Assembly (NCBI RefSeq): GCF_014640155.1
Contig: NZ_BMGK01000001.1
Coordinates: 310,001 to 374,000, forward strand
DNA length: 64,000 bases
Source: Planktosalinus lacus
Lineage (GTDB): Bacteria > Bacteroidota > Bacteroidia > Flavobacteriales > Flavobacteriaceae
Direction: 5' to 3'
The position numbers and the translations under genes were made by a program. Position 1 is the stretch's first letter. Each line of letters begins with the position of its first letter. Under the pieces are notes generated by a model that did not search any database, was not told the origin of the DNA, and saw only the letters and a list, made by a program, of their open reading frames with translations. Shown piece after piece: positions 1 to 64,000 of this stretch.

Positions 1-928
1 ATTCCTTTGGCTGGATTTCCATAATGCGGTTAAAACCGTCACTGGCTTTTCCGCCTGCCTGCTCTACTATAAATGCCATGGGGTTGCATTCATAGAGCAA
101 ACGTAATTTTCCTTTTGAGGCTTTAGAGCTTTTGGGATAAAAATAAATACCTCCTTTTAAAATATTCCGGTGAATGTCTGAAACCAGCGAGCCGATGTAT
201 CTGGAAGTATAAGGCCGGTCATCTTCTTCCATCTGACAGTATTTTATATAGTCCTTGACACCTTGCGGAAAATGAATATAATTGCCTTCATTTACTGAAT
301 AAATGTGCCCGTCTTCCGGAATACACATATTAGGGTGAGAAAGGTAGTAAGTTCCAATGGCAGGGTTTAAGGTAAAACCGTTTACCCCGTGACCGGTTGT
401 GTAGACAATCATCGTTGAGGTTCCGTAAATTATATAACCTGCGGCGACCTGATTGACGCCCGGTTGTAAAAAATCTTCCAGTGTAACCGGTGTTCCGGCG
501 GGGGTAACCCTTCTGTAAATGGAAAAAATGGTGCCTACTGAAACATTTACATCGATGTTTGATGAACCATCCAACGGGTCAATCAAGACCACATATTTGT
601 TTTGGTTATTTTTTTCTCGGCCTGAAATGGTGATAAACCCATCGTTTTCTTCAGAAGCTATTCCACATACAATTTCACGGTTTGTCAGGGTTTTAATAAA
701 GGCTTCGTTGGCAAACACGTCTAGTTTTTGCTGTTCTTCACCTTGAATGTTTTTGTCACCAAAGGCACCTAAAATATCAACCAAACCGGCTTTGTTTACC
801 TCGTGGTTTACTACCTTTGCAGCCAGCCTGATGGAGTTGATCAATCGGGAAAGTTCGCCGGAAGAGTAAGCAAAATCCTTTTGGTTTTCAATGATAAATT
901 CGCCTAAAGTTTTGTTGTGGTCTGCCAT
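1..928 (-). CDS. fbp: Class I fructose-1,6-bisphosphatase (3' end cut by window)
   Basis: Hydrolyses fructose 1,6-bisphosphate to fructose 6-phosphate, the committed cytoplasmic step of gluconeogenesis. Translation of the minus strand from the ATG at 928 gives about 309 residues beginning [11 protein letters not shown] with no stop before the window edge. The metal-binding motif [10 protein letters not shown] is intact, as are GGIYFYP and the late substrate region ending in [10 protein letters not shown]. The family is usually about 335 residues, so only some 25 C-terminal residues lie outside. It is divergent from the GNAT/lysC/olsF genes, with about 157 bases between starts. Identification is firm from the motif series; symbol fbp follows the class I family. 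Confidence 0.95.
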
Positions 929-1027
929 TTTTTGGAAAAGATGTGTTTGTGTTTACAAAAGTACATGAATTTTTTCCATTCTTAAGTAAATATATAGGAC
1001 GGAAAAATTCGTGTATTTTTACTTAGG

Positions 1028-1044
1028 AAATATCGATATTTTTG
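1028..1044 (+). promoter_or_regulatory. Candidate -7 box overlapping a 14-bp palindrome
   Basis: AAATATCGATATTT at 1028-1041 is a perfect palindrome, and TATTTTTG at 1037-1044 matches the Bacteroidota -7 consensus TAnnTTTG. It lies 41 bases before the GNAT start. No good -33 TTG is seen at the usual spacing, so the promoter call is tentative. Confidence 0.35.
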
Positions 1045-1085
1045 TGATGAATGAAGTGTAATTTAGGAACCAATTTCTATGAGAT

Positions 1086-1565
1086 ATGAATTATAAAATA
1101 AGAGAAAGTAAAAAAGAAGACATGCCTCAAGTGCTCGATTTAATAAAAGAGCTGGCCACCTTTGAGCGTGAGCCCGAAGCTGTGGTTGTTACCGTTGAGG
1201 AACTCGAGAAAGAAGGCTTTGGTGAGCATCCGCTCTTCAAATGTTTTGTGGCTGAAGTTGATGATGAAATTGTAGGGATGGCTTTGGTTTATTTCCGGTT
1301 TTCAACCTGGAAAGGCCGCACCATTCACCTGGAAGATTTAATTGTGAAAGAAAAAATGAGAGGCTCAGGCCTTGGAAGTGCTTTGTATCAGGAAGTGTTG
1401 AAATATGCCAAATCACAAGGCGTAAAACGTGTTGAATGGGTGGTACTCGACTGGAATGAGGGTGCCATTAAATTTTATGAACGCAGCGGAGCCAAAATAT
1501 TAAAGGACTGGCGCACCGTGCATATGGACGAACAAGGAATTACAAATTTTATAGATTTTAATTAA
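1086..1565 (+). CDS. GNAT family N-acetyltransferase (SSAT/thialysine type)
   Basis: A 159-residue single-domain GNAT protein that transfers an acetyl group from acetyl-CoA to an amine. The acetyl-CoA loop is visible as RGSGLGSALYQEVLKYA, preceded by HLEDLIVKEKMRG and followed by VVLDWNEGAIKFYERSGA, a pattern close to diamine/thialysine acetyltransferases. Its stop codon overlaps the start of the aspartate kinase gene by one base (TAATG), so the two are probably translationally coupled. The true substrate cannot be read from sequence; a small polyamine-like or lysine-like amine is an inference from the subfamily resemblance. Confidence 0.85.
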   Translation: MNYKIRESKKEDMPQVLDLIKELATFEREPEAVVVTVEELEKEGFGEHPLFKCFVAEVDDEIVGMALVYFRFSTWKGRTIHLEDLIVKEKMRGSGLGSALYQEVLKYAKSQGVKRVEWVVLDWNEGAIKFYERSGAKILKDWRTVHMDEQGITNFIDFN

Positions 1566-2815
1566 TGCGTGTATTCAAATTTGGTGGTGCTTCTGTAAAA
1601 GATGCTGAAAGTATAAAAAACCTATCGAGGGTTTTAGAAACTACCGGTGTTGAAAACCTGGTGGTAGTGGTCTCTGCAATGGGAAAAATGACCAACGCCC
1701 TTGAAAAAGTCGTTTCTGATTACTTAACAAAATCACCTGAATTAAAAGCATCCCTTGCATATGTGATTGATTACCATTACCAAATAGTTCAAGCACTTTT
1801 TCCTGAGAAAAGTCATCCTGTTTATGAAGAGATACAAGAATTTTTTGAGGAACTAAAGTCTTTTTTTGAATTGAATAAATCCAATTCTCATTCCTATGTA
1901 TATGATCAGGTTGTGTGTTATGGCGAGTTGATTTCCACTAAAATTATAAGTCAATTTTTGAATCACCACAATTTAAAAAATACCTGGTTAGACAGCAGGG
2001 AATGCATTAAAACTGATAATAATTATCGTGACGCAGGTGTTGACTGGAGTTTAACACAAGCTCAAATCAAATCTAAAATTGAGCATAGGGCGTTAACAAT
2101 CACACAGGGCTTCTTGGGTTCTAATGAAAATAATTTCACAACCACACTGGGTCGGGAAGGAAGTGACTACTCAGCTGCTATTTTTGCCTATTGCCTTGGA
2201 GCAGAAAGTGTGACTATTTGGAAAGATGTGCCGGGCGTGTTAAATGCCGACCCACGAGTTTTTCAAAACACAGAACTTTTAAGAAAAATTTCATACAGGG
2301 AAGCTATTGAAATGGCATTTTACGGAGCTTCTGTTATTCACCCCAAAACATTACAACCGCTCCAGCGAAAGGAAATTCCTTTGTTTGTAAAGTCATTCTT
2401 AAAACCTTTAGAACAAGGAACATGTGTGACAAAAGGGAAGGATTTGGAACCTTCGGTTTCATGTTATATTGTTAAGAATGAACAAGTGCTTATATCACTC
2501 TCTTCGCTCGATTTTTCATTTATGATGGAAGACAATATTGGAGAAGTCTTCAAACTACTCCATGACTTTAAAATGAAAGTAAACCTAATTCAAAACTCTG
2601 CTATTAGTTTTACGGTAGTTGTTGATAATAAATACAAGAAATTGGAAGAACTCATTTCTAAATTAAAATCAAATTTCAAAGTACGTTTTAATGAAAATGT
2701 AACTCTCTTCACCATTCGACATTTTAGAGAACGTGATGTCTTTGAAATGGAAAAAAACTATCAGGTATTATTAAAACAACAAAGCCGGGATACAGTTCAG
2801 TTAGTTGTAAAATAA
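1565..2815 (+). CDS. lysC: Aspartate kinase (monofunctional)
   Basis: Phosphorylates L-aspartate to 4-phospho-aspartate, first step toward lysine/diaminopimelate, threonine and methionine. The N-terminal kinase motif KFGGASVKDAESI, the central TLGREGSDYSAAIFAYCLGA and the WKDVPGVLNADPR segment are present within residues 1-275. The remaining part (about 300-416) fits a regulatory ACT region. At 416 residues it has the size of stand-alone kinases and carries no fused homoserine dehydrogenase. It overlaps the upstream GNAT gene by one base. The ACT part is weakly conserved by eye, so feedback behaviour is not predicted. Confidence 0.92.
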   Translation: MRVFKFGGASVKDAESIKNLSRVLETTGVENLVVVVSAMGKMTNALEKVVSDYLTKSPELKASLAYVIDYHYQIVQALFPEKSHPVYEEIQEFFEELKSFFELNKSNSHSYVYDQVVCYGELISTKIISQFLNHHNLKNTWLDSRECIKTDNNYRDAGVDWSLTQAQIKSKIEHRALTITQGFLGSNENNFTTTLGREGSDYSAAIFAYCLGAESVTIWKDVPGVLNADPRVFQNTELLRKISYREAIEMAFYGASVIHPKTLQPLQRKEIPLFVKSFLKPLEQGTCVTKGKDLEPSVSCYIVKNEQVLISLSSLDFSFMMEDNIGEVFKLLHDFKMKVNLIQNSAISFTVVVDNKYKKLEELISKLKSNFKVRFNENVTLFTIRHFRERDVFEMEKNYQVLLKQQSRDTVQLVVK

Positions 2816-2877
2816 AACGGTTCAGTTGAATTATTTTTAAATGTCATATATTTACCCAAGCCAATAAAAATAAGACC

Positions 2878-4695
2878 ATGCCATTAGTAACTCCACGTGA
2901 AATCTCTAAAGCTATCAGTACAGATAAGCTAGGCTTTATTGGTACTTTATGCGGATGGTCATTGATGAAAGCACTGCGTATTTCTGCGTGTAATCGAATT
3001 TATGATAAACACAAACACCTGGAAGGTGTTGATTTTATTAATGCGTTAATTGATGAGTTTGAAGTAAAGTTTGAAATACCGGATGAAGATTTAAGACGCA
3101 TTCCAAAAAGAGGAGCTTTTATAACTATTTCAAACCATCCATTGGGAGGAATAGATGGTATTTTACTTCTAAAATTGCTACTTGAACAAAGACCCGATTA
3201 TAAAATTATTGCGAACTTTTTACTGCACCGCATTGAACCGCTAAAACCTTATGTGATGCCGGTGAATCCATTTGAAAATAAAAAGGAAGTAAAATCGAGT
3301 TTATTGGGATTTAAACAAGCAATACAACATCTCCAAGAGGAAATGCCTTTAGGAATCTTTCCTGCAGGAGAGGTTTCCACATATAAAGAAGATAAACGCA
3401 TAACTGACAGGCCATGGGAAGAAGCTGCCATGAAACTCATTAAGAAAGCAGAAGTACCGGTGGTGCCCATCTATTTTCATGCAAAAAACAGTTTGCTTTT
3501 TTATAAATTGGCAAAGTTGAGCCCAACGTTTCGAACGGCCAAATTACCTTCGGAATTATTAAGTCAAAGAGAGCGAACTATCAAAATAAGAATTGGGAAT
3601 CCCATTTCTGTAAAAGACCAGCAAGAACAAGAGACCCTTGAAGATTTCTCTGCTTTTTTAAGAAAGAAGACTTATATGTTGGCCAATACGTTTAACAAAA
3701 AGAAACTGCTGGACAACATTCCTAAAACACTTAAATTTCCAAAACCTCCCAAAAATATAGTCACTCCAGTTGACCCAAAGATTCTTGAACAGGAAGTGTT
3801 GAAGCTTCAGGATTTAGACAAGCGTTTGTTGATAAGCAAAAATTATGAAGTGTATCTTTCACATCCAGACCATATTCCAAATATCCTTCAAGAGATTGGT
3901 CGCTTGCGCGAAATCACATTCAGAGAAGTGGGAGAAGGCACCAATCAGGCAATAGATCTTGATGTGTATGATGCTTATTATCATCATATGTTTTTATGGG
4001 ATAACGAAGCCAAAAAAATTGCCGGAGCTTACCGAATGGGCTTGGGTTCTAAAATTTTCAAGGACTATGGTATCGAAGGTTTTTATTTACATGATCTTTT
4101 TCGATTTGAGCCGGAATTGCACAAAATGATGAGCCAGTCAATAGAAATGGGCCGCGCATTCATTATTAAAGATTACCAACAAAAGCCAATGCCTTTGTTT
4201 TTACTATGGAAAGGGATTGTGCACACCACATTACGTTTTCCGGAACACAAATACCTCATAGGGGGTGTAACAATCAGTGATCGGTTTTCAGAATTTTCAA
4301 AATCACTGATGATTGAATTTATGAAATCCAATTATTACGATCCTTATGTTGCCCAGTTTATTCACCCAAAAAAGGATTTTAAAGTAAAACTAAAAGATGC
4401 AGATAAAGATTTTGTTTTTGACGAAAGTGAAGCCGATCTGAATAAATTTGACAAAATTATAGATGAACTCGAACCCGGTGAATTGAGATTGCCGGTGCTT
4501 ATCAAAAAATACATCAAACAAAACGCCAAGGTGGTAGCTTTTAATGTAGATCCTTTATTTAATAATGCGGTCGACGGCTTGATGTATATTCGAATTGCAG
4601 ACTTACCTGAAAGCACAGTAAAACCTGTTATGGAGGAGTTTCAGGCAGAATTGGAACAAAAATTTGAATCCCGAAGTGAAGAAACCGAGGATTGA
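2878..4695 (+). CDS. olsF: Bifunctional acyltransferase, OlsF-like (PlsC domain plus GNAT/hemolysin-type domain)
   Basis: 605 residues with two acyltransferase halves. The N-terminal half (about 70-280) is PlsC-like: NHPLGGIDG at 86-94 and FPAGEVST at 161-168. Spacing in the first motif is H-x5-D, not the usual H-x4-D. The C-terminal half (about 330-530) resembles the OlsB/hemolysin GNAT-like domain, with AGAYRMGLG, FYLHDLF, SIEMGRAFI and PLFLLWKGI. This order matches OlsF, described in Serratia with homologues in Flavobacterium, in which one half N-acylates ornithine and the other O-acylates lyso-ornithine lipid. A role in aminolipid synthesis at the inner membrane is therefore likely. The start ATG at 2878 lies 62 bases after lysC. 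Which amino acid is acylated is not visible here. Confidence 0.8.
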   Translation: MPLVTPREISKAISTDKLGFIGTLCGWSLMKALRISACNRIYDKHKHLEGVDFINALIDEFEVKFEIPDEDLRRIPKRGAFITISNHPLGGIDGILLLKLLLEQRPDYKIIANFLLHRIEPLKPYVMPVNPFENKKEVKSSLLGFKQAIQHLQEEMPLGIFPAGEVSTYKEDKRITDRPWEEAAMKLIKKAEVPVVPIYFHAKNSLLFYKLAKLSPTFRTAKLPSELLSQRERTIKIRIGNPISVKDQQEQETLEDFSAFLRKKTYMLANTFNKKKLLDNIPKTLKFPKPPKNIVTPVDPKILEQEVLKLQDLDKRLLISKNYEVYLSHPDHIPNILQEIGRLREITFREVGEGTNQAIDLDVYDAYYHHMFLWDNEAKKIAGAYRMGLGSKIFKDYGIEGFYLHDLFRFEPELHKMMSQSIEMGRAFIIKDYQQKPMPLFLLWKGIVHTTLRFPEHKYLIGGVTISDRFSEFSKSLMIEFMKSNYYDPYVAQFIHPKKDFKVKLKDADKDFVFDESEADLNKFDKIIDELEPGELRLPVLIKKYIKQNAKVVAFNVDPLFNNAVDGLMYIRIADLPESTVKPVMEEFQAELEQKFESRSEETED

Positions 4696-4705
4696 TTGTG
4701 TATAT

Positions 4706-4730
4706 CAAGCCACAGGCTTGTTCGTTTTTA
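4706..4730 (+). terminator. Weak terminator after olsF
   Basis: CAAGCC and GGCTTG form a 6-bp stem with a 3-base loop at 4706-4720, followed by TTCGTTTTTA. The stem is short, so efficiency is doubtful. Confidence 0.4.
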
Positions 4731-4807
4731 ACTCAAACATTAATAAAACTTAAAGAAAACTGATTAATTGACTTTCAGTTCACTCTTGGTTTTATAATTC
4801 ATTTTTT

Positions 4808-5296
4808 CTAACAACATCCACTTCCGGGAGCGCAACAAGCTTCTTGAGTTGCTTCTGAAGGCTCGATGATTCCACAAGCTTCTTTTGCTTTACAATCGGT
4901 TTTTTGATTGGCAAGTTTGAAAATGAGTTGGTTGTCAATCGTTTCAAATGCATCAACAAACATTTGGGCAGTGTTGAAGTTTTTATTGCTGTATTCAAAT
5001 TTCAATTCAGCATCAAAGGAAAACTGTTTTATATCACCTACTTTTTCAAGGATAGATAACGCCTTGTTGGTTGACATAAATTCCTTTGATTCTTTTTCAA
5101 CCGGACTTTCCCAAAGTTGTATAACAGTTTCCTTCCAAAAATCAACTCCTGTACCACAATCTACACTATCAATTGTGACGTGTTTGACTTCTGTGATGTG
5201 GTAGTTGGCGCCCACAAATTTTCCGGGCATAAATTCAAAAAGTAGTGATTTTCCATTATTTGTATTGAGGAGTTCAAAAAATTCCTGTGTTTTCAT
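4808..5296 (-). CDS. DUF6428 family protein with cysteine-rich C-terminus
   Basis: 162 residues from the ATG at 5296 (MKTQEFFELL). A longer open frame upstream would read through the hairpin behind the TM2 gene and is rejected. The body (MPGKFVGANYHITEVKHVTIDSVDCGTG ... WKETVIQLWESP) matches the DUF6428 family of Bacteroidota as I recall it. The last 30 residues contain seven of its cysteines, ending ACCAPGSGCC. Members are often found inside arsenic-resistance operons next to arsR and ACR3-type genes (recollection). Here the neighbours are unrelated, so it is an orphan copy. The Cys pairs suggest metal or metalloid binding, which is inference; no enzymatic function is claimed. Confidence 0.75.
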   Translation of the reverse strand: MKTQEFFELLNTNNGKSLLFEFMPGKFVGANYHITEVKHVTIDSVDCGTGVDFWKETVIQLWESPVEKESKEFMSTNKALSILEKVGDIKQFSFDAELKFEYSNKNFNTAQMFVDAFETIDNQLIFKLANQKTDCKAKEACGIIEPSEATQEACCAPGSGCC

Positions 5297-5344
5297 AATC
5301 CTAATATTTATATATTGCAATATTACGATAAAAAGTGTATATAA

Positions 5345-5375
5345 AAAAGCCAAATCAAAAAAACCTGGCTTTTTA
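5345..5375 (-). terminator. Terminator behind the TM2 gene
   Basis: AAAAAGCCA and TGGCTTTTT form a 9-bp stem around a 13-base A-rich loop, lying between the TM2 stop and the DUF6428 start. The stem ends supply T-runs on either strand. Confidence 0.5.
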
Positions 5376-5384
5376 TCAATGATT

Positions 5385-5711
5385 TTAGAACCAAGGCCTT
5401 TTGTTAACCTGATAAGTCTGGAAAAACTCTTCGTCACTTTTTGTCAAATAAATAATGCCCTCAATTAATCCAATAATTCCACCAATACCACAGGTTACAA
5501 TTGTTATAATAATTTGAATGATGCCTTCTTTAGTATAGCCTAAAATAAACTTGTGGATTCCTAAAGAGCCAATAACAATGGCTAAGATTCCAGCAATCAG
5601 TTTTTTATTTTCTTTGTTGTCATTAATTGATTGATTCCAGCTTTCTTTAAATTCGTTTGCTGTATTCTTAGCTTCTTGCTCAAAGCTTTCTGAGTTTTTA
5701 TTATCTTCCAT
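5385..5711 (-). CDS. TM2 domain-containing membrane protein
   Basis: A 108-residue protein. The N-terminal 37 residues are polar and charged, followed by two hydrophobic helices (KKLIAGILAIVIGSLGIHKF and IIQIIITIVTCGIGGIIGLI). The intervening GIHKFILGYTKEG and the second-helix CGIGGIIGLIEG are the TM2 hallmark. TM2 proteins are small inner-membrane proteins of unknown biochemical role in bacteria. It lies 54 bases from the end of the dehydrogenase fusion gene and ends at its own hairpin. Confidence 0.85.
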   Translation of the reverse strand: MEDNKNSESFEQEAKNTANEFKESWNQSINDNKENKKLIAGILAIVIGSLGIHKFILGYTKEGIIQIIITIVTCGIGGIIGLIEGIIYLTKSDEEFFQTYQVNKRPWF

Positions 5712-5765
5712 AGTTTAATTAGTTAGTTTAGTTTTTAAGAAATTTAAATGTAGCAATTTTTTTGT

Positions 5766-7121
5766 TTATAAAAAAGCCCTGTCATTTGGTTCCCAAAGCT
5801 CCAGTTTATTTCCTTCAGGGTCAAGGATCCACCCAAATTTTCCATAACTGAATTCCTCAACTTCACCCACAACAGTAACTCCTTCTTCTTTTAATTGATT
5901 GAGAAGTTTGTGTAAATCTTTCACCCTTAAATTCATCATATACGGTTTTTCGCTTGGCGCGAAATAATTGGTGTCCTCCTTAAACGGGCTCCATTGTGTG
6001 GAGCAATCATTGCCTTCTTTGTCTTTCCACCAGAAGGTCCAGCCATACTGATCAGTGTTCATACCCAAATGTTCTTTATACCAGGCTTTAATGTGATCAG
6101 GGTCTTTTGTCTTAAAGAAAAATCCACCCAAACCGGAAACCCCATACTCCTTAGGAGGAAGTATTTTCTTTTCATCATCTCCAAAACCATACAATTGCTT
6201 GATTTTATCTACAATCACTTGGGCCAGTTTTTCTTTGCTTTCAACTGTCCAACCGGCGATATGCGGACTTAACAACACATTGTCCATTTTCATTAATTCC
6301 TGCAAAGCTTCGGGAAGGTCATTCCCAGTGAAAAGCGATTCAAACGAACCTTTTTCATATTCCAGTACATCGAGACCTGCACCCAAAATTTTGCCCGATT
6401 TTAAAGCTTGAACCAAATCGGTTGTGACAACACATTTTCCTCGAGCGGTATTGAGCAGCCAGAAAGGTTTTTTGAATTTTGAAATAAAAGAGGCATTGAC
6501 CATTTTGTCGGTTGCTTCCGTCCAGGGAATGTGTAAACTCAACACATCGGTTTTTTCCTGAAGCTCTTCAAGTGTTACTTGCTTTGCATTCTGGTCGCCC
6601 ACATTTTCTTTGATGTCATAGCAGAGCACTTCCACCTCAAATCCGCGAAGTTTTTTCGCAAAGGCTTTGCCCATATTCCCATAACCAATGATGCCCACGG
6701 TTTTTCCGTCGAGTTCTGTTCCGCGGTTGGCCTCACGGTTCCAAAGGCCTTGTTTTAACTCACTGTCAGCTTGTTTGAGGTTGTTAAACAGTAAAAGCAA
6801 CATGCCCAATGCGTGTTCGCCCACGGCATTCCGGTTGCCTTCAGGAGCGGCAATGAGGGTGATGTTTTTGCTTTCGGCATACTCCACATCGATACTTTCC
6901 AAACCGGCTCCCACGCGGGCAATAAATTTTAAGTTTTTTGCGGCATCCAGAAAGGTTTTGTCAATATCAAACCTACTGCGGATGACAATGCCTTCGTAGT
7001 TGTTTATTTTAGCTTCAACTTCTTCTTTTGAGGAAGTATAATCTTCGTCGTTTTGAAAGCCAAGTTGTGAAAGTTGTTCAAAAAGCAAAGGGTGGTTTTT
7101 ATCTAAGTGGAGGATTTTCAT
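5766..7121 (-). CDS. 2-hydroxyacid dehydrogenase fused to a VOC/glyoxalase domain
   Basis: 451 residues from the ATG at 7121 (MKILHLDKNHP). An ATG 27 bases upstream would overlap the preceding gene and adds residues not typical of the family. Residues 1 to about 315 form a D-isomer-specific 2-hydroxyacid dehydrogenase, with RVGAGLESID, the NAD-binding GIIGYGNMGKAFAKKL, LNTARGK and LSPHIAGWT. Residues about 327-451 form a complete VOC/glyoxalase domain, with GLGGFFFKTKDPDHIKAWY, TQWSPFKEDTNYF and DPEGNKLELWEP. The two are normally separate proteins in flavobacteria. No start codon or stop lies at the junction (PPKEYGVSGLGG). The dehydrogenase may act on 3-phosphoglycerate or another 2-hydroxyacid; substrates of both halves are unknown. 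Confidence 0.88.
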   Translation of the reverse strand: MKILHLDKNHPLLFEQLSQLGFQNDEDYTSSKEEVEAKINNYEGIVIRSRFDIDKTFLDAAKNLKFIARVGAGLESIDVEYAESKNITLIAAPEGNRNAVGEHALGMLLLLFNNLKQADSELKQGLWNREANRGTELDGKTVGIIGYGNMGKAFAKKLRGFEVEVLCYDIKENVGDQNAKQVTLEELQEKTDVLSLHIPWTEATDKMVNASFISKFKKPFWLLNTARGKCVVTTDLVQALKSGKILGAGLDVLEYEKGSFESLFTGNDLPEALQELMKMDNVLLSPHIAGWTVESKEKLAQVIVDKIKQLYGFGDDEKKILPPKEYGVSGLGGFFFKTKDPDHIKAWYKEHLGMNTDQYGWTFWWKDKEGNDCSTQWSPFKEDTNYFAPSEKPYMMNLRVKDLHKLLNQLKEEGVTVVGEVEEFSYGKFGWILDPEGNKLELWEPNDRAFL

Positions 7122-7129
7122 AGCGTTTT

Positions 7130-7882
7130 TTATTTTGTTTTTTGCCAATGTAATGTGGTTTGTTTTGTTTCAAATTCCACCGCATCCAAATGTCCCATTT
7201 TTTGTTTATCATTTGTGATTAAATGCAAATGCATATAGGTGTTGTGGTGTGTAAAAATAGTCTGGTGTTTTCTGGAGAAAAATCCGATAATTTCAACTTC
7301 TTCGTTTTTTAGAGGAAAATAAGTCAAACCTTTATGGGCTTCTTCCGGGGAACTAACCTTAGAGCCTTCCGGAAGGTTTACGATGTGAATTTTAGCAGTG
7401 TTTATTTTCCCTGACAGTTTAAACACAAAAGGCTCATTATGATTTTTAAACTTTTCATCAAGATATGTTTCTAAAGCCTCAAGGCTTGTGATTCTATCTG
7501 GCAAAATTTCTTCGTTCCATTCCTCAACAGTAGCGTAAACAAAAAACGGTGCTTTTACATCATATGTTTTTTCGACAGACATCTTACTGTTATTCACAAC
7601 TTTTGAAACATAAGATTCGCCATCAATTATCAGTAATTCTCCTTTAAGATACGCAACAGGTCCAATGCCATACAAGTTATTTTTCGGCTGAATTGTATCC
7701 AAAAAAATGGTGCCTTCAAGTTTTCCCTGACGCATAACGTTTTTCATTGCACCAGAAACCTGAACATTCGTAGTGTTTTTTATAGTAATTGGTTTTTTAG
7801 TCTCGCTTTTGCAGCCGGGAAAAACGGATGCAAGGGTTATGCTAATAAATAATATGAAACACTTACTATATTTACTTCTCAT
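7130..7882 (-). CDS. Acetolactate decarboxylase family lipoprotein
   Basis: 250 residues, with a signal peptide and lipobox-like SVFPGC placing the lipidated Cys near residue 24, so it acts outside the cytoplasm. The mature part follows the alpha-acetolactate decarboxylase fold signature: GTIFLDTI, LYGIGPVAYLKGELLIIDGESY and HLHLITNDKQKMGHLDAVEFE, the latter holding the H-x-H...H zinc-ligand set of BudA. Classic BudA turns acetolactate into acetoin. There is no acetolactate synthase or acetoin gene nearby, so the native substrate may differ. It ends 8 bases before the dehydrogenase/VOC gene and is probably co-transcribed with it. It is divergent from the persulfide-dioxygenase-like gene. Confidence 0.82.
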   Translation of the reverse strand: MRSKYSKCFILFISITLASVFPGCKSETKKPITIKNTTNVQVSGAMKNVMRQGKLEGTIFLDTIQPKNNLYGIGPVAYLKGELLIIDGESYVSKVVNNSKMSVEKTYDVKAPFFVYATVEEWNEEILPDRITSLEALETYLDEKFKNHNEPFVFKLSGKINTAKIHIVNLPEGSKVSSPEEAHKGLTYFPLKNEEVEIIGFFSRKHQTIFTHHNTYMHLHLITNDKQKMGHLDAVEFETKQTTLHWQKTK

Positions 7883-7928
7883 AGAAATTTGAATTTTTTT
7901 GTACCTTATATCCTTATGGGAAAAAGGC

Positions 7929-7950
7929 TTCAGTAACTCCAGTTACTGAA
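7929..7950. promoter_or_regulatory. Perfect inverted-repeat operator upstream of the persulfide-dioxygenase-like gene
   Basis: Half-sites TTCAGTAACT (7929-7938) and AGTTACTGAA (7941-7950) are exact reverse complements around a CC spacer. The centre is 29.5 bases before the -7 box at 7969 and about 41.5 bases before the predicted transcription start near 7981. That is the classic position of a CRP/FNR-type class II activator. It is also in the shared divergent region with the acetolactate-decarboxylase-like gene. The identity of the regulator is inference. Confidence 0.65.
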
Positions 7951-7968
7951 TAACACATTTGCAATACT

Positions 7969-7976
7969 TAATTTTG
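7969..7976 (+). promoter_or_regulatory. -7 promoter box (TAATTTTG)
   Basis: Exact match to the Bacteroidota -7 consensus TAnnTTTG, 18 bases before the ATG at 7995. The -33 position is occupied by the right arm of the inverted repeat instead of a TTTG, which fits activator-dependent transcription. Confidence 0.6.
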
Positions 7977-7994
7977 CACTAAAATTAGATAAAA

Positions 7995-9332
7995 ATGACG
8001 ATAAAACAATTTAAAGACGAACCTTTGGCTCATTATTCATATGCCATAGTGAGTGAAGGCGAAATGGCTTTGATAGACCCAAGTAGAAATCCCTTACAGT
8101 ATTATGCCTATGCCGAAGCACAAAATGCTAAAATAGTAGCAGTTTTTGAAACCCATCCGCATGCAGATTTTGTAAGCGGTCATCTGCAAATCCATCAGGA
8201 AACAGGCGCCACTATTTATGTGAGCAAACTGGTGGGAGTTGACTATCCGCACACACCCTTTGATGAAGGTGATGAGGTGAAAATTGGCAAAATATCCATC
8301 CGACCGTTGCATACACCCGGGCATTCGCCTGATAGTTTGACTTTTGTAGCAGAAGAAAACGGTCAGATTTCACTTTTTACGGGTGACACCCTGTTTATTG
8401 GAAATGTGGGAAGACCGGACCTTCGTGAAAAAGCAGGAAATATGAAAGCCAAACGCATCGAACTTGCCAAGGCAATGTATCACACCATGCAAACCAAATT
8501 TAACGATTTGCCTGACGGGGCTTTGGTTTATCCGGCCCACGGTGCAGGCTCTTTATGTGGTAAAAATATGAGTGATGCCGCTTCAAGCACCTTGGGCAAT
8601 GAACGAGTGGGTAATTGGGCATTTCAAACCCAAACTGAAGACGAATTTGTCCAAGAAATTTTAAAAGACCAGCCGTTTATTCCTTCCTATTTTGGGTTTA
8701 ACGTGGATGTAAACCGAAATGGAGCTGCAAGCGTGCAGCAATCCAAATACAATGTACCTTTAAAGCTTTTGGTAAGCTCTGTTGACGATGATGCGATTGT
8801 CGTGGATGTACGTGATGGCGATCAGTATAAAAAAGGGCATTTGCCAAATAGCATCAACATCATGGCGCGTTCAGATAGTGATAAATATGAAACCTGGCTG
8901 GGGGCCATTATCAAGCCTGAGGAGCCTTTTTATATTGTGGTAGCATCGGTTAAGGATATTGAAACCATTTTGGAACGCACGGCAAAAATTGGTTATGAAA
9001 AACAACTAAAAGGCATCGTCACTCCGGCCGAAAATTTGAAAGTTCATTCCCATGAATTTGACCTGGGGGTTTTTAAAAGGCATCCTGAAAACTACACGAT
9101 TGTTGACATTAGAAACGAAAGTGAAACTGCAGAAGGTTTGTTGTTTGACAGTGCTTTACCTGTTCCTTTAAATGAACTGAGAGAACGAGCTAATGAAATT
9201 CCTAAAGATAAACCCGTCGTAGTGCATTGTGCCGGAGGGTATCGTTCCACGGCAGGAAGCAGCATTTTGGAAAATCACATCAAAGATGTTAAAGTCTATG
9301 ATCTGAGTGAGGCTATCAAAGATTTTTCCTAA
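7995..9332 (+). CDS. Persulfide-dioxygenase-like MBL-fold protein with two rhodanese domains
   Basis: 445 residues. Residues 1 to about 245 form a metallo-beta-lactamase fold of the ETHE1/Blh type, with THPHADFVSGH (H54, H56, D58, H63), HTPGHSPDS, LFTGDTLFIGNVGRPDL and VYPAHGAGS. Two rhodanese domains follow. The first (about 255-345) has no cysteine at the active loop and looks inactive. The second (about 355-445) has C412 in HCAGGYRST. Such proteins oxidise glutathione or other persulfides to sulfite during sulfide detoxification. It is expressed alone from its own promoter, and its 3' end overlaps the convergent thioesterase gene by 4 bases. Family assignment is strong; substrate is inferred. 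Confidence 0.88.
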   Translation: MTIKQFKDEPLAHYSYAIVSEGEMALIDPSRNPLQYYAYAEAQNAKIVAVFETHPHADFVSGHLQIHQETGATIYVSKLVGVDYPHTPFDEGDEVKIGKISIRPLHTPGHSPDSLTFVAEENGQISLFTGDTLFIGNVGRPDLREKAGNMKAKRIELAKAMYHTMQTKFNDLPDGALVYPAHGAGSLCGKNMSDAASSTLGNERVGNWAFQTQTEDEFVQEILKDQPFIPSYFGFNVDVNRNGAASVQQSKYNVPLKLLVSSVDDDAIVVDVRDGDQYKKGHLPNSINIMARSDSDKYETWLGAIIKPEEPFYIVVASVKDIETILERTAKIGYEKQLKGIVTPAENLKVHSHEFDLGVFKRHPENYTIVDIRNESETAEGLLFDSALPVPLNELRERANEIPKDKPVVVHCAGGYRSTAGSSILENHIKDVKVYDLSEAIKDFS

Positions 9333-9718
9333 GGGAATTTAGCAATTAAATCATCGGTAATCCTCATAGGTTTACCGGTGTTTTTGTCAAGCAGACACCA
9401 AAGCGTTTTGGCTTTTACCAAAAGTTTGTTGTCTGCTTTTCTTATTATTTCGGTGTGGCGTTCACTTGTCACCCCGCTGTATTTCTCCACCCGGGTTTTT
9501 AAAATCAAAACATCTTTTTCAAAAGCGGGGGCCTTGTATTCAATAAAGTGATTGACCACCACCCAGGCAAGCTTTTCGCGTAAAGCGAAATCAGTACTTT
9601 CATTCCAGTGTTGCGCTGCCACATCCTGAATCCATTGCAAGTAAACCACATTGTTCACGTGGTTAAGATTGTCAATAGCTGATGCCGGAACGGTTATTTC
9701 AGTTTGAAAGTGATTCAA
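9329..9718 (-). CDS. Acyl-CoA thioesterase, hot-dog fold (4HBT/YbgC-like)
   Basis: 129 residues with the single-domain hot-dog pattern: FQTEITVPASAIDNLNHVNNVVYLQWIQDVA at the N-terminus, where DNLNHVNN corresponds to the catalytic Asp region of 4HBT thioesterases. YSGVTSERHTEII and ALWCLLDKNTGKPMRI-like segments follow. It cleaves acyl-CoA thioesters in the cytoplasm; the chain-length preference is unknown. No ATG precedes the conserved start of the domain, and the initiation codon at 9716-9718 appears to be TTG. It is convergent with, and overlaps by 4 bases, the MBL/rhodanese gene, and follows mgtE with a 27-base gap. Confidence 0.85.
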   Translation of the reverse strand: MNHFQTEITVPASAIDNLNHVNNVVYLQWIQDVAAQHWNESTDFALREKLAWVVVNHFIEYKAPAFEKDVLILKTRVEKYSGVTSERHTEIIRKADNKLLVKAKTLWCLLDKNTGKPMRITDDLIAKFP

Positions 9719-9745
9719 AATAGTAAATTAAAAAAAGGGTTTAGT

Positions 9746-11095
9746 TTAAAAACCAAGGATCAATTTGGAAATATAAAAAAACAAAAAGATACCAAAAATA
9801 TCATTACTGGTGGTTATAAAAGGGCCTGTGGCAATTGCGGGGTCAATACCCCTTTTGTCAAGAATGATAGGTACAAAAGTCCCCACAAGGGCTGCAACAA
9901 TGATGACCAATAGCATGGATAACGCAATCGCTAAACTCGTTAACTGATCTTGACCTACAATAAAACCAAAGAGGAAAACTAGGGCTGCCAGAGCGATACC
10001 ATTTAAAAGGCTTAGCCCCACTTCTTTTAATAAACGGTGGAAAAGGCTTCCCCTGATGTTGTCATTGGCAAGTCCCTGTACAATAATAGCACTTGATTGT
10101 ACACCCACATTTCCTGCCATCGCAGCAATAAGAGGGGTAAAGAAAAATAAGATTGGGAACGTCTCCAATGCTTCGTCAAAACCCTGCATAATATAAACAC
10201 TCCCCAATCCGCCAAAGAGACCTAAAACAAGCCAGGGCAAGCGTGCCCGTGAGAGCTGCCAGATGGTATCATCTGCCTCAACATCCTGTGAAATACCGGC
10301 AGCAAGCTGGTAATCTTTTTCTGCTTCTTCTTTGATGAAATCAACCATATCATCAATGGTGATGCGACCCACAAGGCGACCTATGTCATCTACCACAGGA
10401 ATGGCTTCCAAATCATATTTTTGCATAATTCTGGCGACTTCCTCACCTTCGGTATGTACATTGACAAAGTCCACCCTGGGGATATAAATCTCTTTGATTT
10501 TGGTTTTGGTGTCAACGGTAAGCAGGTCTTTAAGTGAAAGCCTTCCTATGAGTTTGTCTTTGGCATCCACTACATAGATGGAGTGCACGCGGGTTACATT
10601 TTCTGCCTGACGGCGCATTTCCCTAACACAACCCCCCACGGTCCAGGTTTCTCGGACCCTAACCAATTCTTTTGCCATCAACCCCCCGGCAGAATCTTCA
10701 TCATATCTGAGAAGTTCTTTGATATCTGCAGCGTGGTCCTGGTCTTCAATGTTTGAAATGACTTCTTCCTGCCGTTCTTCAGAGAGCTCGGCAATGATAT
10801 CGGCAGCATCATCGGTGTCCATTTCTTCCAGTTCGTCTGCAATCTCTTTGGAGGAAAGGTTGTTTAAAATTTTCTCACGGTCGTCCTCGTCGAGTTCCAT
10901 AAGAACTTCTGACGTTTTTTCACTGTCGAGAAGTTTGATAATGTAAGTCGCTTCATCAAGATTTAACTCATCAAGGATTTCGGCGATATCTGCGTGGTGA
11001 AGGTCCTCCAAATGCAATAAAAGCTCCTTGTCGTTTTGTTCTTCGACAAGGATTTCTATTTTTTCAATAAGCTCCGGACTAAGTTGAAACTGCAT
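9746..11095 (-). CDS. mgtE: Magnesium transporter MgtE
   Basis: 449 residues in the standard MgtE order. An acidic superhelical N-domain (about 1-130, many DE-rich turns such as [10 protein letters not shown] and [12 protein letters not shown]) is followed by two CBS domains (about 135-250) and a five-helix membrane domain (about 285-449). The pore-lining signature [20 protein letters not shown] and the [17 protein letters not shown] segment are present. It mediates Mg2+ uptake gated by cytoplasmic Mg2+ binding. The start ATG at 11095 lies inside the last codons of rsmA (17-base overlap), so the pair is co-transcribed. Confidence 0.95.
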
Positions 11096-11954
11096 CGCTT
11101 TCTATCTTTTGGGTTAACTCGATAAAGGCTTCAAAGCCCAATTGCTCAGGCCGTTTGTCAAAGATAATATCTTCTTTTAAATTTTCGCTTAAAGCGAAAG
11201 ATTTTAAACTGTTTCTCAATGTTTTCCGACGCTGATTGAAAGCGGTCTTCACAACATTGAAAAATAATTTTTCATTGCAAGGCAACGTAAAGTTTTCTTT
11301 TCTGATAAGACGCAATACACCGCTGTCAACTTTTGGAGGTGGGTTAAAAACCGAAGGCGGAACGGTGAATAAATATTCTGCCGTGTAAAATGCCTGTACC
11401 AGTACCGAAAGAATCCCATAAGCCTTACTGCCTTCCTTCTCGCATATACGCTGTGCCACTTCCTTTTGAAACATTCCCGTAAATTCAGGTATTTGATGAC
11501 GCCATTCCAACATTTTAAAAACTATTTGTGTGGAAATGTTGTAAGGGAAATTACCGACAATGGCAAATGGTACTTCTCTATAATAATCTGATAAGTCAAT
11601 TTTTAAAAAATCGGCCTCAACAACCTGAAAGTTTTTGTTTTTGAGTTGCTCACTGTATTGCGATTTAAAATTGGTATTGAGGTAGTTTACAGATTCCGTA
11701 TCAATATCCATTGCGATAAGGTCAATGTCTTTCTCAATGAGGTATTTTGTAAGCACGCCCATACCGGGGCCGATTTCAATTACGTTTTTATACCCTTTTA
11801 AAGTGAGAGTATTGGCTATTTTTTGGGCGATGTGTTCATCTTTTAAGAAATGTTGCCCTAAATGCTTTTTGGCACCGACTTCATTTTTATCTTTATTGTC
11901 TGAAGTTCTTGATGTATTTTTTGCTCTCTCGTCTTTTTTGTAAAATTTTCTCAT
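11079..11954 (-). CDS. rsmA: 16S rRNA (adenine1518/1519-N6)-dimethyltransferase
   Basis: 291 residues. [12 protein letters not shown], the SAM-binding [15 protein letters not shown], the catalytic [10 protein letters not shown] and the later [12 protein letters not shown] are all intact, giving KsgA/RsmA with confidence. It dimethylates two adjacent adenines near the 3' end of 16S rRNA during small-subunit maturation. A 28-residue charged N-terminal tail rich in Lys, Asp and Asn precedes the conserved core. The start is kept at 11954 because it forms an ATGA overlap with the upstream DUF4286 gene. Confidence 0.95.
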
Positions 11955-12268
11955 CGGGATTCGTGTTCACTAATGATTTGCAGTTCAGTCCTGAAAGCTA
12001 CAAATTTGCCTTCAAAAGGTTTGCTTTGAGCTCGAAGCCTTTCAGCATCTTCACGGTAGTATTTTTCTAATGTTTCTTTGCTGTCTGTGGTATATTGCAC
12101 AGCATAAGTGAAGCCTCCCATTTCTTCTTCCACAAGCACGCGGCACATTTTGGCAGCAGTGAATTTTCCTGTGGCCAGCATTTCGGGAATGTGTTTCTCT
12201 TTCATCCATTGCAGCCAGTGGTCGTGGATGTCTTCTTCTATATTTATGGTTACGTTGTATATATGCAT
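11951..12268 (-). CDS. DUF4286 family protein
   Basis: 105 residues from the ATG at 12268 ([31 protein letters not shown]); a longer frame to 12307 adds a stretch that does not fit the family. The sequence ([48 protein letters not shown]) matches DUF4286, a small ferredoxin-like-fold protein of unknown function common in Bacteroidota. It overlaps rsmA by ATGA and follows the TPR gene by 59 bases. Confidence 0.8.
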
Positions 12269-12327
12269 AGACCAATTTATATTTTTTGGATTTTGAATGA
12301 GGCGCAAGATTTTGCGCCTGTACTGAT

Positions 12328-14109
12328 TTAGTTGATGGCATCGCCTCTAATACTTCTGTATTGTTTTCGGGCTTCCACAAAAAAGATGGAGTCCTGATGA
12401 TTAAAGATAATTTGTTCATAAAATTCTTTAGCCTTTTCAGGTTGTTCTAAAGTCTTATTGTAAAGTTCAGCAAGATAAAAGAAAGCATTGTCTGCAAGAA
12501 TGTCCTCGTTATGAAATTCGATGATTTCAAGGTAGTTTGAAACGGCCCTTTCATAGTTGCCTGTTAATTCATAAATTTTAGCCTGCAGAAATAAGGCTTC
12601 GTCTTCGATTGATTCTCCTTTGTGATTTTTAAGGATTTCATCAAGCGACAAAAGTGATTGACTGTATTTTTCTTGAAGTTTAAGCAGGTCTGCTTTTGCA
12701 TATTTTTTAAGTGCAGTTTGCGTGGTATCCTCCAGAGAATTGTCACTAATAAGCAAACTTAACTCCATCGCATTGTTTGCTATGAGCTGTGAGGTTGATT
12801 TTTTAAGGATGTCCAATTGTGTTTTTGCCCACTCAAAATCGCCTTTAAAATAACTTGTTTTGGCAACTTTAAAGCGTGCTTCTTGTGCCAGAGGATCGTT
12901 TTTTATTTTGTTTTGAATTTGAGAATAGTAAATTAGAGCTTCATTGAACTTTTCATCAAAAACCAAAATATCTGCGAGTTCCATAAGCACTTTTGCTTCT
13001 TGATATCGGCTAAGATTTTCCTTGCTTAAAGATTTTAAATTTTGAATGGCAGTTTCTTTATCGTTGTTTTTAAAAGCTAAAAAACGGTTGTAATCAACCT
13101 GAAGCCCAAACGTTTTTGGGCCATCACCAAAGGTGGTTATCAGGTTGGTAAATTTTGTTTTTATTTCAGGATAGGTTTCTTTGGATGCAGTTCTTATTTC
13201 AATTTCCATCAAATATTGATAGCCTTCCAAACGGGTCATTTCTGAAGTGCTATTTTCAATAATAAATTCTAAAATTTCTTTCGAAATCACATAGTGTTCA
13301 TCATCCATAGCAATAAGTGCCAAATCTAACATTTCAGTTAAACCATCAAAAGTACGTCGGTATATTGCTTTTTCCTGAGTAAAGGCCTTGTCATATTGTT
13401 TTTGCTGGACAAATAACCAACTCAATAGCTGGTTGTAAAATAAATCAGGATTGTTTTGTGAGCGTTTTAGCAATGCTTTTCGCAGTAGTTCATTGGCTTC
13501 ATTTTGTGGGTCCTCGGTGACATATTGGCTAAAATTACGTTGTGCTATAACTAATACAGAGGGATTGCGCTCAATAATGTTTAAGTAGCTTTCAAACATT
13601 TTTTCAAGGAGCCCTTGTTCTCCGTAAAGCTTTGCCAGTCTGCTGTTATAATCAAGGGTTTCATCTAGTGACATCCCTTTTTCATAAGTTTCAATTGCGC
13701 GGTCGAGCAAACTGTATTTCTCAAAAGTATTGGCAATTGAAAATGTGATTTTTGGGTTTTCTTCGATGCTTTTAATAGCAATATTGAAAATGGAATCGGC
13801 AGTTTCAGTTTGGTTTTGTAGAAGGTGATTCCTTCCCAATTCAACGAAAAAAATAGGGTGATTTCGGGTAAACTTTAATCTTTCTTCAATCAATTTTTGA
13901 GCTTCCTCAAAGTTTTCCAATTGCTGTAGGGTATTGAGGTAAGATAAAAAATAGTCATTTCGGTTGGGCGTGTTTTCAAATAGCGCTTTGAAAATGGGTA
14001 ATGCTTTATTAAAGTCGCCTCTGTCAAAATAATTTTTAGCCAGGTTTTCATTTTGTGAGAATGAAACCAGGGAAATACAAAATAGAAGTATGCAAAGGGT
14101 AATGCGCAT
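12328..14109 (-). CDS. Exported tetratricopeptide-repeat protein
   Basis: 593 residues. An N-terminal signal peptide (MRITLCILLFCISLVSFSQ) is followed by mostly alpha-helical repeats across the whole length, such as AKNYFDRGDFNKALPIFKALFENTP, AIETYEKGMSLDETLDYNSRLAKLYGEQG, ARFKVAKTSYFKGDFEWAKTQL and GNYERAVSNYLEIIEF. These are degenerate TPRs. TPR proteins in the periplasm usually scaffold protein complexes. No enzyme domain is seen. It heads the run of genes toward mgtE, and a 364-base gap separates it from the divergent subtilase. Confidence 0.8.
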   Translation of the reverse strand: MRITLCILLFCISLVSFSQNENLAKNYFDRGDFNKALPIFKALFENTPNRNDYFLSYLNTLQQLENFEEAQKLIEERLKFTRNHPIFFVELGRNHLLQNQTETADSIFNIAIKSIEENPKITFSIANTFEKYSLLDRAIETYEKGMSLDETLDYNSRLAKLYGEQGLLEKMFESYLNIIERNPSVLVIAQRNFSQYVTEDPQNEANELLRKALLKRSQNNPDLFYNQLLSWLFVQQKQYDKAFTQEKAIYRRTFDGLTEMLDLALIAMDDEHYVISKEILEFIIENSTSEMTRLEGYQYLMEIEIRTASKETYPEIKTKFTNLITTFGDGPKTFGLQVDYNRFLAFKNNDKETAIQNLKSLSKENLSRYQEAKVLMELADILVFDEKFNEALIYYSQIQNKIKNDPLAQEARFKVAKTSYFKGDFEWAKTQLDILKKSTSQLIANNAMELSLLISDNSLEDTTQTALKKYAKADLLKLQEKYSQSLLSLDEILKNHKGESIEDEALFLQAKIYELTGNYERAVSNYLEIIEFHNEDILADNAFFYLAELYNKTLEQPEKAKEFYEQIIFNHQDSIFFVEARKQYRSIRGDAIN

Positions 14110-14473
14110 TTTGATACTTTTTTGGTAAAGATAAGGAAATGAGTATTCATTACAATACTATAACGGGTTTTGTAGAAGATTAAAGATGGGGATATTTATA
14201 ACTTCGAGAACTACCCTTCATTATTTATTAACAAAAAATTAACATAAAAAATTTGGATATATTTTATGGGGGGGGGGGTAAATTGCTGATTATAAAAATC
14301 TTGATTTCTATATTTTTTAAAAAAGTAGAAAAGCATTAACGTTTTTTTTAAAAACCAGTTTATTGTTTTTAATTACCACTACTATTCAGCTTTACAGAAA
14401 GCATCTCTCCCCTTTTTAGTAGTTGGTTTAGGTGAACAACATTTCAATTATTAACATCTAAATACCAACCCTT
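14110..14473. other. 364-base intergenic region with G11 tract and candidate promoter for the subtilase operon
   Basis: No gene is seen. The region is strongly AT-rich apart from the G11 run. TTTG at 14252-14255 and TAAATTGC at 14279-14286 could be -33 and -7 elements for the plus-strand subtilase; the latter deviates from TAnnTTTG at its last two bases. They are now separated by 23 bases that contain the G tract. The implied leader is about 180 bases. Confidence 0.5.
14268..14278. repeat. Homopolymer of 11 G residues (possible phase-variable tract)
   Basis: Eleven consecutive G in a region that is otherwise A and T. Tracts of this length slip readily during replication. Its placement upstream of a secreted protease suggests length-dependent expression, which is inference. 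Confidence 0.8.
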
Positions 14474-17332
14474 ATGAGAAAATTAGCTTTTTGTATTGTT
14501 TTACTACTACCTTTTGTGTACATTTATTCACAAGACCTTGATTATTATTATGTTGAGTTTAAAGAAGGAGATGTCCCTCAAAATATTCAAAAAACTGTAA
14601 ATACAGACCAAACCTTGACACTTAGTATGGACAATAGCAACCTTGCAGCGGCTTTTAATCAAAAGCCTATCTATACTTTTAAAAGAGCATTTCTATATAA
14701 TTTAAATCCAGTTTTAGATAGAATTTATTTGGTTGGCATAACTACCGGAGTAACACTCCATGAGTTAACTAACAGAGTAGAGATAGAACGGTTAGAACAA
14801 GTTTTTTTCAATGAACAATTGACAGCAAATGTAGAACAGTTTACTATTTTACCCAATGATTATGATGATATTATCACAGGAGGAAGAAATACTGCACTGG
14901 ATTTAATTAGAGCACCTTTAGCTTGGACAATCACTAGAGGTGAAGGTCAGGTGATGGGGTGGTCTGATGCTAAGATTTATGATCATGAAGATTTATCAGG
15001 TAAAGTAATATACGAGTTAAATATACCTCCTTATTCACAACAAGGTGACTTACAATTTACTCATGGGGCAGCTACAGCGGGAATGGCTGCTGCACATACA
15101 AACAATAATATAGGTATAGCGTCAGTAGCCCCCGACGCAACAATTGCTTCCTCTCCTGATATAGGTTTAGATAATATTGAGGCTCTTATTGAGACGTTTC
15201 CTGAGATTCGAGTCATTAATGCAAGTTGGGGTGGATGTAGTTCTATGCCCAGTCCTTCTCAAGCAATGAAATACCAAGACTTTTTAGACCAAGGTTATTT
15301 AGTAGTTGCTGTCGCTGGAAATGATACTTGTACTGAAGGCACCTTGTTTTATCCTGCCTCGTATGATGCTACTCTTGCAGTAACTACAGTTGGCCATAGA
15401 GTAGCCCCGACTTATTCTCACAATATAGTTGATGGTACAGGTACTATTCCCGGCTGGTTTAGGTCTTGGAAAGATGTATATCGATTTAGACCTGACATTG
15501 AAGGAAATATGAGTGGTCACAATTTAAGAGCCAACATAGATGTAACTGCACCCGGTCATTTACTAGTTGGATTAAACTTGGACATTTCAACAAATCCATT
15601 TGGGTCAGGTTATAATATAAAAACTGCCACATCTCCCACTGCTCCTCTAGTCACAGGCATTGCCGCTCTCGTTTTTGCCGCAAACCCCAATTTAACTGCA
15701 CAACAAGCAAAAGACATTATCATCAATACCACAGATGAAATATACCACATCCCATGGAATGAACCTTTTATAGGACAATTAGGCTCAGGTAGAGTCAATG
15801 CCTATCGTGCTGTTTTGACGGCCAAATGTATGGATGATCCCAACTACATTGGCGAGCTGGATTTAATGGTGCGAAACTCTATGGTAGATTATGGATATGA
15901 ACCGGATATCAATACCGAAGAGGTTTTTTGGAACAGTCAGGAAATGTGGGTGCGGCACAATTCCGGTGAAAGTTATATTGATGTGCATCAAAACCCGGAG
16001 TATGACCCTATAGAGCCCAATTATGTCAATGTGCGTGTTACCAATCGCAGTTGTATCACCTCATCAGGTAATGACACTCTTGAGCTTTATTGGGCAAAAT
16101 CACACGCAGCACCCAGTATTTGGCCCGATTTGTGGGATGGATCCATGAGTATGAATGGTGTTACTTTAGGGGGTCAAATAGCAACAGTCTCTATACCAGA
16201 ATTGACCCCCGGTAAAGAAGCCATACTTGAAATTCCTTGGTTGGTCCCCAATCCTGATGATTTTCAAAACATTGGAATCCAACCCTGGCACTTTTGTTTG
16301 GTGGCCAGAATTGTATCCAATGATGACCCTATGACCACTGTTGAAACTAGTAATCTTCCTCAAAATGTAATGAACAACAATAATATAGCCTGGAAAAACA
16401 TGAATATTATTGACGTTGTTCCTAACACACCGGGAGTTGGAAGCATTACAGGTGTTGGTAATTTTTCCAATCAATCCAAGAGCTATAAACTTGTTTTAAA
16501 AGCAGACGAAAATGAGTCTGGTAGTCCAATTTATGAAGAAGCAGAAGTGGGTATTGAATTGGACGATGTACTGTTTGACGCTTGGGAAAGAGGCGGCAGG
16601 CAAGGCACAGGGTTTTTGGTGACATCAAATGCAAAGAAACTGATAGCTACTGACGATAATTTGACTTTGGACAATCTGCAATTTTTGGCTAACGAATTTG
16701 GAACCGCTTACCTCACTTTTAATTTTTTAACAAAAAAGTTAACTAACAAAAGGCTATTTACGTATCACGTGATCCAAAAAGATTATGGAACAAATGAAAT
16801 GGTTGGCGGGGTTACTTATGAAATCAGGAAGCAACCAAGGGATGCTTTTATTGCCCAAGCCGGTGATGATGAAGAAATTGACCGAAGTGATAGCATCACC
16901 CTGCAAGCTGCAGATATCAATGAGGACGCCATCTATAATTGGTATGATGTGGATGGCAACTTGATTTATACCGGGACCAGCATTACGGTGTCCCCACAGT
17001 TTACACAACAATATAAGCTGGAAGTGATTTCAAACCTTGACGGTTTAAAAGATTATGATGAACTACAAGTAACTGTTAATCCTTATAAAATAGAAAGCTT
17101 GGTCCCTAACCCAGCCACCACAACAGTTACTGTCAATTACATTGCAGATGAAGCTACCTCTGCATACCTAATGGTGTTGCATCAAAACAGTGGCAACACA
17201 AGCAACTATATCATTGACACAGAAGAAAATTCACACACCATTGATCTCTCCGGTTTTGCTTCAGGGCTTTATTCCATAATTTTAGTCTGCGATGGCGAAA
17301 TTCAAGGGTCCAAAAATTTATCTAAACAATAA
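14474..17332 (+). CDS. Subtilisin-family (S8) serine protease with T9SS type A sorting domain
   Basis: 952 residues with a signal peptide (MRKLAFCIVLLLPFVYIYSQ). The peptidase domain spans about 135-455. Proposed catalytic residues sit in atypical contexts: D165 in GWSDAK (usually DTG), H197 in THGAATAG (usually HGTHVAG), oxyanion N283 in VAGND, and S387 in ATSPTAP (usually GTSMAAP). All four are present, so activity is plausible. The middle section (about 455-860) holds beta-rich, CARDB- or PKD-like segments. The last 75 residues (PNPATTTVTV to the end, SKNLSKQ) form a T9SS C-terminal sorting domain, so it is exported across the outer membrane and may be surface-anchored. The next T9SS cargo gene follows after 11 bases, indicating an operon. 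Confidence 0.88.
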   Translation: MRKLAFCIVLLLPFVYIYSQDLDYYYVEFKEGDVPQNIQKTVNTDQTLTLSMDNSNLAAAFNQKPIYTFKRAFLYNLNPVLDRIYLVGITTGVTLHELTNRVEIERLEQVFFNEQLTANVEQFTILPNDYDDIITGGRNTALDLIRAPLAWTITRGEGQVMGWSDAKIYDHEDLSGKVIYELNIPPYSQQGDLQFTHGAATAGMAAAHTNNNIGIASVAPDATIASSPDIGLDNIEALIETFPEIRVINASWGGCSSMPSPSQAMKYQDFLDQGYLVVAVAGNDTCTEGTLFYPASYDATLAVTTVGHRVAPTYSHNIVDGTGTIPGWFRSWKDVYRFRPDIEGNMSGHNLRANIDVTAPGHLLVGLNLDISTNPFGSGYNIKTATSPTAPLVTGIAALVFAANPNLTAQQAKDIIINTTDEIYHIPWNEPFIGQLGSGRVNAYRAVLTAKCMDDPNYIGELDLMVRNSMVDYGYEPDINTEEVFWNSQEMWVRHNSGESYIDVHQNPEYDPIEPNYVNVRVTNRSCITSSGNDTLELYWAKSHAAPSIWPDLWDGSMSMNGVTLGGQIATVSIPELTPGKEAILEIPWLVPNPDDFQNIGIQPWHFCLVARIVSNDDPMTTVETSNLPQNVMNNNNIAWKNMNIIDVVPNTPGVGSITGVGNFSNQSKSYKLVLKADENESGSPIYEEAEVGIELDDVLFDAWERGGRQGTGFLVTSNAKKLIATDDNLTLDNLQFLANEFGTAYLTFNFLTKKLTNKRLFTYHVIQKDYGTNEMVGGVTYEIRKQPRDAFIAQAGDDEEIDRSDSITLQAADINEDAIYNWYDVDGNLIYTGTSITVSPQFTQQYKLEVISNLDGLKDYDELQVTVNPYKIESLVPNPATTTVTVNYIADEATSAYLMVLHQNSGNTSNYIIDTEENSHTIDLSGFASGLYSIILVCDGEIQGSKNLSKQ

Positions 17333-17343
17333 AATTTAAAGTT

Positions 17344-18144
17344 ATGAAAACGATATTTAGTTTAAAAAAAAATCTTATAAAATTATTTACTTTACTTTGC
17401 TTGCTTCCATCCTTTGGATCTTTTGCCCCAGAAGTATTTCATGGGTTTGGGCAAAGAGTCAATGCTCAAACTATTGAAATTTTATTAAACTCTGAATGGT
17501 ATTTAGCAGAGTCAAATGTGAATGGTGTTTCAATTTCTCTTGAAAACTCTGGTGTTCCAATTTTTCATTCCCCTCACAATGAGAATTTTTTTCTACATTA
17601 TTATGGGGTTAGTTGTTTTGAATCTTTTGAAGTCACTTACACTGATGTGACTGAGACTAGTTTTAATTTAAGCACTATTATTGAATATGTTTCCTGCAAT
17701 TATACTGACCCTGATGAAATTGCAGCGGTGGAGCTATATCTAAGTTTTTATTTTGAGTTGCCTTTTAATACAAACAGCACTCCCAGAAATCCATTTTCTT
17801 ATGAATGGGTTGATGGTGGTTTTCCAGTTGATGATTTAATCATTACAAATCCGGAAGGTGACTGGCTGTTATATCGAACAGCCTTTCTCTCAACACCCAC
17901 TTTTCATCAAAACAGTTTTGCATTATATCCCAACCCTGTCAATGAAACTTTGCAAATAAACAATACTTCTAACCAAGTAGTTGCAGCTTCTCTATATGAC
18001 TTAAACGGTAAACTATTGCAAAGCCACTCCCTTGAAAACAGTGTTTCACCCATCAATGTAAGCGCATTAACACATGGCTTGTATTTTGTGGTGTTGGTAA
18101 ATGAGCAAGGCGATAGGGTGAGTAAAAAGTTTATAAAAAATTAA
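17344..18144 (+). CDS. T9SS-sorted secreted protein of unknown function
   Basis: 266 residues. The signal region is long (cleavage probably near VNAQ at about residue 42). A 140-residue unrecognised beta-rich domain follows, starting TIEILLNSEWYLAES and holding three cysteines (GVSCFES, EYVSCNY). A C-terminal sorting domain from FALYPNPVNETLQI to VSKKFIKN completes it. The domain opening (a strand followed by W-Y-L) vaguely recalls META- or lipocalin-like folds, but no family is claimed. Lying 11 bases after the subtilase, it is likely co-expressed and co-exported; it might be an accessory or inhibitor, which is speculation. Confidence 0.75.
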   Translation: MKTIFSLKKNLIKLFTLLCLLPSFGSFAPEVFHGFGQRVNAQTIEILLNSEWYLAESNVNGVSISLENSGVPIFHSPHNENFFLHYYGVSCFESFEVTYTDVTETSFNLSTIIEYVSCNYTDPDEIAAVELYLSFYFELPFNTNSTPRNPFSYEWVDGGFPVDDLIITNPEGDWLLYRTAFLSTPTFHQNSFALYPNPVNETLQINNTSNQVVAASLYDLNGKLLQSHSLENSVSPINVSALTHGLYFVVLVNEQGDRVSKKFIKN

Positions 18145-18193
18145 TTTGTAAGCAACCTTTTCAAGGTCCTAAACCCTGAGGGTTAAATACTAA

Positions 18194-19465
18194 CTAATCA
18201 ATCAAACTAAACCCACAATAAGGCACCAATACTTCCGGAATTTTTATGCCCTCAGTGGTTTGGTAGTTTTCTAGAATGCCTGCCAAAACTCGGGGAAGCG
18301 CCAATGCGCTGCCGTTCAGAGTATGAGCCAGTTGATTTTTGTTGTTTTCATCTTTAAAACGCAGTTTCAATCGGTTGGCCTGAAAGGTTTCAAAATTGGA
18401 CACCGATGAAATTTCCAGCCAGCGATCCTGAGCGGTAGAAAATACCTCAAAATCATAGGTCAGGACAGAGGTAAAGCCCAAATCGCCCCCACAAAGTCTT
18501 AAAACACGGTAGGGCAATTGGAGTTCGTTGAGTATTTCTTTCACGTGTTCTACCATTCCATCCAATGCATTATGTGAATTTGATGGGTGCTCAATTCTTA
18601 CAATTTCCACTTTATCAAACTGATGCAAGCGATTTAATCCGCGCACGTGGGCACCATAACTTCCGGCTTCTCTTCTGAAGCAAGGTGTGTAACCCGTGCA
18701 CAAAATGGGGAGGTCTTTGGCCTGAAGGATCTCGTCGCGAAACATATTGGTCACCGGCACTTCAGCAGTGGGGATGAGATAAAGGTTGTCTTCAGTAACG
18801 TGGTACATTTGCCCTTCTTTATCGGGAAGTTGACCCGTACCAAAGCCTGATGCCTCATTGACCATAAGCGGCACCTGATATTCGGTATAACCGGCGGCTG
18901 TGTTTTTATCGAGAAAGTAGCTGATCAAAGCGCGTTGTAATCTCGCACCTTTTCCTTTATAGACCGGAAAACCGGCTCCGGTGATTTTATTGCCCAGTTC
19001 AAAATCGATGATGTCATATTTTTTAGCGAGTTCCCAGTGGGGGAGTGCGCCTTCAGCCAATTTGGGAATTTCGCCTGCGCGAAAAACTTCTTCGTTGTCG
19101 TCCTCACTACTTCCTGCAGGAACTAAATTATTGGGAATATTGGGTATGTTGTATAACAGCTGTTGCAATTGTTCAACCGCAGCGTTTAATTCTTCCTGAA
19201 GGGTTTTGGTTTCTTCTTTGTATTGAGTGGTTTTTTCTTTTAGGGCATTGGCTTTTTGGCTGTTACCATTTTTAAATAGAATCCCGATTTCTTTGGAGAT
19301 TTTATTGGACTCAGCCAGGATGTTATCCAGTTTGGCCTGGGTACTTCTTCTGAGTTCATCAGTTTGCAGGACTTCCTCAAAAAGCGGTGTAGCATCGATG
19401 TTTCTTTTTTTCAATGCGGTTATAAAAGCATCTTTATTATCGCGTATGTCTGTTACTTGTAGCAT
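18194..19465 (-). CDS. serS: Seryl-tRNA synthetase
   Basis: 423 residues from the ATG at 19465 (MLQVTDIRDNKDAF), matching the normal SerRS length; a start 21 bases upstream adds residues not seen in the family. Residues 1 to about 110 form the tRNA-binding coiled coil. The class II catalytic core follows, with YLIPTAEVPVTNMFRDEIL, CFRREAGSYGAHVRGLNRLHQFDKVE (motif 2), EISSVSNFETFQANRL and NGSALALPRVLAGILENYQ (motif 3). It charges tRNA-Ser in the cytoplasm. It is convergent with the T9SS gene, with 49 bases between stops that hold only weak inverted repeats. Confidence 0.97.
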   Translation of the reverse strand: MLQVTDIRDNKDAFITALKKRNIDATPLFEEVLQTDELRRSTQAKLDNILAESNKISKEIGILFKNGNSQKANALKEKTTQYKEETKTLQEELNAAVEQLQQLLYNIPNIPNNLVPAGSSEDDNEEVFRAGEIPKLAEGALPHWELAKKYDIIDFELGNKITGAGFPVYKGKGARLQRALISYFLDKNTAAGYTEYQVPLMVNEASGFGTGQLPDKEGQMYHVTEDNLYLIPTAEVPVTNMFRDEILQAKDLPILCTGYTPCFRREAGSYGAHVRGLNRLHQFDKVEIVRIEHPSNSHNALDGMVEHVKEILNELQLPYRVLRLCGGDLGFTSVLTYDFEVFSTAQDRWLEISSVSNFETFQANRLKLRFKDENNKNQLAHTLNGSALALPRVLAGILENYQTTEGIKIPEVLVPYCGFSLID

Positions 19466-19540
19466 AGTAGTGGTTTGAAAGGGCAAAGTTAATTAATTAA
19501 CTGTTAATGAGCAGTTGATTTTCAGAAGAAAAAAGAGGTT

Positions 19541-20860
19541 TTATAATCCCTCCGGCGCGGGTAAAATCCAGGTGTGGTGTTTGAAATAATACCATTTTTC
19601 AGCCCCAAGATCGACCGTGGGGTTTATAAAAGGTGTCAACGGGCGATTGTTTACACTCATTTTAGCATCAAAATAAACCGCGACATCTTTGCCCTGAGAA
19701 GCATATAGTTTTTTGAGGCGTTGTGCATATTGCCACATATAGTCTGGTTTTGTTGCCAGACCTCTGCGTTGTTTTGTGGTGAGATCGCTGTAAATATTAA
19801 CGCGGGTTTCTTCACCTGTTTTTTTGTCTTTTACGGTGACTTTTACTGTACCGGACTTGGTGCGTAACATCATTCGCCAACTGAGTCGATGTCCTTCTTC
19901 AGTCCACAATACATTGTCTTCAATCGCCCAATGACGCAGCGGTAATGCAATTTGAATAATAAAATATATCGAAAACAGTGATATGAGTGTTTTTTTATAG
20001 GCAGGAACAATCACTTCCTTTTTGTCATAAAACTCTTTTTTAGGCAAAAAGCGTTTTTGAATCGTTTTTGGTGTAAAGAAAAACAAGGCAAAAGCGATCG
20101 ACATATACGGGAAAATTCCAATCTGAAACACAATGGAATTGAATAAGTGAAAAAATATTGAAATGACAAACCCAAGCATTCGCGTCCGTTTCCAAAGTAA
20201 AAGAGGGACTATCAGTAGGTCAAAGAGGATTCCGGTATAGGCAATTGACCAATGAACCCAAGTTTGCTGTAAGATGTCACCAATTAGCCAGTAATTGGCT
20301 TTCCCGCTCATTAATATTTGTGCCATGGAGGCATCTAACCAGTCAGGGTATAGTTTTGCCACTGAAGCATAAGTATAAACAATCCACACCTGAAAGATAA
20401 TAACTAATGCACACCAGCGCGGCATGGAGGGTTTTTTGATTTCCGGGTTGAATTTAGCGTCCAGTGAAAACCATCGGTTTGCAGGTAGTATGCTCATAAA
20501 ACCAAGCAACAAAAGCATCAGGTAATAGTGATTGTTGTAAGCCGATTTTTGCATAAAATAAACTCCTGCCCACATCACTAAGTAGCCAAACGTCGCCAGA
20601 CGGTATTTATACCCTAGCATTACCATCAGGCCAAAGACACCCATCAAAGCAAAATAATAGTACATTCCGTCACCAGGTAAGGGTTGTAACCAGGGAAAGT
20701 CTATGAATGAAAATGTGAATTGTGGTTCAATAAGTACTCTTTTAACCCAGCCGGTGGCAATGGCGCCAAAGGCCTCCAGTGTGATTAATAACCCAAAAAC
20801 AACCCTAAAGATGATCAGTCCGCTGTTATCAATGTGTTTAAAAAGAAATTTATTGAACAT
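19541..20860 (-). CDS. HTTM domain protein (vitamin K-dependent gamma-carboxylase-like membrane protein)
   Basis: 439 residues from the ATG at 20860 (MFNKFLFKHIDNSGLIIFRV), chosen over the ATG at 20893 to minimise overlap with ribF. Several hydrophobic helices lie in about 1-290 (RVVFGLLITLEAFG, FALMGVFGLMVMLGY, NHYYLMLLLLGFMSIL, FHLFNSIVFQIGIFPYMSIAFALFFF). A C-terminal soluble part of about 150 residues includes LSWRMMLRTKSGTVKVTVKD and the phrase MWQYAQRL. This is the HTTM/VKGC architecture. In animals the family carboxylates glutamate using vitamin K epoxidation; bacterial members are uncharacterised. It overlaps the 3' end of ribF by 11 bases. Confidence 0.82.
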   Translation of the reverse strand: MFNKFLFKHIDNSGLIIFRVVFGLLITLEAFGAIATGWVKRVLIEPQFTFSFIDFPWLQPLPGDGMYYYFALMGVFGLMVMLGYKYRLATFGYLVMWAGVYFMQKSAYNNHYYLMLLLLGFMSILPANRWFSLDAKFNPEIKKPSMPRWCALVIIFQVWIVYTYASVAKLYPDWLDASMAQILMSGKANYWLIGDILQQTWVHWSIAYTGILFDLLIVPLLLWKRTRMLGFVISIFFHLFNSIVFQIGIFPYMSIAFALFFFTPKTIQKRFLPKKEFYDKKEVIVPAYKKTLISLFSIYFIIQIALPLRHWAIEDNVLWTEEGHRLSWRMMLRTKSGTVKVTVKDKKTGEETRVNIYSDLTTKQRRGLATKPDYMWQYAQRLKKLYASQGKDVAVYFDAKMSVNNRPLTPFINPTVDLGAEKWYYFKHHTWILPAPEGL

Positions 20861-21785
20861 GGGTTTTGATGTATTTTCGGGCGATAGCCTCATCGCTTTT
20901 TATGGCTTGTTGCAACGACTTCATTGAGTCAAAGGTTTCTTCATCCCTTATTTTTGTGAGCAATTCAATTTCAAGCTGTTTTCCGTAAAGATCTTTATCG
21001 GTATTTAGGAAATAGGTTTCAATAGTCCTAGAAGTTCCTCCCACAGTTGGGTTTGTGCCAATACTCATCAGGCCAAATGTATTGTTGCCGTCAAGCAATG
21101 ATTTTACAACATATACGCCATTTTTTGGTATGAGCTTATAGTTCTCTTTTATTTGGAGATTGGCAGTTGGAAAATTAATTGTTTTTCCAATGCCTTTTCC
21201 TTTCACAACTGTTCCAGTCAGCATAAACGGGTAGCCCAAATAGCTGTTAGCAGTTTCCAGGTCGCCTTTGTCCAATGCACGTCTTATTTTGGTTGAACTC
21301 ACAGCTACATCGTCTAGTTCCTGCGCTGATATTTCTTCAACTTCGAAGCCAAATTTGTTTCCAAAACGTTTTAAATCATCAATATTGGCGGTTCGGTTAT
21401 GGCCAAAGCGATGGTCATAACCAATGATGATTTTTTTTACATTGAGGCTGTCCACTAAAATAGTTTTCACATACGTTTCCGCCGAAAGGTTTGAAAATTC
21501 TTTTGTGAAAGGATGAATGATGAGGTGGTCGAGATTGGTTTTTGAAAAAATAGCTACGCGTTCATCAATGGTGTTGATGAGCTTGATGTCACTGTCTTTT
21601 TGCAATACCATTCGCGGATGTGGAAAAAAAGTAAGGATAACTGAGTCGAGACTCAGACGATTTGCTTCGAAAGTGAGCTTTTTTAGAATTTCCTTGTGGC
21701 CCACATGCACACCGTCAAAAGTGCCAATCGTAACAATAGTGGGTTTGCCGATCTTAAAATTTTCTATAGAATGGTGGACTTGCAC
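20850..21785 (-). CDS. ribF: Bifunctional riboflavin kinase / FAD synthetase
   Basis: 311 residues. The N-terminal FAD synthetase part has VTIGTFDGVHVGHKEIL and GYDHRFGHNRTANI. The C-terminal riboflavin kinase part has GKGIGKTINFPTANLQI and GLMSIGTNPTVGG. Together they convert riboflavin to FMN and then FAD. The start at 21783-21785 is GTG, 6 bases after the pth stop, and no ATG fits better. It is in a tight minus-strand run rplY-pth-ribF-HTTM. Confidence 0.95.
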   Translation of the reverse strand: MQVHHSIENFKIGKPTIVTIGTFDGVHVGHKEILKKLTFEANRLSLDSVILTFFPHPRMVLQKDSDIKLINTIDERVAIFSKTNLDHLIIHPFTKEFSNLSAETYVKTILVDSLNVKKIIIGYDHRFGHNRTANIDDLKRFGNKFGFEVEEISAQELDDVAVSSTKIRRALDKGDLETANSYLGYPFMLTGTVVKGKGIGKTINFPTANLQIKENYKLIPKNGVYVVKSLLDGNNTFGLMSIGTNPTVGGTSRTIETYFLNTDKDLYGKQLEIELLTKIRDEETFDSMKSLQQAIKSDEAIARKYIKTHVQ

Positions 21786-21791
21786 AGGCTG

Positions 21792-22424
21792 TTATTTTCC
21801 GTTAAAAGAATTCATAGTGTTTGTAATTCCTGCCAAAGCGAAAGATTTAATCACTTCAACAGATTGTTCCAGTCGCTCGCTAAGTTGAGTTTCTTCTTCA
21901 GGTTCCCATTCACCCAATACAAAGTCTATCTGATTTCTTCTGCCAAATTCGTTGTCTATACCAAACCGAAACCGGTTGTAATTGGTGGTGCCCAGCTGAA
22001 GCTGGATGTCTTTAAGTCCATTATGTCCACCATCGCTGCCTTTGGTTTTTATTCTTATCGTTCCAAATGGCAGGTTCAAGTCATCTGTGATAATCAGTAA
22101 GTTTTCAATCGGAATTTTTTCTTTTTGTAACCAGTAAAGCACTGCTTTTCCACTCAAATTCATATAAGTGGACGGTTTTAACAATAGCAAACTGCGGCCT
22201 TTGATTTTGTATGTAGTGATGTCGCCAAGTTTGGCAGGTTCAAAAATCAGGTTTTCGTTTTGTGCCAGGCGATCGAGAATTTTAAAGCCAATATTGTGAC
22301 GTGTGTTTTCATATTTTGGGCCGATATTTCCTAAACCAACAATAAGAAATTTCTTCATAGGGTTATCTTCTTCAAGAGTGGTACTTTTCTTTTTTGCTAT
22401 TAAGCGTCCAAAAAATGTGAGCAT
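21792..22424 (-). CDS. pth: Peptidyl-tRNA hydrolase
   Basis: 210 residues from the ATG at 22424 ([13 protein letters not shown]). A longer frame to 22484 would run across the rplY terminator and is rejected. After a 22-residue extension common in flavobacterial Pth, the core begins [27 protein letters not shown] (catalytic His in RHNIG). [23 protein letters not shown] and [12 protein letters not shown] follow. It releases peptidyl-tRNAs that drop off stalled ribosomes. It sits between rplY and ribF. Confidence 0.95.
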
Positions 22425-22442
22425 TTGTTTTTTTGTAAAAAT

Positions 22443-22480
22443 ATAAAAAAAAACATCCCGAAACTTAAGCCGGGATGTTT
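22443..22480 (-). terminator. Rho-independent terminator after rplY
   Basis: AAACATCCCG (22451-22460) and CGGGATGTTT (22471-22480) form a 10-bp stem. On the minus strand the stem is followed by an uninterrupted T-run (A-run at 22445-22453 on plus). It lies between rplY and the pth start. Confidence 0.8.
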
Positions 22481-22508
22481 TCAATTAATCTACTATTGGG
22501 AACAGTTA

Positions 22509-23162
22509 CTATTCCGATGCCGGGGTTTCTTCAGTGTTTCCACCTTCAGCTGAAGCAGTTTCGCCTTCAGCACCTTCTTCATCTTCATCTTCTTCATCTT
22601 CTACATCATCAATGGCTACACGTGAAGTTCTCACTTGCGCTACCACTGTGTTGTCAGGATGCATGATCATAACATTTTCTATTGGAAGTTGCGTAACATA
22701 AAGTTTGCTGCCAATTTTAAGCTCTGTAATATCAGCTTCGATAAAGTCAGGCAGGTCTCCCGGCAATCCTTTAACTTTTAGTTTTCTTTTTGGAACACGT
22801 AAAACACCCCCATTTTTAACTCCTCTTGAGTTTCCAACAATTTTTACAGGAATATTCATAGTGATTTCTTTATCATCAAAAATTTGATAAAAATCAATGT
22901 GAATAATTCTGTCGGTTACCGGGTGAAATTGAATGTCCTGAAGAACGGCATTTACTTTTTCACCGTTTTCGAGTGCAATTACAACTGTGTGTACATCCGG
23001 AGTGTACACCAAGTCTTTAAATGCAATTTCGTCAGCTGAAAAGTGAATTGGGTTGTCTCCTCCGTATACTACGCAAGGAACCTTTTCAGCATTACGTAGG
23101 GCTTTGGTCGCTACCTTGCCCACGCTTTCTCTTTTAGATCCGTTGATTGTAATTGATTTCAT
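22509..23162 (-). CDS. rplY: 50S ribosomal protein L25 (TL5/Ctc type)
   Basis: 217 residues, the long TL5/Ctc form. An N-terminal 5S-rRNA-binding beta-barrel ([32 protein letters not shown]) is followed by a C-terminal TL5 domain ([29 protein letters not shown]). A very acidic, low-complexity tail of about 35 residues ([13 protein letters not shown]...) ends the protein. It is 82 bases downstream of prs, a conserved pairing. A short hairpin (AAGGG/CCCTT) lies in that gap and could be a leader element, unproven. The gene ends at a strong terminator. Confidence 0.95.
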
Positions 23163-23244
23163 TTATTTTATTTTGTTTTAAAGGTTAGAAGGGACGCCCT
23201 TTGATTCATCTTTCCTTTAAATTTTTATAATTTAGTTTTGGGCG

Positions 23245-24186
23245 TTACATTAAAAATTTTGAACTGATCGACCTGTTTGTGTTGACTCTTATCATAACAT
23301 CTGCTACCAGTTTTGAGCAGGTGAGTACTCTTATTTTTTTACTGTCCTGTTTTAACGGAATTGAATCTGTTACAATCAACTCCTCCAGTTTTGAATTTTC
23401 TATTTTTTCATATGCATTTCCTGAAAGAATAGCATGTGTACAAATTGCCCTAACACTCAAAGCACCTCGTTCCATCATTACATCGGCAGCTTTGGTAAGT
23501 GTTCCGGCGGTATCTACCATATCGTCCACCAAGACTACATTTTTTCCTGTAACATCACCAATGAGCTCCATATGAGAAATCACATTGGCTTTTTCGCGTT
23601 GTTTGTAACAAATCACTACATCGCTTTCCAAAAATTTAGAGTAGGCATAAGCTCTTTTTGAACCACCCATATCGGGTGAAGCAATGGTAAGGTTTTCCAA
23701 CTTTAAGCCTCTCAAATAAGGTAAAAATACGGTGGAAGCAAACAAGTGATCGACCGGTTTTTCAAAGAAGCCTTGAATTTGATCTGCATGTAAATCCATC
23801 GTGATGATGCGTGTGGCGCCGGCCGTTTCAAGCATTTTGGCAACCAGTTTTGCCGCGATGGGCACTCTGGGTTTATCTTTTCTGTCTTGTCTGGCCCACC
23901 CAAAGTAAGGTAATACAGCCGTCACGTGTCTTGCTGAGGCTCTTTTGGCAGCATCAATCATCAAAAGCATTTCCATCAGGTTATCGCTATTGGGAAATGT
24001 TGAGCCTATAATAAAAACCCGGCTACCTCTCACAGATTCTTCGAAGGAAGGTTGAAACTCCCCGTCACTGTAGTGTGATGTAATCACGTTGCCTAATGGC
24101 ATGCCAAAAGCTTCGGCAATTTTTTCGGCGAGCACGATACTTTGTGAACACGCAAAAATCTTAGGTTCGGGAGTTGGAATAGCCAT
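23245..24186 (-). CDS. prs: Ribose-phosphate pyrophosphokinase
   Basis: 313 residues, the usual PRPP synthetase length. FACSQSIVLAEKIAEAFG, the flexible loop YFGWARQDRKDKPRVPIAAKLVA, the PRPP-binding VLVDDMVDTAGTLTKAA and VIIGSTFPNSDNLMEML-like segments identify it. It makes PRPP from ribose 5-phosphate and ATP for nucleotide, His and Trp synthesis. It precedes rplY and is divergent from tRNA-Leu. Confidence 0.96.
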   Translation of the reverse strand: MAIPTPEPKIFACSQSIVLAEKIAEAFGMPLGNVITSHYSDGEFQPSFEESVRGSRVFIIGSTFPNSDNLMEMLLMIDAAKRASARHVTAVLPYFGWARQDRKDKPRVPIAAKLVAKMLETAGATRIITMDLHADQIQGFFEKPVDHLFASTVFLPYLRGLKLENLTIASPDMGGSKRAYAYSKFLESDVVICYKQREKANVISHMELIGDVTGKNVVLVDDMVDTAGTLTKAADVMMERGALSVRAICTHAILSGNAYEKIENSKLEELIVTDSIPLKQDSKKIRVLTCSKLVADVMIRVNTNRSISSKFLM

Positions 24187-24311
24187 TGTTAAGTGGTTGT
24201 AAAATAGGGTTTTGCTTTCTCTTAGTTTTAAAGAGGTGCAAATTTATAAAATATTTTTAACCAATGAAGTATTATTACTTGTTATTTACTATGAAAATGC
24301 AAATTATTTTT

Positions 24312-24319
24312 TAATTTTG
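24312..24319 (+). promoter_or_regulatory. -7 promoter box (TAATTTTG) of tRNA-Leu
   Basis: Exact TAnnTTTG match ending 12 bases before the tRNA, putting the transcript start a few bases upstream of the mature 5' end. No clear -33 TTG is visible. Confidence 0.55.
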
Positions 24320-24331
24320 TCGTTCTAAATT

Positions 24332-24413
24332 GCTCAAGTGGCGGAATTGGTAGACGCGCTGGATTCAAAATCCAGTTCTTTCGGGAGTGTGGGTTCGATT
24401 CCCACCTTGAGTA
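24332..24413 (+). tRNA. tRNA-Leu (anticodon CAA)
   Basis: An 82-base cloverleaf with a long class II variable arm. The acceptor stem pairs GCTCAAG with CTTGAGT (first pair G-T). The anticodon stem-loop CTGGA-TTCAAAA-TCCAG presents CAA. The T-arm contains GGTTCGATTCC. The discriminator is A, and CCA is not encoded. It reads UUG leucine codons. Confidence 0.96.
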
Positions 24414-24414
24414 C

Positions 24415-24446
24415 AAAGCCTCAACATCTGTTGGGGCTTTTTTATT
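24415..24446 (+). terminator. Terminator after tRNA-Leu
   Basis: AAAGCCTCAACA pairs with TGTTGGGGCTTT (one G-T pair) and is followed by more T residues, starting two bases after the tRNA 3' end. Confidence 0.85.
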
Positions 24447-24505
24447 GTTTTTAATTATAAAATGATATTACTTATCTAAAAATGCTAATAATTCAGCACA
24501 TTTAC

Positions 24506-24513
24506 TAACTTTG
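24506..24513 (+). promoter_or_regulatory. -7 promoter box (TAACTTTG) of the HupE-dCMP deaminase-protease genes
   Basis: Perfect TAnnTTTG, 25 bases before the HupE-like start. A -33 element at standard spacing is not evident. Confidence 0.5.
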
Positions 24514-24538
24514 GTTTTTATACTTAATCCCCAACACA

Positions 24539-25120
24539 ATGACTGAATTCTGGTTTTACTTTAAAACGGGCCTTGACCACGTGATCAACTGGCAGAATTA
24601 CGCCCACATTCTTTTTATAATTTTACTATCAGTTGCCTATCAATTCAATGCTTGGAAGCGATTGCTCCTTTTAATTTCACTTTTTACACTGGGGCACTTT
24701 TTAGCTGTTTTGATGGTTTCATATGGCGTTGTGAAAGTGAGTTTGGGAATGGTTGGTTTTCTTATTGCTGTAGTGATTATTTTTACTTCTTTGTTTAATA
24801 TTTTTACTGCCGGAAAGGAAAAACGACGTGAAAAAATGGGCTTACTGTTTGCTCTTTCTTTGTTTTTGGGACTTTTAAGAGGATTGGAATTTGCTCCACA
24901 ATTTTTAAATACCATCGGTCAAAAAAACAAATTGTTACCATTACTGGAAATTGAATTGGGTGTAGAATCTGCACAACTTATAGTGGCTCTGATTGTCCTG
25001 GTATTAGGAGCAATTGTTCAAATAATATTTAGGTTTAACAAGCGCGATTGGGTGCTGGTAATTTCATCAATAATTTTAGGACTATCAATACCAATGCTTT
25101 TTAACAGCTGGAATTTTTAA
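24539..25120 (+). CDS. HupE/UreJ-like membrane protein (divergent)
   Basis: 193 residues with about six hydrophobic helices. The layout matches flavobacterial HupE/UreJ-2 proteins, thought to be metal permeases: FWFYFKTGLDHVINWQNYAHILF, WKRLLLLISLFTLGHFLAV and LFNIFTAGKEKRREK. Two conserved polar positions look altered. The usual HHxxD...YDH segment reads LDHVINWQNYAH, and the usual GLIHGLGF reads GLLRGLEF. Metal transport by this copy is therefore uncertain. It is followed by the dCMP deaminase gene after 85 bases. Confidence 0.75.
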   Translation: MTEFWFYFKTGLDHVINWQNYAHILFIILLSVAYQFNAWKRLLLLISLFTLGHFLAVLMVSYGVVKVSLGMVGFLIAVVIIFTSLFNIFTAGKEKRREKMGLLFALSLFLGLLRGLEFAPQFLNTIGQKNKLLPLLEIELGVESAQLIVALIVLVLGAIVQIIFRFNKRDWVLVISSIILGLSIPMLFNSWNF

Positions 25121-25205
25121 AGCATTTATACTCCAATATTTAACGAATCATTCATAATTAAAACGTCGATAAAATTTTATCTTCGCAGCATACTTTTTGG
25201 AATAC

Positions 25206-25646
25206 ATGTCAAACAAAAAACAATTGAAATATGATATTGCCTATATGCGAATGGCATCTGAGTGGGCAAAATTATCACACTGCAAACGAAAGCAGGTTGG
25301 CGCTTTAATAGTCAAAGACAAAATGATTATTTCTGATGGCTACAACGGCACTCCTTCGGGATTTGAAAATTTTTGTGAAGATGAGGAAGGCTACACAAAA
25401 TGGTATGTGTTGCATGCAGAGGCCAACGCAATTTTAAAAGTGGCGTCATCTGCTCAATCAAGCAAAGGAGCAACACTTTATATCACGATGTCTCCTTGTA
25501 AAGAATGCAGTAAACTCATTCACCAGGCCGGTATTACAAGGGTGGTCTATCATATAGAATACAAAGACAATTCCGGTCTTGATTTTCTTAAAAAAGCAGG
25601 TGTGATTTTAGATCATTTGAAATCTGTTGATACTATAAACAGTTAA
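25206..25646 (+). CDS. dCMP deaminase family protein
   Basis: 146 residues from the ATG at 25206 (MSNKKQLKYDIAYMRMA); a TTG 9 bases upstream is also in frame. The zinc site is H70-A-E72 with PCKEC (C98, C101), the cytidine/deoxycytidylate deaminase pattern. KLSHCKRKQVGALIVKD and DGYNGTPSGFENFCED match the dCMP deaminase/ComEB branch. It deaminates dCMP to dUMP for dTMP synthesis. The S41 protease start follows after 9 bases. Confidence 0.92.
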   Translation: MSNKKQLKYDIAYMRMASEWAKLSHCKRKQVGALIVKDKMIISDGYNGTPSGFENFCEDEEGYTKWYVLHAEANAILKVASSAQSSKGATLYITMSPCKECSKLIHQAGITRVVYHIEYKDNSGLDFLKKAGVILDHLKSVDTINS

Positions 25647-25655
25647 ATTATAAAT

Positions 25656-27245
25656 TTGAAAGTAGCTTCTAAATACATTCCGCTGCTGATTGGTGTTGCT
25701 GTTGCAGCCGGTGTTTTTATTGGTTCAAAACTAAATTTTGGAGATTCTACTGAAAAAATATTTGCAACTAATTCAAAAAAAGATAAGCTAAACAGGCTCA
25801 TAGATTACATTGATTTTGAATATGTTGACCAAATCAATACCGATAGCATTGTTGATGTAACTGTAAACGGAATCCTTAAAAACCTTGACCCACATTCGGT
25901 GTATATTCCCGGAAGCGATTATGAATCTATTGCAGAAGACATGCGTGGAAAATTTGTGGGCATTGGAGTGAGCTTTTATATTTATAATGATACAGTTTCG
26001 GTAATATCGACCATTGATGGAGGGCCGGCAGAAAAAGTGGGAATTCTGCCCGGAGACCGCATACTGTATGCCAATCAAAAACCGCTGTATGGTGAATTCA
26101 GCGTTCGGGATTCAATAACCACATCTTTACGCGGAAAATTAAATTCAAAAGTAGAGCTTACTGTGTTTCGCAGAAGCGAAAACAGGAAGATTGACTTTAA
26201 GCTTACAAGAAAAGAAGTTGCCCTAAGAAGTGTGGATGCCGGGTATAAAATCAATGATAGTTTAGGTTATATAAAAGTAAATCGCTTTGCTGAAACCACC
26301 TATGACGAATTTGAAGAAACACTCAAAAAGCTAGTTAAGTCAGGAATTCAATCGCTTGTGCTGGATTTGAGAAACAACCCCGGAGGCTATGTGTTTGCAG
26401 CAGAGCGCATGCTGGATGATTTTTTAGAAAAAGGAACATTGATTCTAAAGACTAAAAACAAATCGGGGGTCATTGAAAACACAATAACCAGGCGCAACGG
26501 ACTTTTTGAGGAAGGAAAAATTTATGTTTTGGTAAATGAAAATACTGCCTCTGCCAGTGAAATAGTAGCAGGAGCCTTGCAAGACAATGACAAGGGCGTT
26601 ATTATTGGAAGACGGACTTACGGAAAAGGTCTGGTGCAACGCGAAATGTCATTGGGAGACGGCAGCGCTGTTAGGCTTACTGTAGCAAGGTATTATACTC
26701 CCACCGGAAGGTCTATTCAACGACCTTATATAAACGGCGACAGAAGTTATTTCAGAGATTATCAACAGCGTTATGAAAATGGGGAATTGGTGAGTATAGA
26801 CAGCATTTCGGTAAATGATAGTTTGCGCTTTGTCACACCTAAAGGCAAGGTGGTATATGGAGGCGGAGGTATTTTGCCCGATGTTTTTATTCCCAAAGAT
26901 TTAAGTGAAGAAAACGAGATTATAAACTACCTGTCACAATCGGGTCTAATGAATTATTTTGTTTTTGAAGAGCTGGATAAAAACAGAACCCAATTTGATG
27001 CTTATGACGCTGAATTGTTTTATGAAGAATATAAGATTTCCGAAACGCTTTTTGATGAGTTTATAGACTATTCGCGTCTTGGTGATAGTGAGTTTCAGTT
27101 TAGCGGCTATGAAAATTTATTGAAAAAGCATTTGAAAGCCACGATTGCTGAACAATTATTTGGAGGGGATTATTATCAAAAAATAATCAACCAAAACGAC
27201 CCAATGATTGAAAAAGTGCTGGAGTTTGAAAACAACGAAGAATAA
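25656..27245 (+). CDS. S41 family C-terminal processing peptidase
   Basis: 529 residues. An N-terminal hydrophobic anchor (about 5-25) is followed by a PDZ domain (about 90-175, GPAEKVGILPGDRILYANQK) and the tail-specific protease core (SLVLDLRNNPGGYV, NENTASASEIVAGALQD with the catalytic Ser, GRRTYGKGLVQ with the Lys). A C-terminal extension follows. CtpA-type proteases cleave C-termini of envelope proteins in the periplasm. No ATG is available: the frame opens after TAA at 25644, and the start matching the family N-terminus is TTG at 25656. Confidence 0.9.
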   Translation: MKVASKYIPLLIGVAVAAGVFIGSKLNFGDSTEKIFATNSKKDKLNRLIDYIDFEYVDQINTDSIVDVTVNGILKNLDPHSVYIPGSDYESIAEDMRGKFVGIGVSFYIYNDTVSVISTIDGGPAEKVGILPGDRILYANQKPLYGEFSVRDSITTSLRGKLNSKVELTVFRRSENRKIDFKLTRKEVALRSVDAGYKINDSLGYIKVNRFAETTYDEFEETLKKLVKSGIQSLVLDLRNNPGGYVFAAERMLDDFLEKGTLILKTKNKSGVIENTITRRNGLFEEGKIYVLVNENTASASEIVAGALQDNDKGVIIGRRTYGKGLVQREMSLGDGSAVRLTVARYYTPTGRSIQRPYINGDRSYFRDYQQRYENGELVSIDSISVNDSLRFVTPKGKVVYGGGGILPDVFIPKDLSEENEIINYLSQSGLMNYFVFEELDKNRTQFDAYDAELFYEEYKISETLFDEFIDYSRLGDSEFQFSGYENLLKKHLKATIAEQLFGGDYYQKIINQNDPMIEKVLEFENNEE

Positions 27246-27251
27246 TTAAAA

Positions 27252-27455
27252 CTACTTTCGCTCTTTAACTTTCTTTTCGATTTTTTGTGAAATGTGTAAA
27301 ATAGCTAAAAGCAAAAGAACACAAATACAAGCTACAACGCCAATAATGGCAATGATACTTGTTTTTTCGGTAATATTTGAAAAATCAATCATTGTCACAT
27401 TGTAGACCAATAATGCCAAAGCAATGACTGAAAGTAATATTTTAAAGTACTTCAT
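27252..27455 (-). CDS. Small conserved two-helix membrane protein
   Basis: 67 residues with two transmembrane helices (YFKILLSVIALALLVYNVTMID and IIAIIGVVACICVLLLLAILHI) and a basic C-terminal tail (SQKIEKKVKERK). The pattern recurs in flavobacteria in my recollection; no function is known. It starts 12 bases after the marC stop and is convergent with the protease gene. Confidence 0.65.
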   Translation of the reverse strand: MKYFKILLSVIALALLVYNVTMIDFSNITEKTSIIAIIGVVACICVLLLLAILHISQKIEKKVKERK

Positions 27456-27467
27456 TATAAATTCATT

Positions 27468-28046
27468 TTATTGAAAAAGCCCCATAACATTTGAGGCAAA
27501 TAGTTTGACGGCTATAGCCAACAAAATTACACCAAATATTTTTCTTACCACATTGATGCCGTTTTTGCCAAACATACGCTCAATTTTCCCGGAAGATTTT
27601 AAAACGCCATAAACAAAAATAGCGTTTAACATGATGGCAATTATAATGTTGATTACTTGATATTCAGCTCTAAGAGAAAGGATTGTTGTTAATGTACCCG
27701 CCCCTGCAATTAAAGGAAATGCAATGGGAACGATTGATGCAGTTTCGGGACTGTCATCGCGATACAACCTGATGCCCAATATCATTTCTATAGCGAGGAA
27801 GAAAATTATTAACGCTCCGGCAACGGCAAAAGAGTTTACATCAATACCAATAAGATTCAGCATTTCTTTTCCCACAAACAGGAACACAATCATCAAAATT
27901 GTGGCTACAATCGAAGCTTTTTCACTTTGAATGTGACCCACTTTTTTTCGTAAATCAACAATAATTGGTATGCTACCAATTATATCAATAACGGCAAAAA
28001 GTACCATTGTTGCGCTTAAAGCTTCTTTCCAATCAAAACTCCACAT
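27468..28046 (-). CDS. MarC family integral membrane protein
   Basis: 192 residues with six hydrophobic helices. LFAVIDIIGSIPIIVDLRKK at the N-terminus, FAVAGALIIFFLAIEMILG and IVPIAFPLIAGAGTLTTILSLR are typical of the MarC/NAAT family. The family's role is unsettled; it was once linked to antibiotic resistance. It appears co-transcribed with the small membrane protein downstream. Confidence 0.88.
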   Translation of the reverse strand: MWSFDWKEALSATMVLFAVIDIIGSIPIIVDLRKKVGHIQSEKASIVATILMIVFLFVGKEMLNLIGIDVNSFAVAGALIIFFLAIEMILGIRLYRDDSPETASIVPIAFPLIAGAGTLTTILSLRAEYQVINIIIAIMLNAIFVYGVLKSSGKIERMFGKNGINVVRKIFGVILLAIAVKLFASNVMGLFQ

Positions 28047-28190
28047 TGTTTATTTCTTAAAAGATTAATATAATGTTTTTTGAGCGTGCAAAATTAGCTA
28101 TAAAACAACTCTTAATGGATATAAATTAGCGAATATTTTCCTAAACTTTTAGTGGTTAAAGTTGGTCGTTTTTTTAGAGTAGAAAATAAG

Positions 28191-28198
28191 TATCTTTG
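28191..28198 (+). promoter_or_regulatory. -7 promoter box (TATCTTTG) directly abutting the DUF3109 start
   Basis: Perfect consensus -7 element ending only 5 bases before the ATG at 28204, so the transcript would be leaderless or nearly so. A GTTGG at 28161 is a possible but over-spaced -33 element. Confidence 0.65.
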
Positions 28199-28203
28199 CC
28201 CCC

Positions 28204-28779
28204 ATGTTTCAAATAGGAAAAACAATCGTTTCAGAAGATCTTGTTGAGAAAGATTTTGTGTGCAATCTTGGAGCTTGTAAGGGTGAGTGTTGTGTAGCCG
28301 GAGAAGCTGGCGCACCATTGGAAGCAGATGAGGTTGATATTTTAAAAGCAATATATAGAGATGTAAAACCCTTTCTGCGACCTGAAGGAATTGCTGCCAT
28401 TGAAAAGCAAGGAACTCATATCGAAACAGACAAAGGAGCTCTTGAGACACCATTGGTGGACGGTGCAGAATGTGTCTATGTAACTTTTACTGATAAAGGG
28501 ATTGCCAGTTGTGGGATTGAAGATGCTTACAATGCAGGCAAAATCGATTTTAGAAAACCCATTTCTTGCCATTTATATCCGGTAAGGATTCAAAATTACA
28601 GTTCGTTTTCAGCGGTGAACTATCACAAGTGGCCCATTTGTGATGATGCCTGTTCTTTAGGTAAAGAACTGCAGGTGCCTGTCTATAAATTTGTGAAGGA
28701 TGCATTGATTAGGAAATATGGCACACATTGGTATAGTGAACTTGAAAAGGTGGCCTTACAAATCAAAAATACACTTTAA
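28204..28779 (+). CDS. DUF3109 family cysteine-rich protein
   Basis: 191 residues matching DUF3109. Eight or more cysteines are arranged as FVCNLGACKGECCVAG near the N-terminus, then ECVYVTF, ASCGIEDA, SCHLYPVRI and WPICDDACSLG. This resembles the zinc/iron-sulfur-cluster layout of the YkgJ/CxxCxxCC family, so metal binding is likely. The biological role is unknown. Its stop overlaps the convergent histidine kinase gene by 4 bases. Confidence 0.85.
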   Translation: MFQIGKTIVSEDLVEKDFVCNLGACKGECCVAGEAGAPLEADEVDILKAIYRDVKPFLRPEGIAAIEKQGTHIETDKGALETPLVDGAECVYVTFTDKGIASCGIEDAYNAGKIDFRKPISCHLYPVRIQNYSSFSAVNYHKWPICDDACSLGKELQVPVYKFVKDALIRKYGTHWYSELEKVALQIKNTL

Positions 28780-30254
28780 TCAAAAGAAAATTGCACTTCT
28801 GTGCCAAAAGGATTACCCTCTTTATCTTTTAGGTCATTAATTTTAAAGGAATAATTAAGTTTATGTTTTTGGTTGAAAAAAGAGATGCGTTCTTCAGTCA
28901 TTTTTAAGCCCACAGATTCCTTTTTAAATGATTTTTTTTTCTTGAGTGAAAATGAAGCATCACGACCTACACCATTGTCAATAAGTGACACTTTAACTTT
29001 ATTATCTTGTTTATAGACTTTTATAGTAATTCTTTTTTCTTTTTTGCTTAACATCAGCCCATGCCAAATAGCATTCTCTACAAAAGGCTGCAAAATTAAT
29101 GGAGGCACTTTAATAATTGAAAATGAAATATCGGGTTCGGTTTCAATGGATACTTGAATGGAATCATCAAACCGAATGTTTTCTATGCTTAAATAAAGAG
29201 AAATTAATTCTAGTTCTTCTTCCAGGCTGTGGCTCTCAATGCGTGAGCTTTCCAATATTTTTCTGATTAATTTTGAGAACTTGTTAAGATAATATACAGC
29301 CTTTTCTTTATTGTTTTCAATTAGAAAAACCTTAATTGAATTGAGAGCATTAAATATAAAATGCGGATTCATTTGGCTTTGAAGAGAAACCAGGTGTAAA
29401 TGATTTAATTCTTTTTCAAAACCTACTTTTACAAAGTTTAATTTTTCTTCTTCAGCTTTCTTTTGAGTTTTTATCAACTCATTTGCTTGTTTTTTTAATT
29501 TGTTTTCAAGTTCCTGCCCATATCGTTCTTTAAGCAGTTGATTTTCTATTTGCTCTGCAATGATTTTCTCTTGTACATTGATTTTTTCATCATAGATCAA
29601 CTTAATTTTATATCCTAAGCCAAACATAAAGACCAGCGATTCAAGCAGTATTCCAATAAAAAAGTAAATGAGGGGTTCAGGCTCAGTTTGCATAACTGTT
29701 TTATAAAGAGCCATATAGGCAAAGATGTTATAGAACAGGATTCCTGTGATGATGAAAAAGCCTAGTTTTTTTGGTGTTTTATAGGCAAAATAAAATGCAA
29801 ATACCGTGATTATTAATAAAAACGGAATGAATATATATATGAAAAATGGGCGTAATAAATTTACGTTTTCAACGAAAACATCGACTGTAAAAATCACAAA
29901 AGCCAGCGATAAACTCACTAATAAAAAATTTGTAAAAATTCGCTTCATTTTAGGAAAGTGAATTTTCATATCCAGAAAATGCATATAAAAAAACACCAGA
30001 AACGTAATGTAAATATTTTGTGATAACCAATTGTAGTGATGAAAGGGGGTTCCCCAAACATATTGATAAACCAGATCCTGAAAAAAAGGTGTTTTTAAAA
30101 GAATGTAGCTAAGAAGGAAAAGATTGTACAAACCATAATAAAGAAACTCTTTTTGTTTTGATTGAAAATAAATGGTAATACAAAACAAAAAGTAAATAAT
30201 TGATGTTGAAAATACCAAACACCAAAGTAAAATATATAGCAGGGAATAGTCCAA
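28776..30254 (-). CDS. LytS-type sensor histidine kinase with seven-helix membrane sensor
   Basis: 492 residues. Residues about 5-220 contain seven hydrophobic helices, resembling a 7TMR-DISM-like sensor. A coiled coil follows (about 225-285, VQEKIIAEQIENQLLKERYGQELENKL written in parts). Then comes the His_kinase domain with phospho-acceptor H298 in QMNPHFIFNALNSIK and an ATPase domain with PPLILQPFVENAIWHG and DNGVGRDASF. It autophosphorylates and signals to the adjacent LytTR regulator. The frame opens directly after the regulator's stop, and the first codon is TTG; no ATG precedes the first helix. Confidence 0.88.
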   Translation of the reverse strand: MDYSLLYILLWCLVFSTSIIYFLFCITIYFQSKQKEFLYYGLYNLFLLSYILLKTPFFQDLVYQYVWGTPFHHYNWLSQNIYITFLVFFYMHFLDMKIHFPKMKRIFTNFLLVSLSLAFVIFTVDVFVENVNLLRPFFIYIFIPFLLIITVFAFYFAYKTPKKLGFFIITGILFYNIFAYMALYKTVMQTEPEPLIYFFIGILLESLVFMFGLGYKIKLIYDEKINVQEKIIAEQIENQLLKERYGQELENKLKKQANELIKTQKKAEEEKLNFVKVGFEKELNHLHLVSLQSQMNPHFIFNALNSIKVFLIENNKEKAVYYLNKFSKLIRKILESSRIESHSLEEELELISLYLSIENIRFDDSIQVSIETEPDISFSIIKVPPLILQPFVENAIWHGLMLSKKEKRITIKVYKQDNKVKVSLIDNGVGRDASFSLKKKKSFKKESVGLKMTEERISFFNQKHKLNYSFKINDLKDKEGNPFGTEVQFSFD

Positions 30255-30989
30255 TTATATCTTATCTAAAAATGAGTTTTTCTTATTACGGGAAACAGGC
30301 AATTTTTTTTGATTGCTCAACACCACATAGCCATCTGCTTTAAGGTATTCTTTTACTTTCTCCAAGTTTATTAGAAAAGAATTGTGAATTCGATAAAAGT
30401 GTGTTTCAGGAAGAATCTCTTCAATTTCCTTCAGTTTTTTAGTAACAAACAACTTCTCTTTGTTTTCAAGATAAATATGACAATAATTTCCGTCACTTTC
30501 ACAATAAATAATTTCATCAGGCTTAAAAAACAACAATTTCCCGTCTACAGAAAGTGCAATTTTTTTTGAAGCTCCGTTGTTTGTAATGTTTAAAATTCCC
30601 TCTACAAGCGAGTCATTGAGACTGTTGACTTTTTTTTCGGCTTTTATTTTTGCTATGGTTTGGGTTAAATCATCTTTATCAATTGGCTTGAGCAAATAGT
30701 CAAGTGCCCTTTCTTTGATGGCGTTTATGGCATATTGATCATAAGCGGTGGTAAACACAACCGAAAATTTTCTGTCTGGGAAGTGTTCTAAAAAATGGAA
30801 ACCATCCATTTCGGGCATTTCAATATCCAGAAAGACACAATCAATCGTGTTGTTTTTCAAAAAAGAAATAGCCTCTTTTGGATTCGTAAAAGTAGCAGAA
30901 ACATTTATTTCATCAGAAAAGTTTGTGAGTTCCCACTCTAAACCTGTTATCGATTTTGGTTCATCATCAATTAGAATAACATTAAGCAT
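30255..30989 (-). CDS. LytTR family response regulator
   Basis: 244 residues. A receiver domain (1 to about 120) has IDDEP, phospho-acceptor D55 in VFLDIEMPEMDG, TAYDQYAINA and LLKPIDKDDL. A LytTR DNA-binding domain (about 140-244) contains IIYCESDGNYCHIYL and FYRIHNSFLINLEKVKEYLKADGYVVLSN. It pairs with the downstream kinase, with no gap and in the same reading frame. Target genes cannot be named; the divergent DUF4412 gene and its own promoter are candidates. Confidence 0.92.
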   Translation of the reverse strand: MLNVILIDDEPKSITGLEWELTNFSDEINVSATFTNPKEAISFLKNNTIDCVFLDIEMPEMDGFHFLEHFPDRKFSVVFTTAYDQYAINAIKERALDYLLKPIDKDDLTQTIAKIKAEKKVNSLNDSLVEGILNITNNGASKKIALSVDGKLLFFKPDEIIYCESDGNYCHIYLENKEKLFVTKKLKEIEEILPETHFYRIHNSFLINLEKVKEYLKADGYVVLSNQKKLPVSRNKKNSFLDKI

Positions 30990-31251
30990 TGTTTAGGGAA
31001 TTTTACGCCAAAATATGAAAATACAACTATTTACTAATTAAAATTGTATGAATGTATCATAATGTTGTATAAATGTTAAATTTTATGCCGGATTTTTATT
31101 AGTGCATTCGTTTAATTATAAATGCTAAATTACCTTTAATGAAATAAAATTGACTATCTATAAAGATTTCTAAACCAGTTAAATATATTCTACTTAGTAT
31201 TTATAGGTTTTTGATAAACTTTGTAGAATACAAATAAAAATCAGTTCAGTT

Positions 31252-32085
31252 ATGAAAACACATTATGTACTTCTCTCCATTGTCTGCGCTTTTTTCCTGA
31301 GTGCTGATTTGAATGCACAATTTCTAAAGAAATTAAGTAAGAAAGTAGAAAATAAAGTAGAAAATACGGTAATTAACAAGACATCAGACAAGGCGGGAAA
31401 AGAAACCGGAAAGGCTGTAGATAAAGTGCTGGAGCCAGAAACTGACAATAAAAAAGCAAAGAATGAAAGAAAGGCATCTAAAAAATCCTCTTCCAAAAAC
31501 ATGCCTTCCAGTTATGAATTTGAGTATCAGTATCAAATGACTATGACAACTTCACAGGGAAAGATGAATTTAGATTATTTTCTAAAACCAGGAGCATCTT
31601 ATTTAGGTTTAAAAATGAATCAAGGAGTAGATATGTTTATGGTCATGGATGGTGATTCAAACACAAACTATATGTTTATGAATTCCGGTGGAACTAAAAT
31701 AGCAACTGCAACCTCATTGAATGGAAATGATATCATCAATTCAGCAAACGATGAAAATGATTATACCATTACAGACCTTCCTCCTAAGAAAATATTAGGG
31801 TATAATTGTCTTGGTAAACAAATGGAAAATGATGAATACCTCATTAAAATGTACTACACCACTGAAGCCGATGTGAGTTTTAATGATGTTTTTAAATCGA
31901 GCAATGATCAAATTCCGGACGCCATGAAGGCTCATTTCAACTCAGATGAGGGTGCATTAATGATGTATATGGATATGGTTGATAAAAAGAATAAAGGAAA
32001 AAGAAACGCTTCTTCAACGATGGAGTGCACACTTTTAAAATCAACAGATTTTACATTCAAGACATCTGGTTATCAAGTGATGTAA
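31252..32085 (+). CDS. Exported DUF4412 domain protein
   Basis: 277 residues. A signal peptide (cleaved about LNAQ, residue 23) is followed by a Lys-rich helical linker of about 60 residues, then a beta-rich domain with EYQYQMTMTTSQGKMNLDYFLKPG, MFMVMDGDSNTNYMF and ILGYNCLGKQMEND that fits DUF4412. The function is unknown; it is probably periplasmic or on the outer membrane. It is divergent from the LytTR system and ends at a strong hairpin. Confidence 0.75.
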   Translation: MKTHYVLLSIVCAFFLSADLNAQFLKKLSKKVENKVENTVINKTSDKAGKETGKAVDKVLEPETDNKKAKNERKASKKSSSKNMPSSYEFEYQYQMTMTTSQGKMNLDYFLKPGASYLGLKMNQGVDMFMVMDGDSNTNYMFMNSGGTKIATATSLNGNDIINSANDENDYTITDLPPKKILGYNCLGKQMENDEYLIKMYYTTEADVSFNDVFKSSNDQIPDAMKAHFNSDEGALMMYMDMVDKKNKGKRNASSTMECTLLKSTDFTFKTSGYQVM

Positions 32086-32135
32086 TGAGATGTTAAATTG
32101 ATAAAAAATCTTTATTGATAATTGTAAGTTAGCCT

Positions 32136-32175
32136 AAGAAGGAGGAAATTAAAAAAATGTTCCTCCTTCTTTTTT
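32136..32175 (+). terminator. Strong terminator after the DUF4412 gene
   Basis: AAGAAGGAGGAA and TTCCTCCTTCTT form a perfect 12-bp stem with a 12-base loop, followed by T residues. Confidence 0.9.
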
Positions 32176-32227
32176 AATAAAAGAAAAATAGTAATTTAGA
32201 TACAATTAATACAAACCAAAAACGAAT

Positions 32228-32827
32228 ATGAAAAATCTGCTTTTAATTTTTATTTCTTTGTTAATATTCTCTGCCTGCAAAGACAACCCTGTAGTTAAAA
32301 AAGCAAAAGAAGCTAAAGACAATGTTGTAAACACAAACAATATTATCAAGGAGTCCACAAAAATGCAAGATGACATTAAAAAACTTTCCGAAACAACCCC
32401 TCTGACAAATGATGAAATGAAAAGCTGGCTGCCTGAAGATGTTGATGGAATGAAAAGAACAGCATTCAAAACAGGAGCGATGGGCATGATGAACATTGCC
32501 TCAGTTGAAGCGACCTATGCTACTGAAGAAAAAGATAAATCTTTTAAAATTGAAGTTATTGACGGAGCCGGTGAAATGGGAGCAATGTCAACTGCAGGTT
32601 TAAGAATGGCTTTTTCAACAGACTTTGAAGAGGAAGATGAGTTTAAATCAAGAAAAACTGTTACTAAAAATGAAGTAAAAGCAATTGAAGAATATGATAA
32701 AAGAAGAAACAAAGCAGTCATTCAATTAATGCACGACAACCGTTTTTATGTAAAAGCCACTGGCGAAAACATGGATATCGATACCCTTTGGGGTTTAATT
32801 GATGAAATGGATGTTGAAAACTTATAA
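32228..32827 (+). CDS. Lipoprotein of unknown function
   Basis: 199 residues. A lipoprotein signal (LLLIFISLLIFSAC, Cys near residue 17) is followed by a charged helix (about 25-55). A compact domain with EMKSWLPEDVDGMKRTAFKTG, ASVEATYATEEKDKSFKIEVIDGAGEMG and ENMDIDTLWGLIDEMD completes it. No acidic export signal follows the Cys (KDNPVVKK), so it probably faces the periplasm. No family is assigned. It is flanked by terminators on both sides and is likely a single-gene unit. Confidence 0.75.
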   Translation: MKNLLLIFISLLIFSACKDNPVVKKAKEAKDNVVNTNNIIKESTKMQDDIKKLSETTPLTNDEMKSWLPEDVDGMKRTAFKTGAMGMMNIASVEATYATEEKDKSFKIEVIDGAGEMGAMSTAGLRMAFSTDFEEEDEFKSRKTVTKNEVKAIEEYDKRRNKAVIQLMHDNRFYVKATGENMDIDTLWGLIDEMDVENL

Positions 32828-32844
32828 AATTCAATCTAAAATGT

Positions 32845-32876
32845 AAAAAAAGCCGTCAAATCGACGGCTTTTTTTG
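32845..32876. terminator. Bidirectional terminator after the lipoprotein gene
   Basis: AGCCGTC and GACGGCT form a GC-rich stem with flanking A6/T7 runs that extend the pairing. Confidence 0.9.
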
Positions 32877-33181
32877 TGGGTCAAAGCTTGTTTTTAAAAC
32901 GAATAGAATCAGGCTCAACACCCATAGATTAAGGGCTTCTAAAGAGAATGAAGCGGGTGTTAATATCCTCAATAAAAAATTTATAAAATATTGAAATACA
33001 GATGTATAAACTTCAATTTTAACAAAACATCATGAACTGTTAAAATTCCAAATGTTGAAAACTTTGTTGACAACGTTTGTGAAATACCCTTTCAAAATCA
33101 ACTGTGTTTTTCCATATTTGTTAGTCCCGATTCGCATCAAAAAATAGTTTTTTTAAAACCACAAAATACAGAAATGAAATT
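32877..33181. other. 305-base region upstream of nrdB with a potential branched hairpin
   Basis: No gene is seen. AACACCC (32917-32923) pairs with GGGTGTT (32955-32961), and inside it GCTTC (32935-32939) pairs with GAAGC (32950-32954), giving a stem with a one-sided bulge. No NrdR-type box or strong -7 box was recognised. GTTG-A-CAAC near 33070 is a small palindrome. Confidence 0.35.
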
Positions 33182-34159
33182 ATGAATGCAGTAGAGCCCA
33201 TTTTAACCGATAATCCAGGACGATTTGTTATATTTCCAATTCAACACCATGACATTTGGGAGTGGTATAAAAAAAGTGAAGCCAGTTTTTGGACAGCAGA
33301 AGAAATTGATCTTCATCAGGACATGACAGACTGGAACAACAAGTTGAATGACGATGAGCGCTACTTCATAAAACACATTTTGGCATTTTTTGCAGCTTCA
33401 GATGGAATTGTAAATGAAAATCTGGCTGAAAACTTTGTGAACGAAGTGCAGTATCCAGAAGCTAAATTCTTCTATGGTTTTCAGATAATGATGGAAAACA
33501 TCCATTCTGAAACCTATTCACTTTTGATTGATACATATGTTAAGGACGAGGTAGAAAAAGACAAACTGTTTAATGCCATCGAAAATTTCCCCGCGATCAA
33601 GAAAAAAGCAGATTGGGCTTTAAAGTGGATTGAGTCTGACTCCTTTGCTGAGCGACTCATTGCTTTTGCAGCCGTTGAAGGTATTTTCTTTTCAGGAGCA
33701 TTCTGCTCAATTTTCTGGTTAAAAAAACGTGGTTTAATGCCGGGACTTACCTTCTCTAATGAATTAATTTCCCGTGATGAAGGTGTACATTGCGACTTTG
33801 CCGTGCACTTACATAACCATCACCTCAAAAATAAAGTGTCCAAGGAGCGTATTCGTGAAATTATTATAGATGCTTTGGATATTGAACGTGAGTTTATTAC
33901 AGAGTCCCTTCCGGCAAGCCTTATCGGTATGAACTCCAAACTTATGACCCAATATTTGGAATTTGTAACAGACAGATTGCTGATAGAACTTGAATGTGAA
34001 AAAGAATACAATGTCTCAAACCCATTTGACTTTATGGAGATGATTTCACTTCAAGGAAAAACAAACTTCTTTGAAAAACGCGTCTCTGAATACCAAAAAG
34101 CAGGGGTGACAAATAAGGACAAGGAGACCAATAAAATTAGCTTTGACGAAGACTTTTAG
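33182..34159 (+). CDS. nrdB: Class I ribonucleotide reductase small subunit (eukaryote-like)
   Basis: 325 residues. The di-iron ligands are all visible: D74 (AASD), E105 and H108 (MENIHSE), E166 (AAVEGIFF), E200 and H203 (RDEGVH). The radical tyrosine is Y112, placed as in mouse R2 (ENIHSExY). Long stretches such as FSGAF...[16 protein letters not shown] are nearly those of eukaryotic R2. The end ISFDEDF is the R1-binding tail. With NrdA it reduces ribonucleoside diphosphates to deoxy forms. No N-terminal ATP-cone is present. nrdA follows after 115 bases. Confidence 0.96.
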
Positions 34160-34274
34160 AAGCTAACCAAGGACAAAAAAGATAACATTAAATAGAGAAT
34201 AGATGCGTTTTTTAAAGAAGCGCAGCAGAATATTTTTCTCAAAAAATTAACCTCCCAACTAAAGCGATTATATT

Positions 34275-36692
34275 ATGTATGTAGTAAAAAGAGACGGCCG
34301 AAAAGAACCCGTAATGTTTGATAAAATTACGTCACGGGTCAAAAAAATGTGCTATGGTTTAAATGAGCACGTTGATCCTGTGAAAGTTGCAATGCGTGTT
34401 ATTGAAGGACTTTATGATGGCGTGACCACTTCAGAGCTTGATAATTTGGCGGCAGAAATTGCAGCCACCCTCACCATTTCACACCCTGATTATGCAAAAC
34501 TGGCAGCACGTATTTCAGTTTCAAACCTACACAAGAATACCAAGAAAACATTTTCTGAAGTAATGACAGACCTCTATGAATATGTCAATCCAAGAACCGG
34601 AAAAAAGGCCCCAATGGTAAGTGATGAGGTGTATGAGGTGATTCAAAAAAATGCAGATGAACTCAACTCTGCAATCATTTATAATCGCGATTTTAATTAT
34701 GATTACTTTGGATTTAAGACACTGGAGCGTTCTTACTTGTTAAAAATAAATGGCAATGTTGCTGAAAGACCACAACACATGCTAATGAGGGTTTCAATAG
34801 GGATTCATCTTAACGATCTTGAAGCCGCCAAGGAAACTTATGAGTTGATGTCTAAAAAATTCTTTACGCACGCTACACCAACGCTTTTCAATTCAGGAAC
34901 ACCAAAACCACAAATGTCCTCTTGTTTCTTATTAACAATGAAAGATGACAGCATCGATGGTATTTATGATACATTAAAACAAACAGCAAAGATATCACAA
35001 TCTGCGGGAGGTATCGGGTTGTCAATTCACAATATCAGAGCAACTGGTTCTTACATCGCCGGTACAAACGGAACTTCAAACGGCATTGTTCCTATGTTAC
35101 GTGTTTTTAACGATACAGCGCGCTATGTTGACCAGGGAGGTGGAAAGCGAAAAGGTTCTTTCGCTATTTATGTAGAGCCTTGGCACGCCGATATTTTTGA
35201 TTTTCTTGACCTGAAGAAAAACCACGGTAAAGAAGAAATGCGTGCCCGAGATTTATTTTATGCTATGTGGATCCCTGATTTGTTTATGAAACGTGTTCAG
35301 GAAGACTCAACGTGGACCTTAATGTGCCCCAATGAGTGCCCCGGACTTTATGACTGCCATAGTGAGGAATTTGAAGCAAAATATTTAGCTTTTGAAGAAG
35401 CTGGAAAAGGCCGAAAAACAATCAAAGCAAGAGAACTGTGGGAGAAAATTTTGGAATCACAAATCGAAACCGGAACCCCATACATGCTTTATAAAGATGC
35501 CGCAAACCGAAAATCAAACCAAAAAAACCTTGGGACTATACGCTCTTCAAACCTTTGTACAGAGATTATGGAATACACTTCTCCCGATGAGGTTGCTGTT
35601 TGTAATCTGGCTTCTATTGCCTTGCCAATGTTTATTAAAAATGGCGAATTTGACCACAAAGAATTATTCAAGGTTACAAAGCGTGTCACCAAGAACTTAA
35701 ACAAAGTAATAGACAGAAACTACTATCCAGTAAAAGAAGCAGAAAACTCCAATATGCGACACCGTCCAATAGGATTGGGGGTACAAGGTCTTGCAGATGC
35801 TTTTATCCTATTGCGACTGCCTTTTACCAGTGATGAAGCAAAAAAATTAAATCAGGAAATTTTTGAAACCTTATACTTTGCTGCAGTTACAGCATCGGTG
35901 GAAGAAGCAAAAATAGAAGGCCCTTATCAATCTTATAAAGGTTCTCCCATTTCACAAGGTGAATTCCAACACAACCTTTGGGGAATAAAAGATGAAGAGC
36001 TCAGTGGACGATGGGACTGGGGAAAACTGCGTAAAGAAGTTAAAAAACACGGTGTGAGAAATTCGCTTTTGGTTGCACCAATGCCCACTGCATCCACTTC
36101 ACAAATTCTCGGAAACAACGAAGCTTTTGAACCTTACACTTCAAACATTTATACCCGAAGAGTCCTTTCAGGAGAGTTTATTGTTGTAAACAAGCACTTG
36201 CTTGAAGACTTGGTTGAACTAGGTCTTTGGAATGAAGATCTGAAGCAGGAAGTGATGCGTGCAAATGGTTCCATTCAACATATAGAAGAAATTCCAGAGG
36301 ATCTAAAAGAACTTTACAAAACAGTTTGGGAGTTGAGTATGAAAGATATTATAGATATGTCTCGTCACAGAGGGTATTTTATAGATCAATCACAATCCCT
36401 TAACCTGTTTATGGAAAATGCCAATATGGCTAAATTGACATCTATGCACTTCTATGCCTGGAAAAGTGGCTTAAAAACAGGGATGTATTATTTGAGAACA
36501 AAGTCTGCTGTTGATGCAATTAAGTTTACACTAAATAACGAAAAGAAAGCAGCACCCCAACCAAAAGAAGCAGTTGTGAAAGGTGTAAATGGCGTAAATG
36601 AAAAACCAATGAGTCCACAGGAACTCAGAGAGTTGTTAGCTAAATCAAAAACTTCAGATGAAGACGACGACTGCCTGATGTGTGGATCGTAA
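34275..36692 (+). CDS. nrdA: Class I ribonucleotide reductase large subunit
   Basis: 805 residues. It opens directly with an ATP-cone ([22 protein letters not shown]), so overall dATP inhibition is expected at this subunit. Catalytic parts are intact: SSCFLL and [10 protein letters not shown] (redox Cys pair), NLCTE (radical Cys and Glu), GMYYLRT (tyrosine relay) and the C-terminal CLMCGS thiol pair that accepts electrons. Similarity to eukaryotic R1 is evident, as with NrdB. A Pro/Lys/Val linker of about 40 residues precedes the C-terminal thiols. The gene ends at a strong hairpin. Confidence 0.96.
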
Positions 36693-36716
36693 ATTTTAGT
36701 TTTGAGTGTTTATAAT

Positions 36717-36757
36717 GAAAAAAGGATGGTGTAAATTTTACACCATCCTTTTTATTT
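36717..36757. terminator. Terminator between convergent nrdA and the PiT gene
   Basis: AAAGGATGGTGTAA pairs with TTACACCATCCTTT around a 3-base loop, with T-rich sequence after it on plus and a T-run on minus. Confidence 0.88.
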
Positions 36758-36779
36758 TTTAAGTTGTTAAAGAGCTATT

Positions 36780-39047
36780 TTACAATAGGTCTTTCTTTTC
36801 AAGCTCCACAGCTTTTTTGTATTCAATGTAGTAAAGCTCTAGCATTTCTATGGTAGAGACAATTATGTCTTTTGTTTCCAAAAGGAGGGTAAAATACAAT
36901 GTCGTGTTTTTGGAGCTTGATTCAGGATCCTTTGTCCTGGAAATTTGCTTTTCAATTTGAGCAGAAACTTTATTTAATAGGTTTTGTTTTTCATTTAATA
37001 TTTCACCAAGATTCTCCAATGATTTACTATCAAACTCTTTTTTAATTTTATTGAAAAGTTCAAGAAGTTCCTCTTCAATCTGTTTCAGGTCTTTGATTTG
37101 ATTAAACTTAAGGCCTTTGTGATTGTTTTTCACGTGTTTTAGACTCACCTTGGTAATCAATTCTAAAGACTGAGTAATATCTTGTAAATGGTCTTGTGCT
37201 AACAAATAAAACCTACTTGCACCAACATCGTGGCCCTGAAGATTTTTAATATAGAAGAATATATGGTCTTTTAATTCCTCTACTTCTTCATCGAGTTTTG
37301 CTGTATATTTTTTAGCGTTCTTCAGCTTCTTAATATTTTGTTTTGCCAGTCCTTCCAATGTGGCTGAGTACACTTTTCCTGACCTTTTAATGATGGTTGA
37401 TACGTTGCTTGAACTTTCTTCAATAATGCCTTTAATTGAAGTGCTTTCAGCTCTTCTCAATAATTCATCCTCTTTAAATTCAGCAGCAGCTTTTTTACCT
37501 TTCAGATAGGTTCTCAGGATAAGGATTAAAGCAAGGGCAAATAAAACAATTAATGAAACTTCACCAACTGTAAAAATTATGAAGGCCAAGGTTGCCGCTG
37601 TAAGAAATGCAGCAATGGCAGTCATAAACCATCCACCAATCACGTTTAGTACTCCGGCAACGCGATAAACCGCACTATCACTTCCCCAGGCTCTATCAGC
37701 CAATGATGTTCCCATTGCTACCATAAAAGTAACATAGGTTGTTGATAATGGTAATTTTAAAGATGTAGCAAACGAAATTAATAAACTGGCCACCATTAAA
37801 TTTACAGCAGCCCTGATCATATCAAAAGCAGGAGCGTCTATTTTTTTATCATAGGGGTTTGTTTCAATTTTTTTGAATCTTTTCTCAATAGATTCATTGA
37901 TTTTTTTCGGAAGAATTTTTGTAATTCCTGCATTTAAAATTATTGAAACCCTTACCAACTGTTGAGATAATAAATTGGCTTGAAAACGTTCTTTTCCTTC
38001 ATCTTGTCTGGATAAATCGACAGAGGTTTTCAAAACCCGTTGTGCTTTTTCAGAGAACCATAGGGTTAAAACCATTATCAATCCTGATAGTAAAAGCAAA
38101 TAAATGGGAGTACTCACTTTATTGGCCAGGACAGTCATCTCATATTGATCGGCTGCAATTCCTGAAGCAGTCCAGGCTTCCCAGCCTTGAAAAGCTGCAA
38201 TGGGAACACCCACAAAGTTCACAAGGTCATTTCCGGCAAAGGCCATGGCTAATGCAAAGGTTCCTAAAACAATAATCAACTTGTAAACGTCTAGCTTTAT
38301 TAATACATTCAACAAAAAGGAAACTAAAGACCAGATTATAAAATTATAAAGTAAAAACATCCACATATTACTGTCTGCCCATATGGTAAGTTGTTCAGGT
38401 AAGATAGTTGTGCCTTTTAAGCCTTTGATAATAATAAAGTAAAAAATTGCAGTGATTCCAACCCCTCCAAAGAGAGCGGGAACAACCTTTGGTTTTTTCT
38501 CAAAGTTAAAGCTCACCAGGTATCTGGTGATATACTGAACAACAGCTCCCACAACAAATGCAATTCCCACAGACATGAGAATTCCTACTATGATTTCAAG
38601 TGCTTTTGCACTGTTTATATAATTACCCAAGGTAGAAAAACTATCATCTGTGTTGTATATTTTGAGCAGGGAGACGGCAACTGCAGCACCCAGTAAATTA
38701 AAGATGATAGAAACAGTAGTGGATGTGGGCATCCCCAGGGAATTGAAAAACCCAAGAAGGAGTATGTCCCCAATCATAACTGCCATACAGATAATCATGA
38801 TTTCGTTAAAATAAAACTCACTGGGAATAAAAATACCGCTCCGGGCAATTTCCATCATACCACTTGAAGAAACGGCTCCAAAGAAAATCCCTAAACTGGC
38901 AACAATCATTATGAGTTTAAAGGAAACTGCCTTTGAGCCAATAGCCGAGTTTAAAAAATTTACTGCGTCATTTGCAACACCAACAACTAAATCTGCAACT
39001 GCTAATACCGCCAGGGCAATTAGCATTATTAAGTACATATCGTTCAT
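36780..39047 (-). CDS. PiT family inorganic phosphate transporter with C-terminal PhoU-like domain
   Basis: 755 residues. The PiT repeat signatures are GVANDAVNFLNSAIGSKAVSF near the N-terminus and MAFAGNDLVNFVGVPIAAFQG in the middle. About 12 hydrophobic helices run to about residue 520. The last ~230 residues are soluble, charged and entirely helical (GKVYSATLEGLAKQNIKKL, LAQDHLQDITQSLELITKVS, TTLYFTLLLETKDIIVSTIEMLELYY), resembling PhoU/DUF47 bundles. PiT proteins take up phosphate as metal-phosphate with a cation. The fused tail may sense or gate transport, which is inference. An 11-bp-period direct repeat sits about 50 bases upstream of its start. Confidence 0.9.
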   Translation of the reverse strand: MNDMYLIMLIALAVLAVADLVVGVANDAVNFLNSAIGSKAVSFKLIMIVASLGIFFGAVSSSGMMEIARSGIFIPSEFYFNEIMIICMAVMIGDILLLGFFNSLGMPTSTTVSIIFNLLGAAVAVSLLKIYNTDDSFSTLGNYINSAKALEIIVGILMSVGIAFVVGAVVQYITRYLVSFNFEKKPKVVPALFGGVGITAIFYFIIIKGLKGTTILPEQLTIWADSNMWMFLLYNFIIWSLVSFLLNVLIKLDVYKLIIVLGTFALAMAFAGNDLVNFVGVPIAAFQGWEAWTASGIAADQYEMTVLANKVSTPIYLLLLSGLIMVLTLWFSEKAQRVLKTSVDLSRQDEGKERFQANLLSQQLVRVSIILNAGITKILPKKINESIEKRFKKIETNPYDKKIDAPAFDMIRAAVNLMVASLLISFATSLKLPLSTTYVTFMVAMGTSLADRAWGSDSAVYRVAGVLNVIGGWFMTAIAAFLTAATLAFIIFTVGEVSLIVLFALALILILRTYLKGKKAAAEFKEDELLRRAESTSIKGIIEESSSNVSTIIKRSGKVYSATLEGLAKQNIKKLKNAKKYTAKLDEEVEELKDHIFFYIKNLQGHDVGASRFYLLAQDHLQDITQSLELITKVSLKHVKNNHKGLKFNQIKDLKQIEEELLELFNKIKKEFDSKSLENLGEILNEKQNLLNKVSAQIEKQISRTKDPESSSKNTTLYFTLLLETKDIIVSTIEMLELYYIEYKKAVELEKKDLL

Positions 39048-39097
39048 TTATAATGAGCTAATTTTAGACCACAAAATTCTAATTATTTTTGCTCTCC

Positions 39098-39115
39098 AAT
39101 GTTACCAAAATGTTA
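39098..39115. promoter_or_regulatory. Direct repeat AATGTTA-N4-AATGTTA, candidate PhoB-type box (PiT side)
   Basis: Two exact AATGTTA copies with 11-bp period (CCAA between). Read on the minus strand, this is TAACATT repeated, close to the TTAACA pairs of PhoP boxes. A near-consensus minus-strand -7 box (GAATTTTG, plus 39072-39079) places the repeat centre at about -40 from the PiT transcription start. Confidence 0.5.
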
Positions 39116-39247
39116 TCTGTTTTGTGGATTTCAATTAAAATTAAAAGGTGTTTTTTGCTATATAGTAAACGAAATTTTGGTTTCCAATGTTAAATTTTCT
39201 AATTATCAAACATTGTAAATGACAGATAAACAGTGTGATAAATCTAC

Positions 39248-39265
39248 AATGTTAAGATAATGTTA
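39248..39265. promoter_or_regulatory. Second AATGTTA-N4-AATGTTA direct repeat (MORN-gene side)
   Basis: Again two exact AATGTTA copies with 11-bp period, here with AGAT between. A single further AATGTTA lies at 39186-39192. The pair ends 8 bases before the -33 element of the 39332 gene. Confidence 0.5.
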
Positions 39266-39273
39266 CTAAAACA

Positions 39274-39304
39274 TTTCATAAATGTAAAATAATGCTTATA
39301 TTTG
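39274..39304 (+). promoter_or_regulatory. Promoter TTTC-N19-TATATTTG
   Basis: A perfect -7 box (39297-39304) with a one-off -33 element (TTTC) at the optimal 19-base spacing, 27 bases before the ATG at 39332. Confidence 0.6.
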
Positions 39305-39331
39305 TTTAGAAATCATTAATTATCTCAAATC

Positions 39332-39697
39332 ATGAAAAATATAATTTTAACCCTTGCGATAGTCCTTTTTAGCACTCAAATTTTTGCTCAAGATACTCCA
39401 AATAAAAAGTTGATTAAAAATGGAGATCTTATTGAAGCACAGATATTTCATGATAATGGAATTGTAAGTCAAGAAGGTCAATATACTTTAGACGGAAAAT
39501 TACAAGGAACCTGGGTAAGTTATGATGTTGAAGGAAATAAAACAGCCGTTGCAAAATACAACAACGGACAAAAAACCGGAACCTGGTATTTTTATGAAGG
39601 AGAAACTCTTAGTGAAGTGAAATACAACAACAATAAAATTGCGCAAGTAAAAACCTGGAAAGAAGGGGAAACACAAATTGTAAGTAATTTTGAATAA
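39332..39697 (+). CDS. Exported MORN-like repeat protein
   Basis: 121 residues. A signal peptide (cleaved after IFAQ, about residue 20) is followed by consecutive MORN/YwqK-like strands: IEAQIFHDNGIVSQEGQYTLDGKLQGTW, YDVEGNKTAVAKYNNGQKTGTWYFYEGE and EVKYNNNKIAQVKTW. Such proteins are often labelled YwqK antitoxin-like, but no toxin lies beside it, so that label is not supported here. It is probably a periplasmic or outer-membrane-associated protein. It shares the repeat-containing intergenic region with the phosphate transporter. Confidence 0.78.
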   Translation: MKNIILTLAIVLFSTQIFAQDTPNKKLIKNGDLIEAQIFHDNGIVSQEGQYTLDGKLQGTWVSYDVEGNKTAVAKYNNGQKTGTWYFYEGETLSEVKYNNNKIAQVKTWKEGETQIVSNFE

Positions 39698-39717
39698 ATT
39701 TTTAAAATATTATAAAC

Positions 39718-39750
39718 AAAAAAGGGCTTCAATTTTGAAGCCCTTTTTTG
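39718..39750. terminator. Bidirectional terminator between convergent genes
   Basis: GGGCTTCAA pairs with TTGAAGCCC, with flanking A and T runs on both sides. Confidence 0.9.
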
Positions 39751-39755
39751 TTAAA

Positions 39756-42581
39756 TTAAAAAGTTAAGCTATAGCCTAACGAAAAAGATGTGCCAGGGGC
39801 CCTGTATTGAAAAGGCTTGTCTAAGGCATTAAATGACTCATACAAACTTTCTCTTTTATCATTAAGAATATTGTCAACTTTTAAAGTGATGGATGCATTT
39901 TTTTCTTTTCCAATTGTCTTTTCAAAATTAAAATTCAAACTGTTAAAAGGTTGAATAAACACATCAGGGTTTTTTCCAAAACCAACTACATCAAGTGTTT
40001 TTCCTTGAACGTTATAAAATATTCCTGTTTCAATTCCTAAATCTTGGTTATTATACAGTAAACTTGTGTTTACTAAGAAGGGAGATTGACCCTGGAGGGC
40101 TCTGGTATCATCGATTTTTTCTCCTTCACGGGCAAAGTTCAATCTAGATTCATATTCTTCACCTTCCCCTTTGTTCATTTCAATTTTAGAATCAATTATC
40201 GATACGTTTAGGTTGATACTCAAGTTTTTAAGGTTTTCAGCAAGGAAACCAAAATTCTTTCTTGCTTCAAATTCCACTCCAATCACATCTGCTGAAGGAG
40301 CATTTCGGGGCGTGAAATTGTTTGGTGCAATGTTTGAAAAAGCAACAATTTCAATCGGGTTTTTAAAGTGTTTGTAAAAACCACTGACGGCAAACATTTG
40401 AGCGTTATCACTAAAAGCTTCAAATCTTAAATCAAGGTTGTCTATATATGATGGTTCTAAATCGATGTTTCCTAAGAAGGTAATCCCGGTTAATAAATCT
40501 ACTATTTGCACCAAAGACTTTTCTTTAAAACTGGGTCTTGCAGTTGTTTTTGAATAAGAGAGTCTAATGTTTGAATTAGGCATCACTTCATAAATCAGGT
40601 TTGCTGAAGGAAAAAAGTCAAGCTCATTGAGTAACTCATCATTATCAAATTGAAGGGTTTGCCCGTCTTGTCTTCCTTCACCGGTAAACAAACTTGTAAA
40701 TTGTTCAGCTCTAACACCAATAATTGTTCTGAATTTTTCACTAAACCTAAATTCATTTGATAAATATACAGCGGCTGTTGATTGAATCGCATCAAATGTG
40801 TTGGCAGGTTGAAAATTTCCTCTAATGTAATATCCTGAGTTTGTTTCTACAGTCCAGATGTTATCAGGAGTTAAAATAGCATCAGGATCACCGTTTAAGT
40901 CAATGGGGTTTACGCCTCTAAAACCAATGTCATAACTGTTTATGGTATAATCTCTTTGCTTATAACTGTACAAGGCACCAAACTTTAGAGTTGAAGAGTT
41001 ATTGAATAAAGTATATTTTTTTTGCAAATCTATTTTAGAAACAGCATTAACTTCTTCAAGGTTTCTCCATATCCTGTTTGGAAAACCTGCATCTGCACTA
41101 ATTGTAAACTCGCCATCTCTTTCAATAAAAGTAGTAAGCCTTACATCTTTGTCTTCACTTTTTGAAAGTGTGGGTGAAATTTTCCAGTCAGTTATAAAAG
41201 ACCCATCTTCACTGGTGTGCTTTCCGCCAAAAAGTAAATTTGTAACAGACCTTTGAGTGTACTCAAGGTTGTCTTTAACGGTGTTTATATCGTTTGATAT
41301 TTCAGTGTTTTGATTGAAAAGAGCTGCTCTACTTTCACCGTTTTGCAAATGAAGTAGGTTTAATGTGTATTTTGATTTTGCAGTTTTATATGATAAACCT
41401 GTCATAACTGATGCTAAAACATTATTTTGACCCACGTCGCCAAACTGTCTTCTGTCAAATCGAAGTTCATAACTATCCCTTTCTTCCGGTTTTTGATAAA
41501 CTCCATTTTCAAAACCTTCATAAAAGGTTGTTGCGTTTTTATAATCTATAGAGGCAATAAAACCCAATTTATTTTCTTTGAATTCAAATTGATTTCCATA
41601 ATTAAAACCAAAACTAAAATCCATCAAGCTACTTTCACGTTGAGCAGCCATAGTAGGTTCAAATAATCGGGTGATCGTTTCCAGATTGCTGTTAGATTCT
41701 GCAGGGTTTGGAATATTTGTTTGAGACGAAATGGGTAACTCTCTTGTGCCATCATCAAAACCTAAGAAATCTGTATTTCCTCCTTCTTGTGATAAATAAT
41801 TGTTGTTAAAATGCATGTCAGGATTGTATCCGGCAGAAAATGAAATACTCATTTGTTTTTTAGACGGGAAATCTTTAGTAACGATGTCAACAACACCTCC
41901 TGTAAAATCTGCAGGCAACTCTGCTGAAGCTGATTTGTAAACAATGATATTTTCTAAAATGTTAGTTGGAAAAATATCCATCTGAATCGTATTCTTATCA
42001 GGATCCAATCCTGGGATATCCATTCCATTTAAAATCGATTTTGTATAACGATCACCCAGACCTCTTACATATACATACTTCCCTTCCTGAACAGAAACAC
42101 CAGGCACACTTTTTACTGCCGAAGCGATATTACTCGCGCCACTTCTGCTAATGCTTTGAGAAGAAAGTCCGTCCATTAATGTAGCAGAGTTTTTCTGAAG
42201 GTTTAAAACAGATTCTTCTGTATTGCGTCTAACTGTTGTTGAAATCACCACTTCGTCAAGCATACCTGTAGACGCATTCAAGGTGACATCCAGCTCAAAC
42301 ACGTTTCCATTCTGAATGGAAACCTCCTGAATTTCTTTGGTTTCATAACCCACAAAAGAAAAGACAATCGTATAAACGCCTTCTTCAAGGTCTAAGGAAT
42401 AATCTCCTTCAAAATCTGAAGTAGTTCCGTTTGTAGCTCCTTTCACACTAATAGTTGCAAAAGGAAGGACATCATTGTATTCACCATCAAATACGGTACC
42501 CGAAACTTTACCCGATTGTGAGTAAATTAAAAAACAACCAAATACGCTAAATAGAATCGAAAATAAATGTTTATTTGACAT
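39756..42581 (-). CDS. TonB-dependent outer-membrane receptor
   Basis: 941 residues. A signal peptide (FSILFSVFGCFLIYSQ) is followed by a carboxypeptidase-regulatory-like domain (about 24-110, GKVSGTVFDGEYNDVLPFATISVKG). The plug domain includes SASNIASAVKSVPGVSV-like residues, VRGLGDRYTKSILNGMDIP and VDIVTKDFP. A beta-barrel continues to a terminal aromatic residue (LGYSLTF). It is not SusC-like and has no SusD partner. It follows a gene for a surface-type lipoprotein, from which it is separated by a hairpin. The ligand is unknown; a phosphate-related compound is suggested only by the neighbourhood. Confidence 0.92.
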   Translation of the reverse strand: MSNKHLFSILFSVFGCFLIYSQSGKVSGTVFDGEYNDVLPFATISVKGATNGTTSDFEGDYSLDLEEGVYTIVFSFVGYETKEIQEVSIQNGNVFELDVTLNASTGMLDEVVISTTVRRNTEESVLNLQKNSATLMDGLSSQSISRSGASNIASAVKSVPGVSVQEGKYVYVRGLGDRYTKSILNGMDIPGLDPDKNTIQMDIFPTNILENIIVYKSASAELPADFTGGVVDIVTKDFPSKKQMSISFSAGYNPDMHFNNNYLSQEGGNTDFLGFDDGTRELPISSQTNIPNPAESNSNLETITRLFEPTMAAQRESSLMDFSFGFNYGNQFEFKENKLGFIASIDYKNATTFYEGFENGVYQKPEERDSYELRFDRRQFGDVGQNNVLASVMTGLSYKTAKSKYTLNLLHLQNGESRAALFNQNTEISNDINTVKDNLEYTQRSVTNLLFGGKHTSEDGSFITDWKISPTLSKSEDKDVRLTTFIERDGEFTISADAGFPNRIWRNLEEVNAVSKIDLQKKYTLFNNSSTLKFGALYSYKQRDYTINSYDIGFRGVNPIDLNGDPDAILTPDNIWTVETNSGYYIRGNFQPANTFDAIQSTAAVYLSNEFRFSEKFRTIIGVRAEQFTSLFTGEGRQDGQTLQFDNDELLNELDFFPSANLIYEVMPNSNIRLSYSKTTARPSFKEKSLVQIVDLLTGITFLGNIDLEPSYIDNLDLRFEAFSDNAQMFAVSGFYKHFKNPIEIVAFSNIAPNNFTPRNAPSADVIGVEFEARKNFGFLAENLKNLSINLNVSIIDSKIEMNKGEGEEYESRLNFAREGEKIDDTRALQGQSPFLVNTSLLYNNQDLGIETGIFYNVQGKTLDVVGFGKNPDVFIQPFNSLNFNFEKTIGKEKNASITLKVDNILNDKRESLYESFNALDKPFQYRAPGTSFSLGYSLTF

Positions 42582-42638
42582 AGTTTAATTTTAAACTTAT
42601 ACTATATAAGTTTTTTATTTTATGAATTATTGAAAATC

Positions 42639-42668
42639 TAAAAAGTCCACCCTCTTTTGAGGGTGGAC
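42639..42668 (-). terminator. Intercistronic terminator between lipoprotein and receptor genes
   Basis: GTCCACCCTC and GAGGGTGGAC form a 10-bp GC-rich stem with a TTTT loop, followed on the minus strand by TTTTTAGATTTT. It is likely to reduce receptor transcripts relative to lipoprotein transcripts. Confidence 0.82.
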
Positions 42669-42699
42669 AATGAATTAATCTTAGCTAATTTTAATAAAC

Positions 42700-43938
42700 T
42701 TAATATGCATTATTTTGAGAGGCAAGTGTCCAAGAGAAAACATTTAAGTTTGCTCCAACAGTTGCGTTTGCAGGTGAACTAATAACTGTTACATTATCTG
42801 TAAACAAGTTTTCTAAACCTACAGGCGCATCTTCCAATAAATCTACTGCATTTGCAACTCCGGCAGGTAATACTATTTCCCAGTTTGAAAAGTTCAATCT
42901 TCCATTTGCATATTCAGTTTGAGAATCCTCACCACTAATTCTGATTGTTGAAGTAGCACTGATGTCATATACCAACACATTGTTTAGGCTTGCCAAAAGT
43001 CCGTCTCTAAAATCAGCAGTTCTGCTACTAATTCCTCCACCAATTATTGTAATGTTATTCATTGTAAATGAGTCTTCTGTAGCTGAAGAACCTTCAGGTC
43101 CGTCAAGCTCTAATCCACTACCTGATGTTGCACCTTGAATTACCAACCCATTTGAAATGGTTCCTGAGTATGCTTGATCTGCATCAAAACCATCATCACC
43201 ACAACCCCAAACAAGTAAGTTTGAAGAATTTACTGTTCCACCAAACCACTCAATTCCATCGTCTTGATTTGCTACAACTTCTATGTTGTCAATGATAGTT
43301 CCAGATCCAACACCACCAAGAGTTAAACCGTTGATTTCGTTGTCCTGACCAATCGTAATACCACCGTGTCTTATTGATATATATCGTATGATCCCTGAAT
43401 TGTCATTTGGAGTTGTTCCTCCATATTGACCATAAGGCTCGTTTGCCGGGATACCTTCAATTTGAGCTGTTTCTAAATCTCCACTTACTGAGATTGGAGC
43501 TCTACCTAAAACAATTACTCCTCCCCAAAGACCGGCATCCTCAACTGTTAAATTTGAACCAGCAGTTTCTCCCACTTGAATGTCATCTAAAATTGAAGTA
43601 AAAATGATTGGCTCACTTGCAGTTCCATCGGCAATGAGTCTTCCTCCTTGGTCAACAATTAAGGCAGAAGCCAAAGTCTCTTGACCTTGCTCACCTTTAA
43701 CAATTGTACCAGGCTCAATGGTTAAAGTTACACCTTCATCTACCACAACTTTTCCATCAAGAACATAAATATTCTCTGAGGTCCAGGTTTCGTTTTCAGT
43801 AAGTATTCCATTTTTTACAATGATATCACCTTGACCACCATCATCGTCATTTGATATTGGTCCATCATCATCTCCGCTGCAACTTGTGCCTAATCCAAGA
43901 ACTGCAATTGATACTATGGATAAAAAGAATTTTTTCAT
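42700..43938 (-). CDS. Surface-exposed lipoprotein with beta-helix-like domain
   Basis: 412 residues. The signal peptide ends in a lipobox (LGLGTSC, Cys near 20), and SGDDDGPISNDDDGG follows immediately. That acidic run resembles the lipoprotein surface-export signal of Flavobacterium and Capnocytophaga, so it is probably displayed on the cell surface. The rest is repetitive, Gly/Asn-rich and beta-strand-rich (VDEGVTLTIEPGTIVKGEQG, LWGGVIVLGRAPIS, NNITIIGGGISSRTADFRDG), consistent with a right-handed parallel beta-helix. It lies just upstream of the TonB-dependent receptor and could be its ligand-capture partner. Substrate unknown. Confidence 0.82.
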   Translation of the reverse strand: MKKFFLSIVSIAVLGLGTSCSGDDDGPISNDDDGGQGDIIVKNGILTENETWTSENIYVLDGKVVVDEGVTLTIEPGTIVKGEQGQETLASALIVDQGGRLIADGTASEPIIFTSILDDIQVGETAGSNLTVEDAGLWGGVIVLGRAPISVSGDLETAQIEGIPANEPYGQYGGTTPNDNSGIIRYISIRHGGITIGQDNEINGLTLGGVGSGTIIDNIEVVANQDDGIEWFGGTVNSSNLLVWGCGDDGFDADQAYSGTISNGLVIQGATSGSGLELDGPEGSSATEDSFTMNNITIIGGGISSRTADFRDGLLASLNNVLVYDISATSTIRISGEDSQTEYANGRLNFSNWEIVLPAGVANAVDLLEDAPVGLENLFTDNVTVISSPANATVGANLNVFSWTLASQNNAY

Positions 43939-44141
43939 AATTTTTGTTTTTAATTGAAATTATAGATTGTTTGAATTTTTGATGTCACAAAGAAAGTCCA
44001 ACATTGTAAAGTTGGTGTTACATGAAAATTAAGTGTTTGTCATTTCAAGGTTATGTTAACGTTAATTGCATTTACTTTTCTTTACATACCGCCTTTTTAC
44101 TTAAAGTAGTATCTTGCAGAAATAAAATTCACTTTTTTAAT

Positions 44142-45488
44142 ATGATGCACTGGGAACAGCTTTTATCACTCAAAAAGATGGGTGATTCCACAAAAAGATT
44201 ACGAATCGAAGAAGATGAAACCCGCCTTGCTTTTGAGGTAGATTATGATCGCATCATTTTTTCATCTGCCTTTAGGAGTTTACAAGATAAAACACAGGTA
44301 ATACCGCTCTCAAAAACTGATTTTGTCCACACAAGGCTAACTCACAGTCTGGAGGTTTCAGTTGTGGGCAGATCTCTGGGAAGGCAGGTTGGAAAAGCAA
44401 TTTTGCGTTTACATCCTCATTTAAAAGACACCTTGGGCTATAGTATCAATGATTTTGGTGCCATAGTTGCCGCAGCATCCTTGGCGCACGATATTGGAAA
44501 CCCACCTTTTGGACACAGTGGTGAAAAAGCCATTGGCGATTATTTTTTGAACGGTAATGGCAAACGTTTTAAAGAGTTACTTACTGCAAAACAATATCAG
44601 GATTTGGTTGATTTTGAAGGAAATGCAAATGGATTTAAAATTTTAACCCAAAGCCGAGAAGGAGTTGAAGGCGGTCTAAGGCTCACTTATGCAACTTTAG
44701 GCGCTTTTATGAAATATCCAAAAGAATCCCTTCCCAAGAAACCCTCCTCTGAAATTAGTGATAAAAAATTTGGTGTTTTTCAAAATGACAAAGATTTTTT
44801 TAGAGAAGTTGCAGGGGAACTGGGATTACTAAAAAAGGGATTAAAAGAAGACACTCATTTTCAAAGACATCCACTGGCATTTCTTGTAGAGGCAGCAGAT
44901 GATATTTGTTACACCATCATCGACTTTGAAGACGGTATCAACCTGGGATGGATTGACGAATCTTATGCACTTGAATATCTTACCAAATTAGTAAAAGACA
45001 CGCTAGACATCAAAAAATATCATCTATTACAAACCACTTCAGACCGCATGAATTACTTACGTTCACTGGCTATTAGTAGATTGATTCAGGAAGCGGTGAA
45101 TGTGTTTGTTGAAAATGAACAACAACTTTTAAGCGGCACATTTTCAGTTTCTTTGCTTGACAAGAGTACATTCAAAGCACAAATTGATGATATTATAAAA
45201 TTGAGTATTCAAAAGATCTACAAAAGCCGTGAAGTCATCGATAAAGAGATTGCCGGATATAAAATATTAACCACGTTACTCGATGCCTATTCCAAAGCAA
45301 TTGAAAACAAGTATCAAGGCAAAGAACTCCATTATGACAATCTTTTATTGGAGGATTTAAAAACCTTAGATTTCAATCAAGAAAAAAGTTTATATACTTA
45401 TTTAATTGATTGTTGTTCATACATAGCCGGTTTAACTGACGGAAATGCATTATTGACATTTAACAAGCTATCAGGTAAAAACGTTTAA
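44142..45488 (+). CDS. dgt: dGTP triphosphohydrolase (dGTPase)
   Basis: 448 residues from the ATG at 44142 (MMHWEQLLSLKKMGD; the second ATG at 44145 is equally good). A longer frame from 44022 adds 40 unrelated residues. The HD-domain metal site is visible as HTRLTHSLEVS and SLAHDIGNPPFGHSGE, and DFEGNANGFKILTQ is family-typical. It hydrolyses dGTP (or other dNTPs) to the nucleoside and triphosphate. A TATCTTGC at 44110-44117 is a possible -7 box. Confidence 0.93.
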   Translation: MMHWEQLLSLKKMGDSTKRLRIEEDETRLAFEVDYDRIIFSSAFRSLQDKTQVIPLSKTDFVHTRLTHSLEVSVVGRSLGRQVGKAILRLHPHLKDTLGYSINDFGAIVAAASLAHDIGNPPFGHSGEKAIGDYFLNGNGKRFKELLTAKQYQDLVDFEGNANGFKILTQSREGVEGGLRLTYATLGAFMKYPKESLPKKPSSEISDKKFGVFQNDKDFFREVAGELGLLKKGLKEDTHFQRHPLAFLVEAADDICYTIIDFEDGINLGWIDESYALEYLTKLVKDTLDIKKYHLLQTTSDRMNYLRSLAISRLIQEAVNVFVENEQQLLSGTFSVSLLDKSTFKAQIDDIIKLSIQKIYKSREVIDKEIAGYKILTTLLDAYSKAIENKYQGKELHYDNLLLEDLKTLDFNQEKSLYTYLIDCCSYIAGLTDGNALLTFNKLSGKNV

Positions 45489-45614
45489 GTAAAAACAAAA
45501 AAGTTAAAACAAAAACAAATAGTTGTTAGTTTGAACACTTTCCATTATATTTAGCTTCCAAAAATTTTATATTCAACCAATTAAAAGCTTATATTAATCT
45601 TATCTCCTTCTACA

Positions 45615-48215
45615 ATGAAAAAAATTATTTTATGTTTTGCGTTTTTAGGCTTTGGCCTTTTGAATGCACAAGACTTCTCTTCAGTCATTGACTCCTATTT
45701 TAATGATAACCGTTCACAATTAGGTTTAAATACGCAAGATGTTGAAGACATTCTCATTTACAATCAGCATTACTCAGAAAGCACAAAAGTAAATCACGTA
45801 TATGTTGTGCAACGCTTTCAAGGTGTTGAAATATTTAATGCAATTTCAAATTTTGCAATTGATAACAATAACAATGTAAAGTATGTAACCGTGGATTTTT
45901 TACAGGGAATCTCTCAAAAAATCAATTCAGTTACTCCTGGCTTAACCCCAGAACAAGCAATTAATCAGGCAACAAGTCAACTTGGTTTAGATACACCATC
46001 TGGCCTTGAAATGATTGAACAAGTTGGAACCAATAAATATCTTTTCAACTCAGGAAATATTTCGCAAGAAAACATCAATGTAAAATTGGTTTTTCAGCCT
46101 AACAATGACCAAACCAGTTTACGGTTGGCTTGGGATTTGGATATTTTTATTCTTGATGGAAGTCATTGGTATAGCGTTCGAATTGACGCTCAAACCGGTG
46201 AGCTTTTAAACACGCACGATTGGGTAGTAAGCTGTAACTTTGGTGAAGTTCACTTTTCTGGTCATACAAAAGAAATCAACACATCAACAAAAAGTGTTTT
46301 AGAAATTGATATGACTTCTTTAACCCCCAATGATGGTTCACAATATCGTGTATTTCCAATGCCGTTTGAAAGTCCTAATCATGGCGATGCTCAATTAGTT
46401 TCAGAACCTGGTGATCCAATTGCCTCTCCTTTTGGTTGGCACGACACAGACGGTGTTCCGGGAGCAGAGTTTACAACAACACGCGGAAACAACGTAAGAG
46501 CTCGTGCTGATATAGCGGGTAACAATACAGGAAACTACACAGAAGGAGGAAATGATTTAGAGTTTGACTTTGAGATTGAATTTAATCAACAACCTATTGG
46601 ATATGTTGATGCCTCAACAACCAATTTATTTTATTGGAATAACATTATTCACGACGTTTTTTACAGATATGGATTTGATGAAGAAAGTGGAAACTTTCAG
46701 GAGACAAATTATACAGGTGAAGGAGTTGGAAATGATGCAGTAAATGCTGATGCTCAGGATGGCTCAGGTTTAAATAATGCAAATTTTGGCACACCTCCTG
46801 AAGGAAACAGACCCAGAATGCAAATGTTTCTTTGGAGTGCACAAGGCCCTCCTGGAGAACCATTAACAATAAACAATGGTCCTTTAGCCGGGGACTACAC
46901 AGGATTAGGAGCTCAATTTGGAGACCCAATCCCAACTGACCCTTTAACTGCTGATTTAGCACTTGTTAAAGATGATAATTCAGGTCCCTCTACAGATATT
47001 TATGATGCATGTGACCTCATAACCAATGGAGGTGAATTAGATGGGAAAATTGCAGTAATTAGAAGGGGAGAATGTCAATTTGGATTTAAAGTACTAGCTG
47101 CTGAAAATGAAGGGGCTATTGCTGTAATAATGATAAACAATGTGCCAGGAGAGCCCATTGCAATGGGACCCGGAGACGTTGGTGATCAGGTAACTATCCC
47201 GTCTTTAATGATAAACCAAACTGATGGAGAAGCCATTATTGACGCATTAATTAATGGTCAAACAATCAATGTAACTCTAGAAGATGCAGGACCTTATATG
47301 ATAGATGGAACTTTAGACAACGGAATTATAGCACACGAGTATGGCCATGGAATCTCAAACAGACTCACAGGTAGCGCATTCAATTCAAACTGCTTGTCCA
47401 ATGATGAACAAATGGGAGAAGGCTGGAGTGATTATTTTGGCTTAATACTTACTATGAAAGCAGGAGATACTCCAGATCAACCTAGAGGCATTGGCACTTT
47501 TGCCGTTGGACAGCCCACAGATGGAAATGGAATAAGACCTGCTCCTTATAGTACAAGTTTTACAGTTAATTCATATACTTATGGTGCAACAAACAATGCC
47601 GGAATATCCCGCCCGCATGGAATCGGGTTTGTATGGGCAACAATGCTTTGGGATTTAACCTGGGCAATGGTAGACGAATATGGTTTTGATCCTGATATTT
47701 ATGAAGGAACCGGCGGAAATAATATGGCGCTACAACTTGTGGTTGATGGATTAAAATTACAAAATTGCAGTCCTGGTTTTGTAAATGGAAGAGATGCCAT
47801 TTTACAAGCTGATGAACTCGCAAATGAGGGCGCAAACAAGTGTCTTATTTGGAATGTATTTGCAAATAGAGGCCTTGGTTTAAGTGCCAGTCAAGGAAGT
47901 TCAAATAACCGCTTTGATCAAGTAGAAGCTTTTGATGTTCCTGAAGATTGTCTATTAGGAACTCAGGGTCAGTCATTCAATAACTTTATGATTTATCCCA
48001 ACCCATCACAAGGAGACATCAATATTGTTTCCAGAGAAAATATGGGAGAAAGCACCATTTCAATTTTTGATATAAATGGCAGAAAAGTATTCACCAAGGA
48101 AGTAATGATGACCGGAGCTGTAAATATTCAGGCAAAAAGTTTAAATACCGGGGTGTATATTTTACAGATTGAAGGGGAAAATTACACTCACAATGCGAAA
48201 TTAATTATCAAGTAA
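45615..48215 (+). CDS. M36 (fungalysin-type) metalloprotease with PA insert and T9SS sorting domain
   Basis: 866 residues. A signal peptide (to NAQ, residue 19) is followed by an FTP/PepSY-like propeptide (about 25-205, HVYVVQRFQGVEIFNA) and a split M36 catalytic domain. The zinc motif is HEYGH at 574-578, with the third ligand E602 in GEGWSDYF. A protease-associated (PA) domain is inserted at about 412-560 (GKIAVIRRGECQFGFKVLAAENEGAIAVIMIN). The final ~75 residues (YPNPSQGDINIVSREN to the end) form a T9SS type A sorting domain. It is probably a secreted or surface protease for extracellular protein digestion, transcribed alone and ended by a strong terminator. Confidence 0.93.
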   Translation: MKKIILCFAFLGFGLLNAQDFSSVIDSYFNDNRSQLGLNTQDVEDILIYNQHYSESTKVNHVYVVQRFQGVEIFNAISNFAIDNNNNVKYVTVDFLQGISQKINSVTPGLTPEQAINQATSQLGLDTPSGLEMIEQVGTNKYLFNSGNISQENINVKLVFQPNNDQTSLRLAWDLDIFILDGSHWYSVRIDAQTGELLNTHDWVVSCNFGEVHFSGHTKEINTSTKSVLEIDMTSLTPNDGSQYRVFPMPFESPNHGDAQLVSEPGDPIASPFGWHDTDGVPGAEFTTTRGNNVRARADIAGNNTGNYTEGGNDLEFDFEIEFNQQPIGYVDASTTNLFYWNNIIHDVFYRYGFDEESGNFQETNYTGEGVGNDAVNADAQDGSGLNNANFGTPPEGNRPRMQMFLWSAQGPPGEPLTINNGPLAGDYTGLGAQFGDPIPTDPLTADLALVKDDNSGPSTDIYDACDLITNGGELDGKIAVIRRGECQFGFKVLAAENEGAIAVIMINNVPGEPIAMGPGDVGDQVTIPSLMINQTDGEAIIDALINGQTINVTLEDAGPYMIDGTLDNGIIAHEYGHGISNRLTGSAFNSNCLSNDEQMGEGWSDYFGLILTMKAGDTPDQPRGIGTFAVGQPTDGNGIRPAPYSTSFTVNSYTYGATNNAGISRPHGIGFVWATMLWDLTWAMVDEYGFDPDIYEGTGGNNMALQLVVDGLKLQNCSPGFVNGRDAILQADELANEGANKCLIWNVFANRGLGLSASQGSSNNRFDQVEAFDVPEDCLLGTQGQSFNNFMIYPNPSQGDINIVSRENMGESTISIFDINGRKVFTKEVMMTGAVNIQAKSLNTGVYILQIEGENYTHNAKLIIK

Positions 48216-48233
48216 ATTCTATATTATGAATAT

Positions 48234-48269
48234 AAAAAAAAGACTGCCAGTTTTGGCAGTCTTTTTTTA
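48234..48269. terminator. Bidirectional terminator between the M36 gene and dxs
   Basis: AGACTGCCA pairs with TGGCAGTCT, with A7 before and T7 after. Confidence 0.92.
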
Positions 48270-50036
48270 TTGAAGTTTTTTAAGAAGTTGAGATATTTTT
48301 ATTGGAGAAATACCACATAATTCCTGAAGTTCTTCAACACTTCCGTGTTCCGGAAATTGGTCTTCAATTCCTGCAACGTGAATAGTGTTTTTGTAATCAT
48401 AATTTGCAGCAAATTCAAGTATGGCACTTCCAAAACCACCAGATTTAACACCATCTTCAATAGTAATAATTGTTTTATGCTTTTTAAAAACAGCATGTAA
48501 TAATTTTTCGTCTAAAGGTTTGATAAAACCCAGGTCATAAATAGCAACTTCTTGAATTGAGCTTTCTGTCAAAGCTTTTTCAACATTTTTCACGATAGTT
48601 CCAATGCTAAGGATAGCAAGATTGTTTCCTTCTTTAATACACTCACCCTTTCCAATTTCTTTTTTTGTAAAAGGCTTTCTCCAATCAATTGTAGAACCCC
48701 TGCCCCGAGGATATCTGATAGCGATGGGTAAATTGAGACCTAAAGAAGCTGTGTACATAATATTACGAAGCTCGACTTCATTTCGTGGAGCAAAAACAAT
48801 TAAATTTGGGATGCATCTTAAATAAGCCAAATCAAAAATACCATGATGAGTAGCACCATCTTCTCCCACAATACCCGAACGATCCAAACAAAAAATCACC
48901 GGAAGTTTTTGCAAGCAGACATCATGAATCACCTGATCGTATGCGCGTTGTAAAAAGGTAGAATAAATATTACAAAAAACGAGCATTCCCTGAGTTGCAA
49001 GGCCGGCAGCAAATGTAACTGCATGTTGCTCTGCAATTCCAACATCAAAAGCTCTTTGAGGAAACTTGTCCATCATAAGTTTTAAAGAACTTCCGGTAGG
49101 CATTGCCGGTGTAATTCCGATGATTTTGGGATTCTTTTCTGCAAGCTCAACGAGTGTAATCCCAAAAACATCTTGAAATTTTGGAGGTTGTAAAACCGAA
49201 CTTTTAGGTAAGAGTTCGCCCGTGTTACTATCAAATTTTCCGGGGGCGTGATATTTCACCTGATCTTTTTCAGCTTGCCGTAAACCTTTTCCCTTTTTTG
49301 TTATTACGTGGAGTAATTTAGGCCCTTGCACTGTTTTCAAACGCTCTAATTCCTGAATCAGAGCAATCAAATTATGACCATCAACAGGACCAGAATAATC
49401 AAAATTTAAAGCCTCAAAGATATTGTCTTGATTAGGTGTTTTTTTGACTGAAGCTCTAGTAAGATACTCTTTTAAAGCCCCCACACTTGGGTCGATGCCA
49501 ATAGCGTTGTCATTGAGAATCACTAATAGGTTTGTATTAGTTACACCTGCGTGGTTGAGCCCTTCAAATGCCATGCCTGAGGCAATAGAGGCATCACCCA
49601 CAACGGCAATGTGCTGTCTTTTACTGTCACCATTGAGTTGGGCAGCGATAGCCATACCCAGTGCTGCAGAAATAGCTGTCGAACTATGTCCCACACCAAA
49701 GGTGTCATAAACACTTTCTGCTATTTTTGGGAAACCAGATATACCGTTTAAGCGACGGTTTGTATGAAAATCATCTTTTCTTCCGGTGAGTATTTTATGG
49801 CCGTACGCCTGATGTCCCACATCCCAAACCAAAATATCATCAGGAGTGTTAAATACATAATGTAGTGCAATTGTCAACTCCACGACACCCAGACTGGCGC
49901 CCAAGTGACCTTCTTTAGTGGCAACAATATCAATGATAAACTTTCGCAACTCCTTTGCAAGTTGAGGTAATTGCCCGGGAGCCAGTTTGCGAAAATCTTC
50001 AGGATATTGAATACTGTCTAATAAAGTTGTTGCCAT
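48267..50036 (-). CDS. dxs: 1-deoxy-D-xylulose-5-phosphate synthase
   Basis: 589 residues. Family motifs are ATKEGHLGASLGVVELTIALHYVF, WDVGHQAYGHKILTGR, VVGDASIASGMAFEGLNHAG (thiamine diphosphate binding, GDASIASG...N), DVGIAEQHAVTFAAGLA and DRSGIVGEDGATHHGIFDLAYLRCIPN. It joins pyruvate and glyceraldehyde 3-phosphate in the first step of the MEP isoprenoid pathway. It is somewhat shorter than the ~620-residue enterobacterial enzyme, as in other flavobacteria. It is divergent from tadA, with 77 bases between starts. Confidence 0.96.
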   Translation of the reverse strand: MATTLLDSIQYPEDFRKLAPGQLPQLAKELRKFIIDIVATKEGHLGASLGVVELTIALHYVFNTPDDILVWDVGHQAYGHKILTGRKDDFHTNRRLNGISGFPKIAESVYDTFGVGHSSTAISAALGMAIAAQLNGDSKRQHIAVVGDASIASGMAFEGLNHAGVTNTNLLVILNDNAIGIDPSVGALKEYLTRASVKKTPNQDNIFEALNFDYSGPVDGHNLIALIQELERLKTVQGPKLLHVITKKGKGLRQAEKDQVKYHAPGKFDSNTGELLPKSSVLQPPKFQDVFGITLVELAEKNPKIIGITPAMPTGSSLKLMMDKFPQRAFDVGIAEQHAVTFAAGLATQGMLVFCNIYSTFLQRAYDQVIHDVCLQKLPVIFCLDRSGIVGEDGATHHGIFDLAYLRCIPNLIVFAPRNEVELRNIMYTASLGLNLPIAIRYPRGRGSTIDWRKPFTKKEIGKGECIKEGNNLAILSIGTIVKNVEKALTESSIQEVAIYDLGFIKPLDEKLLHAVFKKHKTIITIEDGVKSGGFGSAILEFAANYDYKNTIHVAGIEDQFPEHGSVEELQELCGISPIKISQLLKKLQ

Positions 50037-50113
50037 ACTGCAAAAGTAAACAATTGAAATTGTATTTTTGGAGTTATTAGAAGTGAGACTTTAGTCAACA
50101 GATTTTACACCAG

Positions 50114-50563
50114 ATGATAGAGCCCTTTGATGATAATTACTTTATGAATCGCGCTTTGAAGGAAGCAGAAAATGCTTTCGCGAAAGGGGAAATCCCAATA
50201 GGCGCTGTGATTGTAGTGGAAAATAAAATCATCGCCCGGGCACACAACCTTACCGAAACTTTAAACGATGTTACTGCTCATGCTGAAATGCAAGCCATCA
50301 CAGCTGCTTCCGATTATCTGGGTGGAAAGTATCTTAAAAAATGCACACTTTATGTCACTGTTGAACCCTGCCAGATGTGTGCGGGGGCACTTTTTTGGAG
50401 CCAAATTGACCGCATCGTCTATGGTGCAAGGGATGAACAAAGGGGTTGTATCAATATGGGAACTAAGCTCCATCCCAAAACCAAAATGGAAGGAGGAATC
50501 CTGGCCAAAGAAGCTTCTGAACTTTTAAAACGGTTTTTTATTGAGAAGCGAAATTTGAATTGA
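50114..50563 (+). CDS. tadA: tRNA adenosine(34) deaminase
   Basis: 149 residues. The zinc deaminase site is HAE at 56-58 with PCQMC (C86, C89). The TadA-specific RALKEAENAFAKGEIPIGAVIV and the GALFWSQIDRIVYGARD segments are present. It converts A34 to inosine in tRNA-Arg(ACG), making it usually essential. The 3' end is 12 bases from the convergent sulfotransferase-like gene. Confidence 0.94.
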   Translation: MIEPFDDNYFMNRALKEAENAFAKGEIPIGAVIVVENKIIARAHNLTETLNDVTAHAEMQAITAASDYLGGKYLKKCTLYVTVEPCQMCAGALFWSQIDRIVYGARDEQRGCINMGTKLHPKTKMEGGILAKEASELLKRFFIEKRNLN

Positions 50564-50575
50564 CAATGAGTGCCG

Positions 50576-51304
50576 TTAAAGAGCAATTTTCACCAATTTT
50601 TCATAATATGGCAAACACTCTTCAAGCAATGGCTTCAGTTTTTCAGGAAAAGGAGCTGTTTTGGGTGTGTAAGGATTAAACCCTGTGGATTGGTGAATGT
50701 TGGCATACCAGTACTTTGCCCAGCTTCCGTCCTCCGGACGGACACCGGGTTTCCAGTGTAACATCTTTGGCTCAAAAGGAATGCCAATGGCAGCACATAT
50801 TTTTTTCAATTGCATTTTCGGGTTTAACAAAACCGCTTTTGAGTCGATGACTATGACAGGTACATTTTCTTTTTGCAGTTGCTCCAGCAATCCGACCTGC
50901 ATTTTATAGCCCACATCTTCCATAGTTGGATTTTCAACCACTTCAGCATAGGAGGGAAGCATTTCCGCAGGGTCGCGTGTCAGGATGATATTGGTCAATT
51001 CTTTAAGAAAACCACGGTCCAGACCGGGCAATAAGTGATGGGTCATGTTTTTGAAAAACAACACCGGCTTTTTGTTATGGGTTAGCATCATTTCAACCAC
51101 TTTTTCACCTTTGGTTTCCATAGTGTTTATGGTTTCTTCGGCTCCGGGATGGTAGTTTTTGGCTCGGCTGTTTTTTAAGTAATAGCCATAAAGCGGCTCG
51201 TCAAAAACCTGAGTGTCTTCTCGCTGTCCAAAAGAGTACATCAATGTGGTAGAGATATTTCTGGGACCTGACCAAAGTGAAATACGTTTTGTCGGATTTA
51301 CCAT
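50576..51304 (-). CDS. Sulfotransferase-like P-loop protein
   Basis: 242 residues. The N-terminal ISLWSGPRNISTTLMYSF is a P-loop variant of the 5'-PSB loop seen in sulfotransferase-like proteins (the xxGPRxxST pattern). FDEPLYGYYL, TNIILTRDPAEMLPSYAEV (3'-PSB-like RDP...S) and VPVIVIDSKAVLLNPK follow. PAPS-dependent sulfate transfer is possible but not certain, because related proteins of this subgroup are uncharacterised. It starts 3 bases after the aminotransferase stop, so the two are translationally close and probably in one pathway. Confidence 0.8.
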   Translation of the reverse strand: MVNPTKRISLWSGPRNISTTLMYSFGQREDTQVFDEPLYGYYLKNSRAKNYHPGAEETINTMETKGEKVVEMMLTHNKKPVLFFKNMTHHLLPGLDRGFLKELTNIILTRDPAEMLPSYAEVVENPTMEDVGYKMQVGLLEQLQKENVPVIVIDSKAVLLNPKMQLKKICAAIGIPFEPKMLHWKPGVRPEDGSWAKYWYANIHQSTGFNPYTPKTAPFPEKLKPLLEECLPYYEKLVKIAL

Positions 51305-51307
51305 TTG

Positions 51308-52222
51308 TTATTGCTGAATTTCTTTTTCTATAAGGTCTTGATACAGTTTGCTTATTCTTTCAGTTAAAACTCCCGGACTTCCCGTGCCTATGGTCTTTCC
51401 GTCAATTTTTATAACCGGTGTAAGACCGCCAAAAGAGCCGGTCACAAATGCTTCATCTGCACCATACACATCAAACAGAGAGAAGTTTTTTTGTATGCAG
51501 ATAATGTTATTGTCTTCACACAATTCTATCACATTTCCACGGGTGATGCCATTCATACAATATTGACCTGTTGAGGTCCAAACTTCGCCGTTTTTCACCA
51601 TAAAAAAATTGGTGGCATTGCAGGTGGACACAAAGCCATGGATATCTAGCATCAGGGCTTCATCTGCACCGGCTTCCAGGGCTTGCATTAATGCTTGCAC
51701 TTCGTGTAACTTGCTGTGGCAATTCAGGCGTGGGTCAAGATAATCCGGTGAACCTCTGCGAAAGGTGGATGTAAATAAAGTAATGCCCTTTTGTTTGGTT
51801 TCAAGAGAGGCAGTTTTGTGTTCGGCAATAATGACCAGATTGGGGCCTGAAATAGTGAGCCGCGGGTCTTGTGATGGTGTTTTTTTAATACCCCTTGTAA
51901 GCATAATCCGCACGTGAATGTGATTTTTCATTTCATTGGCATCCAGTGTGGTTTGAATGTTTTGTAATAACTCCTCCCTGTTAAAGGGAATATTGATCCC
52001 TACTACCTTAGCCGATTGCCACAAGCGGTCGAGGTGTTTATCTATAAAAATCATTTTCCCCTGATGTACCCTGAACGCTTCCCAAACACCATCTCCTACC
52101 AAATAGCCACTGTCAAAAACAGATATTTTTGCTTGGTCACGAGGGTATAATGTTCCATTGATAAAGATTTGAATGTCTTTGTTGCGTGGGTCCTCGACTG
52201 CATTGTGGGTACCGTGGGTCAT
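51308..52222 (-). CDS. Class IV PLP aminotransferase (branched-chain / D-amino-acid type)
   Basis: 304 residues. IFINGTLYPRDQAKISVFDSGYLVGDGVWEAFRVHQG is the fold-type IV N-terminus. The likely PLP lysine is in LNCHSKLHEVQALMQA. DEALMLDIHGFVSTCNATNFFMVKNGEVWT and ITRGNVIELC form the cofactor phosphate region. It could be a branched-chain aminotransferase, D-amino-acid aminotransferase or aminodeoxychorismate lyase relative; sequence alone does not settle which. It is sandwiched between a beta-propeller lipoprotein gene (1-base gap) and a sulfotransferase-like gene (3-base gap). Confidence 0.85.
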   Translation of the reverse strand: MTHGTHNAVEDPRNKDIQIFINGTLYPRDQAKISVFDSGYLVGDGVWEAFRVHQGKMIFIDKHLDRLWQSAKVVGINIPFNREELLQNIQTTLDANEMKNHIHVRIMLTRGIKKTPSQDPRLTISGPNLVIIAEHKTASLETKQKGITLFTSTFRRGSPDYLDPRLNCHSKLHEVQALMQALEAGADEALMLDIHGFVSTCNATNFFMVKNGEVWTSTGQYCMNGITRGNVIELCEDNNIICIQKNFSLFDVYGADEAFVTGSFGGLTPVIKIDGKTIGTGSPGVLTERISKLYQDLIEKEIQQ

Positions 52223-52223
52223 G

Positions 52224-53288
52224 TTAATTTCTATTTAAATAGTTAATTCCATCCGGTTGTTTACCTGTGGGAAAGTGGCGGGTAATGGTATAGGTTTCCA
52301 AATCAATCTCACTTACCAAATCGGCATTGGTATTGGCCACATAAGCTTTGGTGTTGCTTGGAACTACAATACCTATTGGAATGGAACTGCCTTCAAACTC
52401 CCTTGAAAAATAACGGTCGTCATCCACTTCATCGGGTAGTGGAACATCCATTTTTATGGAAGTTAACAATGTTTTATCTTGGGAGTCAAAAATGGAGACA
52501 TCGCCTGTTCGGGCGTTGCTTACCAGTGCTTTGCTACCATCAGGAGTGAATTTTAAACGAATCGGGAAATTATCACAGGCAATCGTATGCATCAATTCTA
52601 GTGTGGAAGTGTTAAAAACTGCCAGGGTGTTGTCTTCTCGATTTGTAACCCATACTTCTTTGCCGTTGGGTGATACAGCTACTCCTTCTGCACCCTTTCC
52701 TGAATAAAGCTGCTTGACCACTTCCTCTTTTTCCAAATCAATCACTGTGAGATTTCCTGTGCTGATACTGGGCACAAATGCTTTTTTAAGGTCGGGAGTT
52801 ACTGCAACCATATGCGAGACGGTTTGCTGGGTGTTGATGGCTTTTTCAATTGTTCCGGTTTCAATATTGACCAAAAGTAAACTGTTGGAGCCTTCGGAGG
52901 TAACAAGCATTTTTTGGCTTTCTCCAAAAACCTGAATGCCATGCGGACGTGTATGTTCTCCCAAATCAATTGTTTTTTCAAGTTTAAACCCGGCCAAATC
53001 ATATACTAAAAGTGTTTTTCCGGGATTTTTGCTGTTGCCGTAATTGGTCACAACGGCCCGTTTCCCATCAGGAGTAATTTCAACTTCGTGAGGTTCCAAG
53101 CCGGTTTCAAGTATGTGTAAAGTTTCGGTGGTTTCCACATCGATGATGTGTAAGGTGTTGTCTGTTTTATTGGCAACTAAAATCAAATTGTTTTGGGCTA
53201 CTTCATCTTTGGAAGTATCTTTTTTTGTTTCGTTTTTACAGCTAGATAAAATCAGGAGTAAGGTAAAAAGTGAAATGATGTTTTTCAT
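52224..53288 (-). CDS. YncE-like beta-propeller lipoprotein
   Basis: 354 residues. A lipoprotein signal (LLLILSSC, Cys near 17) is followed by a KNETKKDTSKDE linker, then seven or so repeated blades of the YVTN/YncE type (LILVANKTDNTLHIIDVETTE, VEITPDGKRAVVTNYGNSK, VAVSPNGKEVWVTNREDNTLAVFNT, IPIGIVVPSNTKAYVANTNADLVSEIDLE). The propeller lies in the periplasm or on the outer membrane. No catalytic residues are recognised; it may bind a ligand or protein. It is the first gene of a three-gene minus-strand operon with the aminotransferase and sulfotransferase-like genes. Confidence 0.85.
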   Translation of the reverse strand: MKNIISLFTLLLILSSCKNETKKDTSKDEVAQNNLILVANKTDNTLHIIDVETTETLHILETGLEPHEVEITPDGKRAVVTNYGNSKNPGKTLLVYDLAGFKLEKTIDLGEHTRPHGIQVFGESQKMLVTSEGSNSLLLVNIETGTIEKAINTQQTVSHMVAVTPDLKKAFVPSISTGNLTVIDLEKEEVVKQLYSGKGAEGVAVSPNGKEVWVTNREDNTLAVFNTSTLELMHTIACDNFPIRLKFTPDGSKALVSNARTGDVSIFDSQDKTLLTSIKMDVPLPDEVDDDRYFSREFEGSSIPIGIVVPSNTKAYVANTNADLVSEIDLETYTITRHFPTGKQPDGINYLNRN

Positions 53289-53315
53289 TTAGATTAATTT
53301 ACATAGATAAAAGTA

Positions 53316-53350
53316 ATAAAAAAACCCGAAAAGAGTTGCTTTTCGGGTTT
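53316..53350 (-). terminator. Terminator after sucB
   Basis: AAACCCGAAAAG pairs with CTTTTCGGGTTT (12 bp, 5-base loop). The minus strand continues into a T-run. Confidence 0.88.
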
Positions 53351-53377
53351 GAGACATTTGGTGTCAATTTAGTTATA

Positions 53378-54667
53378 TTATAGCTCCAAAGCTTTCTTAA
53401 CATCGTTGTTCATCAATAATTCTTCCGGGCTTTCAAGGGCTTCTTTTACAGCAACCAAAAATCCAACAGATTCTTTTCCGTCAATGATGCGGTGATCATA
53501 TGACAATGCTACATACATAACAGGGGCAACGATAATTCCGCCGTCTTTCACGATGGCACGATCCACGATGTTGTGCATGCCCAAGATGGCACTTTGCGGT
53601 GGGTTGATAATGGGGGTGGAAAGCATTGAGCCAAAAACACCACCATTGGTAATGGTAAAAGTTCCTCCGGTCATTTCGTCTACAGTGATTTCACCTTCTC
53701 TGGCTCTAATGGCAAGGCGTTTTACCTCATTTTCAATTCCTCTGAAAGATAAATTTTCAGCATTTCTGATGACAGGCACCATCAATCCTTTGGGTCCTGA
53801 TACAGCAATACTGATATCTTTATAGTCATATGTGATCTTATAATCACCGTCAATCATGGAATTTACATCAGGATACATGTCCAGTGCTCTTACCACAGCA
53901 AGGGTAAAAAAGGACATAAAGCCCAGGCCAACACCATGCTTACTTTTAAAATCTTCTTTGTATTTTTTACGCAACTCAAAAATGGCTGTCATGTCGACTT
54001 CGTTAAAAGTGGTTAACATGGCGGTTTCATTTTTTGCGCTCACCAGTCGTTCTGCAACTTTCCTGCGGAGCATGGATAGTTTCTTGCGCTCTTCACCGCG
54101 CTTGCCCGGTCCGGGTGTGCCCATTGCAGGTTTTGAAGCTTGTGCCGCGTCATCTTTTGTAATGCGCCCGTCACGGCCCGATCCTTTTACATCTGCAGGT
54201 GAAACTCCTTTTTCATCCAGTATTTTTTTAGCTGCAGGAGAAGGCGTACCGCTGGCATAGGTTTTTTTATCATCGGTTTTCTTTTCCGGGCTTGTTTTTT
54301 CGTTTGTTTTTGTTTTTTCAGCGCTTTTTTTATCCAGGTCTTTTGAAGCATCGCTTGGGTCTGCAGAACCTTCATCCCCCGGGTTTTCATAAGTATCTAT
54401 TTCTTTTTTGTCGCTGCCATTTGGTTTTTCAGCTGAGGTGTCAATCAAACAAACTACTTCACCCACCGCCACTGCATCTCCTTCTTCAGCTTTGAGGGTG
54501 ATAATTCCACTGGCCTCTGCCGGAAGTTCTAGAGTGGCTTTGTCACTGTCAACTTCGGCAATGGCTTGATCTTTTTCAACATAATCGCCATCGGCAACCA
54601 ACCATTGTGCGATTTCTACTTCGGTGATGGATTCTCCCGGTGAGGGAACTTTCATTTCTAAAACCAT
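53378..54667 (-). CDS. sucB: 2-oxoglutarate dehydrogenase E2 (dihydrolipoyllysine succinyltransferase)
   Basis: 429 residues. One lipoyl domain (1-77) has K43 in EVDSDKATLEL. A Lys/Asp/Glu-rich linker of about 65 residues and an E3-binding domain (ASGTPSPAAKKILDEKGVSPADVKGSGRDGRITKDD) follow. The acyltransferase core ends in YDHRIIDGKESVGFL with the catalytic His and Asp. It transfers the succinyl group to CoA in the TCA cycle. It follows sucA by 46 bases. The low-complexity charged linker is longer than usual. Confidence 0.95.
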   Translation of the reverse strand: MVLEMKVPSPGESITEVEIAQWLVADGDYVEKDQAIAEVDSDKATLELPAEASGIITLKAEEGDAVAVGEVVCLIDTSAEKPNGSDKKEIDTYENPGDEGSADPSDASKDLDKKSAEKTKTNEKTSPEKKTDDKKTYASGTPSPAAKKILDEKGVSPADVKGSGRDGRITKDDAAQASKPAMGTPGPGKRGEERKKLSMLRRKVAERLVSAKNETAMLTTFNEVDMTAIFELRKKYKEDFKSKHGVGLGFMSFFTLAVVRALDMYPDVNSMIDGDYKITYDYKDISIAVSGPKGLMVPVIRNAENLSFRGIENEVKRLAIRAREGEITVDEMTGGTFTITNGGVFGSMLSTPIINPPQSAILGMHNIVDRAIVKDGGIIVAPVMYVALSYDHRIIDGKESVGFLVAVKEALESPEELLMNNDVKKALEL

Positions 54668-54713
54668 AATTATCTTGTTTTTTCCCCTTAACAGGGAAGA
54701 GTTGATATTTTAT

Positions 54714-57482
54714 TTAATTGTCTATCGTTATTGATTTGTCAAATACACTGTCAATCACACGCTGGTGACGGCGTTTTGATCTGATGGCACTTCCGGCAGC
54801 GGGTGCGCTGTAAAACTTACGGCTGCTTATCCTGAAGTTTTTCATCTCCTCAAAATGCATCAGTAAAAAGCTGTAAGCTCCCATGTTTCTAGGTTCTTCC
54901 TGTGCCCACACAAGATCATCTGCATTTTTGTATTTTTTAATAATGTCACGCATTTTATCTGTAGGAAGCGGGAACAACTGTTCTACACGCACCAATGCAA
55001 CATCATCTCTTTTGTTTTCTTCTTTAACCTCGAGCAGATCATAATAAAATTTACCGGTACAGAATACCAATGATTTTACTTTCTTTACATCTGCTGCAGG
55101 GTCATCAATGATTTCCTGAAAGCTTCCGTTTGCCATTTCTTCTTTGGTGGAAACAACTTTTGGATGGCGCAACAAACTCTTTGGAGTAAACACAATCAGT
55201 GGTTTTCTGTAATTGATTTTCATCTGCCTTCTTAACAAATGAAACAGGTTTGCAGGTGTGGTTACATCAGCAACAAACATATTGTCACGGGCACATAACT
55301 GTAAGTATCTTTCCATGCGCGCCGAACTATGTTCTGCTCCCTGGCCTTCATATCCGTGCGGCAACAACATCACAAGACCGTTTTGTAATTTCCACTTGTC
55401 TTCTGCTGCAGAAATATATTGGTCAATCATAATTTGTGCTCCATTACTGAAATCACCGAATTGCGCTTCCCAGATTGCCAATGCATTGGGTGTTGCCATG
55501 GAATAACCATAATCAAAGCCTACAACGGCATATTCTGAGAGCAAAGAATTATAAATGTAAAAATCTCCCTGGTCTTGCTGAAGTTGATTGTGAAGTATGA
55601 TTTCTTCTTCACTTTCTTCAACTTTCAAAACAGCATGCCTATGTGAGAACGTACCGCGTTCTACATCCTGACCGCTTATGCGCACGTCAAATCCTTCTGC
55701 CAGTAATGTTCCATATGCCAGAAGTTCACCCATTGCCCAGTCAAGCTTATTATCCTTAAAGTACATTGCTTGGCGGGCTTCAATGAGTCGTTCTATTTTT
55801 CGTAAAAACTTTTTGCCTTTCGGAAGCTTTGTGATGACCTTTGCAATTTCTGTAAGCTTATCGATGTCAAAAGTAGTATCTACATCTTTTCTCATCGCTT
55901 GTTGATCTGCATACTCAAACCCTTCCCACTCATCCTGCATAAAAGGTGTAACTGTCGTTTTTTCTTGTTTCCGTGAAACTTCCAGCTTTTCTTCCAGCAG
56001 GTTTTTGTATTCTTCTTCCAGTTTTACTACATAATTTTTGTCTATTATGCCTTGCTCAATAAGTTTTTCAGCATAAATATCCCTCGGGTTTTGGTGTTTC
56101 GCTATAGCTTTGTAGAGATTGGGTTGCGTGAACCTGGGTTCGTCACCTTCATTATGGCCATATTTCCTGTAACCTAATAAGTCAATAAAAACATCACGAC
56201 CAAAAGCCATTCTGAATTCCAGCGCAAATGTGACGGCGTGAACTACAGCCTCAACATCATCTGCATTTACGTGAAGTACCGGTGAGAGGGTTACTTTAGC
56301 CACATCTGTACAATAAGTTGATGAGCGACCGTCAAGATAATTTGTAGTGAAACCCACCTGATTGTTAATAACAATATGAATGGTTCCGCCGGTTTTATAA
56401 CCGTCTAGCTGGGCCATCTGTACCACTTCATATACAATGCCCTGACCGGCAATGGCTGCATCACCGTGTACTACAATGGGCAAAACTTTTTGAGGGTCGC
56501 CTTTAAAATGGCGGTCTTGTTTGGCCCTTGTAATGCCCTGTACCACAGCTCCCACGGTTTCAAGGTGGGAAGGGTTTGGGGCAATGTTGATGTTTATTTC
56601 TTTTCCGTTTTCTGTTTTTCTGTTTGAGGTCCAACCCAGGTGATATTTTACGTCTCCGTCAAATATTTCCTGTTCATAGTCTTTACCGTCAAATTCACTG
56701 AATATGTCTTGGGCATTTTTACCAAAGATATTGACCAAAGTATTGAGGCGGCCACGATGTGCCATTCCCATTACAAATTGTTCAACACCCATAACGGCTG
56801 CTTTTTCAATGATTGTATCAACAGCAGGGATAAAACTTTCTCCACCTTCCAATGAAAACCGTTTTTGACCTACATATTTTGTATGTAAAAAAGATTCAAA
56901 TGAAACCGCTTCGTTGAGTTTTTTAAGAATGTGTTTTTTTTCGTCTTCACTAAATTTTGGGTGATTGTCGTTAACGTGAAGCCAATTTTGAATCCATTGG
57001 ATTTCTTCAGGTTTTCTTATGTGTGAATATTCAACGCCTATAGATTGGCAGTAAATATTTGATAAATGATGAATAATTTCACGAAGGCTTGCAGATCCAA
57101 TGCCAATGAGTTCACCGGCATTAAAAACAGTATCAAGGTCTTTTTCGCTTAAAGCAAAATTTTCCAAATCTAAAGTGGGCGAATATTTTCTGCGTTCCCT
57201 AACGGGATTTGTTAATGTAAATAAATGCCCGCGAGATCTATATCCCTCTATGAGCTTAATAACCCTGAATTCTTTTTCAAGGTTTTCAAGTTGGGGTTCA
57301 CAATAAGCATCAGGGTCTTCTATGGTTATACCATTTGATGAACTGCCGTTTTGCCCAAAGTCAAATCCTTGAAAAAATGCACGCCAACTAGGTTCAATAG
57401 CATCTGGATTTTCTAAATATTGGTCGTAGAGATCTGCAAAATGTTGTGAGTGTGCTGCGTTTAAGAAGGAAAATTTATCCAT
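54714..57482 (-). CDS. sucA: 2-oxoglutarate dehydrogenase E1 component
   Basis: 922 residues, the normal E1o size. The N-terminal FSFLNAAHSQHFADLYDQYLENPDAIEPSWRAFFQGF is the E2-binding segment. FVMGMAHRGRLNTLVNIFGK, GDVKYHLG, the thiamine diphosphate region VHGDAAIAGQGIVYEV...INNQVGFTT, GYRKYGHNEGDEP and HGYEGQGAEHSSARMERYLQL are all present. It decarboxylates 2-oxoglutarate and reductively succinylates the lipoyl group of SucB. It is transcribed with sucB and divergent from the beta-barrel gene. Confidence 0.96.
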   Translation of the reverse strand: MDKFSFLNAAHSQHFADLYDQYLENPDAIEPSWRAFFQGFDFGQNGSSSNGITIEDPDAYCEPQLENLEKEFRVIKLIEGYRSRGHLFTLTNPVRERRKYSPTLDLENFALSEKDLDTVFNAGELIGIGSASLREIIHHLSNIYCQSIGVEYSHIRKPEEIQWIQNWLHVNDNHPKFSEDEKKHILKKLNEAVSFESFLHTKYVGQKRFSLEGGESFIPAVDTIIEKAAVMGVEQFVMGMAHRGRLNTLVNIFGKNAQDIFSEFDGKDYEQEIFDGDVKYHLGWTSNRKTENGKEININIAPNPSHLETVGAVVQGITRAKQDRHFKGDPQKVLPIVVHGDAAIAGQGIVYEVVQMAQLDGYKTGGTIHIVINNQVGFTTNYLDGRSSTYCTDVAKVTLSPVLHVNADDVEAVVHAVTFALEFRMAFGRDVFIDLLGYRKYGHNEGDEPRFTQPNLYKAIAKHQNPRDIYAEKLIEQGIIDKNYVVKLEEEYKNLLEEKLEVSRKQEKTTVTPFMQDEWEGFEYADQQAMRKDVDTTFDIDKLTEIAKVITKLPKGKKFLRKIERLIEARQAMYFKDNKLDWAMGELLAYGTLLAEGFDVRISGQDVERGTFSHRHAVLKVEESEEEIILHNQLQQDQGDFYIYNSLLSEYAVVGFDYGYSMATPNALAIWEAQFGDFSNGAQIMIDQYISAAEDKWKLQNGLVMLLPHGYEGQGAEHSSARMERYLQLCARDNMFVADVTTPANLFHLLRRQMKINYRKPLIVFTPKSLLRHPKVVSTKEEMANGSFQEIIDDPAADVKKVKSLVFCTGKFYYDLLEVKEENKRDDVALVRVEQLFPLPTDKMRDIIKKYKNADDLVWAQEEPRNMGAYSFLLMHFEEMKNFRISSRKFYSAPAAGSAIRSKRRHQRVIDSVFDKSITIDN

Positions 57483-57614
57483 AATCTGGGTACGTACTTA
57501 ACGTTTTAAGTAAATTGTCACAAAAGTACAATATTTCCAAATGATAGGGAAAAATGTTTTTATATTTATGATTGATTTAATAATAAGTTTAATTAATGAA
57601 ATTGAGGGTTTGTT

Positions 57615-58151
57615 ATGAAAAAGTGTTTTTTGATTTTGAGTGTTTTGTTGGTAAGTGTTTACAGTTATTCTCAAAAAGATAAATCTTCAGCAACTAAAAA
57701 TAACAATCAATTTTGGGAAGAGGTAAATTTTGGAGGTGGACTTGGGCTTAATTTTGGAAGTGGTTATTTTATGTTTAGTATTTCACCAAGTGCAATATAT
57801 AGTTTTAATGAGCAGTTTAGTGCAGGATTGGGACTGAGTTATATGCATTTAAAAGAAAAGCGATTCAATCATTACAATTACAACGCCTATGGAGGAGGTT
57901 TGATCTTTTTGTATCACCCCATTCGTGAGATTCAACTTTCAGTAGAGCCTGAAGGCACCTATGTGGTTTATAACTATTTGGCAACTTCAACCGGGAGGGA
58001 AACCGACAGATTTTTTCAGGAAGCACTTTTTCTGGGAGCAGGTTTTAGAACAGGAAATATAACTATTGGTGCTCGCTATAATGTACTTTATAATGAAAGT
58101 AGAAACGTCTATGGTTCAGCACTTTTGCCATTTGTGAGAGTTTATTTTTAA
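57615..58151 (+). CDS. Small outer-membrane beta-barrel protein
   Basis: 178 residues. A signal peptide (to YSYSQ, residue 20) is followed by alternating amphipathic strands rich in Gly and aromatics (NFGGGLGLNFGSGYFMFSISPSAIYSF, FSAGLGLSYMHLKEKRF, FLGAGFRTGNITIGARYNVLY) ending FVRVYF, a typical barrel C-terminus. I recall relatives being labelled alpha-ketoglutarate decarboxylase in databases. Nothing in this sequence supports that activity; the name probably spread from the adjacent sucA. Its stop overlaps the convergent polyprenyl synthase by 4 bases. Confidence 0.8.
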   Translation: MKKCFLILSVLLVSVYSYSQKDKSSATKNNNQFWEEVNFGGGLGLNFGSGYFMFSISPSAIYSFNEQFSAGLGLSYMHLKEKRFNHYNYNAYGGGLIFLYHPIREIQLSVEPEGTYVVYNYLATSTGRETDRFFQEALFLGAGFRTGNITIGARYNVLYNESRNVYGSALLPFVRVYF

Positions 58152-59122
58152 ACGTCTCTCGCAATTAAATTGTTTGCAAATACCGTAAGTTGATCTTTAC
58201 CATTTTCATTTAATTCCATTTCATTGAGAAGCTGAATGGCTTTTTCAGTGTATTGTTTGATTTGGGTTTTAGTTTTGTCCCTTGCACCTGATTTGATAAA
58301 AATTCTTTTTACAGCTTCGATTTTGTCTGTGGGGTTTTTAGGTTCAATGCTGTATAAATGCTCAAGTTCTTTGGAGTCTGCAGGTGTAGATTCATTTTTG
58401 GCAATTAAATATAAATAGGTTTTTTTGTTTGAAATAATATCTCCTCCCACTTGTTTTCCAAATGATTTTGGGTCTCCAAAAACATCCAAAAAATCATCCT
58501 GAAGTTGAAAAGCCATACCAAGGTTCCTTCCAAATTCATAAATAGCGTTTTGTGATTTTCCTGAAGCATTTGCAACAATAGCGCCCATTTGCATTGCAGC
58601 ACCCACGAGAACTGCAGTTTTATAATTGATCATGTGCAAATATTCTTCAATGGTAACATTGTTTCTATCCTCAAAATCAATGTCATATTGCTGCCCTTCA
58701 CATACCTCAATGGCTGTTTTGCTGAAAAGTTTTGCCAGGTTTTGAAACGTTTCAGGTTCATAATTTTCAAACAATTGATAGGCTAATATCAACATTGCAT
58801 CGCCGGAGAGTATACCTGTGTTGATATCCCATTTTTCATGTACAGTGCTTTTGCCTCTTCTCAAAGGAGCGTTGTCCATAATATCATCGTGAATTAGTGA
58901 AAAATTATGAAATAACTCTACAGCCAGGGCTGCATTTAAAGCTTTTACATAAGAAGAATCAAACAGTTCACAGGTCATCAAGGTAAGCGCCGGCCTAAGC
59001 CTTTTCCCTCCCAAAGTTAAAATATATGAAATGGGCTCATATAAGTTTTTTGGCTCACCTTTATTAATTGAAGTTAAAAGATGTGTAACAAAATGCTCCC
59101 TTAAATCGTCTAACGATAACAT
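58148..59122 (-). CDS. Trans-polyprenyl diphosphate synthase
   Basis: 324 residues from the ATG at 59122 (MLSLDDLREHF); a start 42 bases upstream is possible but adds atypical residues. The Asp-rich motifs are HDDIMDNAPLRRGKSTVHEKW (FARM region) and LQDDFLDVFGDPKSFGKQVGGDI (SARM), with GGKRLRPALTLM for substrate binding. It condenses isopentenyl diphosphate with allylic diphosphates, giving precursors for menaquinone or other isoprenoids. Product length cannot be fixed by eye. It is divergent from the efflux operon. Confidence 0.93.
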   Translation of the reverse strand: MLSLDDLREHFVTHLLTSINKGEPKNLYEPISYILTLGGKRLRPALTLMTCELFDSSYVKALNAALAVELFHNFSLIHDDIMDNAPLRRGKSTVHEKWDINTGILSGDAMLILAYQLFENYEPETFQNLAKLFSKTAIEVCEGQQYDIDFEDRNNVTIEEYLHMINYKTAVLVGAAMQMGAIVANASGKSQNAIYEFGRNLGMAFQLQDDFLDVFGDPKSFGKQVGGDIISNKKTYLYLIAKNESTPADSKELEHLYSIEPKNPTDKIEAVKRIFIKSGARDKTKTQIKQYTEKAIQLLNEMELNENGKDQLTVFANNLIARDV

Positions 59123-59218
59123 ATGGTATTTTTTTGCTAAAATACTTTTTTCTCTACAATACATAAATACTTCAGTAGCTTTCTATGTTAATTTTAAGTA
59201 AAACTTTAGAAACTTTTA

Positions 59219-59247
59219 TTGTATTTAAAGTTTCCTCTGTATATTTG
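59219..59247 (+). promoter_or_regulatory. Promoter TTG-N18-TATATTTG of the TetR-efflux operon
   Basis: Perfect -7 box at 59240-59247 and TTG at 59219-59221 with an 18-base spacer. The TetR start ATG is 10 bases after the -7 box, so the leader is very short. Confidence 0.72.
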
Positions 59248-59257
59248 CTGCCTGATT

Positions 59258-59857
59258 ATGAGAGAAAAAATCTTAGAAATAGCAAGTGAATTATTTTTAA
59301 ACCTCGGGTTTAAAAGTGTAACGATGGATGATATTGCCAATGAAATGGGCATTTCTAAAAAAACAATTTATCAGCATTTTGAAAACAAGACAAAGCTTGT
59401 AGAAGCGACGACAGACTATGTTTTCCATTTTGTTTGTGAAGGAATTGATTGTATTAGAGCAGAAAATAATAATCCCATTGCAGAGCTTTTTCAAATCAAT
59501 ACATTTATTAAGCAAATGCTCAAAAATGAAAAAGCGTCCCCACAACATCAATTGCAAAAATATTATCCCGAGATTTATAAAAAGCTGGATGAGAATAAGT
59601 TTTTAAATATACACGAATGTGTTATTTCAAACCTAAGAAAAGGAATAGAAATGGGGCTATACCGAGAAAGCATTAAACCTGAAATCATTGGCAGGTTCTA
59701 TTTTTTAGGAGCCACCGGAATAAAAAATCAGGACTTATTTCCACTCGATAATTATACACCAAATGAATTAATGGAATTGTTTTTAGAATATCACTTGCGT
59801 GGAATTGTAACATCAAAAGGAGAAAAAGAACTAATAAAACACATCAATCAAAACTAA
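59258..59857 (+). CDS. TetR family transcriptional regulator
   Basis: 199 residues from the ATG at 59258 (MREKILEIASELFLNLGFKSVTMDDIANEMGISKKTIYQHFENKTKLV). The helix-turn-helix fills residues 1-55, and the C-terminal ligand domain is unassigned. It is the first gene of an efflux operon, with the tolC-like gene 2 bases after its stop, and most likely represses that operon by binding near the promoter. A TTG 39 bases upstream is in frame but lies in the promoter. Confidence 0.9.
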   Translation: MREKILEIASELFLNLGFKSVTMDDIANEMGISKKTIYQHFENKTKLVEATTDYVFHFVCEGIDCIRAENNNPIAELFQINTFIKQMLKNEKASPQHQLQKYYPEIYKKLDENKFLNIHECVISNLRKGIEMGLYRESIKPEIIGRFYFLGATGIKNQDLFPLDNYTPNELMELFLEYHLRGIVTSKGEKELIKHINQN

Positions 59858-59859
59858 TT

Positions 59860-61200
59860 ATGTTTAGATTTTCAATACTATTCCTGCTGTTAGTAAACCT
59901 GGGAATGAATGCTCAGCAAGAGCAGGACTATTCGTTTTCACTTGAAGAAGCAATCACTTTTGCTCTCGATAGTAACTATACAGCGATCAATGCTAAAAGA
60001 GATGTATTAGCGGCAATCAAGCAAAAGTGGGAAACCACCGCAACCGGTTTGCCTCAAATCAATGCAAACGTAGATTACAGAAACAACTTGAAACAGCCTG
60101 TAACACTAATTCCGGCGGAGTTTTCCGGGGGGGAGCCTGGTACTTTCACACCTGTTGTTTTTGGTGTTCCCGAAACAATGTCTGCAACAGCTACTTTAAA
60201 TCAACTACTCTTTGACGGCTCCTATATTGTGGCTCTTGAGGCATCCAAAACCTTCCTGGAATATTCCAGAAATTTGGAACAAAAAACAACTTCTGTAATT
60301 CGTAAAGAAGTCGTCAATGCCTATGGAAATGTATTACTTGCCAGGGAAAACATCAAAATACTTGAAAGTAATAAATCTACACTTGAAAAAAACCTAAGAG
60401 AAACGACAGAAATCTTTAAAAATGGTCTCACTGAAGAAGAAGATGTGGAGCAACTACAAATTACACTTTCAACCATTGAAACCCAACTCAAAAATGCAGA
60501 GCGAATTTTAGACCTTTCGAGTCAGATGTTAAATATTACTTTAGGAATTGATCTCGAAAACACCATTACACTTACTGATAATTTAGAGTCACTCATCGCT
60601 GAAAATATTGATTTGCAACTTTTGACTTCAGAACTTACCCTCGATAAAAATATTGACTACAAAATTGCGAATAACTTTACAGAACAACGCCGTTTAGAAT
60701 TAAAGTTAGAAAGGTACAAAGCCTTGCCAACACTTAGTGGTTTTGTAAATTACGGAACTCAGGCGAATAGTGATTCATTTACTTTTCTTGATTCAGAACA
60801 GCGCTGGTTTCAATCGTCTATAGCAGGAGTAAGTTTGCAAATACCAATTTTTAGTTCTTTAGGTAGAACTGCAAAAACACAACGTGCAAGAATTGCGTTT
60901 GACCAAGCTAAAACCGAATTTGAAGAAACGGTTCAAAAAATTAAGCTAGAAGCAAATTCCGCCAAGAATGAATACCGTTTCTCAATTGATAATTATGAAA
61001 ACTCTAAAAGCAACTTGGACCTAGCAGAACGTATAGAGCGAAAAAATCAAATCAAATTTTTTGAAGGACTCAGCAGTAGCTTTGATTTGAGACAGGCACA
61101 GCTTCAACTTTATAATGCTCAACAAGAATATTTACAAGCAATGCTTGATGTGATAAATAAAAAAGCTGAATTAGAACGAATACTCAATACCACCAACTAA
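59860..61200 (+). CDS. TolC family outer-membrane efflux protein
   Basis: 446 residues. A signal peptide (to NAQ, about residue 20) is followed by two structurally repeated halves with long helices (AINAKRDVLAAIKQKWETTATGLPQINANVDYR; VVNAYGNVLLARENIKILESNKSTLEKNL; QTEF-like AFDQAKTEFEETVQKIKLEANSAKNEY; LYNAQQEYLQAMLDVINKKAELERIL). This is the OEP/TolC pattern. It forms the outer-membrane exit duct for the adaptor and RND pump encoded next. A G7 run lies in codons near residue 90. Confidence 0.9.
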   Translation: MFRFSILFLLLVNLGMNAQQEQDYSFSLEEAITFALDSNYTAINAKRDVLAAIKQKWETTATGLPQINANVDYRNNLKQPVTLIPAEFSGGEPGTFTPVVFGVPETMSATATLNQLLFDGSYIVALEASKTFLEYSRNLEQKTTSVIRKEVVNAYGNVLLARENIKILESNKSTLEKNLRETTEIFKNGLTEEEDVEQLQITLSTIETQLKNAERILDLSSQMLNITLGIDLENTITLTDNLESLIAENIDLQLLTSELTLDKNIDYKIANNFTEQRRLELKLERYKALPTLSGFVNYGTQANSDSFTFLDSEQRWFQSSIAGVSLQIPIFSSLGRTAKTQRARIAFDQAKTEFEETVQKIKLEANSAKNEYRFSIDNYENSKSNLDLAERIERKNQIKFFEGLSSSFDLRQAQLQLYNAQQEYLQAMLDVINKKAELERILNTTN

Positions 61201-61210
61201 ATTATTTCAA

Positions 61211-62383
61211 ATGAAAAATATCCTGTATATACTATTTGCAATTTCACTTTTAATTGCTTGTTCAGACAACAAAAGTTCCAGCACTGTTGATAGTGTCATT
61301 GATGAAGGAAACCTAACTAAAATGAAAGACAAAAGAACCGAAGTGCTGGCGTCTTATGATAGTATTGGCAAATTACTCTCCCAGCTTGAAATGGCTATTG
61401 CTGAAAAAGACACTGCAAAAAACCATCCGTTGGTGAGTGTTTTTAAAATAAAAGATACTGTTTTTGAAAGCTTTATTACCCTTCAGGGAAATGTTGATAC
61501 CCGTCAAAACATTCTAATCTTTCCAGAATATCAGGGTGTATTAACCACTGTGAATGTAAAGGAGGGACAACAAGTTTCGAAAGGTCAACTGCTTGCTAAA
61601 ATTGATGATGGCGGGCTCTCCAGTCAGTTGGCACAACTGGAAACACAATATGAGCTGGCAAAAACCACTTATGAAAGACAACAACGTTTGTGGGATCAAA
61701 AAATTGGCAGTGAAATCCAATTACTTCAGGCAAAAACCAATATGGAGTCAACACAAAGTTCAGTAAAACAACTGCGTTCTCAATTGGAAAAAACCACAAT
61801 AAGAGCGCCATTTTCGGGGGTCATAGATGCAATCATAACCGAGCAAGGACAGGTGGTTGGTCCTGGCGGACAGGCATTGATGAGACTTGTTAGCCTCAGT
61901 GATATGTATGTGAAAGCATCTGTTCCTGAATCCTATACACAAAGTGTTGCCATAGGAACTCCTGTGAAAGTGAACCTGAATTCCATAGACACAATAGTAA
62001 ATGGGGAAATTTCAAATGTGGGAAGTTATATCAATCCCACAAACAGAACCTTTCAGGTGGAAGTCAAAATTCCCAATGTTCAAAGAAAAGTAAAGCCTAA
62101 TATGATGGCAAATCTCCAAATTAATAATTATTCCAAAGAAAATGCAATTGCTATTCCGGCAAATGCCATTCAGGAAAGTGCTACCGGTGAAAAATATGTC
62201 TATGTTCTCAATCAAATTGAAGATCAAAATGCAATTGTTATTCGCACCCAAATTGAAACGGGTAGAAAGAATAACGGGTTTATAGAGGTCTTAAGTGGTC
62301 TTTCAGATACAGATATTATTGTGAAAGAAGGAGCACTTACGTTAAAAGATGGAATGACTATTACTTTCAACGAGGAAAATTAA
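61211..62383 (+). CDS. RND efflux periplasmic adaptor lipoprotein
   Basis: 390 residues. A lipoprotein signal (LLIACSDN, Cys near 17) anchors it. A barrel-sandwich/lipoyl half (QGVLTTVNVKEGQQVSKGQLLAKID), a coiled-coil hairpin (about 135-190, QLAQLETQYELAKTTYERQQRLWDQKIGSEIQLLQAKTNMESTQSSVKQLRSQLEKTT in parts) and the second lipoyl half (IRAPFSGVIDAIITEQGQVVGPGG) follow. The beta-barrel and membrane-proximal domains complete the protein. It links the RND pump with TolC. It starts 10 bases after the tolC-like stop. Confidence 0.92.
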   Translation: MKNILYILFAISLLIACSDNKSSSTVDSVIDEGNLTKMKDKRTEVLASYDSIGKLLSQLEMAIAEKDTAKNHPLVSVFKIKDTVFESFITLQGNVDTRQNILIFPEYQGVLTTVNVKEGQQVSKGQLLAKIDDGGLSSQLAQLETQYELAKTTYERQQRLWDQKIGSEIQLLQAKTNMESTQSSVKQLRSQLEKTTIRAPFSGVIDAIITEQGQVVGPGGQALMRLVSLSDMYVKASVPESYTQSVAIGTPVKVNLNSIDTIVNGEISNVGSYINPTNRTFQVEVKIPNVQRKVKPNMMANLQINNYSKENAIAIPANAIQESATGEKYVYVLNQIEDQNAIVIRTQIETGRKNNGFIEVLSGLSDTDIIVKEGALTLKDGMTITFNEEN

Positions 62384-62389
62384 GCGACT

Positions 62390-64000
62390 ATGGCAGAGAA
62401 AAAAATAAAATATTTTGGCTTATCAAACTGGTCAATTAATAACAAAATGACTGTGTTTGTGTTGATTGCCATTATTACATTTGGCGGTTTGATGTCTTAC
62501 CTCAACCTTCCCAGAGAATCATTTCCTGAAGTAATTGAAAATAAAGTATATGTAAGCTCATTACTTCCGGGGAATTCAGCTGAAGATGTGGAACGTCGTG
62601 TTACCAAGCCTCTGGAAGAAGAAATCAACGATATTTCAGGAGTGGTAAAAGTTACTTCAAATTCATTGCAGGATTACTCAATGATTACTGTTGAATTTGA
62701 AGAATCAATTACAATCCAGGATGCCAAAACACTTGTCAAAGATAAAGTCGACGCCGTAAAAGCACTGCAAGATTGGCCCACTCTTGATGGGGGAGTAAAA
62801 GTAGAACCCAATGTGTTTGATCTCAATATTTCTGAGATTATGCCCATTGCGCAACTCAACCTCAAAGGCGATTACACGCAAGAGCAACTCAAAAAATTTG
62901 CTGAAGATCTGCAAGACCGGCTCGAAGAGTTTACTGAGGTAAAAGAAGCTACACTTTTGGGAGTCCAAGATAAAGAAGTTGAGGTAGCGGTTGACATGTA
63001 TAAAATGATGGCTGCTGAGGTGAGCTTTAATCAAATTATTGGAGCTATTCAAGATGAAAACACTACAATTTCCGGTGGAAATATCATTGAAAACGGAATG
63101 CGGAGAAACATTCGTGTGATTGGTGAAATTGAAAACCCTTCAGAGCTTGAAGGTATTGTTGTAAAAGAAGATGAAGGAGCGGTTTATTTAAGAGACATTG
63201 CAACCATTAATTTCAGACCCAAAGATGCCACTACTTTTGCCCGTGAGTATGGCAAGCCGGTGGTTATGTTAAGTATAAAAAAGAAAGGCGGAGAAAATAT
63301 GATTTCCGCTATGGAAAAAATTAAAGAACACATACCTGAAGCATTGGGAACTTACCTTCCCGATGATTTAGAAATTACCATCACCAGCGACCAGTCTACA
63401 AGAACTAAAGATCAAGTAGCAGAGCTTGAAAACAGCATAATATTTGGGGTTATCCTGGTGATAAGCGTTTTAATGTTTTTTCTGGGATTTAGAAATGCCT
63501 TGTTTGTAGGGATTGCCATACCACTTTCAATCTTACTCTCATTTTTACTGTTACCCATTGCAGGTGATTTTTCTGGCGTTAATTTAACCTTGAACACCAT
63601 GGTGCTTTTTGCCACAGTAATGGGACTTGGAATGTTGGTGGATAATGGAATTGTAGTTGTAGAAAATGTCTACAGGTTGATGGATGAAGGAATGCCCAGA
63701 ATGGAAGCTGCCAAACAAGGAGTGGGAGAAATTGCATGGCCCATTATTGCATCTACAGCTACTACTTTGGCTGCCTTTTTGCCACTTGGATTTTGGCCGG
63801 GTATTATGGGAAAATTTATGATATTCTTTCCGATGACACTTTCGGTAGTACTCTTTTCTTCTCTTTTTGTGGCCTTGGTAATCAATGCAATGCTCACCTC
63901 AACATTAATGAAAACCCAGGAAGATGTAATGTCAAGAAAAACCATTGTGAAGATTAGTGGAGCTTTGTTTGGTTTTGGACTTTTATTGTTAATTTCAGGA
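62390..64000 (+). CDS. RND family efflux permease (3' end beyond window)
   Basis: An ATG at 62390, 6 bases after the adaptor stop, opens a frame of 537 codons with no stop to the window edge. It begins MAEKKIKYFGLSNWSINNKMTVFVLIAIITFGGLMSYLNLPRESFPEV (first helix and PRESFPE motif). A porter domain and helices TM2-TM6 follow, including the proton-relay motif GLGMLVDNGIVVVENVYRLMDEG. Only one Asp is present there (LVDN instead of LVDD). Typical length is about 1,000-1,150 residues, so roughly half is seen. It is the inner-membrane pump of the TetR-controlled tripartite system; substrates are unknown. Confidence 0.94.
   Translation, partial: MAEKKIKYFGLSNWSINNKMTVFVLIAIITFGGLMSYLNLPRESFPEVIENKVYVSSLLPGNSAEDVERRVTKPLEEEINDISGVVKVTSNSLQDYSMITVEFEESITIQDAKTLVKDKVDAVKALQDWPTLDGGVKVEPNVFDLNISEIMPIAQLNLKGDYTQEQLKKFAEDLQDRLEEFTEVKEATLLGVQDKEVEVAVDMYKMMAAEVSFNQIIGAIQDENTTISGGNIIENGMRRNIRVIGEIENPSELEGIVVKEDEGAVYLRDIATINFRPKDATTFAREYGKPVVMLSIKKKGGENMISAMEKIKEHIPEALGTYLPDDLEITITSDQSTRTKDQVAELENSIIFGVILVISVLMFFLGFRNALFVGIAIPLSILLSFLLLPIAGDFSGVNLTLNTMVLFATVMGLGMLVDNGIVVVENVYRLMDEGMPRMEAAKQGVGEIAWPIIASTATTLAAFLPLGFWPGIMGKFMIFFPMTLSVVLFSSLFVALVINAMLTSTLMKTQEDVMSRKTIVKISGALFGFGLLLLISG

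Follow-up and report, generated by a model that had tools for sequence, protein, structure and literature searches.

The 284-bp intergenic region between a PiT-family phosphate transporter gene (minus strand) and a MORN-like gene (plus strand) of Planktosalinus lacus holds five copies of the heptamer AATGTTA, and this raises the question of whether the copies are the binding sites of a phosphate regulator and, if so, which genes they serve. In the window, that is, the whole 64-kb stretch of DNA that was analyzed, the copies lie at positions 39098-39104, 39109-39115, 39186-39192, 39248-39254, and 39259-39265. All five have the same orientation and form two exact pairs with an 11-bp period plus one single copy, exactly as a first, sequence-only reading of this DNA had described them. 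Read on the minus strand, both pairs are TAACATT-N4-TAACATT. This is the layout of the Pho box, long known as a direct repeat of 7-bp half-sites with an 11-bp period (as described in the available part of PMC4415409), and the layout is kept in relatives. An unpaired TAACATTG stands at a place similar to that of the single copy in 9 of 30 loci of the MORN-like gene, that of P. lacus included. The features of the region and of a second locus discussed below are collected in Table 1.

Table 1. Features of the PiT/MORN-like region and of the lipoprotein locus, with coordinates in the window
Feature	Position	Strand	Evidence
PiT-family phosphate transporter, 755 aa	36780..39047	minus	Pfam PF01384 PHO4, E 1.7e-30
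Predicted PiT promoter -7 element GAATTTTG	39072..39079	minus	sequence; TTTG at 39075-39072
Putative Pho-type box of PiT, TAACATT-TTGG-TAACATT	39098..39115	minus	25.5 bits, top box of 64 kb
Single TAACATT half-site	39186..39192	minus	sequence
Second exact pair, TAACATT-ATCT-TAACATT	39248..39265	minus	18.6 bits, second box of window
Degenerate 11-bp copies (plus strand AACATTT, AATGTAA)	39266..39287	minus	by eye
Predicted -7 element of MORN-like gene TATATTTG	39297..39304	plus	sequence; same place in relatives
MORN-like gene, signal-peptide-like N-terminus, 121 aa	39332..39697	plus	ORF; match in 174/199 family genomes
TonB-dependent receptor, 941 aa	39756..42581	minus	Pfam PF00593 + PF07715
Lipoprotein-like secreted gene, 412 aa, no family	42700..43938	minus	ORF; Pfam/NCBIfam without match
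TTTG of predicted lipoprotein-promoter -7 element	43988..43991	minus	sequence
Six phased 11-bp copies, TAACGTT, TAACCTT, TGACAAA, TAATTTT, TAACACC, TTACAAT	44003..44064	minus

Short repeats in AT-rich intergenic DNA can arise by chance, and the composition of this region and the lack of a genome-wide excess (see below) both speak for such an origin, which is nevertheless almost certainly wrong here. When the intergenic region was simulated with a first-order Markov model, 0.023% of 200,000 runs contained at least one exact pair, and no run contained more than one. When any 7-mer was allowed, as a post-hoc control, two exact 11-bp pairs appeared in 24 of 20,000 simulated runs. Above all, chance is refuted by the conservation of fixed spacings across genera that is set out in the following paragraphs. 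In the whole genome (2,965,096 bases), the two pairs are the only exact occurrences of AATGTTA-N4-AATGTTA. The pattern as such shows no genome-wide excess: with at most one mismatch it was found at 8 places versus 9 for the backward control pattern, TAACA-N6-TAACA at 14 versus 23, and a longer promoter pattern at 36 versus 58. With at most three mismatches, the 64-kb window contained 22 matches versus 24.4 expected. The absence of an excess over the backward control means that the bare pattern does not predict the regulon, and motif counting was replaced by position-specific comparison with relatives.

The -7 element of the PiT gene follows the consensus TAnnTTTG and places a predicted transcription start near 39065. 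Relative to this start, the two copies of the PiT-side pair lie at about -50 and -39. The pair had been described as centered about -40 of the predicted PiT start, which holds for the transcription start (about -41) but not for the ATG, which is about 59 bp from the center. A search of 60 genomes gave PiT relatives in 42, one of them that of P. lacus. The comparison draws on 29 of the other 41 genomes, each represented by its best locus, with no fetched locus left out. In each, the best match to TAACATT-N4-TAACATT before the gene was taken as the box, with the spacing to the promoter playing no part in the choice. The gap between the box and TTT[GA] was exactly 22 nt in 23 of the 29 orthologues. 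The six without a box in register (L014, L019, L021, L033, L034, and L037) include two near misses, namely, L037, which is a single base off, and L019, where TTAG takes the place of TTT[GA]. A sequence model made from the promoters of the 23 relatives, with P. lacus itself left out, returned the PiT box of the window as the first match genome-wide (E 3.4e-7). By this comparison of sequences, the pair on the PiT side is an element of the promoter that has been conserved.

A box matrix trained on these 23 PiT promoters alone was then applied to both strands of the window, where the highest scores fell at 39098 (25.5 bits), 39248 (18.6 bits), 44047 (15.4 bits), and 31061 (14.4 bits). The first three of these correspond to the PiT pair, the other pair of the same intergenic region, and a site before the lipoprotein-like gene, which suggests that all three are PhoB-type Pho boxes. 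The fourth, TAACATT-TATA-CAACATT at 31061-31078 on the minus strand, lies 87 bp before a gene that at its start resembles a response regulator and is not known to have a link to phosphate.

The same matrix was carried over to other gene classes in relatives, a box being called strong at 8 bits or more and in register at 4 bits or more with TTT[GA] 11 or 22 nt on. Strong boxes were present before 25/25 porins, all of which match PF07396 (OprP-like), before 25/28 copies of a small RNA (sRNA)-like element described below, and before 3/12 pstS genes, 6/27 genes of the PhoX family, and 1/18 LysR-type genes. Boxes in register were present in 24/25, 20/28, 4/12, 0/27, and 1/18 cases, respectively. 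The pstS set comprised the 12 loci with strong PF12849 matches (the second copy in the genome G085, which is the 13th strong match, was left out), and the control set comprised 18 loci with weak PF12849 matches that are LysR-like by their N termini, the two tested both being LysR. The PhoX family matched in 30 of 120 genomes, most matches being partial, and 27 of the 30 loci fetched had enough upstream sequence. Association with phosphate uptake genes is therefore clear for PiT (23/29, the training set) and for the porins (24/25) when set against the LysR-type genes (1/18). For pstS, a rank test against the LysR-type genes gave a P value of 0.07. Several pstS genes (e.g., L210, L212, and L216) directly follow a porin-like gene, where a box of their own would not be needed; all were kept in the count. 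The counts thus link the box strongly with PiT, the porin, and the sRNA-like element and weakly with pstS, and for the PhoX family none is in register.

In the genome of P. lacus itself, PiT is the only phosphate transporter found among those sought (PiT, PF12849, and PF07396). The only PF12849 match reaches 21.7 bits, below the cut-off of 27, and profile searches of this genome found neither PhoX nor PF07396 porins. The genome-wide search with the promoter model scored 150 of 4,119 candidates and listed 22 matches, among which only PiT has a significant E value. The second pair is absent from the matches listed genome-wide, yet it scores 14.0 bits in the search of the window.

Two OmpR-family response regulators are encoded in the genome. 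One of them, C4, has as the best of its 100 NCBIfam matches the PhoB model TIGR02154 (219 bits, below the curated cut-off of 296.2), and the kinase downstream of it matches PnpS with 241 bits and PhoR with 225 bits, both below their cut-offs. The genome therefore contains a candidate PhoB-PhoR pair in which both partners score below the curated cut-offs. The stretch RTIDVHIRKLR of the PhoB candidate closely resembles the recognition helix of Escherichia coli PhoB. A further box, TAACATT-AAAG-TAACATG, lies in the intergenic region upstream of phoB and points to the divergent gene; the next TTTG follows 17 nt on, outside the 11/22 register, and among the genome-wide matches listed, numbers 2 and 4 to 15, at or in genes for which no phosphate role was seen, outrank this site. 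The divergent gene encodes a 284-residue protein with a type IX secretion system (T9SS) sorting domain, and next to it lies a stretch with a weak resemblance to LuxE (64 of 550 bits), the two together being at L059 5647-7553 in the genome of P. lacus.

The second OmpR-family regulator, C5, which is found behind a large sensor kinase, might bind the boxes in place of PhoB. OmpR-family sites look alike, the genome offers two such regulators only, and a related case comes from Riemerella, a flavobacterial relative of the same order. The motif of Riemerella anatipestifer PhoP, a protein that may correspond to either of the two regulators here, was called ArcA-like by its authors (in the available part of PMC9603813). 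Against this stands the set of genes at which the boxes are found, namely, PiT, the porins, some pstS genes, and the phoB intergenic region, which together form a phosphate set, and C5 is an improbable candidate. The pairs are instead very probably operator sites, i.e., Pho boxes, of the PhoB-family response regulator of this lineage, with a half-site TAACATT every 11 bp. The proposal that they define the Pho box of the lineage draws support from the fixed spacing at PiT (23/29), from the strong boxes at porins (25/25) and at the sRNA-like element (25/28), and from the box in the phoB intergenic region; it is weakened by the lack of a genome-wide excess, by the few strong boxes at pstS (3/12), by the PhoX family (0/27 in register), and by the 17-nt offset of the phoB-side box. 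The six PiT orthologues that have no box in register, the sub-cut-off score of the PhoB candidate, the E value of 0.20 of the lipoprotein site in the genome search, and an OprP of Flavobacterium johnsoniae that was not induced (see below) also count against it. The predicted site is of an ordinary kind and is well supported as a Pho box of Flavobacteriaceae.

The sequences, their conservation, the fixed spacing, and the link with PiT and porin genes are direct observations, and we infer both the binding of PhoB and the sign of its effect. At the PiT box, phosphorylated PhoB would most likely recruit RNA polymerase to the TAnnTTTG promoter at low phosphate, activation being favored because no pstS was found in this genome. 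The sign at PiT could also be negative, given that pit of Sinorhizobium meliloti is repressed under phosphate stress (available part of PMC8829014).

The second pair presents a different geometry. It points away from the MORN-like gene that it adjoins and is thus inverted relative to that gene, and its end lies 35 nt before the TTTG of TATATTTG at 39301-39304 (counted by hand in the window), in agreement with the earlier placement of this pair just upstream of a good promoter for the gene at 39332. Degenerate copies continue the array into the MORN-like promoter, to about -24, and third or fourth copies are clearer in the relatives L017, L026, and L027. The name MORN-like comes from the initial sequence-only reading; the protein matches no Pfam family and has one NCBIfam match far below the cut-off (26.9 of 250 bits). 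Relatives of the gene occur in 174 of 199 genomes, and 30 loci were fetched, that of P. lacus included. An opposite-strand box of at least 8 bits precedes the gene in 29/29 of the other loci, versus 4/29 for a sense-strand box. The array is the best box in 22/30 loci, and in 17 of those 22 the TTTG follows exactly 35 nt on; in the remaining 8, that of P. lacus among them, the scan picked the PiT box instead. As with the 22 nt at PiT, the position relative to the core promoter is therefore fixed. The array is kept whether the divergent neighbor is PiT, a porin, or aspS (a class II tRNA synthetase with a GAD domain), and in three loci no divergent gene was recognized. A recurring stretch around TTTTCAGT, seen by eye in L097-L124, lies about 20 nt beyond the inverted array toward the divergent gene.

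Because the second pair shares the orientation of the PiT box and is found some 150 bp further upstream, it might be a distal helper site of PiT and not an element of the MORN-like gene. This is very unlikely, since the pair is kept before the MORN-like gene where the neighbor is a porin or aspS (L113, L119, and L120) and since its distance to the MORN-like -7 element is 35 nt in 17/22 loci. A box in register does occur in 11/29 MORN-like loci on the strand directed away from the gene; these 11 are other boxes further off, mostly that of the sRNA promoter (as told from positions and sRNA sequences), once the PiT box (L115) and once the single half-site (L105), and never the array. The idea that the second pair is the promoter of a lost porin was dropped, as the array is kept also next to aspS. 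The two pairs are not equivalent: the second is an element of the MORN-like gene and has the opposite orientation to that gene.

The second pair would accordingly be read as the operator of the divergent MORN-like gene, at which bound PhoB most likely blocks the promoter, given that its inverted copies extend to about -24. That PhoB represses this gene is a guess, held with little better than even confidence. Activation despite the inverted orientation is the less probable choice, with perhaps one chance in three. It is favored by the 5-mers TGTTA of the array, which by hand count occupy the same register as TAACA at other promoters, only inverted, and by a MORN-like promoter in which no clear -33 element was seen. 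It is disfavored by the in-register boxes elsewhere, which point toward their gene, with none on the other strand at PiT (0/29), the sRNA-like element (0/28), or the porin (0/25).

The third box of the window belongs to a longer array before the lipoprotein-like gene, whose six copies lie at about -83 to -28 of the predicted promoter. When all 1,317 TTTG sites in the window were scored for 11-bp copies from -28 to -83, this promoter came first (26.3), PiT second (20.8), and the third site far behind (6.8), and all six copies of the lipoprotein array score positive. By the sequence model, the site has an E value of 0.0039 in the window and is the third of the 22 genome matches listed (E 0.20). 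The six-copy array would control the nearby lipoprotein gene. The gap between this gene and that of the TonB-dependent receptor contains a terminator-like hairpin and, by eye, no box. Structure prediction of the lipoprotein was unusable (mean pLDDT 38), and no convincing relative was retrieved from the PDB (best E 0.19); the protein may or may not be one of the FI/FII/FIII lipoproteins of F. johnsoniae.

In many relatives, an element of about 100 nt lies between the MORN-like gene and a porin and is composed of a -7 element, a core TATTAGTTTTTGTCGACTA, and an intrinsic terminator. The core pattern AGTTTTTGTCRACT was found in 94/199 genomes and a covariance model of the putative sRNA matched in 44/149, the genome of P. 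lacus being negative in both cases; in the window, the model gave nothing convincing (best E 0.029). For 12 loci, Rfam returned 23 matches up to an E value of 1, all below gathering scores. In a fold derived from 23 sequences, 9 of the 14 predicted pairs have both partners changed, mostly within the terminator stem. Thirty loci were fetched, and L151 and L154 were dropped as coding-like; the loci with the element lie among L125-L153. The predicted sRNA promoter has a box with TTT[GA] in register in 20/28 loci, so that porin and sRNA would be under a single regulator.

The porin leader, i.e., the 18 to 29 nt after TTTG, holds the complement of the core in 25/25 loci, this set being the one that remained when L133, L135, and L150, in which no porin start was found, were also dropped. 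Duplex energies of the 25 cognate pairs range from -16.9 to -31.0 kcal/mol. The cognate mean of -23.2 kcal/mol is lower than that of all 20,000 swapped assignments (mean, -20.95 kcal/mol; the kinship of the genomes is ignored), and leaders with shuffled letters gave a mean of -10.1 kcal/mol. In 24/25 loci, the base of the leader that adjoins the core is paired as well, the exception being L126, and L139, L152, and L153 carry double changes from T-A to A-T. Where the sRNA has ATCG, the leader has CGAT in 5/5 cases versus 0/20 for the others, again with the kinship of the genomes ignored. Complementarity to the target leader is therefore conserved, and the element is a candidate phosphate sRNA that seemingly pairs with the leader of the porin mRNA. 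Immediately ahead of the start codon, the pstS leaders of L209 and L211 have GACAAAAA or CAAAAACTAATA, a portion of the site that the sRNA would target.

Taken together, these elements can be assembled into a tentative circuit, to which we give somewhat less than an even chance. PhoB would drive PiT and the OprP-like porin as well as, out of one shared intergenic cluster, the sRNA, whose exposed core TATTAGTTTTTGTCGACTA would pair with most of the 18- to 29-nt porin leader and partly with some pstS leaders. The porin would be switched on and capped at once, as in an incoherent feed-forward loop, and the inverted array would repress the secreted MORN-like gene. To our knowledge, such a loop has no precedent in the phylum Bacteroidota. 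In the genome of the window, the porin and the sRNA were not found and the boxes are kept.

A defined Pho box of Flavobacteriaceae would let the phosphate regulon be predicted from sequence in a group that is common in marine, freshwater, and plant-associated habitats and for which the searched papers list regulated genes and name no box. Two less ordinary consequences would follow, the inverted array with its strict position before a conserved secreted gene and the candidate phosphate sRNA. The conserved array is a first functional handle on the secreted MORN-like gene (174/199 genomes), and the sRNA, if true, would add to phosphate control a post-transcriptional level that is open to testing, in a phylum in which few sRNAs have been studied.

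In the literature searched, which consisted of open-licence papers only, neither a Pho box of Flavobacteriaceae nor the present sRNA is named. The nearest binding data are those for R. anatipestifer PhoP, which in DAP-seq gave 583 peaks and a motif with TTTAACA as its most conserved bases, a core that it shares with the boxes described here (PMC9603813, available part). The same part of that paper reports a two-component regulator as upregulated in phosphate starvation; it describes neither an sRNA nor direct repeats with an 11-bp period, and the term "direct repeat" is absent from the text. In Flavobacterium johnsoniae, the available part of PMC8115612 describes a phoBR cluster and, among the genes with strong phosphate induction, TonB receptors and hypothetical lipoproteins, gene types that also occur at the lipoprotein locus here. 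That work lists regulated genes, with no binding motif named in the part available, and its Table 1 gives OprP (Fjoh_0542), which is encoded beside phoBR, as not induced (fold change, -1.3; not significant). The PhoB paper on Bacteroides fragilis names the Pho box once, without its sequence, in the part available (PMC3547664). Rfp18 of Flavobacterium psychrophilum is likewise a conserved sRNA from flavobacteria for which a strong fold is predicted; its predicted and tested targets are metalloproteases, and "phob" occurs 0 times in the available text (PMC9723704). Set against the present element by description only, Rfp18 may be identical to it.

The closest parallel in architecture is the Pho box of E. 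coli PhoB (CTGTCAT, 7 + 4 bp), with which the boxes described here share the direct 7-bp half-sites and the 11-bp period. They differ from it in the half-site TAACATT, in the -7 element TAnnTTTG, and in the inverted array at the MORN-like gene. The PiT box also lies one 11-bp step further upstream than in E. coli, and the porin boxes of relatives, where they end 11 nt before TTTG, occupy what we take to be the register of E. coli phoA.
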